Assembly (NCBI GenBank): GCA_031254875.1 | Contig: JAIRTW010000053.1 | Span: forward strand, 1-35,897 | Source of the DNA: Candidatus Bathycorpusculum termitum | GTDB lineage: Archaea; Thermoproteota; Bathyarchaeia; Bathyarchaeales; Bathycorpusculaceae | Length of the DNA: 35,897 bases | Reading direction: 5' to 3' | Notes under the pieces: model-generated | Database searches by the model: none | What the model saw: the letters and a program-made list of their open reading frames with translations, nothing else | What the model was told of the DNA's origin: nothing | Shown: positions 1-35,897 of the stretch, in pieces | How positions within the stretch are numbered: position 1 is the stretch's first letter | How the letters are laid out: the number at the start of each line of letters is the position of its first letter | Translations under genes and position numbers: made by a program

Positions 1-820
1 ATTTGAGTAAAGATGTCAGGTGTGGCTATCTTGCCAGAGCTTTAGAGGTGTCAACCATGATGTCGCTTTTAGAAACTACTTTGATTCGGCACGTAAACCA
101 TCCCAATGATGACACACATTACCAGTATCCCACTCAATAACCACGTGTGAGATTTACCAATAACATGACATTCTGAGAGTGTTCACGTTTAGAGAGATTT
201 GTAGCGTAATAGCCTCTGTGAGAGGTCAAGCGGACGGAAATTAATGGTAAAATGCAAGAATTATTCGCGAGAAAAAACGTTAAAAGCGGCAAAGTTATGA
301 AAAAAGGCTCTATCTCCTATACGTGAAAACTCTCGACATTCTTTGGGTAACACCTTGGTAAATGCATCCCAGTCATCGGTGTAGAAGACCCAGTTCTTTA
401 GATGTTTGACTTTGTTGTAGAGCCGCTGGAAGACTGCAATATTACGATGGCCAAGCACCCAAACCACAACGCTCTGTGTGCCACGATCAAGGGCCTTGAG
501 GACCCAAAGCTTGATTTTTTGAACCACAAAAGCCGCCAGCCCATCAACCCAGCTCTTTGATTTCCCCCAAGACCTCTGTTGGAGCTTGATTTGCGCCAGC
601 TTCTACAATCCAGCGATATAGTAGAGAAGGTCAAGTGTCAAAAATATGAGCCAACATGTTAAAAGAAGCCTTCCCAACGAGTAGAGTATGGTGCACAGGG
701 CTTTTTTGGCAATCACACCTTGGATGTAGATAACGGTAAGGGATATTGGATAAGCAAAAGCGAGTGATTTGCCGTAAATCCTAAAAACTGTCGTGCATAT
801 ACCGTAAACGAGGCATTGTA
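1..820 (-). pseudogene. Decayed IS1-family transposase (InsAB'-like), continues past left edge
   Basis: Read on the minus strand, pieces of an IS1-type transposase appear in order but in different frames. Around 780-600 is the helix-turn-helix part (KASFNMLAHIF, then LLYRWIVEAG). Around 560-340 is the catalytic core (KLWVLKALDRGTQSVVVWVL, then VKHLKNWVFYTDDWDAF with the DDE-type acidic pair). Around 174-140 is ECHVIGKSHT, and 112-26 gives RIKVVSKSDIMVDTSK. Right at the left edge, ATPDIFTQ matches the usual IS1 C-terminus. Several frameshifts and stops separate the pieces, so it is dead. The core is also split by a 160-bp insertion at 175-334. Family assignment rests on remembered IS1 sequences. 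No intact terminal repeats of the IS itself were located. Confidence 0.8.
175..334. mobile_element. 160-bp MITE-like element with terminal inverted repeats and 8-bp target duplication
   Basis: The left end reads GAGAGTGTTCACGTTTAG. The reverse complement of the right end reads GAGAGTTTTCACGTATAG, with two mismatches in 18. The element is flanked by identical GACATTCT copies at 167-174 and 335-342, which is what an 8-bp target-site duplication would look like. Removing the element and one flank copy rejoins the IS1 transposase: LPKE upstream meets ECHVIGK downstream. The element has no coding capacity and contains a small inner palindrome, CCTCTGTGAGAGG, at 213-225. It must be mobilised in trans. 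I cannot name the parent transposon. Confidence 0.8.
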
Positions 821-1291
821 GTGAAACGTATTGAAGCACGCATCAAAACCCTTTTCGGGGAAGTTATAATCGAGGGTGACTCGCCGCAGGAAATTCTTGA
901 TATGATGGAGAGTATTCCTGAGAATTTTGTCGAAACACTCGCTGATTTTGTGTCTAACCGTTTAACGCAAGCAGGTGCACAACTAAGAGGTATCATTGAA
1001 CCTACCACAGAAGGCCCCGTTATCGTGACAAGAGAAAACCTCACCCATTATGAATCCGTGGGCTTAATTCTCTATGCCTCTGATGATCGACGAAACACTG
1101 CAGCACAAGTACAAAAGCTTTTGGAATCCAGCGGCATAAAAGTGATGGTCCCAGCACGTCTCAACGAAATGACTAAACGCGGTCAAGTCTTCAAACCGGA
1201 CCCCAATAAACCGGATTATAAACTTACCATTCAGGGCGAGAAATGGGTAGAGGATGAAATTATTGCAAAGCTACGGGGCAGGATGGCTTAA
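821..1291 (+). CDS. Conserved-looking hypothetical protein, 156 aa
   Basis: I do not recognise this family. The start is GTG, immediately right of the IS1 debris, so upstream signals may have been altered by insertion. The N-terminal 50 residues are acidic and look helical (GDSPQEILDMMESIPENF). Residues about 75-155 resemble a winged-helix unit: helical RRNTAAQVQKLLESSG followed by a basic loop and a short strand pair ending near YKLTIQGEKWVEDEI. This suggests a small regulator or nucleic-acid-binding protein, but no diagnostic motif is present. The inverted repeat GCTCAA/TTGAGC at 1367-1386 lies downstream and may aid termination. Confidence 0.6.
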   Translation: MKRIEARIKTLFGEVIIEGDSPQEILDMMESIPENFVETLADFVSNRLTQAGAQLRGIIEPTTEGPVIVTRENLTHYESVGLILYASDDRRNTAAQVQKLLESSGIKVMVPARLNEMTKRGQVFKPDPNKPDYKLTIQGEKWVEDEIIAKLRGRMA

Positions 1292-1524
1292 TAGGCAATT
1301 TCATGCCAAGTTGATTCCTCGGGCCAATCTTTCCTATAACTATGGATTATCTACAACAGACCCCGTGCTCAAATATTCTGTTGAGCCCGACTTAATGGGC
1401 AATATCACCGTTTGCACATAAACTTAGCCTTATGGAAATAACATTACCCAGTAGGCGGAGTTGTGCCTGTTTCCCAAAAACATATTACCGACCTGGAGAT
1501 ATTTTCTCCTGAGGAGAGAAACAG

Positions 1525-1791
1525 GTGGATTTAGCACTTTTATTTGCAGCAGTTGTTTACTCGGTACTGGACAGGCTTGGATTCACAGGCATAGACACAA
1601 CAATCCTGGCAATCTTGGTAATCCTGGTCATTATAGGCTTAGTCATCATAGTTCTCGTTAAATTTTTCCTAATACTTATCCCCGCCATCCTTGTTGCTAT
1701 ACTGGTGTATTTCCTAACCGGCGGCAACATGTTGTGGACAGGCATAGCTTTTCTAGTGGTTGCCCTGCTGTCGTTGCTAAGGAAAATATAG
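1525..1791 (+). CDS. Small membrane protein, three predicted TM segments, 88 aa
   Basis: The protein is almost wholly hydrophobic. Segments at about residues 2-13, 26-62 (long enough for two passes) and 68-85 are separated by short polar turns (GFTGIDTT, TGGN). The C-terminus RKI is basic. The start is GTG, preceded by a good ribosome-binding site (GAGGAGAG, about 6 nt upstream). A T-rich tract follows the stop. No family is recognised and the function is unknown. The gene stands alone, with no same-strand neighbour closer than 180 nt. Confidence 0.6.
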   Translation: MDLALLFAAVVYSVLDRLGFTGIDTTILAILVILVIIGLVIIVLVKFFLILIPAILVAILVYFLTGGNMLWTGIAFLVVALLSLLRKI

Positions 1792-1792
1792 T

Positions 1793-1834
1793 TTTTATCA
1801 ATACATTTTTTCATTTTTTTATTTTTATTAAAGT
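1793..1834 (+). terminator. T-rich terminator after the small membrane protein
   Basis: Runs of 5, 6, 7 and 5 T lie within about 40 nt directly after the stop codon. This is the usual form of an archaeal intrinsic terminator, and no strong stem precedes it. Confidence 0.5.
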
Positions 1835-1961
1835 CAGAAATTTTTTAACCAGTATCATAAAAGTTGAAAAGCACCAGATATTCTATGGAGAGCGAAATCA
1901 AGAGAATAATTAAGTGAAGAATGGAAAATACAGCGTTTGCAGGCTCTTGTTTTCATAAGGC

Positions 1962-1969
1962 TTTTATAT
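1962..1969 (+). promoter_or_regulatory. TATA box for the LSm gene
   Basis: TTTTATAT is centred near 1966, predicting a transcript start near 1992. That excludes the upstream GTG at 1977 as a translation start and leaves ATG 2001 or ATG 2019. Confidence 0.5.
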
Positions 1970-2018
1970 CTGAAGAGTGGTTCTTGAGATATCAACAGGA
2001 ATGGACAGGGAATTCATA

Positions 2019-2267
2019 ATGTCAATGATGGAACCAAGTAAAAAACCACTAAATGTTCTCATAAAACAGTTGCACGGCAACATTGAAGTCGTCCTCAAAA
2101 ACGGATATGAATACAAGGGAAAAATGATTAAATGCGACGGGCATATGAATCTGCTCCTAGAAGGCGCAACGGAGTGCAAAGAAGAACAGCTCATGACTAA
2201 CTATGGTAATGTGCTACTACGCGGAAACAACATACTATATATCGTGTTAAATACGAACATGCACTAA
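2019..2267 (+). CDS. Sm-like archaeal RNA-binding protein (LSm)
   Basis: SmAPs form hexa- or heptameric rings that bind U-rich RNA. The 82-residue protein shows the Sm1 motif (PLNVLIKQLHGNIEVVLKNG, then YEYKGKMIKCDGHMNLLLE) and the Sm2 motif (GNVLLRGNNILYIVL), including the DxHMNL loop and the LLRG(N) RNA-binding loop. I chose ATG 2019 because AGGGA lies about 8 nt upstream and the family normally begins close to the PL of Sm1. ATG 2001 would add six residues. The gene overlaps the end of the convergent RIO2 gene by four bases. Confidence 0.93.
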   Translation: MSMMEPSKKPLNVLIKQLHGNIEVVLKNGYEYKGKMIKCDGHMNLLLEGATECKEEQLMTNYGNVLLRGNNILYIVLNTNMH

Positions 2268-3163
2268 AGGGGTAGCTTTTTAGCTTCCCCAATTACATAT
2301 CTGCAGGCTTCAGTTACAGTTAGTTCTAAGCTGAATTTACGGCTGAAAAAAACCAACACATTCTTTAAATCCCGTTCGAGCAACTCCATTGCGTTTTTAT
2401 GATCAGTTTTAACAGCCTGTGGCCAATCGATTATTAAAATATGCCCGTCAGGTTGCAGAATAATATTGTATTCACTGAGGTCAGCGTGGATTATGTTGGC
2501 TTTAATGTATGCTTTTTTGACGTTGCACAGAATTTCTTGCAGAACCTCGGAGGTTTCGCCGATGTCTCTGTAACGTGAGAGTTCACCGCCCTCAATCATC
2601 CCCATCGCGATAACGTGGCGGTTCTGGCTAAGCGGCTGGGGCACAGAAACACCAGCTTCATACACCAGCTTCATGGCTTGAAATTCCCTCTCCGCCGCCA
2701 AATGCGACTGAAACAACCATGACGAATGCTCACGGATGTAGCCTCGTTTACGTCGTGTCTGCCTAAAACTAATCCGGCCTAATCTGTGGAATTTAATGGC
2801 TATACGCTCCCCAGAAGGGCTCAGTGCATCGTAGACGTCAGCCTCTTTGCCCACCCCCAAGATCTGTCCAAACGAGACGATAATCTCAGCCTTTACCAGA
2901 GCATTTATAGCTAAACAGTCGTACCCCGCATAGTTCAAGGTGTAACCGGTGTAAGCGCCGCGTGTCCGGTAAATTAAGTTCAGCTTGTCAAGCTTGTCTA
3001 ATGCATATACGACACGTTCAAGCGGGACCTTGGCATATTTGTGAATTTGTTCAACGGGAACGAATTCCCATTTTGCCATTGCCACTTCGATTATGTTGAG
3101 GATTCTGAAGTCTTCACTTTCTAATTTTCGAAATATCTGCACAGCAACTTCAGCGCTTGACAT
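2264..3163 (-). CDS. rio2: RIO2 serine kinase/ATPase
   Basis: RIO2 acts in late small-subunit ribosome maturation. Counting from the TTG six bases upstream (3169), residues 1-90 form the winged-helix domain typical of RIO2. The kinase fold follows, with the ATP loop GVGKEADVY at 105-113, catalytic Lys126 in IAIKFHRLGR, the catalytic loop HADLSEYN with Asp230, and the metal-binding IIDWPQAV with Asp248. The residues needed for activity are all present and the length of about 300 is normal. ATG 3163 is preferred. The gene is convergent with and overlaps LSm, so both RNA-related genes end at the same point without forming an operon. Confidence 0.96.
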   Translation of the reverse strand: MSSAEVAVQIFRKLESEDFRILNIIEVAMAKWEFVPVEQIHKYAKVPLERVVYALDKLDKLNLIYRTRGAYTGYTLNYAGYDCLAINALVKAEIIVSFGQILGVGKEADVYDALSPSGERIAIKFHRLGRISFRQTRRKRGYIREHSSWLFQSHLAAEREFQAMKLVYEAGVSVPQPLSQNRHVIAMGMIEGGELSRYRDIGETSEVLQEILCNVKKAYIKANIIHADLSEYNIILQPDGHILIIDWPQAVKTDHKNAMELLERDLKNVLVFFSRKFSLELTVTEACRYVIGEAKKLPL

Positions 3164-3169
3164 ATGCAA

Positions 3170-3720
3170 TCACTGACTTTATGGTGTAATCTTGATATTT
3201 CATGCCTTTTCCTCGGGAGTGTTTATTGGACTTAATTGGAAGATCAGTTTACTTTCACTGACCTCACCCCTATCTGTGGCATACGGATTAAGCTAGCTAT
3301 TATTAGACTAAACAGCTTAAGGAGTATATTGTGAGAGGGGAATACCCTGCTCAGTATTTACTCTCCCAGATTTATCCCTTCTCATCCCCTCTCACAAGCT
3401 TAAGTTATTGTTTATGTTTAAATAATCTTCAAGAGCATGTACTAATCGCATAATCTTTTAACAGATTGTTTTTATTATCAGCTGAGGAGGAGGATAACTT
3501 AGTAGTTACGTCTGGCTTTCAATTCATACGCTATGATACGAGCGGTGTGTACTATGTATCGTAAAAGAAAGTAACTGACTTGATGGTTTTAAAAATGTTT
3601 ATGTGGTTTCATTATTAAAACTATCCAAATTTTATCGAGATTTTAGGTGTTACTTATATGGGAGAAAATCAATAATTTGGCTATAATCAAATGCGTGCAT
3701 CAGCAATAATTAATTAGTAA
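3170..3720. other. Gene-free stretch, 550 nt
   Basis: Apart from the long inverted repeat at 3314-3404, no convincing gene is seen. A strong SD-like GAGGAGGAGGATAAC at about 3484-3498 is not followed by a usable start codon. A TATA-like TTACTTATATG near 3651-3661 could serve the gene at 3721. Confidence 0.5.
3314..3404. repeat. Long inverted repeat with TTGTGAGAGGGGA arms
   Basis: The arms TTGTGAGAGGGGA (3329-3341) and TCCCCTCTCACAA (3385-3397) are perfect complements over 13 bp around a 43-nt loop. The unit is bordered on both sides by AGCTTAAG (3314-3321 and 3397-3404). Because CTTAAG is itself palindromic, these borders may extend the stem or be a duplicated target. A related hairpin lies at 8924-8986. 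It could be a small mobile element or a structured RNA. Confidence 0.6.
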
Positions 3721-4449
3721 ATGCATGGTCTAAATATGGCAATAAACCAAGAAAACGTTTCCAGAGTTCTTTCAGTACTCTCACATCCACTGCGAAGAGA
3801 CATACTTCTCTATTTAAGTAACAATGGAGAGGCCTCTTTCACAGATCTACTTAACTTCCTCAAAGTCGACACTGGAAAACTCAGCTTTCACCTTCGGGCG
3901 CTATCGCCGTTTGTAGAGCAAACACAGAGCAGTAAATACAAACTCAGCCGCGCAGGAGAAAGCGCTGTACGCATCATCCATGACGTGGAAGGGTGGGCAG
4001 AAGCCGCTGACGTGCAGGGTAAAGCAAGTTCGCTTCCACTTGCCTCATTTCAAAAGCGTATGTTTGCTTTCCTCATCGACCTCGGGTTAATCCTCGCCAT
4101 AACGATGACTATCACAATTATCCCAAGCTTGATCTCGCCCGATATAGCGACATTCTTAACAAACAGCGTTAGCGGATCACTCTTTATTACCATCGGGTTA
4201 CTCTGGCTCTACTCAACACTACTTGAGGGTTTTAACGGACAAAGTCTCGGCAAACGCATCATCGGATTAAAAGTCGTCCGCACTGACGGCAAAAAAATGA
4301 GCTACGATCACGCAGCAGTCCGCAACTTTGGCAAAGTTCTTCCGCTTCTGCCCTTTGATTTGTTGTTTGGCTGGCGCATAAAAAACACCACATTTTTGCG
4401 ATATTTTGACAAATTTGCAGGCACCACTGTCATTAATCTGCGCACCTAA
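3721..4449 (+). CDS. ArsR-like winged-helix domain fused to RDD membrane domain
   Basis: Residues about 10-90 form a winged helix of the ArsR-like type common in archaea (VLSVLSHPLRRDILLYLS, then FTDLLNFLKVDTGKLSFHL). Residues 108-240 are an RDD domain: the R-x-x-A-x-x-I-D signature FQKRMFAFLIDLGLI opens the first TM helix, a second TM helix lies near 150-167, and the typical GQSLGKRIIGLKVVRTDGKK follows, then AAVRNFGKVLPLLP. The regulator may sense something at the membrane, or the RDD part may act in transport as reported for some RDD proteins; neither is shown here. ATG 3721 or ATG 3736 could be the start. Confidence 0.85.
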   Translation: MHGLNMAINQENVSRVLSVLSHPLRRDILLYLSNNGEASFTDLLNFLKVDTGKLSFHLRALSPFVEQTQSSKYKLSRAGESAVRIIHDVEGWAEAADVQGKASSLPLASFQKRMFAFLIDLGLILAITMTITIIPSLISPDIATFLTNSVSGSLFITIGLLWLYSTLLEGFNGQSLGKRIIGLKVVRTDGKKMSYDHAAVRNFGKVLPLLPFDLLFGWRIKNTTFLRYFDKFAGTTVINLRT

Positions 4450-4503
4450 CTTTAAAGTAAAATCTTATCTGTCTCCAAGCAGTAGCCTTCTGTGTGGAAT
4501 CTC

Positions 4504-4968
4504 ATGAGTGAAAAGGAGTTGCGTGTTTCCAAAATCAAAGAAGGCACCGTAATTGACCATATCCGCGGCGGCTATGCACTTGATGTAGTCAAAATTTTAG
4601 GAATAACCGGCAAAGAAAAACGGGTCATGACCATCGCAGTTAATGTACCCAGCAAACGTTTCGGCGCCAAGGATATAGTAAAAATCGAAGGAAAACTGCT
4701 CAGTCCTCAAGAAGTCAACCGTATCGCACTGGTTGCTCCACGGGCCTCCATCAACCTAATCCATGATTACCTGGTGGTAGAAAAACGAGAAGTTCAGTTA
4801 CCCAAAATTATCGAAGGAATTGTCAAATGCATCAATCCCAGCTGCGTAAGCAACAGTGGAGAACCGATCATCTCTAAATTCCATGTTAAACAAGAAGAAC
4901 CCCTACTGCTTAAATGCCACTACTGCGGGATAACCATCGAACAACCAGATGTGCTAGGACAACTTTAG
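4504..4968 (+). CDS. pyrI: Aspartate carbamoyltransferase regulatory subunit
   Basis: PyrI binds nucleotide effectors and tunes PyrB, the catalytic subunit of the first committed step of pyrimidine synthesis. The 154-residue protein has the allosteric N-domain (SKIKEGTVIDHIRGG, then ALDVVKILGI) and the C-terminal zinc site with Cys109, Cys114, Cys138 and Cys141. I chose ATG 4504, since the in-frame GTG at 4492 would add a non-conserved leader. In archaea pyrI normally follows pyrB, but here the preceding gene is the HTH-RDD protein, so pyrB must lie elsewhere. TTTAAAGTA near 4452 is a candidate TATA box for a separate promoter. The stop overlaps the convergent neighbour by four bases. Confidence 0.96.
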   Translation: MSEKELRVSKIKEGTVIDHIRGGYALDVVKILGITGKEKRVMTIAVNVPSKRFGAKDIVKIEGKLLSPQEVNRIALVAPRASINLIHDYLVVEKREVQLPKIIEGIVKCINPSCVSNSGEPIISKFHVKQEEPLLLKCHYCGITIEQPDVLGQL

Positions 4969-5417
4969 CAAGGCAACCGCTCCTCAGCCAGCAAAAACAG
5001 CAACTCAAAATCCTGCTTCACAATCAGTTTACCCCCCTTGTTTATAGCAGGACATTCAAGCGTATAGTTGAATACATATATACCGCGGTCAGGATTGAAC
5101 CGCAAGTCAAAAGGGTAGAACCGACAGATAAGCGGCCGGAACTCGTAGATATTACAACAATTATTTTTGAGAAAAAAACACTTACCCCACGGTTTCTTCA
5201 TCTCATAAATATAGGGGGTTCTGTCGGCTACTTCTTTGGCAAAATCGTCAATCAACAGATGAGTCTCAGCCGAGATTTTTTTAACCTCGGAGTCCAAGAG
5301 CAGGATACACCGTTTTTTCTGCGGAGTATCACCACAACACAAACCACACCCATTACATTCAAAACAAACATTAGTAGGATAAGTAAAATCCACAGACCTC
5401 ACACATGTGACACCCAA
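4965..5417 (-). CDS. YkgJ-family Cys-cluster protein (putative metal-binding)
   Basis: The N-terminus carries a dense Cys motif: Cys18, Cys21, Cys24, Cys27 and Cys28 in FECNGCGLCCGD. A second set follows at Cys80, Cys87 and Cys88, then the family signature RPLICRFYPF at 94-103. The family is predicted to chelate zinc or an Fe-S cluster; its substrate is unknown. The start appears to be TTG 5417, and an in-frame GTG lies five codons further in. The gene is 12 nt downstream of the MazG-like gene and probably shares its transcript. Confidence 0.85.
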   Translation of the reverse strand: MGVTCVRSVDFTYPTNVCFECNGCGLCCGDTPQKKRCILLLDSEVKKISAETHLLIDDFAKEVADRTPYIYEMKKPWGKCFFLKNNCCNIYEFRPLICRFYPFDLRFNPDRGIYVFNYTLECPAINKGGKLIVKQDFELLFLLAEERLPC

Positions 5418-5429
5418 TTAAAGCTGAGA

Positions 5430-5768
5430 TTATGGAGACTGATTAACACGGTGACCTTCACCGTACTGAAAAGGCCGACCTATATTTTTTGCGAGTTTTT
5501 TAGCAAAGACTTCATCCATGTTCATATTTGGGCAGGCGAGGCGGCTGGTGTCGAGGATATAAAAGATTACATCGATGAGTTCCTCTGCAATTTTTTCTTC
5601 ATCCAGTCCCTTCTTCCATGCATCGCTGGCTTCGCCGAGTTCGATGAAGGCAAACAACAACTTTTTTGGGATATCCTCGGGTTTATTGTAGAACCCCTTA
5701 GCTATAACTAGGGCTTCAATTTCTTTTTTCATCTCTTCCAGCTGCAACTCTGCAAACTCCTGATGCAA
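5430..5768 (-). CDS. MazG-like nucleotide pyrophosphohydrolase
   Basis: This 112-residue all-alpha protein has the MazG/dUTPase-like metal-binding pattern. ELGEASDAWKKG supplies the first acidic pair and EELIDVIFYILD the second (E-E-x-x-D). Such proteins hydrolyse non-canonical or damaged NTPs to NMP and PPi; the exact substrate cannot be read from the sequence. A TATA-like TTTATATA (minus strand, 5784-5792) would put the transcript start near 5761, inside the current N-terminus. ATG 5732 (MKKEIEALV) is therefore a real alternative start. Confidence 0.8.
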   Translation of the reverse strand: MHQEFAELQLEEMKKEIEALVIAKGFYNKPEDIPKKLLFAFIELGEASDAWKKGLDEEKIAEELIDVIFYILDTSRLACPNMNMDEVFAKKLAKNIGRPFQYGEGHRVNQSP

Positions 5769-5783
5769 ACACTACGACCTGCC

Positions 5784-5792
5784 TATATAAAG
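5784..5792 (-). promoter_or_regulatory. TATA box for the MazG-like/YkgJ pair
   Basis: On the minus strand the sequence reads CTTTATATAGG. The position fits a start just inside the annotated N-terminus of the MazG-like gene, and it argues for ATG 5732 or a very short leader. Confidence 0.4.
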
Positions 5793-5953
5793 GGTATTTA
5801 GAAAACCAGTATGATCCTGGCACGCGTAAATCCCTACTGTTTATGCATGCATCATCAGCTAAAACATGCTTCAAACATGTCACAACAATCGACCTGTAGC
5901 GTTACCTTTAATATTCCAAATTTTTATCCCATAAGATGTAAGGTGAATTGTTC

Positions 5954-6916
5954 ATGGTTAGAGCATTAAATGTAAATCAACTAGCTTGGCAGAAAGCACA
6001 GAAATTCCTTGATAACCCCGAATTGTATGGTGTTACCGTTTCAAAATCCAGTGCAGGAGCTACCATCATCGATGCCGGCGTCAATGCGCCAGGCGGATTT
6101 GCATCAGGTAAACTCTTAACAGAGCTATGTTTAGGCGGCGTTGCAAAAGTTCAATTGGGCATAAAAAGTTATGGAGACATATCTTTCCCATCCATAACGG
6201 TTACCTCCGACCACCCCGCAGTTGCCATGCTTGGCAGTCAATTTGCAGGCTGGCGTATCAAAGACGGCGACAACATCGCCATCGGCTCAGGACCGGTTCG
6301 TGCCATTGCATTAAAACCTAAAGAAACCTATGAAGAAATCGCATATACAGACCAAAGTGACAAAGCCGTCATTGTCCTTGAGAGCAATGTAATGCCCTCA
6401 GATGTGCTCGTAGAAAAAGTTTGCAAAGCCAGCAACATAACAGCGCCAAACTTGATAGTTGCTGTTGCTCCAACCGCCAGCGTCGCTGGTTTAACACAGG
6501 TGGCAGGCAGAGTTGTCGAAGTAGGCATCCATAAACTCCACACACTGGGTCTAGATCCCAAAGTCATCCGCTACGCAACAGGTTATGCACCAATACCTCC
6601 CGTGGGACCCGACTTTGAAGTTGCCATGGCACGAACCAACGACGTCATTCTCTATGGCGGAACTGTTTACGTAACCGTCGACTACGACGACGAAACCAAA
6701 CTACAAAAACTAGTCAATGATGCACCCTCGCTTAACTCAAAAGACTATGGCAAACCGTTTCTACAAATTTTCCTCGACGCGGGCAAAGACTTCTACAAAA
6801 TCGACGGCGGCTTATTCGCTCCAGCCCTGCTCATGGTAAACAATGCCAAAACAGGCAGAACATTTAAGGCAGGAAAAATAAACCCGCAGGTTTTAGCCCA
6901 AGCCCTGGGCTTCTAA
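5954..6916 (+). CDS. mch: Methenyltetrahydromethanopterin cyclohydrolase
   Basis: Mch interconverts N5,N10-methenyl-H4MPT and N5-formyl-H4MPT in the archaeal methyl branch of the reductive acetyl-CoA pathway and in methanogenesis or methylotrophy. The 320-residue length and motifs fit: INxxAW-like opening VNQLAWQKA, TIIDAGVNAPGG, GSGPVRA near residue 114, AVAPTASVAGLTQVAGR and the late YGGTVYVTVDYDD. ATG 5954 has an SD (AGGTGA) seven bases upstream. TTTAATATT near 5907 is a plausible TATA box. No other C1-pathway gene is in the window, so this gene shows H4MPT use but not the direction of the pathway. Confidence 0.97.
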   Translation: MVRALNVNQLAWQKAQKFLDNPELYGVTVSKSSAGATIIDAGVNAPGGFASGKLLTELCLGGVAKVQLGIKSYGDISFPSITVTSDHPAVAMLGSQFAGWRIKDGDNIAIGSGPVRAIALKPKETYEEIAYTDQSDKAVIVLESNVMPSDVLVEKVCKASNITAPNLIVAVAPTASVAGLTQVAGRVVEVGIHKLHTLGLDPKVIRYATGYAPIPPVGPDFEVAMARTNDVILYGGTVYVTVDYDDETKLQKLVNDAPSLNSKDYGKPFLQIFLDAGKDFYKIDGGLFAPALLMVNNAKTGRTFKAGKINPQVLAQALGF

Positions 6917-7459
6917 CCCGCTTTAATTTTTCTATAGCTATAGTTTTCTTTCTTGGTATGGTTAGAGGAAGTACTTATTGAACACGCGGTGCAATTATCC
7001 AGCCTATGGGCAGGGGCGTATAACACAGGGTTGTGTTGAAGATAGCTGGCAGAGAGGCCGTAAAGCATTTGTGAGGACTTGGTCGAATCCATAGCATAGT
7101 GATATCACGTTATCAAAAGAGGTACATTCTAACAACACCGCGCATAACAAAGGCCACGGCTTTTTTGGAACACACAAATTGAAATCTACATCGAAGGCAG
7201 TATGTTGACGATTTTTGCGCTCCGAATATTTGCCCCTGCTTTGAATGGCTATCACTCTTTTAGGGTATTTTTGCGTTGTGCATACCCCCTATCTCCATTG
7301 CCTTTCTCCACAATGTTCACCTCGAGTCAACCCAAAATAGTTTTGTCCCAAAAGCCGGAATCCTACTAAAAATCCAGCTTGAAAAACAGAGGTTTTAAAT
7401 TACGCCGCTATATTGAGACAAGATAATTCTCCGCTGAGGATGAAATGTTTCTCATGGTT
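6917..7459. other. Gene-free stretch with possible transposase debris
   Basis: No intact gene is seen. On the minus strand, 7004-7255 stays open and contains short stretches (KKAVAFVM in one frame, a C-x-x-C in STYCLRCRF) reminiscent of the zinc-ribbon/HTH start of an IS transposase. The match is too weak to name. Confidence 0.3.
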
Positions 7460-8044
7460 TTAAACAGGTTTTATTTTTGGTCTGTAAAAGTACGCGCCTA
7501 TAAAATTGTCGACAGCTTTATTACTTAGCAAAAAAGCCATTATAAGACTCATTATTGCGACTTCAATGATTGCTTTTATCATAATTCCGTTTACTATAAC
7601 ACTTGCCATTGGTGCAGAGTTTAAAAATAATGGAAGCAATGCAATGAGGTAAACATAGGTAAATAGACCTTCAGGCACATAAGCGAGTAATACTAGAGGT
7701 ATGCATAGTAAAGCCTTGTGTAGCCTGTTGTTTAATTTGAGGTTTGCAACAAGTAAACCAATGGTTAAGCCCGTGAGACCTTTTCCGAGGGGCAGAGCGA
7801 GTAAGGCTATAAAAGCCCCATTTCCTGCGGGACCAAGCATGATTCCCGGAATTATTCCAGCAATTAAGCCTGTAGCAAAACCAGCTTTTGGACCAGCATA
7901 GATACCGGCTATGAACACCGCAAGCAAAGAGAAGTCTAGCGCTATGTTTTGGCCTATATACCCAACTAATGCCAAGCTTATAAGAAATAAACTGTTTCCA
8001 AGCGCACCCATCATTATTATGAATGTTAGCCTTTTGGTGTCCAA
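7460..8044 (-). CDS. Polytopic membrane protein, probable ECF-transporter S component
   Basis: The 194-residue protein has about five to six TM helices. Its segment VFIAGIYAGPKAGFATGLIA, followed by GIIPGIMLGPAGNGAF, resembles the G-rich third helix and loop of ECF S components, which capture vitamins or metals for a shared EcfA/EcfT engine. No EcfA or EcfT gene is nearby and no riboswitch is evident upstream, so the ligand cannot be guessed. The start is TTG 8044; a TATA-like TCTTAAATG lies about 35 nt upstream on the minus strand. It could also be an unrelated small membrane protein. Confidence 0.55.
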   Translation of the reverse strand: MDTKRLTFIIMMGALGNSLFLISLALVGYIGQNIALDFSLLAVFIAGIYAGPKAGFATGLIAGIIPGIMLGPAGNGAFIALLALPLGKGLTGLTIGLLVANLKLNNRLHKALLCIPLVLLAYVPEGLFTYVYLIALLPLFLNSAPMASVIVNGIMIKAIIEVAIMSLIMAFLLSNKAVDNFIGAYFYRPKIKPV

Positions 8045-8159
8045 ACGGTTCCCCGTTATTTAAGCTATCCACACCCATTTAAGATTATGTACCCAAAAAT
8101 AAGTTAGCCTAATCATAGCAGGCTATAAAAATCATAAGCAGGTAAATAACGTGCGGATA

Positions 8160-8430
8160 TGAGAGAGGCGTGTTACGGCGTATTGTGGTGTCAACTAAGC
8201 AAAATGACCAAGTGGGCTCGTTAGAGAATCAGAAAAGGTATTTTGAAAGTATATCAGTGATAATGGGGATTGAGAATTTTGCGGATTGTATGTTGATGAG
8301 ATTTTTTGCCGATTGCTATTGCAGTGTATATGCCAGCCTGCATAGAGAGGATAACAAGTAGTTTGTATAGAGAGCCCGGAGGATAGCTGGGAAAGAGAGT
8401 TAAGAGAACATCGGGCGTTTAATAGGGATA
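8160..8430 (+). pseudogene. Serine recombinase (resolvase/invertase) N-terminal remnant
   Basis: TATTGT at about 8178 (YC) followed, after a frame change, by VSTKQNDQVGSLENQKRYFE matches the catalytic start Y-C-R-V-S-T-K of serine recombinases. It contains the nucleophile Ser and the S-L-E-N-Q-K-R-Y-F-E helix. Shortly after, a shifted frame gives CGLYVDEI, the next conserved block, and AFNR near 8417 resembles the one after that. At least two frameshifts and several stops break it, and nothing of the DNA-binding domain was recognised. It marks an old integrated element in this gene-poor stretch. Confidence 0.6.
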
Positions 8431-9411
8431 CAGCTAATCGGCTACCGGACTGATATTAGAAAGGCTACAACTATGAGAATTTCCATGCTTGATATAATAT
8501 GAATTGTACGAGGGGATATGAGAGTAGATGTGTGACAGAAGGGTTTAGTGCAATTGCTATGGCGACAAAGAAGGGCAGGGAGATTTGGTGTCCAAGCTGT
8601 TGGTTCTTTATGGTTCGATGTGTTTGTTATTTATTTAAGAGTAGTTATACCCAAAAAGTGTGTGTAATTTGGCTAAATATATATTGTCTCCCGCCGCTCT
8701 CTCGCGCGCTGTTCAAATAAGACAGCGCTCAAAAAGCATGTGTTAGGTTGCTTGCGATGTTCATAATTTGTGCAAATAAGCGCCATATAGAACATAAAAA
8801 ACATATTTCACACATAATGTCTTAAATGGCACAAAATTTGAGGCGTTTAACCCCGCATTCCCCATTCAGACAGGTTACAATTTGGGACTAAGGCTTATAA
8901 AGCTAAACCTGACTATGGGCTGCTGTGAGAGGAGCGGGGATTTAAACCAACCTTCCCCTTTCGTTTGGTTCCTCGCTCCTCTCACACAAGCCAATTTATT
9001 GTATCATCTTCCAGGTAAAAAAAGATTTAAGTTTGTACTAACAAGAGAAAATATATCAGCAACATCAAAACACATCACTTATCAAAAACGAACCCAACAC
9101 AACCATTCAGAGAAGCAAGTAACCTAAAAATGCCGATTTTAACTAAAACACTTCGCAAATTATTTCAAACCAAATATTTTAAGCACTAAAAACCCCATCA
9201 AAAATCTGATGGAATATAGCCTCTGCAGGAGATCCAAAAAGTAAACCGAAGTTAAAAACTGCTATCCAACACGCATTTTTCTTTGTTGGGTAGTTCAATA
9301 GCAAGGTTCATTTGGTGAAAGAACAACAACCCCATTAGATGTTATGGTTTAAGCCTGTTGATTTGGGATTAAATAAATTAACCTCAAACGCACAAATACA
9401 ATATGTGAAGT
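8431..9411. other. Gene-free stretch, about 980 nt
   Basis: Open frames at 8499-8720 and 8882-9127 have no family resemblance or good start signals, and the second is made by an inverted repeat. Besides the long hairpin at 8924-8986 there is a small one, CCATCA/TGATGG, at 9195-9212. TTAAATAAATTA near 9369-9380 looks like the TATA box of the coiled-coil gene. Confidence 0.5.
8924..8986. repeat. Long two-part hairpin with TGTGAGAGGAGCG arms
   Basis: The outer arms TGTGAGAGGAGCG (8924-8936) and CGCTCCTCTCACA (8974-8986) are perfectly complementary over 13 bp. An inner stem, AAACCAA (8944-8950) with TTTGGTT (8964-8970), closes a 13-nt loop. The outer arm shares TGTGAGAGG with the hairpin at 3314-3404 and with the centre of the element at 175-334. 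Whether it is a transposable unit or a transcribed structured RNA cannot be told from this window. Confidence 0.6.
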
Positions 9412-10668
9412 ATGTTGACTGAAGCAGTCGCCCAGTTCACATCGTCTGATGACGCTAAACGATGGCTGGAAAACCAAACCAATGCAACCCTAGCCCCCGT
9501 ACAGACTCAGGCTAAAAAGCTACGTGACGATATGAACCTCGCTCTTCAGCTGGTTACAGAGGTAAGCAAACAGCTCTTTGACATCAGCAACAAAGAAATC
9601 GAACGCCAAAACATGAAAGTTTACAACCGCGCCCGAGCCTTAAACAAACTCAGCCGCATCTTTTTAGACCGCTTAAAAAAACTCAGCCCACCTGAACAGA
9701 TCTCCTATGACACCATGACCCGCTATACTCAGGAAATCCAAAGAGTTTTCCACGTAACAGACATAGACCTAAAAAATTGGTTTCCCCGCATCTCGCCGTT
9801 TTTTATTATGGATCGAAGAAAATTTTTAGCTGTTTATGAAAAAGCCAAACAGATCCACAATACCTTAAACGACTACATACGTAAGGAATATGTAAAAACC
9901 AAAACACTCGAGGAAGCAATCCTGCAGTTAAATGAGCTACAGGGTATAGAGAAGCAACTCCTCTCGCTCCAAGATGACAGAGACAAAATCCGCGACGAAC
10001 GGGTACCTCTGGAGCAGGAAATCTCAGAGTTAGAACAGAAAATTGCCAAGCTAAGAAACAGCGGACCCATCGACAAACTCAATACGGTAAACATAGAAAT
10101 AGAGAACCTAAGCAACGAATTAAGAAATGATCTGCGGCATCTCCAAAAGCCCTTCATCAAGATGCAGTCGCTGGCTACTTCAGGCGGTGGAGGAGGCATA
10201 ACCCCAGATGAACTCGTTAAAATCAATCAGTACTTAGATGCACCCTTTGACGCACTGGCACAAGAACAACAGGGTTATCCTATGCTTAAAGAAATCCTTG
10301 AAAAACTTGAGGGTATGATGACCAAGGATACACTTAGACTTAAGCCGGATAAGGCACGCAAGGCAGAGCAGTCAATCAATGAATTTTTGCACAAGGGCCT
10401 CTTGGATAATCTACAGGTGCGTTGCAAAGAGATGGCATCAACCCGTGATCATGTGCAGATGTCCCCGGATCTAGAGGAAACCAACCGTAATCTCGCTCAA
10501 TATCAAGAACAGCTAAATCAGCTCAGGACGCGTAAAACCAGCGTAGAAATTCATGAGACCGTCAAAACCAACTCTTATCAAGAAACAGTGGATAAAGTTA
10601 GCGGATTAAAACGTGTAATTGAGAAAAACGTGTATGCTGCGCTGGATAAAAAAGTTCAAATCATATAG
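9412..10668 (+). CDS. Large coiled-coil protein, 418 aa, function unknown
   Basis: Residues 1-100 are helical. A helical globular part with a buried aromatic cluster (DLKNWFPRISPFFIMD) spans about 115-140. Residues about 160-250 are a heptad-rich, highly charged coiled coil (DRDKIRDERVPLEQEISELE). A flexible SGGGGG stretch at about 262-267 breaks the rod, and a second helical section ends in another coiled coil at 350-400. The architecture recalls SMC/SbcC-like rods, but there is no Walker A or other ATPase motif, so it is not an SbcC homologue by function. ATG 9412 follows a TATA-like box by about 40 nt. It lacks same-strand partners. Confidence 0.75.
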   Translation: MLTEAVAQFTSSDDAKRWLENQTNATLAPVQTQAKKLRDDMNLALQLVTEVSKQLFDISNKEIERQNMKVYNRARALNKLSRIFLDRLKKLSPPEQISYDTMTRYTQEIQRVFHVTDIDLKNWFPRISPFFIMDRRKFLAVYEKAKQIHNTLNDYIRKEYVKTKTLEEAILQLNELQGIEKQLLSLQDDRDKIRDERVPLEQEISELEQKIAKLRNSGPIDKLNTVNIEIENLSNELRNDLRHLQKPFIKMQSLATSGGGGGITPDELVKINQYLDAPFDALAQEQQGYPMLKEILEKLEGMMTKDTLRLKPDKARKAEQSINEFLHKGLLDNLQVRCKEMASTRDHVQMSPDLEETNRNLAQYQEQLNQLRTRKTSVEIHETVKTNSYQETVDKVSGLKRVIEKNVYAALDKKVQII

Positions 10669-10808
10669 CCATCCAAGATTCATCTGATCTGATTTCCCAG
10701 TTAGCAAGCAAATGTTCATTTACATTAGGCTCATTTATTGTAAATTAAACATGAGAGAAGTGAAATAAGAGTGTTGTTGTTTAGATTTGTTGGGCAGTAA
10801 GTTTAATT

Positions 10809-10964
10809 TTATTTTTCGTATTTAAAGATGAAGTGGGTTTGTTTGTCAGTTTGGTTTTTTATAAAAACTGTGAAACCTGTTTGGCTTATGCATTCAATGA
10901 ATAGATCCCGCCGCTGTTTGGGGGTCATGTTCGTTACGTCAAAGTACTTGACTTGTTTGCCCAT
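10809..10964 (-). CDS. Small hypothetical ORF, 51 aa
   Basis: ATG 10964 opens a small basic ORF: MGKQVKYFDVTNMTPKQRRD, ending FIFKYEK. The frame stays open about 24 codons further upstream with protein-like composition but no start codon. Codon content looks plausible, but no family is recognised and no SD is seen. It lies in the island that holds the RHH regulators, on the same strand as the smaller one, and could be a remnant of a larger gene. Confidence 0.35.
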   Translation of the reverse strand: MGKQVKYFDVTNMTPKQRRDLFIECISQTGFTVFIKNQTDKQTHFIFKYEK

Positions 10965-11249
10965 GTCTACTACACCAAACCTTGTTGATGGATAAATGGA
11001 GATTCGTGGTTTGCGGGTGTTGTCAGTTAATGATGTGTGCGCGCATACTGGTCACCATTAATTTTGTACATACAAGCACCTATCGCAGGTATTCTGCTTA
11101 GTTTAGCTACTTTCTCTCAAATATCCAGGGGTATAATGCTCAAACAGGGCTATCGACCGTACACGGCAACGAGCAGGCAATTTAGTCAGTGTTAGAAATT
11201 CAGGGATTGCACAGGACAAGCTTAGGGCAATGCTTGAAGCAGACAATAA

Positions 11250-11411
11250 CTATGCCCCTATTGCAATTTTTGTTTCGGGATATTTCTGGAAAAATTCACG
11301 CAACGCATTTTTGACTACGTCTGCACGGCTAGCGAAGCCATATGTTTCAATTAGTTTATCCACTCCTTGTCGATAGCATACGGGAAGTTTCACAGTGATG
11401 TATTTGGTCAT
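11250..11411 (-). CDS. Ribbon-helix-helix DNA-binding protein, 53 aa
   Basis: The protein starts at ATG 11411 and reads TKYITVKLPVCYRQGVDKLI, then YGFASRADVVKNALREFFQK. A beta strand with alternating polar residues (YITVKLP) followed by two helices and the G-x-x-S-R-A-D turn is the standard CopG/RHH fold, which acts as a dimer with the strand in the major groove. It is paralogous to the N-terminal half of the divergent gene at 11628: DKLI, F-x-S-R-A, V-K-x-A and QKY are shared. A TATA box near 11452 and an 18-bp operator over the predicted start suggest repression by itself or its partner. Confidence 0.8.
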   Translation of the reverse strand: MTKYITVKLPVCYRQGVDKLIETYGFASRADVVKNALREFFQKYPETKIAIGA

Positions 11412-11414
11412 ACA

Positions 11415-11432
11415 TGAGTCACATTTGAATCA
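11415..11432. promoter_or_regulatory. RHH operator copy 1
   Basis: TGAGTCACATTTGAATCA holds two TGANTCA heptamers whose starts are 11 bp apart, one DNA turn. It overlaps the predicted start of the leftward RHH gene (TATA TATATAAGT on the minus strand, 11447-11455). Confidence 0.6.
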
Positions 11433-11523
11433 ATAGTGATGTTTTAACTTATATACATTTGGCAAAATGTGATGACGTGCGAAACGATATATACGTTTTA
11501 CATGGCTTCATAAAAGTCACTCA

Positions 11524-11541
11524 TGACTCACAACTGAATCA
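11524..11541. promoter_or_regulatory. RHH operator copy 2
   Basis: TGACTCACAACTGAATCA has the same layout of two TGANTCA heptamers 11 bp apart. It lies between the two divergent promoters. Confidence 0.6.
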
Positions 11542-11583
11542 AAAATACTCAATTTTGCAACATAAACTTTTAAAAAACAGAAG

Positions 11584-11601
11584 TGACTAATCCATGATTC
11601 A
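11584..11601. promoter_or_regulatory. RHH operator copy 3
   Basis: TGACTAATCCATGATTCA keeps the 11-bp heptamer spacing with one mismatch in the first heptamer (TGACTAA). It covers the predicted start of the rightward RHH gene, whose TATA-like CTTTTAAAAAA is at 11567-11577. Confidence 0.55.
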
Positions 11602-11627
11602 AAAGAGATAAGCAAGGAAGCACTTGT

Positions 11628-11987
11628 ATGGCAGAAAAAGAGCGAAAAGACGGGTACTCAACAATAAGAGTCCCACAAGAATTCGCTACAGAAATCGACA
11701 AACTGATAGGTAAACACGGTTTCACTTCACGTGCTGAAATAGTCAAAGAAGCAGTACGACAATTTTTACAAAAATACGACCCACACCTGAGCATGATAAA
11801 TCACAACAATAACGGAGTCAAAATTAGAGATATAAAACTGAACCAAGTCGCAGACATACAAATCACACCCAAAGGCATCTATTGCCCTGTTTGCGATGCA
11901 AGCAACTGCGAACACATACGATTTACATTAATGCAATCAGACATAATTAACATAATAAAAAAAAGAGAAAAAAAGACGGAAATTTAG
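11628..11987 (+). CDS. RHH regulator with C-terminal Cys/His metal site, 119 aa
   Basis: Residues 10-50 form a ribbon-helix-helix domain (YSTIRVPQEFATEIDKLI, then HGFTSRAEIVKEAVRQFLQK). Residues 65-105 form a second domain with CPVC, then C-x-x-H in NCEHIRF, a likely single-zinc site or an effector-sensing pocket. A basic tail (KKREKKTE) ends the protein. ATG 11628 has AAGGA about 9 nt upstream. It faces the 53-residue RHH protein across a 216-bp region with three operators. Metal-dependent regulation is possible but is inference. Confidence 0.85.
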   Translation: MAEKERKDGYSTIRVPQEFATEIDKLIGKHGFTSRAEIVKEAVRQFLQKYDPHLSMINHNNNGVKIRDIKLNQVADIQITPKGIYCPVCDASNCEHIRFTLMQSDIINIIKKREKKTEI

Positions 11988-12138
11988 TAAATATCTAAGC
12001 CGTTTTTGGCAACATCACTTTGAACCATTCCAGCAACTCACCACTCTACCCGCTTGCATCAATGAACCACGCATCTGGCTCAAAAAGAAATCTATTTATG
12101 ATGCAGCCATATGAACACATCCAATTGGAGAAATGAAA

Positions 12139-12384
12139 ATGAAAAACTGTATCGCCTGCGGTATGCCCATGAAGAACACAGCCGATTTCGCAATGAACGA
12201 CGAGAACAAAGACTACTGCATACACTGCACTAGATCAGATGGCACAATACAAACTTTTGATGAAAAAAAAGAAAGCCTGATAAATTTTATCATCAAAACA
12301 CAGGGATTGCCCCATGAAGCCGCCGAAAGCACTGCACTATCCATGATGAAAAAACTACCCGCATGGAAAAATCATTTTACTTAA
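12139..12384 (+). CDS. Zinc-ribbon protein of the CxxCGMPM type, 81 aa
   Basis: The sequence begins MKNCIACGMPMKNTADF and continues KDYCIHCTRSDGTIQTFDEK. This is the two-knuckle C-x-x-C / C-x-x-C pattern of the 'putative zinc ribbon' family widespread in bacteria and archaea, whose role is unknown. The C-terminal half is helical. I chose ATG 12139 because GGAG lies 8 nt upstream; ATG 12133 would be too close to it. The broken HEAT-like gene begins 19 nt downstream on the same strand and is likely co-transcribed. Confidence 0.8.
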   Translation: MKNCIACGMPMKNTADFAMNDENKDYCIHCTRSDGTIQTFDEKKESLINFIIKTQGLPHEAAESTALSMMKKLPAWKNHFT

Positions 12385-12403
12385 AATCAACCGGGCGTAT
12401 CTA

Positions 12404-13018
12404 ATGCTTGAGCAATTAGCGTGTAACCTTGGTCATAACGATGAAACCCCAAATATTGAACTTGCACAAAAACTATGCGACCGCATGGATAAGAAAGGAA
12501 TTGAAGAAATTGTTGAAGGGCTGAAATCAAAAGAACCCGCCGTGGCTAATGACTGTGTTAAAGTGTTATATGAAATTGGAAAAAGAAAACCGGAATTGAT
12601 TGCAGATTTTGCAGATGATTTCATTACATTATTGTCAAATAAAAATAACAGGATCGTTTGGGGAAGTATGATGGCTTTGGCTTATGTAGCCCCGATTAAG
12701 CCCGAAGTGATATTTAACCGCTTGTCTGAAATCGTTGCGGCCTACAAAAAGGGAAGCGTAATTACAGTTGATAACAGCATCAGCGTTTTTGCCCAACTTT
12801 GTAAAGCAAACGACAAATATCAGACAATAACATTTCCCATTCTGCTTGACCATTTTGCGAATTGCAGGGCAAAAGAAATCCCGCAACACGCCTAACGGAT
12901 GGCGATATGTATTAATTCAAACAATAAAAAAGCATTTACAGAAGCACTGGAAGCAAGAACAAACGAATTGTCCAAGACACAAACCAATAGAATCTTGAAA
13001 CTAAAAAGCAGGCTATAA
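12404..13018 (+). pseudogene. HEAT-repeat-like protein interrupted by an in-frame TAA
   Basis: Helical repeats characteristic of HEAT/ARM folds run through it: GIEEIVEGLKSKEPAVANDC, then ELIADFADDFITLLSNKNNR and IVWGSMMALAYVAPIKPEVI. The first frame stops at TAA 12893-12895 after 163 residues. The same frame then stays open for 40 more codons to 13018 and reads like the natural end (KKAFTEALEARTNELSKTQT). One G-to-T change (GAA to TAA) after PQHA would explain it. Either the gene makes a shortened protein, or it is a young pseudogene, or the base is an error. Confidence 0.65.
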
Positions 13019-13350
13019 CCCAATCCCCGCCAAAAAATAAGAACCTGTCTTAATTTTAACTCGGGCGGAGGTTTTTTGTGCGGTTCCTAAGCGGACAAAG
13101 ATGCTGGACATTTTTTCTGACTTAAGCTAGGTTACACATAACGAGTTACTGTTTTAATGACAACTATTACAGTTATAGCTATGATTGCTATGCAATACAG
13201 GCACCAACCAGATACACTTCTAAGGGCACTTTCTTGGCAACGGGTCTAGCCGTTGTTGTGGCTATTCTAATTCCAATGGAGGCATTAAATACAACATATC
13301 TACCGGGCGATCTCAAAAACTATAGCCGCATCATAACCCCTTAATTTTCC
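13019..13350. other. Gap, 330 nt, possible membrane-protein fragment
   Basis: A plus-strand frame ending at the TAA near 13344 includes the hydrophobic stretch TFLATGLAVVVAILIPMEAL but has no proper start or family match. Nothing else is seen. Confidence 0.3.
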
Positions 13351-13557
13351 CTAATCATATTCTGTTTCCATATACATGCTTTTAGTTAAAAGGATATGCA
13401 AATTATTGGGCTCATCGATATAGGCCCCTGCAAAATCGTCTGGATACCTAACCTCACGCTCGCCATATTCATCAGGTATTAAAATCACAGGAAAGCACCC
13501 GATTAAGTCCTGAACCGCTGTTCGCCTAGTTTTGTTGTTTTTTTTGTTTGTCTTCAA
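13351..13557 (-). CDS. Small hypothetical protein, 68 aa, overlapping the pheT end
   Basis: The start ATG lies inside the last codons of pheT (32-nt overlap), so it may be translated by coupling. The C-terminal part, EVRYPDDFAGAYIDEPNNLH followed by ILLTKS, resembles the short N-terminal segment found in some secreted serine-protease-like proteins (Y-P-x-x-F-x-G-A-Y-I-D-E). Here no catalytic domain follows. It may be a truncated gene. The basic run MKTNKKNNKTRR at the N-terminus comes from overlap with pheT sequence and may not be part of the real protein. Confidence 0.4.
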   Translation of the reverse strand: MKTNKKNNKTRRTAVQDLIGCFPVILIPDEYGEREVRYPDDFAGAYIDEPNNLHILLTKSMYMETEYD

Positions 13558-15241
13558 TTAGAGTCTGAAGATGCAGTTCAAATGCCGCAACTGGGTTTTC
13601 GAGTTTCCATGCTTCGAGCACTCCAGGGTTGATTTCGCCGATTATACCGGTTTCTTTGCCTTCTGTAAGAATTTTTCCAGCCCGGCCAGCAATAAAGCTG
13701 GGATGCATTACTTCTTGGATTTGCCACTCAACACCAAAGGCAACCATAAACGAATCCAATATCGACTTAATTTCGCTAAAATTCGCATTGGGATGTGTCG
13801 TCACTGCTGAGAGATAGTCCTTATCGCTTGTCTGGGTCTCTTCTGCTTTGTCAGGGAGGATAACTTTGCCAAGTTCAAAGATTTTTTGGGGGAACTCTAC
13901 TGATTGGTTGGTGCTCAGGAACTCCATGAGACCGGGCAACAACTGGTTGCGGAGACAGGTCATAGTTATAACTTTTGGGTTGGATATCTCGATTAGGTGA
14001 CTGGGCATCTGGTTCATTTTTTGGAAGAGAGTTTGGGAGTTGGTTAGGGTGGTGTTGAGGACTTCTTGGTAGCCTAAGCCGACCATCAAGTCGCGGGCGA
14101 TGTCGATGGGGTGCTGGTCTGCTTTGGCTTTGCCTGTTGTGGGCAACTCACGCCACAGCGGCACGATATTGTTGTAGCCATAAGCGATAGCAACATCTTC
14201 GATTATATCGACTGGATGCATGACATCTATGCGGTAGCATGGAACCAGCACTGTTACGTATTCGGCGGAGGCTTTTTCAACGCCCAAACCAGCGGTGTCC
14301 AGCAGACCGATGATTTTTTCTGCGGATAAGTTCAAGCCCAAGAGACGGTTAGTTTCTGCCACACTCAGCTCGAAACGTCTGTTGCTGAAGTCTGGGGTAA
14401 CCAAGGTTTGCTCGGTGTAACCAGCGTCTTTGGGATAGTTGATGGTAACGCTGTAGGCTTTGCCGCCATGATCGATAAGCGCCGAAGTAACCAAGGTTAG
14501 AGTATTCAACACCGTTTTGTTGAGAGTGCCCGTGACTTCGACTAAGAGATTGCATGAGGTCTCGACGATTTTGCCCAAGTCGTTGCTGTTGATTATAGGA
14601 GGAAACGAGAGCACCTTACCTGCACTATCATAGAGCATAGGATAAAGCAGGTTGCGCTTAACGATGTGCCCATATTCTTGACCTTTAGGGTGTTTCTCAA
14701 GAATTTCATCCAGTCCCATCAGCTCAGCAAACCCCAGCGGCACAAACTGTACAGCCCCCGGCTTAACCGCCGTATACACAATGGGCGGCTTGATGAGATC
14801 AAGGTTATAAATGCCGATGCTGGTTCGCCGCCGGCTTCGACCATGCGTATGATCAAGCTTATCCTGCAGATGCATAATATCTTTGATGGCGGCATCGTTT
14901 AGATGGATATTTTTTATGACGGCACAACCGATGTAGGGACGGATACCAAATAGGCGGGCATCCACATTGACTTCAACATCAGAAATTTCTGCAACGTAGG
15001 ATTTGATACCTTTTTGCAACCCTGTATAACTGCGTAACGCACGGGTTAGGCCCTCTACACTCCAAAGATCAGCACGAGCCGTATCTTTCATTTCAATACT
15101 AAGCAAACCCTCTTTTGGATCAAAGCTTTTCACCTCAGCTTTAACATAGGCTAAGATGTCATCAAGTTTCTCCATATCACCGTCTAATGTTATGCTGAGC
15201 AAACGTTCGAGTTCAGCATAATTTACATCGATTGTAGGCAT
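13526..15241 (-). CDS. pheT: Phenylalanine--tRNA ligase beta subunit
   Basis: PheT pairs with PheS in the (alpha-beta)2 enzyme that charges tRNA-Phe. The 571-residue length is the archaeal/eukaryotic type, which lacks the bacterial tRNA-binding and anticodon-binding extensions. Visible are the B1-like N-terminus (MPTIDVNYAELERLLS), the B3/B4 region (SRRRTSIGIYNLDLI, then PLGFAELMGLDEIL), the B5 domain (RFELSVAETNRLLGLNL) and the catalytic-like fold without active residues (IDIIEDVAIAYGYNNI-type segment, then LRNQLLPGLMEFL). It starts three bases after the pheS stop, so the two genes are translated from one message. Confidence 0.97.
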   Translation of the reverse strand: MPTIDVNYAELERLLSITLDGDMEKLDDILAYVKAEVKSFDPKEGLLSIEMKDTARADLWSVEGLTRALRSYTGLQKGIKSYVAEISDVEVNVDARLFGIRPYIGCAVIKNIHLNDAAIKDIMHLQDKLDHTHGRSRRRTSIGIYNLDLIKPPIVYTAVKPGAVQFVPLGFAELMGLDEILEKHPKGQEYGHIVKRNLLYPMLYDSAGKVLSFPPIINSNDLGKIVETSCNLLVEVTGTLNKTVLNTLTLVTSALIDHGGKAYSVTINYPKDAGYTEQTLVTPDFSNRRFELSVAETNRLLGLNLSAEKIIGLLDTAGLGVEKASAEYVTVLVPCYRIDVMHPVDIIEDVAIAYGYNNIVPLWRELPTTGKAKADQHPIDIARDLMVGLGYQEVLNTTLTNSQTLFQKMNQMPSHLIEISNPKVITMTCLRNQLLPGLMEFLSTNQSVEFPQKIFELGKVILPDKAEETQTSDKDYLSAVTTHPNANFSEIKSILDSFMVAFGVEWQIQEVMHPSFIAGRAGKILTEGKETGIIGEINPGVLEAWKLENPVAAFELHLQTLIEDKQKKQQN

Positions 15242-15244
15242 CTA

Positions 15245-16777
15245 TTAGCTCACCACCCGTTGTCTCCTAAGCCAATCGAGATCTTGGCTAAAAATCATGC
15301 GGATATCACTTATACCACTTCGCATCATATAGAGACGATCAACACCCAAACCCCAAGCAATAACAGGCACCCTAACATCTAATGGGGTAAGGACTTCTGG
15401 ACGAAATATGCCCGAGCCGCCAAATTCAATCCAGCCATAACCCTCCTTGTAGGCTGAGAGCTCCACACTGGGTTCAGTGAAGGGGAAATAGTCGGGTTTG
15501 AAGCGGATCTTGTCGGCCCCAGCGATTTCAAGCGCAAATTTGCCTAAGACCCCTAAGAGGTCCCTTAGGGTCAGGCGTTCATCAATTATAATACCCTCCA
15601 CCTGGTTAAATTCTGAAAGATGGGTACGGTCAGTGATTTCAGGACGATAAACACGAGCGATGCTGAAATGACGACTAGGGACCACATATTTTCCGGTTTC
15701 AAGCGTTCGCGCACTAAGACAGGTACCGTGTCCGCGCAAAATCAGACGGCGGGCAACTTCAAAATTGTATTTATAACCCCAACCAGTACTACCGGTTAAG
15801 CCGCCGTTCTCATGGGTTTTTGCCACTTGCTCAACAGCTTGAGTGTGTGTTTCTAAGCTGGCATATGGGGGATCTTTGATGTAGTATATGTCACTGGGAT
15901 CCCTTGCAGGATGGTCCTGGGGTACATAGAGAGCATCAAAGTTGAAAAAACTAGCTTCAACCATGGTACCAGTCATCTCCTGAAACCCCAGCTGCACAAG
16001 TTTTGCACGGACTTCATCGAGGAAACTGAGATAGGGATGTTTTTTGCCGCCCCAAGTTTTGGCAACGGGAGCTTTGATATTGTATTTTTGAAGTTTAACT
16101 TCCCGCCATTTGCCGGTTATTATGAGTTCAGGGGTGAGTTGGGTTACTTCGGGTGTGACGTTTGAGGCATCGACGGCAACTTTTTTGCCTTCGGGAGTTA
16201 TTTTAAGGATACGGGTAGTTTTGGCTTCGATAACGGCGAGCTTACGTTTTTTAAGTTGCTCGGAGGCATCTTTGAACTCGCCGTTTAAGTCATCAATCAA
16301 TACCGGACCTTTTTTGTCTATGAACTTGAGCAGGGTTTCGTCGCAACCTTCTGGAATTGCCATCTGATGTAATAGAGTGTCATTGAGGGTTAAGGTGTTA
16401 GTTTTTGAATCATAGAAAGCCCATTTCTTGCGGATAACCCAGCCTTGAGCTATCTGGATGAACTGGGGCGCCAACCCCGCTTTTTTGGCAACCTCAGACA
16501 AGTTGGCCTTGCCGCCCAATTCCGCGACTGCAACAATCAATCTGCGTTCCGGTAAACCAGTCTGCACATAGGACGTACCTTCGGCAGTGAGTTTAATTAT
16601 ATTTTGAGTTGCGGCTTGTATGGTGAGAAGGTATTTTTCCTGAAGCGCAAGCGCGCTACGCATAACGGCAGCATCTGGAAACCCACAGGATTCGACAAGC
16701 TGCTCTACGCTTGCAGGTCCATCTTGTTTGTTTAGGGCAGTGAGAAGCTGCTGTTCCTGCGCTCTGAGTTCAACCAT
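15245..16777 (-). CDS. pheS: Phenylalanine--tRNA ligase alpha subunit
   Basis: This is the catalytic subunit of PheRS. Residues 1-200 hold several winged-helix units, as in archaeal and eukaryotic PheS. The class II core follows: motif 1 near 255-285 (EMTGTMVEASFFNFDALYVP with QDHPARD), the phenylalanine-site region GHGTCLSARTLE at 349-360, motif 2 around SIARVYRPE (372-380), FNQVEG at 390-395, GGSGIFRPEVL at 453-463 and motif 3 GLGVDRL at 476-482. ATG 16777 opens the pheST operon; no SD is obvious. Confidence 0.97.
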   Translation of the reverse strand: MVELRAQEQQLLTALNKQDGPASVEQLVESCGFPDAAVMRSALALQEKYLLTIQAATQNIIKLTAEGTSYVQTGLPERRLIVAVAELGGKANLSEVAKKAGLAPQFIQIAQGWVIRKKWAFYDSKTNTLTLNDTLLHQMAIPEGCDETLLKFIDKKGPVLIDDLNGEFKDASEQLKKRKLAVIEAKTTRILKITPEGKKVAVDASNVTPEVTQLTPELIITGKWREVKLQKYNIKAPVAKTWGGKKHPYLSFLDEVRAKLVQLGFQEMTGTMVEASFFNFDALYVPQDHPARDPSDIYYIKDPPYASLETHTQAVEQVAKTHENGGLTGSTGWGYKYNFEVARRLILRGHGTCLSARTLETGKYVVPSRHFSIARVYRPEITDRTHLSEFNQVEGIIIDERLTLRDLLGVLGKFALEIAGADKIRFKPDYFPFTEPSVELSAYKEGYGWIEFGGSGIFRPEVLTPLDVRVPVIAWGLGVDRLYMMRSGISDIRMIFSQDLDWLRRQRVVS

Positions 16778-17328
16778 ACAGATACAACCTTAAGTTAGCA
16801 ATAGGTTTACGTTAACAGTAGTTCTTGTGCCTCAAATAAAAGCATGCTGATTGAACACAACCAGACTAAAACAAAAAAGCTACTACGTTAACAAAGTTAG
16901 ATTAGTTTGATTACCGCTAACTGTTGCTAGCTGACCTAATATAACTTTGTCAAGGCACTACTCTACAACTACAACTAAACCAAGGAAGCTAACGCCAACT
17001 GGCAATCTGTGAACACCCATAGAAGCCTATGAAGAAAAACTCCGGAAAATATCCAGCGATGGAAACCCCAAAAAGTTAAACCACCACGCAATAATCAAAT
17101 GGAACAACTTCAAGGACATTTTAGAGGATGAAAAGGTCGGGTATATCAAGAACCTGAATCGACAAATACACAGATAGAAAAACTACAGTTAAACGTACCA
17201 CAGACCAGCCCTTCCTCTGTAATGACACCTAGGCAGGATAGAAAAGCAGACGCACCGCAAAGAGGTAGTATCTAAGGGCCCCAAAAAACAAGATACACCT
17301 AAAACTTGGCTGATGCGCTGTTGCATGT
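16778..17328. other. Gap, 550 nt, upstream of pheS
   Basis: No complete gene is seen. A plus-strand frame at about 17013-17176 (EAYEEKLRKISSDGNPKKLN, then a lysine-rich end) reads like the tail of a real protein but has no start codon. It may be a gene relic. The pheS promoter should lie near 16790-16830 but no clean TATA box stands out. Confidence 0.35.
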
Positions 17329-17433
17329 CTATTTGGCTTTGCCGGCTTTTTTAGCGCAGGCGGTACTACAGTATTTTGCTTTGGCATCAAATGTTGTGAA
17401 GGGTTTTTTGCATACTTGGCATTTCTTATCCAA
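17329..17433 (-). CDS. Very small zinc-finger protein, 34 aa
   Basis: From TTG 17433 the frame reads DKKCQVCKKPFTTFDAKAKY followed by CSTACAKKAGKAK and a TAG. The C-x-x-C ... Y-C-S-x-x-C pattern is a compact treble-clef-like zinc knuckle seen in small archaeal and bacterial proteins. A strong SD (GGAGG) lies about 9 nt upstream of the TTG, which supports real translation. The longer open frame over this site is in another register and makes no sense as protein. The role is unknown; the basic tail suggests nucleic-acid contact. Confidence 0.7.
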   Translation of the reverse strand: MDKKCQVCKKPFTTFDAKAKYCSTACAKKAGKAK

Positions 17434-17746
17434 ACACTCAGCCTCCTCTCTGTATAGAAGAATACTTTAACGCTAAAAGGCTTACTAATACAGAGCACAC
17501 TAACAACCACAACGCACCCAAACAGCAGAATAATACTACAGCAACACCAAGAGGAAACACAAAACTGTTCAGCGTACATACATTGAGGTTATATCTAAGA
17601 GAGAAATAGAAGAAACAGGATTGTTCTACCCCTGTGACAACTCGGTTTGTGGGAGCAGGGTTCATGGCTAAAAAATATGCACAGAATAAGGAAAATATAA
17701 CACTAAGAACACTAAGAAGGGGTATTTTTAGAGCCCTAACGGGAAA

Positions 17747-18007
17747 TTATGTGCCCGGAACCACCACCAATGTTTTAGGTTTAATCACCAAATTCAATCT
17801 TAGAGCGAACTCATATTTGCCTTTATCTTTGCTTACGGCTATATTGAAGCCCTCCAAATTGATCCCCATGGGTTCGCCGCCACGGGCAACCCCGCGGATG
17901 TTGCCCACGAAATCACTGATTTGACCAATAAGGTCGTTAATATTAAAACTGACATTTGATGTCTCCTCTACCTCAGACGCCTCTTTACATACATCACATT
18001 CAACCAC
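17747..18007 (-). CDS. Hypothetical protein with N-terminal CxxC, 86 aa
   Basis: The protein opens VVECDVCKEASEVEETSNVS, then NINDLIGQISDFVGNIRGVA, and ends with alternating strands (KYEFALRLNLVIKPKTLVVV). GTG 18007 is chosen because the perfect SD GGAGGTG lies 6 nt upstream; TTG 18010 is an alternative. The CDVC pair could be half of a metal site in a dimer. No family is recognised. The gene is on the same strand as the 34-residue zinc protein, 313 nt upstream of it. Confidence 0.6.
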   Translation of the reverse strand: MVECDVCKEASEVEETSNVSFNINDLIGQISDFVGNIRGVARGGEPMGINLEGFNIAVSKDKGKYEFALRLNLVIKPKTLVVVPGT

Positions 18008-18593
18008 CAAGTTCACCTCCAAAAAAGCCTACACACAAACACACAGAAACCGCTTTAAAGATGTGTGACTGCACAAAGACAAACACAAACAACACCAAAG
18101 AAGCAACTGAGATTTAAGAGACAGACCATCGAAGGATGGATTTATTGAATCTGAATTCTCACAATGATTACGCCATACACTGAAAGTTATTCGTTATTTT
18201 TAATCATACACGTCAATTATTTTCCGTTATGTTTATGGTTATAAATTTGTATTTTCACAGGGTTAAGTGCATTATCAAATTTCATCAGGGTATATGTACA
18301 ATTACATCATACAACAACAAGATATGGGTCGCAAAAAACAACAAACCAACACTAAATACACCAGGGGATACAATGCACATAAACAAACCGATCACATGTA
18401 CATTATAAAAACGCGAAGAATTCAGGATTGAACAAAACAGAACCAACCAGCAAAAAAAATACAAGACACATATGCTATCTCATGAGCTTGCCAGCTACTG
18501 ATCTATTTAGCGGAGGATAACTCGAAATGGAGCTCGACTAAACAGAAGACCTTTTAAAACTATAAAGATAAGTGAGTTATAGGGGCGAATAAT
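18008..18593. other. Gap, 585 nt
   Basis: No supported gene. A 35-codon basic ORF from ATG 18323 lacks an SD. At about 18511-18540 a strong SD (GCGGAGG) precedes a four-codon ORF, MELD-stop, about 55 nt ahead of the next gene. This could be a leader ORF or chance. Confidence 0.4.
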
Positions 18594-19430
18594 CTGAAAA
18601 TTGCTTTGATATGTTGGGGGTCTCTTTATTGGAATTGCCGAGGTTTAAAACTCGAGGGTTCTTGGAATTATGATGGCCCCAAATTGCCTATAGAATTTGC
18701 ACGTAAGTCAGAGAAAACACCGCTAACGCTTGTATTGTATCAAAAAGCACCCAAAATTCAAACTCTATGGAATATATTTAATTTCTCTAACTTGAACGAA
18801 GCAGTTTCGGCCCTGGCAACCAGAGAAGGAACAACCGAGAGGAACATAGGATTCTATTCACGCTTTGATGGCAAATATCGCTGCAATACCATTCCAGATA
18901 TTATTGGAACAATCGAAAAATGGGTTAGAAGCAAAGGACTGGATGCAGCTGTTTGGACAGATTTAGAGAACAACTTTTTTGAGAGACTTGGAACTGAACT
19001 CACAGAAGATTCTGTTTATCAGTATATTAATGGGTTAGATGCAAATGAAAAAACTGTTGAAAAAGATTATGTCACAAAAATACATCCTCAAATTGATACG
19101 CCTATACGCCGTTTGATGAGGATAAAATTTGACTGGCGAAGTCTAACCGAATATCACCATGGTTTCTGGCTTAACAAAAACATATTCATAATTGCCGATG
19201 AGATAGAACTAAAAAAAGTAAAAAGAGAAGATTATGTTCATGGAATCCAAGAAGCAGACATGCTGGTTTTCACTAATGCGGTAGAAATGCTTGTAGCTAA
19301 CAACGGAAAAATTCTTGGTGAAACCAAAAAACCCCACTATGGGATATGGTTTGACGCCGCTAACGAAGCTATGAATCAATACGAAAGCCAGCTGATGCAA
19401 CCAAAGGGAAAAACAGAGATTAGTTCTTAG
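18594..19430 (+). CDS. Gamma-glutamylcyclotransferase-like protein, 278 aa
   Basis: The N-terminus LKIALICWGSLYWNCRGLKL has the W/Y-G-S-L-x-W glycine loop of the GGCT/ChaC fold, and PIEFARKS continues the core strands. Members cyclise gamma-glutamyl groups or act on related amides. The later region (residues about 90-278) is not recognised, so the substrate is open. The first ATG is far inside. The frame that restores the conserved start begins at CTG 18594 with AGGGGCG about 6 nt upstream; TTG 18606 would remove the first strand. The gene overlaps the convergent priL by 11 nt. Confidence 0.6.
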   Translation: MKIALICWGSLYWNCRGLKLEGSWNYDGPKLPIEFARKSEKTPLTLVLYQKAPKIQTLWNIFNFSNLNEAVSALATREGTTERNIGFYSRFDGKYRCNTIPDIIGTIEKWVRSKGLDAAVWTDLENNFFERLGTELTEDSVYQYINGLDANEKTVEKDYVTKIHPQIDTPIRRLMRIKFDWRSLTEYHHGFWLNKNIFIIADEIELKKVKREDYVHGIQEADMLVFTNAVEMLVANNGKILGETKKPHYGIWFDAANEAMNQYESQLMQPKGKTEISS

Positions 19431-20466
19431 CGGTGATTCTTTTAGGTATACCTTGTTTAATTTTATGGTATGTCAGCGGATTTCGTATTCTGCTACATAT
19501 TGGGTCAGTAGTGTTGAGACAGACGCCATGTGTTCTTAATGTAGAACAATTATAAGTAACATAGGCTTGTCCAGTAGTTTTTCCGGCCAAGTTTTCAATC
19601 TGATATTTTGTCTTCTCTTCATTGAAGTCAGATACCTTTGAGAACAAACGGGCAATGGCATCAGTACTCGCCCCTTGGTGAAGTAGATAAGTAACCATGG
19701 TTATTCTTTCTGTGTGCGAAAGATGCGCCCCACTTTTAACCCGATTAATAAGTGCAGTAACACAGGGAGGATATTCACCTTCTTCTGCACGGGGTCCGAT
19801 GTCAAACTTTTCTTCCAACAGGGGTTTTACTTTCAAAAATTCCGCTTTTAACTCCTCTACATCGACCTGTATTTCTTTGGGTAATGCAGCGACCTTATTA
19901 TCGAGGCTTTCTTCAATTCTTTCCTGAACTTCTTCCTGCAACAACCGTGATAGTTCTTCAGAACTTACCAACACCCAACCCTTTTCTAATGCGCGATTTC
20001 CAAGTTTCCACTTAGAAACTTGAGTTAATCGACCCTTTGAGGTGTTTTTGAGAAAATTAGCAAAATTTATCCAAGTTCCGTATGTATCAGTTCGAACTTG
20101 CCATTTGAAAGACTTGGCAATCGCAGGAACAATCTCGGGAGTTTTTTCCGATTGTAGATACGTTTTGATTATTTTTGCTTCGTAAAGTGCATAGCGTTTG
20201 ATTAGTAATGAATCTTCGGTTGCAGAAGCAAGAATAATGGCAGTTGGATAGGAAGCAATCTCTATTTCGGTATTTCTACTAGGGGGCACTGTGACATTTT
20301 GGCCGGGAAATGAGGCAATTATTCTTTGCTTTGCACGTTCCCTTATCGCGGGTGCATCGGCGATGTCTTTGAATTCCAACTCTTTTTTAGCTATGAAATC
20401 CCGTGCTTGTGCAATAAAAGGATACTTTACCATGTCTGCTGTGGCGATTGATATGTTAATACCCAA
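19420..20466 (-). CDS. priL: DNA primase large subunit (Fe-S)
   Basis: PriL binds the catalytic PriS and carries a 4Fe-4S cluster needed for primer initiation at replication forks. The 348-residue protein has an N-terminal helical domain (MVKYPFIAQARDFI) and the C-terminal cluster domain with Cys235 (EYPPC), Cys307, Cys316 and Cys324, in the expected order and spacing. The start may be TTG 20466 or ATG 20433 (MVKYPF), as the first 11 residues are not diagnostic. PriS is not in the window. Confidence 0.93.
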   Translation of the reverse strand: MGINISIATADMVKYPFIAQARDFIAKKELEFKDIADAPAIRERAKQRIIASFPGQNVTVPPSRNTEIEIASYPTAIILASATEDSLLIKRYALYEAKIIKTYLQSEKTPEIVPAIAKSFKWQVRTDTYGTWINFANFLKNTSKGRLTQVSKWKLGNRALEKGWVLVSSEELSRLLQEEVQERIEESLDNKVAALPKEIQVDVEELKAEFLKVKPLLEEKFDIGPRAEEGEYPPCVTALINRVKSGAHLSHTERITMVTYLLHQGASTDAIARLFSKVSDFNEEKTKYQIENLAGKTTGQAYVTYNCSTLRTHGVCLNTTDPICSRIRNPLTYHKIKQGIPKRITAKN

Positions 20467-20619
20467 GTCAGAATTGCGTCAATCCCTCATATGCCTTCTG
20501 TACCCTCTGCACATGATGATCATACAAGAAAGAAAAAAACTATGAGAAATAAAACCAATGAGATTTAAACGAATGCGGGGGCACCTGCAGACATCCCCCA
20601 ATAATGATGCATTATGGAA

Positions 20620-21336
20620 CTATGGAGTCAATTGTGTGATGATTCCGAATTTTCTTTCCGCCTTTGCGTATTCTTTCATAAACATATTCTTCACCTCTCC
20701 GCCAAACTCGATATTATCGGTGATCATAAAACTATCATAAATTATTTTGTCTTTAAAAGGCAACAGCACAGTTTCGAGCATGACAGGCAATTGTTGGTGC
20801 ATAGTCTCGGCAATAGACGAATTTATACCCTTAACGCCATAGAGTTTGCATGGTTTGCCACTTTGTATCGACATCAGCACCGAATATTTTGACATATACC
20901 CCATCAACACGAATTCACTCTTTATAAAACCGGTTCGCCATGATTGCAAAATGGCACATTCATCAGCAGAAAGACTGCGAACCTCTTTCAGAAACGCGTC
21001 TATAAGATTTGGTTCCTCCCAAAGTTTTCCTCTAATTTTACAAAGTTGCAAGTCATCATGATAATTTAGACAAATTTGATCGATATACATATTGATAATA
21101 TTACATTTTCTATTAACGAAGTCAAGGAGTTTATGCCATATTTCATAAAACAGCTCGCGTTCATCGTCCGAAAGTTGCGCCCTTCCACCAATTTGAATTA
21201 TCGCACAACATTTCTTGTATTTCTTTCCGCTACCACAAGGGCAGAGTTCATTACGCCCTACTTTTGCTTTTTGAATAATCGGGAGCTGCACAGGAGTGTA
21301 TTTATCAAACATCTTTTCCGATTGTTTTTTGTTCAT
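20620..21336 (-). CDS. SEC-C motif protein, 238 aa
   Basis: Residues 25-44 are a textbook SEC-C zinc motif ([20 protein letters not shown]: Cys32, Cys34, Cys43, Cys44), which in SecA binds zinc and SecB or ribosomes. Here it is placed at the N-terminus rather than at the end. The remaining 190 residues are alpha/beta with no recognised domain. It is therefore an adaptor-like zinc module joined to an unknown domain. It lies upstream of priL on the same strand, with a 150-nt gap, so co-transcription is possible but not shown. Confidence 0.8.
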
Positions 21337-21542
21337 TTAGGACTCCGCCAGTAAGCTTACAGGGCATAATTAGCAATTGACAGTTCTTCCAATGCTTCCG
21401 AATTATTTGTATATTTTTACAATCAGCGCTAAATACTCAGGATATAACATTTTGCCATCAGGAAAAGTGGAAAGTTCGCAACATTACCAAAATAATCAGA
21501 AAACTCTTAAAGTGGTTTTTGTGTATGTATTGCGAAGTTTAT

Positions 21543-22742
21543 ATGCCTACTAATCTACCGCCTGACGCACTCGATAAATGGGAAGAAATAGAAAACGCCA
21601 AGAGTCCCCGCGAGAGAATGGAGAAGATGCAGGAATTTCTAAAGTACGTTCCACAACACAAAGGTACCCTCAAACTCCGCGGTGAAATCAAACGTAAAAT
21701 TGCACTTATCAAAAATGACCTTGAAGATAAGAAACGCAAAGGCACGGGTAAGAGTAGCGGAGGCCCAAAACTTTTCGTCGAAAAAGAAGGTTCTGCGCAG
21801 ATGGCGATTCTGGGTATGACCAACGCGGGCAAAAGCTGTTTAATGCAGGCGGTCACCAAAGCTAACGTGGTTGTTGGCCCAACCGCGTTTACCACACGTC
21901 AGCCGGTGCCAGGCATTATGGATTTTGGTGATGTACAGTTTCAATTGGTGGAGACGCCTGCGGTTATGGAGGGTAGCGGCGATGGACGTGCTTGGGGACC
22001 CGTGACACTTGGGGTGGCGCGCAATGCGGATGGTGTATTGTTGATGGTGGATCTCAGCCAGGACCCAGTGGAGCAACTGGAGCTTTTGGTGACTGAGTTG
22101 GAGAAGAGCCGGGTACTGGTAACCCGGCCTAATGGACGGGTGGAAATTGACCGCCGTCACGCCGGGGCGTCGCTTCGTATTATTTTAATCGGCAAGCTTA
22201 TTGGTACCACCATGAAGGATGTGGAGATGATGCTGCGTAGCTACCGTATTAACGATGCGATCATCAAAATTACTGGCGAAGTCACCCTCGATGATATTGA
22301 GGACTCCATTTTTGAAACCACCACCTACAAGCCCGCCGTAGTTGTCGCCAATAAACTTGACACGAAAGACGCTGAAGCCAATTTGCGCATCCTCAAAAAA
22401 TACGTTAACAACAAGATGCCGGTCGTGGCGATGTCGTGTGAACAAAAAGAAGGTATTGAGGAACTGGGCAAAGCGATGATTGCAAGTTTAGGTATCATCC
22501 GGGTCTACACTAAAGAGCCGGGGAACAAACAAGACACCGGACGCCCCTTTGCACTAAAAAAGGGCTCAACCATGGGCGATTTAGCCCGCAATATCCATAA
22601 AGAATTCATATCTAACTTTATGTTTGCAATGGTTTGGGCAAAACGACTGCCGTTTAGCCCCAAAAAAGTCGGCTTAAACTTTGAGCTCGACGACGGCGAC
22701 ATCGTTGAGATCCACGTTAAAACCCGCGGTACAACTGAATAG
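21543..22742 (+). CDS. DRG/Obg-related GTPase with C-terminal TGS domain
   Basis: Residues 1-80 are a charged helical region. The G domain has the P-loop GMTNAGKS at 91-98, a switch I segment TAFTTRQPVPG at 114-124 and NKLD at 270-273 for guanine recognition. An SAK-like position falls in MSCEQKEG. The C-terminal 80 residues are a TGS domain (RPFALKKGSTMGDLARNIHK, then LDDGDIVEIHVK). This resembles ribosome-associated DRG proteins. The G3 element is unusual: VETPA at 136-140 where DLPG is expected, so gamma-phosphate sensing may differ. ATG 21543 is chosen over the in-frame GTG 21519. Confidence 0.88.
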   Translation: MPTNLPPDALDKWEEIENAKSPRERMEKMQEFLKYVPQHKGTLKLRGEIKRKIALIKNDLEDKKRKGTGKSSGGPKLFVEKEGSAQMAILGMTNAGKSCLMQAVTKANVVVGPTAFTTRQPVPGIMDFGDVQFQLVETPAVMEGSGDGRAWGPVTLGVARNADGVLLMVDLSQDPVEQLELLVTELEKSRVLVTRPNGRVEIDRRHAGASLRIILIGKLIGTTMKDVEMMLRSYRINDAIIKITGEVTLDDIEDSIFETTTYKPAVVVANKLDTKDAEANLRILKKYVNNKMPVVAMSCEQKEGIEELGKAMIASLGIIRVYTKEPGNKQDTGRPFALKKGSTMGDLARNIHKEFISNFMFAMVWAKRLPFSPKKVGLNFELDDGDIVEIHVKTRGTTE

Positions 22743-22880
22743 ACACTGAAAACAATTTAGCAAAAACAGATAACTAAAGGTAAAATACTAAATTTTCTAA
22801 CGTAACTGCACAATAAAAATGTCACCTTAAAATCGGGGCAGTTAGGGTTTCTAAAACAAATGGAGAAGAAAGGGGTTGTT

Positions 22881-23474
22881 TTATCTGCTGGATTGTGCGA
22901 CGCGTTCGATTTCGTTGCGTTTAGCGACACCGGCGGATTTGATGTCTTTAGCTGCTGCAAGCACAAGTTCGTCTGCAAGAGTTTCTTGTATGCTACGAGG
23001 GTTGTTGGCTGAAGTAGCGCGGGCACCTGCAGTTATGTGGCGGATGGCAAGGTCGATTCTGCGCTGGGGTGCAACGTCAACTGAGAGGTGATAGACAACT
23101 CCACCGTAGCTGACACGTGTAGTATCTTCGCAGGGTGCTGCATTTTCGACTGCATGCACCAATACATCTATGGGGTTTTTGCCTGTACGCAGGTTAATAA
23201 TTTCAAAGGTTTCTTTGACAATGTTGGTTGCTTTGGCTTTTTTACCAGCATTTTTGCCGCCGCGCATCAAGCCGTTGATTAAACGTTCAACAATGTTAAC
23301 GCGGGCTTTGCGGAATCTTTGGTGTTCGTGGCGACCCATACTGTGAGGAGCAACCATCGGAGTCAAGTTGAGATACCGCTGGAGTCCAATATCTTTGACT
23401 GTGATTTCTTTGAAGCTCCATTTCTGGAAAAGTTTAATTTCCTGTGGCTGAGAGACACTTGTTGTTTGTGACAT
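22881..23474 (-). CDS. rps7: Small-subunit ribosomal protein uS7
   Basis: uS7 nucleates assembly of the 3' major domain of 16S rRNA. The 197 residues contain family hallmarks: NLTPMVAPHSMGRHEHQRF, the helix VNIVERLINGLMRGGKNAGK, NPIDVLVHAVENAAPCEDTT and QRRIDLAIRHI. The C-terminus ends AKRNEIERVAQSSR. The start lies 5 nt after the rps12 stop, so it is the second gene of a two-gene operon. The elongation-factor genes that often follow in archaea are replaced here by the convergent TGS GTPase. Confidence 0.98.
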   Translation of the reverse strand: MSQTTSVSQPQEIKLFQKWSFKEITVKDIGLQRYLNLTPMVAPHSMGRHEHQRFRKARVNIVERLINGLMRGGKNAGKKAKATNIVKETFEIINLRTGKNPIDVLVHAVENAAPCEDTTRVSYGGVVYHLSVDVAPQRRIDLAIRHITAGARATSANNPRSIQETLADELVLAAAKDIKSAGVAKRNEIERVAQSSR

Positions 23475-23479
23475 GCCTT

Positions 23480-23920
23480 TTACCTTGCCGGTTTCTGTTT
23501 ACGTCCATAGACGAGTTCGTTTAAGCTGACACCGTTAACCATAACGACTTTCCATCTGACACCGGGAATGTCGCCCATGGCACCACCACGGGTACCACCG
23601 ATGCCTTCCACCACGACTTCATCGTGTTCGTCAACGACGTTTAAGGCGCCGTCTCCGGGAAGGAAAGCGGTTATTGTTCTGCCGTTTTTGATAAGCTGGG
23701 TGCGGACACATTTGCGGATGGCGCTGTTTGGCTGCTTAGATTCGACACCTACTTTTTCGAGCACAATACCCCGACTTTGAGGAGCACCCTGCATAGGGTC
23801 AACTTTTTCGTCGAGCATCAACATGCGTCTGTTAAAGTAACGATCGTGCCAGCGGAAGTTCTTCCGTTTCTTAGCTAACTGCCTTGCGGCGAATTCGCCT
23901 CTTGGTGACTTGGAACCCAT
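23480..23920 (-). CDS. rps12: Small-subunit ribosomal protein uS12
   Basis: uS12 sits at the decoding centre. The 146-residue archaeal/eukaryotic-length protein has [20 protein letters not shown] at the start, the [17 protein letters not shown] block that contacts the decoding site, and [24 protein letters not shown] stands 11 nt before ATG 23920. A BRE-TATA (minus strand TTTCCTTTAAATATG) at about 23968-23980 predicts a 25-nt leader. Confidence 0.98.
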
Positions 23921-23967
23921 ACTTTAGATATTCCTTCTTTTTGCACAAGCATAGTCCAAACACTCAT

Positions 23968-23980
23968 ATTTAAAGGAAAC
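23968..23980 (-). promoter_or_regulatory. BRE/TATA promoter of rps12-rps7
   Basis: The minus strand reads TTTCCTTTAAATATG; the purine-poor TTTCC could act as a BRE and TTTAAATA as the TATA box, about 50 nt ahead of ATG 23920. Confidence 0.55.
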
Positions 23981-24209
23981 GAAGCAGAAGAAGCTGAGAG
24001 ACGCTTAAAGTGGCAAGTTATCGGATAACCTGCTCGCGCATACATAAAAAAACTTTTAGCACAACTGCTTCTGTTTAGCCGCATCTTTATGCAACCACCA
24101 AACCACAAGATTCACACATAAAAAAAGACCCAGGAATATTTCCAGTCACCACCAGTCTATGACAGAACACAGAACTAGGTGAATTGAATAGGAAAAAATA
24201 GCAAAACTT

Positions 24210-24248
24210 GAAAAAGGGAGGAGCTTTATTGCTCCATCAATCCCCCTT
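24210..24248 (-). terminator. Hairpin plus T-run behind geranylgeranyl reductase
   Basis: On the minus strand GGAGC and GCTCC pair across AATAAA, with flanking G-run and CCC strengthening the stem, followed by TTTTTC. It lies about 50 nt after the stop of the gene ending at 24299. The rest of 23981-24298 shows no gene. Confidence 0.45.
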
Positions 24249-24298
24249 GTTTAGGCACGATTGTGCTGTTTGCCATAGCGGATATGCTGTATAGCAAC

Positions 24299-25663
24299 TT
24301 ATTGGATGAGTTTTTGTCTGCCTTCCTCTATGAGCCGTATTGTCTGTGCCTGCCATGCCTCAAAGCCCTGAGGCGTTTCGGGGTAGGTATTGTAGTGTGC
24401 ACCTAGGCCTTTCATCATGGTGACGGTTAGGCGGAGTTTGTTGAGAAAGCCGACTCTGCGGAGGCCGCGGAAGACACGTTTAGCGGTTTCGGTGATGTTT
24501 AGGTGGAAGTCATCACCCATACCTGCTTTGAGGACGTCGTCTTCGGTCATGAGTTTTTCATTCATGCCGTAGTTGAGGTCTTCGTCGTTGCAACTTAGCA
24601 AAAACATTTTGAAGATGTCAAGGGTACCTTGTTTTTTGCCGTAGGTGTCTATGTATTTTTTGTTATAGTTCCAGAGGGCTTCTTTAGTGGGTTCGCCTTT
24701 TTCTATGGCTTCAGTGATCTGTTGTCCCGCAAAGTAACCAGATAACATTGAGGGCCCGATGCCGCCGCCATGAATGGGGTTCACAAGAGAAGCCGCATCA
24801 CCGACCAAGACGACCCCGTTGCCGACCATGCTGTCAAGGGGTCTGCGGACAGGATCAAACCATGCGCCGCCAGTTAACACCAACGAGTCATTGAACATGG
24901 GTTTGGTGAAGGTGGTTTTGTAGAGCTGTTCTTTGGGGTTGGGGTAGCCGGTTTTGCGCATGCAGGTGCCGATGCCGACGTTGACGCGGGCACCGCCTTT
25001 GGGGAAAATCCACACGTAACCTCCGGGGCTGGTTTTTTGATTGAGATAGATTTCGCAGAAGCGGGTGTTTTCGGTTTCGTGTTTTAGTTGGCGGATTTCG
25101 CGGTAGCATGCTTCGACGTCTTCGTTGGCTATGTTGCGCTCAATACCGAACTCGACTGGGAGTTGTTTGCGAACCATACCGAAGTAGCCGGTGGCGTCCA
25201 CCACCACTTTACTGTGCAGTTCGGTTGTTTTGCCAGTTTTGATGTTCTTAGCCAAAATACCAACAACTGCACCTTTCTCGATAATTGGTGAGCGGAAATT
25301 CATGTTATCCTGCAATAGTGTACCTTTGTCTATGGCTTTTTTGAGTAGCCACTGACCAAAGAGGCGCCTGTTGAGGATGTGCCCCACGAAGTCTTTGTCT
25401 GCGATGGTAAATACGGTGTTTTCGTCGGGTGAGAAAATTTTTATGCCATCGATCTTAGCTTCCAGTTCGCCACCGGCGGGTTTTTCGAGCCCTAAAAATT
25501 TGAGGTGATGATCACCCAATGCGTCTCCGCAGATTTTTTCTCCGATTTCCTCTTGGGGTTTTCTTTCGATTAATACAACTTTTAATCCTTTTTCGGCGAC
25601 GGTTTTTGCGGCTATACAACCCGCGGTTCCAGCGCCGACGACTATCACGTCATATTTCTCCAT
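24299..25663 (-). CDS. Geranylgeranyl reductase family flavoprotein (archaeal lipid saturation)
   Basis: These FAD enzymes reduce the double bonds of geranylgeranyl chains in archaeal ether lipids. Residues 8-16 give the Rossmann dinucleotide motif (VGAGTAGCI), ERKPQ at 33-37 ends the second strand, and KICGDALG at 43-50 carries the conserved Cys45 region. YVWIFP at 216-221 is the family's lipid-site motif (Y-x-W-x-F-P), and GDAASLVNPIHGGGI at 288-302 binds FAD. The 454-residue length is within the family range. ATG 25663 has GGAGAG 5 nt upstream. It is divergent from an HxlR regulator and shares a 96-bp control region with it. Confidence 0.92.
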   Translation of the reverse strand: MEKYDVIVVGAGTAGCIAAKTVAEKGLKVVLIERKPQEEIGEKICGDALGDHHLKFLGLEKPAGGELEAKIDGIKIFSPDENTVFTIADKDFVGHILNRRLFGQWLLKKAIDKGTLLQDNMNFRSPIIEKGAVVGILAKNIKTGKTTELHSKVVVDATGYFGMVRKQLPVEFGIERNIANEDVEACYREIRQLKHETENTRFCEIYLNQKTSPGGYVWIFPKGGARVNVGIGTCMRKTGYPNPKEQLYKTTFTKPMFNDSLVLTGGAWFDPVRRPLDSMVGNGVVLVGDAASLVNPIHGGGIGPSMLSGYFAGQQITEAIEKGEPTKEALWNYNKKYIDTYGKKQGTLDIFKMFLLSCNDEDLNYGMNEKLMTEDDVLKAGMGDDFHLNITETAKRVFRGLRRVGFLNKLRLTVTMMKGLGAHYNTYPETPQGFEAWQAQTIRLIEEGRQKLIQ

Positions 25664-25690
25664 GATTCTCTCTCCAACTAACTTTACTTA

Positions 25691-25708
25691 TTACACTATG
25701 TTGTGTAA
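25691..25708. promoter_or_regulatory. Palindrome TTACAC-N6-GTGTAA over the reductase start
   Basis: TTACAC (25691-25696) and GTGTAA (25703-25708) are exact complements. The site covers the start expected for the leftward reductase gene from the A/T-rich box at 25716-25727. Confidence 0.6.
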
Positions 25709-25715
25709 GTAAACC

Positions 25716-25727
25716 TTAATAAATTAT
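25716..25727. promoter_or_regulatory. Shared A/T-rich TATA region between two divergent genes
   Basis: TTAATAAATTAT can be read as a TATA box in both directions. It predicts starts near 25697 on the minus strand and 25746 on the plus strand. Confidence 0.45.
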
Positions 25728-25742
25728 GAAGTGAGAAAAAAC

Positions 25743-25753
25743 ACACCAAGTGT
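25743..25753. promoter_or_regulatory. Palindrome ACAC-CAA-GTGT over the hxlR start
   Basis: ACACCAAGTGT shares the ACAC/GTGT core with the palindrome at 25691-25708 but with a shorter spacer. It sits on the predicted start of the rightward regulator gene. Confidence 0.5.
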
Positions 25754-25759
25754 ATAGCT

Positions 25760-26188
25760 ATGAGCACCCCACTAACATTAAGCGCAGAACTCCGCAAAAT
25801 CGTCGAATCCCAAATGAACCAAGTCCTCCACGGCATAGAAACCACCTTCAACCAAATCATAGAAAAACAAAACATCACCCCCACCGAACTCAAAAACGAA
25901 ATCGAAAGCCTCCAAAACACCTTCAACCTCCTCTTCCAAAAATGGAGCCTAGAAATCCTCTACACACTCATTCTAAAAAACACCATAGGCTTTGGGGAAA
26001 TCAAAAAAATCTTAGGAGTCAACTCCCGCACACTCAGCGACAAACTCAAGATGCTCCAAACCCACAACTACATAACCCGCAACGTCACCACCGGCCCGCC
26101 CCTGCGCGTAGAGTACACCTTAACCCCTAAAGGAAAAGACACCGTCCTTTTGGCTCTACCACTACTCTACTATTCAAGCTCAACATAA
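25760..26188 (+). CDS. HxlR-family winged-helix regulator, 142 aa
   Basis: Residues 1-50 are an extra helical N-terminus (heptad-like, possibly for dimer contacts). Residues 55-140 are the HxlR domain: FQKWSLEILYTLILKNTIGF, GEIKKILGVNSRTLSDKL (recognition helix), and the wing VTTGPPLRVEYTLTPKGKD. The usual HxlR Cys near the start of the domain is absent, so it is probably not a thiol or aldehyde sensor of the classic type. The predicted leader is only about 14 nt, with no SD. Divergence from the lipid reductase and palindromes on both starts suggest that it controls that gene and itself. Confidence 0.85.
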   Translation: MSTPLTLSAELRKIVESQMNQVLHGIETTFNQIIEKQNITPTELKNEIESLQNTFNLLFQKWSLEILYTLILKNTIGFGEIKKILGVNSRTLSDKLKMLQTHNYITRNVTTGPPLRVEYTLTPKGKDTVLLALPLLYYSSST

Positions 26189-26348
26189 CCAAACAACCCG
26201 CTTAACTACATACAAGTTTAGGATGACATCACAGTAGAATCTGATTACAGCCAAATACAGACCAAGCAAACACCCAGTCAAACTATACGACGAAGGTATC
26301 GCCGCCAAGCATCCGTCTAGAAAGCTGCAAACCGATAGACACTTGGGT

Positions 26349-26834
26349 CTAGGGACGGTCTCGTTTTAGCTGTTGAGGCAGACTTGTTGATTCTTTTACA
26401 GTCTCAAAGACCATACACGTTAACGTCTTCTCTAGACCTTTGATGCGGCGCAGTTTATCTACAACGAATTTACCGACAGCTTCCACGTTTTGGGCGCGGA
26501 GCTTTACAAGCAGGTCCCAGTCGCCGGTTATAATGTGGACTTCTTGCACTTCGGGGAAACGGGCGATTTCTTCTGCGACGTCTCTTTGGGTTATGGGGAG
26601 TTCATTGTTTTTGCTATAGGAGACTGATGCCAAGATGAAGGCGGCGGTGCCTAGGTTGAGTTTTTCGGGGGAGAGGATAGCGCGGTATTGTTTGATGATG
26701 CCTTGGTCTTCCATGCGTTTGATTTTGGCAAAGACTGTTGTTAGGGGGATGTTGATTTTTTTGGCGATTTGGTTGGCTGTTAGTTTGCTGTTTTCCTGTA
26801 TGAGGGCGAGGATAGCTTGATCTTTTTCGTCCAT
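26349..26834 (-). CDS. Lrp/AsnC-family transcription regulator, 161 aa
   Basis: The start is ATG 26834 (MDEKDQAILALIQENSKLTA), because the longer open frame adds a hydrophobic stretch foreign to the family and lies in the promoter region. Residues 1-60 are the AsnC winged helix (ANQIAKKINIPLTTVFAKIK). Residues 65-140 are the RAM effector domain (TAAFILASVSY, then FPEVQEVHIITGDWDLLVKL). The gene is divergent from an asparagine synthetase gene, with ACATGTTTTA repeats between. This echoes bacterial AsnC next to asnA and supports asparagine or a related amino acid as effector, by inference. Confidence 0.92.
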   Translation of the reverse strand: MDEKDQAILALIQENSKLTANQIAKKINIPLTTVFAKIKRMEDQGIIKQYRAILSPEKLNLGTAAFILASVSYSKNNELPITQRDVAEEIARFPEVQEVHIITGDWDLLVKLRAQNVEAVGKFVVDKLRRIKGLEKTLTCMVFETVKESTSLPQQLKRDRP

Positions 26835-26855
26835 TTTAGTTTCACATATAAATAT

Positions 26856-26919
26856 TACATGTTTTAGGTATAAAAAATATGTAGTTATTGTAAATTGTAC
26901 ATGTTTTATCGTAAAAAAT
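26856..26919. promoter_or_regulatory. Two ACATGTTTTA repeats 42 bp apart (probable Lrp sites)
   Basis: TACATGTTTTA at 26856-26866 and again at 26898-26908, each followed by an A-run (TATAAAAAAT and GTAAAAAAT). The spacing of 42 bp is four helical turns, so both lie on one DNA face, as expected for an Lrp octamer wrapping DNA. Confidence 0.55.
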
Positions 26920-26963
26920 TTATTAACAGCACACCACAAAATTATAGCTAAAAAGGGATTCAT

Positions 26964-27932
26964 ATGCCAGAACAAGAACCAATTGAAATCCCCAAGCCGC
27001 TAGACCAGCTGACGGCCGAGGAAATCATCCGCAAAGCCTGCATAGGCAAAATCATGACCTACACCCTAAAAAGCCTCACCGACACCTACATCAACAAAGG
27101 CTTCCAATGGCTCCTCCCCATAGAGTTGAGCCAAAGCACCGACCCACTGTGGCCTGACCCCGGAGCATCCATAGAGAAACGCATCGAAATCGACATCTAT
27201 GGCAAACCCGTCCGTACCACCACCAGCATGATAATCCACAAACTTGTAGCAACATCCACCGCTTACCCCAAACTGTTCATTCTCGCCCCCAATATCCGTA
27301 TTGAAAAAGCTGAACGCGCCAAAACTGGAAAACACATATACGAATTCACCCAACTAGACTTTGAAATAGTAGACGCCGACTCCAAAGACGTCTTCGCACT
27401 CGTCGAAGAAGCCATAATCACCCTTATTAAAGGCATAAAAAAGAATCTGAAAAAAGAATTAACCACCCTGGGCCGTCTCGAGAGCATAAAAACACCCAAA
27501 GCACCCTTTAAAATCTATGACCGCGCAGACCTCGAAGTCAAATACGGCATAAACGACTGGGAAACAGGCATCATCAACGACATCAAAGAACCTGCATGGA
27601 TCATCAACATCCCACGACAATTCTATGATTTTGAGGATTTTAAAACCGGCAGATGGAACAACTATGATCTGTTTCTGCCCCAATTCGGTGAAGTTCTCTC
27701 AGGCTCCAAACGCGAATACGAATACAAAAAAATCATCAAAAAAATCGAACGCGACCAGGTCAAAAAAGAAAACTATGCCCTCATCACCAAGATGGCAAAA
27801 GACGGCAGATTAAAACCAACCGCAGGTGCAGGCATCGGCATGGAACGCCTCGTCGGATGGCTCACAGGCGTAAAACACATCGCAGAATGTCAGCCTTTCC
27901 CCAGAGTACCAGGAAACGTTAATGAACTCTAG
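26964..27932 (+). CDS. Archaeal asparagine synthetase related to AsnRS (AS-AR / AsnA-like)
   Basis: The 322-residue protein is a class II aminoacyl-tRNA synthetase core without the anticodon-binding domain, the layout of archaeal asparagine synthetases described from Pyrococcus, which make Asn from Asp and ammonia with ATP. Motif 2-like FTQLDFEIVDADSKDVFALV and motif 3 GAGIGMERLVGW (288-299) are visible; DPGASIEKRIEIDIYGKPVR supplies substrate-side residues. ATG 26964 has GGGA 5-6 nt upstream. It is divergent from an Lrp/AsnC regulator and 17 nt upstream of pckG, suggesting one transcript linking oxaloacetate and aspartate-family metabolism. Confidence 0.88.
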   Translation: MPEQEPIEIPKPLDQLTAEEIIRKACIGKIMTYTLKSLTDTYINKGFQWLLPIELSQSTDPLWPDPGASIEKRIEIDIYGKPVRTTTSMIIHKLVATSTAYPKLFILAPNIRIEKAERAKTGKHIYEFTQLDFEIVDADSKDVFALVEEAIITLIKGIKKNLKKELTTLGRLESIKTPKAPFKIYDRADLEVKYGINDWETGIINDIKEPAWIINIPRQFYDFEDFKTGRWNNYDLFLPQFGEVLSGSKREYEYKKIIKKIERDQVKKENYALITKMAKDGRLKPTAGAGIGMERLVGWLTGVKHIAECQPFPRVPGNVNEL

Positions 27933-27949
27933 CATAACTGGTAACGCCT

Positions 27950-29845
27950 ATGAATCCATATTTAGAAGCCTTACAACCCAAACTAAGCCCCTCTGACTAC
28001 AAAAAACTCAGTGCCATAGACAACCCCAACGTGCACGAGTTCATCGCAAAAGAAAGCGACCTCTGCCACCCCGGAAAAATCTTTATCTGCAGCGACAATG
28101 CCGAAGACATCGAATACGTCCGTAAACAAGCCATAGCCGCCGGCGAAGAAAAAGCCATCCTAAACCTAAAAGGACACACCGTACATTTTGACGGGGAACA
28201 AGACCAAGGACGGGACCGCCAGGCAACCAAATACCTTGTTGCCAAAGGCTCCACATTGAGCAAAGCACTCAACCAGATGGACCGCCAAGAAGGTCTTGTA
28301 GAAGTTAGGGGTCTACTTCGGAACAGCATGATCGGCAGAACAATGATTGTACGCTTCATATCTCTGGGTCCAGCTGACTCCAGCTTTACCATACTTGGGC
28401 TACAATGCACCGATTCATGGTATGTTGCACACTCCGAATCACTGCTCTACAGACCTGGTTACAACCAGTTTGTGAAGGCGGGTAATAAAACTGACTTCCT
28501 TAAAGTCGTCCACTCCTCAGGTAAACTCAACAGCGACATGGTCAGTGTGGATTACGCCAAAAAAGCCATCTACATCGACCACATGGACGAAACCATCTAT
28601 AGCGTTAACACACAATACGCAGGTAATAGCGTGGGCTTCAAAAAACTTGCCTTCCGCCTAGCCATCCGCAAAGCCAGCAGTGAAGGCTGGCTAGCAGAAC
28701 ACATGTTACTTATGGGTGTGTTTGGTCCCGGTGGACGCAAAACCTACTTTGCAGGCGCATTCCCCAGTGCATGCGGCAAAACTTCCACCGCCATGTTGCC
28801 CGGCGAAACCATATTAGGTGATGACATAGCCTACATACGCGATGTCGATTCAACCGCCCGTGCAGTTAACGTGGAATCAGGCATATTTGGCATCATACAA
28901 GACGTGAAAGCCAAAGATGATGCCCTAATCTGGAAAGTCATAACTAACCCCGGAGAAATTATATTTAGCAACATCCTTGTGAAAAACGGCAGACCCTACT
29001 GGCTGGGCATGGGTGAAGAGTTACCTAAAGACGGCTTAAACTACACCGGCACATGGTATGAAGGTAAAAAAGACGCCGCAGGAGCTGATGTCCCTGCCGC
29101 TCACAAAAACGCCCGCTACGCAGTAGCCCTAAAAGCGCTTGAAAATGTTGACCCCGAGCTTGACAACCCCGCGGGTGTTGAATTAGGCGGAATCATGTAC
29201 GGTGGACGCGATGCAAAAGCTTACGTTCCGGTCCAGCAGAGTTTTGACTGGGAACACGGCATCATTGCATACGGTGCATCATTGGAAACCGAAACAACAT
29301 TTGCCACCATCGGCAAAGAAGGCGTTCCCGAAATCAACATGATGAGCATCCAGGACTTTATCTCTATTCCTATGGGCAAAAACGTCTCAAACAATTTGGA
29401 TTTTGGACGCAAACTCCAAAAACAACCCATCGTCTTTGGCGTTAACTATTTCCTCTGCGATATAGAAAACGGCAAGTACCTCAACAGTCCCCGAGACAAG
29501 CACATCTGGATCAAATGGATGGAGCTAAGAGTCCACAAAGAAGCAAGCGCATTAGAAACTCCCACCGGATACATACCCAAATACGAAGACCTAAAGAAAC
29601 TTTTCAAAGAAGTCCTCAACAAAGATTATGCTAAAGAAGACTACAACAAACAGTTCACCATTCGCGTCCCCGAAAACCTTGCAAAGATCGAGCGGGTACA
29701 ACGATTCTATCAAGAAAACGTCACAGACACCCCCTTGGAACTCTTTGGCATTCTCTACAAACAACGCCAGCGGCTAATTGAAGCAAAAGAAAAATATGGC
29801 GAATACATTTCTCCGGAATGCTTCGAAAAAGAAGCCACAGCCTAA
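27950..29845 (+). CDS. pckG: Phosphoenolpyruvate carboxykinase (GTP)
   Basis: PckG interconverts oxaloacetate + GTP and PEP + CO2 + GDP. The 631 residues hold FGPGGRKTYFAGAFPSACGK leading into the P-loop FPSACGKTSTAM (271-282) with the reactive Cys275 of the GTP-dependent class, the metal-binding LGDDIAYI (Asp291, Asp292), and GRDAKAYVPVQQSFDWEHGI. The C-terminal NYFLCDIENGKYL and RFYQENV segments are also typical. It probably shares the promoter of the asparagine synthetase gene. An AAAGGG/CCCCTTTT hairpin follows at about 29867-29884. Confidence 0.96.
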   Translation: MNPYLEALQPKLSPSDYKKLSAIDNPNVHEFIAKESDLCHPGKIFICSDNAEDIEYVRKQAIAAGEEKAILNLKGHTVHFDGEQDQGRDRQATKYLVAKGSTLSKALNQMDRQEGLVEVRGLLRNSMIGRTMIVRFISLGPADSSFTILGLQCTDSWYVAHSESLLYRPGYNQFVKAGNKTDFLKVVHSSGKLNSDMVSVDYAKKAIYIDHMDETIYSVNTQYAGNSVGFKKLAFRLAIRKASSEGWLAEHMLLMGVFGPGGRKTYFAGAFPSACGKTSTAMLPGETILGDDIAYIRDVDSTARAVNVESGIFGIIQDVKAKDDALIWKVITNPGEIIFSNILVKNGRPYWLGMGEELPKDGLNYTGTWYEGKKDAAGADVPAAHKNARYAVALKALENVDPELDNPAGVELGGIMYGGRDAKAYVPVQQSFDWEHGIIAYGASLETETTFATIGKEGVPEINMMSIQDFISIPMGKNVSNNLDFGRKLQKQPIVFGVNYFLCDIENGKYLNSPRDKHIWIKWMELRVHKEASALETPTGYIPKYEDLKKLFKEVLNKDYAKEDYNKQFTIRVPENLAKIERVQRFYQENVTDTPLELFGILYKQRQRLIEAKEKYGEYISPECFEKEATA

Positions 29846-29865
29846 TAAGAACAAACCCTAAATCC

Positions 29866-29884
29866 AAAGGGTTTTCCCCTTTTA
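29866..29884 (+). terminator. Hairpin AAAGGG-TTTT-CCCCTTTT after pckG
   Basis: A short stem with a T-rich 3' arm begins about 22 nt after the pckG stop, a fair archaeal terminator for the asparagine synthetase-pckG transcript. Confidence 0.45.
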
Positions 29885-29985
29885 TGGGGTGTATCCTTAA
29901 ATGAAGCAATTCTACAGATAGACAATCCACGACCATTAATTAAAAAATAAAGACCACAAAATCAAAGTAAAGAAAGAACCTGAGG

Positions 29986-30228
29986 GTGAAAAAGCTGAAA
30001 AATAAGGGCTACACATACACGATAAACCTAGCTAATGCTGAAGACGACGGTTCATTTGCATGCCCCAAATGCAACACATCCATCTCTCCTGAGGATGAAA
30101 CAGAAAACAACTATGAAATTATAGACACCAAAATCGTAAACAATGAACTCACAGAACTGGTTCTCACATGCAACAAATGCGGTTGCACCATAAAATTAAT
30201 TGGCTTCCATCAGGACTCTAACGCATAA
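29986..30228 (+). CDS. Small zinc-ribbon protein, 80 aa
   Basis: Two knuckles, FACPKCNTSISPEDE and TCNKCGCTIKLIG, make a four-Cys zinc ribbon separated by a beta-rich insert of about 40 residues. The arrangement resembles transcription-factor-type ribbons, but no specific family is named. The start is probably GTG 29986; the SD-like GAGGG ends right before it, which is too close, so a leaderless or shifted start is possible. It follows pckG by 140 nt, with a hairpin between, and is probably transcribed separately. Confidence 0.7.
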   Translation: MKKLKNKGYTYTINLANAEDDGSFACPKCNTSISPEDETENNYEIIDTKIVNNELTELVLTCNKCGCTIKLIGFHQDSNA

Positions 30229-30324
30229 TAATATCGGCCCCGTCGCCAATTTTCTAATTCTACCACTTTAGCGTTACTCTGGCGTACTTGTTGCTAAAAA
30301 CTTTTCAGAGAACGCATACAGACC

Positions 30325-30792
30325 CTACAGAGTACACCCTTGATGGTCGATTTCTCCGCGGCGGATTCTCGTCGTCGAGATGGACCCATGGTTTTGGGCC
30401 GGAACCATATCCACTACAACAAGCTGTATAGGCGGATAACCAACGGCTTGCCTTTTTTGGTTAATCAACTGCCCCGTTTTCTGGGTTTCCTTGCTTACAA
30501 TCAGGGCGTCTATATCTCTGGCTGAGAGGGTTAATCCATAGGGATCTTTTAGGGATACAATCTGAACGCGTTCAATTAACCCCCGCCCCGCCAAATACGC
30601 TTCAAGCCCTTGGCACCGTTCCTCATAGGAAGCGGTTTTGTGGGATTTACCGATTTGCTGTACAAACTCATCAGAGGTCAAACCGATAATAACTTGTTCT
30701 CCGACTTCAAAGGCTTTGCTTAGAAGCACTTTGTGTCCGCTGTGCAGTTCATCAAAGGTTCCGCCGACGGCAACTTTTTTGTACTGCTTCAT
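30325..30792 (-). CDS. coaD: Phosphopantetheine adenylyltransferase (archaeal type)
   Basis: PPAT transfers AMP to 4'-phosphopantetheine, giving dephospho-CoA. The 155-residue nucleotidyltransferase fold has VAVGGTFDELHSGHKVLLSK with the HxGH motif (HSGH) and the second motif ISTTRIRRGEID (ISSTxIR type). Its start overlaps the stop of the pantoate kinase gene by four bases (ATGA), so translation is coupled. It is the last gene of a CoA operon. Confidence 0.95.
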   Translation of the reverse strand: MKQYKKVAVGGTFDELHSGHKVLLSKAFEVGEQVIIGLTSDEFVQQIGKSHKTASYEERCQGLEAYLAGRGLIERVQIVSLKDPYGLTLSARDIDALIVSKETQKTGQLINQKRQAVGYPPIQLVVVDMVPAQNHGSISTTRIRRGEIDHQGCTL

Positions 30793-31730
30793 TTTACCAA
30801 CCTGACACCCTCAAAATCTATTCGGCTCACTATCACTTGATTTGAAGATAAAGTCTGCTTAAAAACTTCTGCTACCGACGGGACATTCTCTTCAGGTACA
30901 ACCGCATGCACCGCTTCGCCAATCATGTTCTGCGCCGCCCCAACGGCACCGGCTTTTTCTGCTGCTTTGACAAGCTGACAAATGCCCTCAGTAGCGAACC
31001 CCGCATTCTGTGAGAATGCCCAGCATTGTGTCAAAAAATTCTCCAAACTGGGCTCAGCGAAGATAGCCTCAAGAGCCTTTCTGCCATAAACATTGATCCT
31101 TTGCTTTTGCTGAGGCGAAGACAACACCGATTTCTTTGGGATCAACGCTTGATAGTAGCCCACTACCACCATATAATCGGGGTTTAGGGGGATGCGGTCG
31201 ATTTTACAGATACCGGGTGCACCAGGTTCAGTAACTAATACAAGGCCGCCGCTAAAAGTTAGTGAACTCACTGTGCCTAAACCGGTTTGGAGTTGAATTT
31301 CAGCTAAATGGGCAATTGTGCCGATTTGGTTGTAAGTTAAAGGTAAATTCAGGGCTTCTTTGAGGGCTAATCCGGTGGTTAATGCTCCGCCTGCACTGGT
31401 TCCAAAACCCATACCGATAGGAACATCAATTTGATGCTCCACCGTGACAGCGTATTTTTTGGGAACCTGATCGAGAAGTGTTTGGGTTACGTTTTTGGTT
31501 ACTTTAGCCTCTGCAGTTGGCTGATTGTTTATGCTAATTTGGATACTGTTTTCAGAAGCGTTTTCAAGGGTGACTTTGGTGTGGACGCCACATTGAAGCC
31601 CAAAACCACCACCCCTTGCACCCATACGCTGTAAGTCAGTGATCGGGGTACCATCGGGATTAGTGTTGAAAATTTCAAAAAAGCTGGAGATTGCTCCAGG
31701 CGCAAACGCTTTAACAATTTTTTTGGGCAA
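30789..31730 (-). CDS. Pantoate kinase (GHMP family)
   Basis: Archaea phosphorylate pantoate first and then add beta-alanine; this is the GHMP-type kinase for that step. The 313 residues show AFAPGAISSFFEIF at the N-terminus, the ATP-binding GHMP motif VPIGMGFGTSAGGALTTGLA (G-x-G-x-G-x-S-A-G-G), and the C-terminal glycine-rich AVGAAQNMIGEAVHAVV. The start is TTG 31730 with AGGCGG upstream. It overlaps coaD by 4 nt and follows the ECF S component by 23 nt. Phosphopantothenate synthetase is not in the window. Confidence 0.93.
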   Translation of the reverse strand: MPKKIVKAFAPGAISSFFEIFNTNPDGTPITDLQRMGARGGGFGLQCGVHTKVTLENASENSIQISINNQPTAEAKVTKNVTQTLLDQVPKKYAVTVEHQIDVPIGMGFGTSAGGALTTGLALKEALNLPLTYNQIGTIAHLAEIQLQTGLGTVSSLTFSGGLVLVTEPGAPGICKIDRIPLNPDYMVVVGYYQALIPKKSVLSSPQQKQRINVYGRKALEAIFAEPSLENFLTQCWAFSQNAGFATEGICQLVKAAEKAGAVGAAQNMIGEAVHAVVPEENVPSVAEVFKQTLSSNQVIVSRIDFEGVRLVK

Positions 31731-31753
31731 TAGTTCCGCCTTTTTTTAAGGAT

Positions 31754-32488
31754 TTATTTCTGTATTGTAGCGTTGGAAGGGCTATGGGCTATTTTGATTA
31801 TAGGAGGCCCAACTAGCAGAATAAATGGTATTTCTGTGGCGATAGTCCAAACAAAAATGGGTAAAACGTAAATAGCATCTATAGGGGCATCGATTGCTAA
31901 GGTTGATAAGAATAAGGGACTTACAACCCATACTGTTACAGAAAGTAAGAGACTACCAGTGATTTGGCCGACTACGGCCCCTATAGCGTAACTTCGCCAT
32001 TCTTTCCAACGGATAGAAACCACGGCAATAACAACTAAACTTACAATTACGGTTAACACAAATGTAAGTAAAAACGCATCAATTGATACATGAGTCCAAG
32101 TTAACATCTCAGGGAGTAAAATAATTGAAGGAACAAACAGCCCAATAAATGCTAAAGATATGCATGTGAGAGCTTGCTTTAAACTAATGTTTTTAGTGTA
32201 TAGATACCCAATCAGAAAGAACAAAATAAAATTCGGTGGAACACCTGCTACTAAGCTTAAGGGGGCGTTTCCGTGCACCAACATGTCTCGTATGAATATG
32301 CCGATTGCGCCACTTATGCCGCCAACCCATGGACCAAAAAGCGCAGCAAAAACTGCGGGAATGACAACTGCCGGAAGAAGACCTACGCCATAAAAACTTA
32401 TAGAGCCGGTTAAATATCCAAATACTGCATAAAGTGCTGAGCAAATGGATATTACGGCAATATCCTGCGTTGTGAGATTGATTTTCAA
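31754..32488 (-). CDS. ECF transporter S component, possibly for a CoA precursor
   Basis: The 244-residue protein has about six TM helices. The N-terminus (QDIAVISICSALYAVFGYLT) and VVIPAVFAALFGPWVGGISG followed by a short amphipathic loop match the S-component fold, in which helices 1-3 carry small side chains for docking on EcfT. It is the first gene of an operon with pantoate kinase and PPAT, which makes pantoate or pantothenate the natural candidate ligand. That is inference from context only. The start is TTG 32488. No EcfA/EcfT is nearby, so a shared energising module is expected elsewhere. Confidence 0.75.
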   Translation of the reverse strand: MKINLTTQDIAVISICSALYAVFGYLTGSISFYGVGLLPAVVIPAVFAALFGPWVGGISGAIGIFIRDMLVHGNAPLSLVAGVPPNFILFFLIGYLYTKNISLKQALTCISLAFIGLFVPSIILLPEMLTWTHVSIDAFLLTFVLTVIVSLVVIAVVSIRWKEWRSYAIGAVVGQITGSLLLSVTVWVVSPLFLSTLAIDAPIDAIYVLPIFVWTIATEIPFILLVGPPIIKIAHSPSNATIQK

Positions 32489-32711
32489 TAGTCAGCCCGT
32501 AAACTTTGAATTTAACTTTCAGAAGCTGTAATCTAAATAAGTATTCCGTATATAACATTTAAACATGAATAGACACGATGTAACCGTTGTCTTGTAGGAC
32601 ATTTTTTCTTTGACTTTGCTGATTTCGGTAAATCAAAAACACAAAATAGATAAATTAAAAAGGGATTAAAAAGAAAAGCGGAAAAATAGTGTGTTCTTGC
32701 CTTTGAAGTTT

Positions 32712-32864
32712 TTATGTAGAGCTTTTTGCCCCACTCTTAGCTGGCTTCATTGGTTCCTGACAGCAGGTCAATGTGCATGTTTCGTCGCATTCACAGGGAC
32801 TTTCGACGATAACCACAAGACCACAGTCTTCACATTCATAGGTATCATTTTTCTTTTTTACCAA
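32712..32864 (-). CDS. Small Cys-rich metal-binding protein, 50 aa
   Basis: From TTG 32864 the frame reads VKKKNDTYECEDCGLVVIVE, then SPCECDETCTLTCCQEPMKP. The C-x-x-C-G start resembles rubredoxin/desulforedoxin-type knuckles, and CCQEPM is typical of small desulforedoxin-like proteins; eight Cys in 50 residues point to a metal or redox role. GGTGAG lies about 5 nt before the TTG, which supports translation. The gene is too short for standard gene calls but is well formed. It stands alone, 220 nt upstream of the ECF gene. Confidence 0.78.
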   Translation of the reverse strand: MVKKKNDTYECEDCGLVVIVESPCECDETCTLTCCQEPMKPAKSGAKSST

Positions 32865-33022
32865 AAACTCACCTTCTAAAAACAGTTCTACTAAATAGAA
32901 TGTTAATTAAAAATATAAAATTTCTGGGCCAGATCACTGTTTGCCTGTAGAAAAAATAAGGCCGCGAAAAGAATTGTGTTTTGCATGGGGGACGCAATAA
33001 AGGATAAACCAGCACAAGACGG

Positions 33023-33655
33023 TTAGTTTAAATGCAGAAATCGTTTGAACCATTCTGTTGAGTATTTAGCGGCTTCTTGGAGTTTACCGGATTCCTCAAA
33101 GAGGCGGATAGCGTTGGGGATGATAATGAGTTTGTTTTTATTAGTCATTTGCCTTTGGGTTGATGTTGAGTTGGATGCCTTCTTCAGCCCAGCCGCCATC
33201 ATACGAAGTTTGGGGTTTAACTTGTTGGAGGCAGTCTCCTGCAAGGTAGGTCTGCCGCCCCTTGAAACCACTACGGCAATGGTATCGGGTAGTTTTGCAG
33301 TTGCAATCAGCGCCGCGGCCGCCCAGTACTCGCGCCAAAGTAGTCCAGTTTGAGTTTCTGGGTTTGAGGGTTACTTTGCAACCACTCTGTTGCCCCGATA
33401 GGCGTTCTGTGAGCAGAGAAATATTGAAGCGATATTCCGCAGTTAGTGTATCTTCATCTTCTCATGTGAGGTTAATAAATCGAAAAGAAGCGTTTCCATT
33501 GAAGCTTGTTAAATTCTTGGGCAACATACTGGTTTCGGGGGCTAAAGCGACTGCTTCCGTTGCCATGTGCAAACACCACAATCCCTTGACGTTGAGGGTA
33601 AAAATAAGTCGCTCTCAACTTTTATGTTGCCGATGAGGTTTTTAGGGCTTATGTG
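33023..33655 (-). pseudogene. Alpha/beta-hydrolase (dienelactone hydrolase-like) pseudogene
   Basis: Read in the minus direction, successive frames spell a whole hydrolase: IKVESDLFLP, QGIVVFAHGNGSSRFSPRNQ, LLFDLLT, DEDTLTAEYRFNISLLTERL, IGATEWLQSNPQ, DYFGASTG (G-x-S-x-G nucleophile elbow), AALIATAKLPDTIAVVVSRG, LQQVKPQT and GIQLN, then KNKLIIIPNAIRLFEESGKL ending EWFKRFL. At least five frame changes are needed and no start codon remains. It lies just behind a phosphoribosyltransferase gene; these two families are often adjacent or fused. The last 41 codons could still be translated, but there is no reason to think they fold. Confidence 0.8.
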
Positions 33656-33667
33656 GTGCTTGTCAGG

Positions 33668-34342
33668 CTATGTTGCCTCTGCAGTTTGGGTGAATTGTTT
33701 TTTTCTGTTTTCTTTAAGCAGGGCTATGACTTCTTGGTCGCTGGTTTGGTTGAAGTTGCTGTAGAATTGTCCGATTGCTTGGAAAAGATCCGGTGTGTAG
33801 AGACATATGACACGGTCTGCTTGCGGTTTTAGTTCCTGTATGGTTGAGGGGGGTCCAACGGGAATTGCGAGGGTTACGGTTGTGGCTCCTTTGTTTTTGA
33901 CTGAGGATAAAGCGGCTTTCATCGTAGAGCCTGTTGCTATGCCATCATCGACGAGGATAACGTGCAGTCCAGCTATATCACGTCTGGGCATGTCTTGGCG
34001 GTACATTTTTAGTCTGCGTTTAATCTCTTTTTTCTGCCGTTCGCTTTCCGTTTGGATATATTCGTCGGTTATATTTAGGTAGTTGATTATGTTATGGTCA
34101 AGGACTGTAGTGCCATCTTCAGTTATGGCACCTATGGCAAATTCAGGGTTACCGGGTGCACCCAGCTTATGGGGAATAATCACATCCAGCATCAGGTTTA
34201 GCGCATCCGCGATTTGGTAGCCGATGACTACCCCGCCACGTGGAACCGCCAAAACCATGCCGTTTTTGCCTCTAAAATCTGTTAATGCCGCCGCTAAACG
34301 TTTGCCGGCATCTATGCGGTCACTAAAATAAGCCATGTTCAT
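33668..34342 (-). CDS. Phosphoribosyltransferase, type I
   Basis: The 224 residues contain VILVDDGIATGSTMKAAL, the 13-residue PRPP-binding motif with its acidic pair, and VLAVPRGGVVIGYQIADAL, the PRGG loop of this subfamily. IPHKLGAPGNPEFAIGAITE is the next conserved block. These proteins are often annotated only as predicted phosphoribosyltransferases, and the base or acceptor is unknown. ATG 34342 or ATG 34336 may be used. A TATA-like CTTTTATATCC (minus strand, 34381-34391) is upstream. Its partner hydrolase has decayed, so any joint function is probably lost or reduced. Confidence 0.9.
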   Translation of the reverse strand: MNMAYFSDRIDAGKRLAAALTDFRGKNGMVLAVPRGGVVIGYQIADALNLMLDVIIPHKLGAPGNPEFAIGAITEDGTTVLDHNIINYLNITDEYIQTESERQKKEIKRRLKMYRQDMPRRDIAGLHVILVDDGIATGSTMKAALSSVKNKGATTVTLAIPVGPPSTIQELKPQADRVICLYTPDLFQAIGQFYSNFNQTSDQEVIALLKENRKKQFTQTAEAT

Positions 34343-34380
34343 ATCTCAAAAACTACCTGCTAATGATAAAGGAGGGTTGG

Positions 34381-34391
34381 ATATAAAAGGC
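34381..34391 (-). promoter_or_regulatory. TATA box of the phosphoribosyltransferase gene
   Basis: CTTTTATATCC on the minus strand predicts a start about 15-20 nt before ATG 34342. The rest of 34392-34674 holds no gene; TATAAAAG at about 34630 serves the next gene rightward. Confidence 0.5.
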
Positions 34392-34674
34392 CGTGCCTGC
34401 ATGTCACAGCATAAATGGTGCCACGGTTAAGGATTAGCCAAGAAATCTAAGTCCATCAAACTCCGCCGCTAAACTTACGGTTATGGTGAAATTCTGCATT
34501 TTAAATAAGAGGAGCCGTTCAAGAGCTTTGTAGGTTCCATCAGACGATGGTGGTTTAAATGGCGGGTTTGATTTATTTTAGCAGGCTAAATCTGCAAAAC
34601 TTTAGAAGCAATCAATTTAGGCACACCTATAAAAGAGTCCAGAACAATCATGCCTACATTAAAGCGGATTTAAC

Positions 34675-35007
34675 ATGAGTGAACAACCAAACGAACAAAC
34701 CCCACCAACTCAGATAACTAAACTTTTAATCGACAACCCCGAGAAGTTCCAGTTCCATGCCGCATACCTTGTTTATGAAGAGGCATTCGATAAAGCACGC
34801 GACAATCAAGCAAAAACGGAACTCAATCAAAATATCTTGGAACTAAGCGAAGACAAAATCGACTCCGAAACCTTCTACATGAATATATCACGTTTTCGAA
34901 AACTCGACGTTCCACGACAGGAACGTTTCTCAATGCAGACACAACGCAAAAAAGACTGGCGCAAGAAGGAACAAAGACAAGATAGAATCAAACGTCATAA
35001 AAAATAG
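34675..35007 (+). CDS. Hypothetical protein with strongly basic tail, 110 aa
   Basis: Residues 1-90 are helical (PEKFQFHAAYLVYEEAFDKA, then ELSEDKIDSETFYMNISRFR). The last 25 are a Lys/Arg/Gln cluster (QRKKDWRKKEQRQDRIKRHK), as in ribosome- or nucleic-acid-associated proteins. No family is recognised. A clear TATA box (CTATAAAAGAG, about 34627-34637) predicts a leader of roughly 18 nt before ATG 34675. It is a single-gene unit. Confidence 0.7.
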   Translation: MSEQPNEQTPPTQITKLLIDNPEKFQFHAAYLVYEEAFDKARDNQAKTELNQNILELSEDKIDSETFYMNISRFRKLDVPRQERFSMQTQRKKDWRKKEQRQDRIKRHKK

Positions 35008-35274
35008 CAGTTAACCATTGGGCGCCTCTAATGGCACCCTGATCCTAACGTTTAGTTAAAAGCCATAAAAACACCCAAGTTAAATGGAGCCGGTTAACTA
35101 ATCAACTGCTACTTTACAGCTAAAACTTAAACCATAGCCTTGCGATAACTCAGCCTTGGAGATTGGAGAATTTAATTTGTGTTAATATGTCAAACGAAAA
35201 CTATTTTTAATATAATATTGTTGGATAACATAGATTAATTGCTAAAGAACCAGAAAAAAACAAATTATGTTTGA

Positions 35275-35897
35275 TCACCTGTGTTTTCTGCGTTTGAACA
35301 CAAACATCACAGCTATGATCACCATAACAAAAATAACAACATGTACAATTGTCCAATTATCCACCATCCCCATCACACGACTCATGTCCTCAGTTAGCAG
35401 AAACACAACAAGCCCAACAACACCCATAACAAGCGCCACCACTAACCGCATAATCATGTGCTTCTTCTGCACCCCACCCTCAACCGCCTCATCACCAGCC
35501 TCAGCCACATACTGACCCACAACACCCTCACCCCCACCCCCACGCTCTGACTTCATTTTCCCTCGCAACAACACATAAACCATCACAATAGCCGCCAATA
35601 TGACACCCGCCACACTTAACACCAGATTCATAAGCGCCCAAACAGGCAAAGGCTCAGGAACCACAACAGAAGGCTCAGGACCAACCGTCGGCGAAGGACT
35701 CACCGGCGAAGGACTAGGCGTTGGAACACTAGGAGAAGGAGAAATAGGAGACGCCCCACCAGAAGAACCACCCGACTGACCACCCGGCACATACTGCGCA
35801 ACAACAGTAATATCCTCAATCACACCAACAAACACACGATCCCAACCACTAAAAACATAACCCAACCGAAACGGACTCACCGGAGCAACAGCACTAC
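35275..35897 (-). CDS. Surface protein with InlB-like repeat and C-terminal membrane segments, 5' end off window
   Basis: Only the C-terminus is present; the frame is open to the right edge. The first visible block, SPFRLGYVFSGWDRVF followed by EDITVVAQY, is the end of an InlB/Listeria-Bacteroides repeat (GYxFxGWD ... ITVxAxY). A Ser/Pro-rich linker of about 50 residues follows, then a TM segment (ALMNLVLSVAGVILAAIVMV), a glycine/acidic loop, and two more TM helices before the basic end KRRKHR. The layout suggests an extracellular adhesin-like stalk on a membrane anchor. Codons are strongly biased to C/A on the plus strand relative to neighbours. Confidence 0.75.
   Translation of the reverse strand, partial: SAVAPVSPFRLGYVFSGWDRVFVGVIEDITVVAQYVPGGQSGGSSGGASPISPSPSVPTPSPSPVSPSPTVGPEPSVVVPEPLPVWALMNLVLSVAGVILAAIVMVYVLLRGKMKSERGGGGEGVVGQYVAEAGDEAVEGGVQKKHMIMRLVVALVMGVVGLVVFLLTEDMSRVMGMVDNWTIVHVVIFVMVIIAVMFVFKRRKHR

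Follow-up and report, generated by a model that had tools for sequence, protein, structure and literature searches.

The 160-bp element at positions 175-334 of the window (the whole 35,897-nucleotide stretch of DNA analysed) is a MITE that very probably arose by internal deletion of an IS1 of subgroup B1 and was mobilised in trans by the B1 transposase. It belongs to a family of copies with different flanks, 8-bp duplications, uninterrupted sites and ends shared with IS1, from which the family is derived. The mobilisation in trans presumably follows a mechanism like that of IS1 itself.

The window element and its IS1 target

The window is the entire contig C13 of its MAG, and its first base falls within an IS1. 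The features are as follows.

175-334, plus strand (orientation of the left end of the parent IS1): MITE of 160 bp, recognised by 18-bp TIRs, an 8-bp TSD and further copies
167-174, no strand: left copy of the target duplication, GACATTCT, read from the sequence
335-342, no strand: right copy of the target duplication, GACATTCT, read from the sequence
175-198, plus strand: left TIR, GAGAGTGTTCACGTTTAGAGAGAT, matching B1 IS1 ends at 18-20 of 24 positions, B2 ends at 10-13 and group A ends at 8-10
308-334, plus strand: GCTCTATCTCCTATACGTGAAAACTCTC-like right terminal region, the counterpart of the B1 IS1 right end (the L018 IS1 ends in GCTCTATCTCCCTATAGGTGAAAACTCT)
244-306, plus strand: insA relic, the first ~21 codons (MVKCKNY...), frameshifted in the window copy
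1-722, minus strand: decayed IS1 of subgroup B1, split by the MITE (tblastn and blastn)

The termini of the MITE, GAGAGTGTTCACGTTTAG on the left and CTATACGTGAAAACTCTC on the right, form an 18-bp inverted repeat with 16 of 18 positions identical. The two mismatches, the exact length of 160 bp between the outer ends and the identical 8-bp flanks at 167-174 and 335-342 agree with the sequence-only reading. Its description of the element as MITE-like is likewise upheld by the TIRs, the TSD, the multiple copies at different sites and the ends in common with IS1. With MITEs taken as elements below ~400-600 bp that carry no intact transposase, the window element is one, since it is 160 bp long and lacks a transposase apart from a 21-codon relic. 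It had also been called non-coding, which holds functionally; however, the interior retains this relic of the start of IS1 insA.

The minus strand from ~722 to 1 carries an IS1 transposase sequence that covers the middle and the C-terminus of the protein and contains frameshifts and a stop. This copy is truncated by the contig edge at base 1, and its zinc-finger part is missing at the other end. In silico removal of 167-334 (168 bp) generated an in-frame transposase match crossing the junction, with KVLPKE and CHVIGKSHT on its two sides. The alignment with the L041 transposase (73% identity) grew from 58 to 67 residues and its E-value improved from 1.5e-29 to 4.7e-35, as expected from the proposal that excision of 168 bp restores continuity. 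The frameshifts and the stop elsewhere persist after the excision. Thus, the host IS1 is dead beyond the effect of the insertion, and the nesting of the MITE in a dead IS1 is confirmed.

Without its insert, the window IS1 could be aligned over 533 bp with the L102 IS1 (80% identity) and, at 69-75% identity, with five further IS1 copies. The insertion point is continuous in all six, with a single copy of the target (GACGATCT, GACGTTCT, GACGCTCT and similar sequences). These six are homologous copies from other species at different chromosomal loci, and they therefore prove a precise insertion into the IS1 gene rather than a within-species polymorphism. The nested position dates the insertion of the MITE later than that of the IS1. 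Another B1 IS1 (L104:1954-2258, G027:C75) is split by ~300 bp of other DNA, which is bounded by CCTGAATTC and GAATTCAGG and is unlike the window MITE.

Copies, flanks and distribution

The window's own genome holds three MITE copies, with identities to the query of 100%, 93% and 79%. Among 100 relatives searched, eight match the MITE at dozens of places; all eight are other species of Bathycorpusculum, and no match was found in the other 52 genera. G008 and G010 match the window MITE by the 24-bp ends alone, the interior being different, and G008, G010 and G031 represent interior types found beside the window type in Bathycorpusculum. The flanks vary between copies in the own genome and in the congeners. 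Perfect 8-bp TSDs were observed in the window (GACATTCT) and at L012 (CATGATAT), L019 (TTCGCAAA), L016 (GAAAAAGT), L030 (AAAAAGTG) and L007 (AAAAATTC). The expectation of multiple copies with different 8-bp flanks is thus borne out in the own genome and the eight congeners. Of 28 paired ends, 8 are flanked by an 8-bp duplication, which in one case contains a mismatch, compared with 7 of 756 mismatched flank pairs; the 28 take in one obvious chance pair (L116) and a proteobacterial element with a perfect duplication (L167). Many copies have no recognisable TSD, which fits age or recombination.

One family member (L021/L029, G023:C91:20642-20965) is split by another insert of ~150 bp, with the ends ACTTGTATTCAGTAA and TTACTGAATACAG and apparently a 3-bp duplication of TTA, so that the nesting reaches a third level. 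Two species (L003, G000:C105; L015, G023:C69) share a diverged copy at one site, and its flanks are almost identical between them, so this insertion predates the split of the species or moved with its surroundings. The interrupted N-terminus in L026 matched no NCBIfam family.

A scan of the GTDB species genomes with the end pattern yielded 65 stretches, 63 of which belong to records that bear the name Candidatus Bathycorpusculum or Nitrososphaerota archaeon and recurring isolate codes. The bathyarchaeal genus Bathycorpusculum has been described from termite guts, peat, sediments and digesters (PMC10684969), and Termiticorpusculum and Termitimicrobium were described in PMC7886697. The isolate codes together with these two papers, neither of which mentions transposons, suggest that the isolates with matches are termite MAGs. 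The end pattern has no match in IMG/VR that would indicate a viral source. One contig in a Bacteroidales bin, likely misbinned, carries a MITE with the G010-type interior at its edge (L174:1-200, JAITUN010000176.1). A MAG labelled Proteobacteria contains a 152-bp element (L167:5483-5634, also L196, L197 and L198) with near-identical outer ends GAGAGTGTTCACAGATAGAGAGAT and a perfect 8-bp duplication CGTTTATG; two further copies (87-88%) are present in the same genome. None of the four IS1 transposases of that MAG has GAGAGTGTTC ends within the DNA retrieved around it. Since there are several interior types in Bathycorpusculum and a separate proteobacterial 152-bp family, the GAGAGT-end IS1 subgroup might have spawned MITE families repeatedly and independently and thus be unusually MITE-prone, a suggestion that we regard as rather doubtful.

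The IS1 parent and the derivation of the MITE

IS1 transposases were found in 14 of the 32 Bathycorpusculum genomes. Their matches number 45 in a 1.5-Mb MAG and 36 in a 1.8-Mb MAG and are absent from the other 18 genomes, a patchy expansion across the genus that may follow habitat. The copies fall into group A, with ends of the GGTC... type (GGTCATGTC...) and 8-9 bp duplications; B2, with ends GAGAGTATTGCAAAAAGG, GAGAGTGTTTATATTGG or GAGAGTGTTAACTAAG; and B1, with ends GAGAGTNTTCACCNATAGRNAGAT. The MITE termini and subgroup B1 are both of the GAGAGTNTTCAC type, in contrast to the GGTC... ends of other IS1s of the genus, and the 8-bp duplications of the MITEs lie within the 8-9 bp of the IS1 type. 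Full-length B1 copies, the longer transposase-bearing elements with the same ends that had been predicted, are present in relatives (L041, 785 bp; L077, 786 bp; L018, 802 bp). In L041, both the zinc-finger ORF and the catalytic ORF are open, and the two overlap in the -1 frame at A8C (eight A and then a C). The fused L041 protein scores 178.7 bits against the NCBIfam IS1 family transposase model NF033558 (cut-off 100) and 81.3 bits against Pfam PF03400 (cut-off 24.1). The parent type is an IS1 and shares its subgroup with the dead host IS1, which goes beyond what the sequence-only reading had proposed.

Comparisons of the interior point to the same subgroup. In the family consensus, built from 14 copies, the left end is followed by an ATG and in-frame MVKCKNYLPERNVKNGKVMKK, compared with MVTCKQCLSEKTVKNGIIRKK in the L018 IS1. 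The relic peptide scores 62, a value reached in none of 1000 shuffles (maximum 44, taking the best of six frames). Compared with the L018 left end, the interior DNA of the consensus gives a z of 5.8 and that of the single window copy a z of 3.3-3.8, and the last ~27 bp of the MITE correspond to the right end of the IS1 (GCTCTATCTCCCTATAGGTGAAAACTCT in L018). With the relic of the insA start on the left and an IS1 right end on the right, the MITE reads as the left ~135 bp (the insA start and ~21 codons) joined to the right ~27 bp of a B1 IS1; judged from these alignments, its interior as well as its ends descends from IS1. The deletion breakpoint is blurred, as the surrounding sequences are A-rich and diverged.

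An internal deletion in a B1 IS1 would keep both ends of the parent and yield the MITE. The B1 transposase, produced from insA-insB by the -1 frameshift, would then bind the MITE ends in trans and cut them, and the MITE would insert with an 8-bp target duplication, the target in the window being the decayed B1 IS1. An intact B1 IS1 is present in a congener. None was found in the window's own MAG (93% complete; 123 contigs, often broken at repeats), in which subgroup B1 is represented just by a short fragment beside the decayed copy of the window. Thus, the MITE copies of this MAG may be stranded, or the parent may sit in an unassembled repeat. The GTTTAG left-end variant occurs in none of the full-length B1 copies, so the actual parent could be a B1 variant outside the data.

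Two other explanations were weighed against derivation from and mobilisation by B1. The mover might be the other IS1 subgroup of the own genome, B2 (ends GAGAGTATTGCAAAAAGG or GAGAGTGTTAAC), which has copies with long open frames there and agrees with the MITE in the outermost six bases, or an unrelated DDE transposase with 8-bp duplications (IS1595, IS6). However, over 24 positions the MITE ends match B1 at 18-23 (22-23 for the consensus right TIR against the B1 right ends), compared with 10-13 for B2 and 7-10 for group A, and the insA relic follows B1, which makes another mover improbable. As parents, B2 and group A (GGTCATGTC ends) are rejected on this end comparison. IS6, considered for its 8-bp duplication and the archaeal host, was rejected, since the transposase that flanks the MITE, the relatives of full length and the family models point without exception to IS1. 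The majority of MITE copies lack a perfect duplication, as would be expected of an immobile structured intergenic repeat or a chance inverted repeat. However, the perfect 8-bp duplications are ~30 times as frequent as chance would give, the flanks differ, the uninterrupted site is precise and the ends are common with an IS. This explanation has next to no probability left, and immobility is refuted by the uninterrupted sites and the duplications. Derivation from a B1 IS1 is therefore retained.

Comparison with known mobile elements

With this finding, an uncultured archaeal genus has a MITE family whose parent type is identified, and strains of Bathycorpusculum can be compared by a marker of recent mobility; the broader biological effect is modest. 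No description of an IS1-derived MITE family from Bathycorpusculum was found in the accessible literature. That MITEs are internal deletions of ISs is textbook knowledge (PMC3852290; PMC10969869), and the family is a new, biologically ordinary one of a well-known kind.

The de novo search of Kamoun et al. 2013 (PMC3852290, Table 4) yielded eighteen archaeal MITEs from nine families, with lengths of 89-570 bp, parent-like IRs and short DRs. The nearest in form is IS1595-derived (165 bp, DR 8), and none of the 18 is assigned an IS1 parent. As far as found in the literature, IS1 is thus added to the parents of archaeal MITEs; priority as the first archaeal IS1-derived MITE is not claimed, as this comparison covers these eighteen, beside which an earlier study lists 26 families. 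The Sulfolobus MITEs SM3A (164 bp, moved by ISC1058) and SMN1 (320 bp, moved by ISC1733) (PMC3718332) resemble the present family, by description rather than by sequence, in being short, non-autonomous and multi-copy, with TIRs of a known IS and an archaeal host; however, their parent ISs are different. The IS1 family itself (NF033558, PF03400) has the same inverted-repeat ends and 8-bp duplications. The MITE carries the two ends of its parent, and the B1 parent has the zinc-finger InsA and InsB joined by a -1 frameshift. In contrast to the IS1 family, the MITE lacks the transposase, and the B1 ends are GAGAGTNTTCAC rather than the GGTC... of the other IS1 group of the genus.
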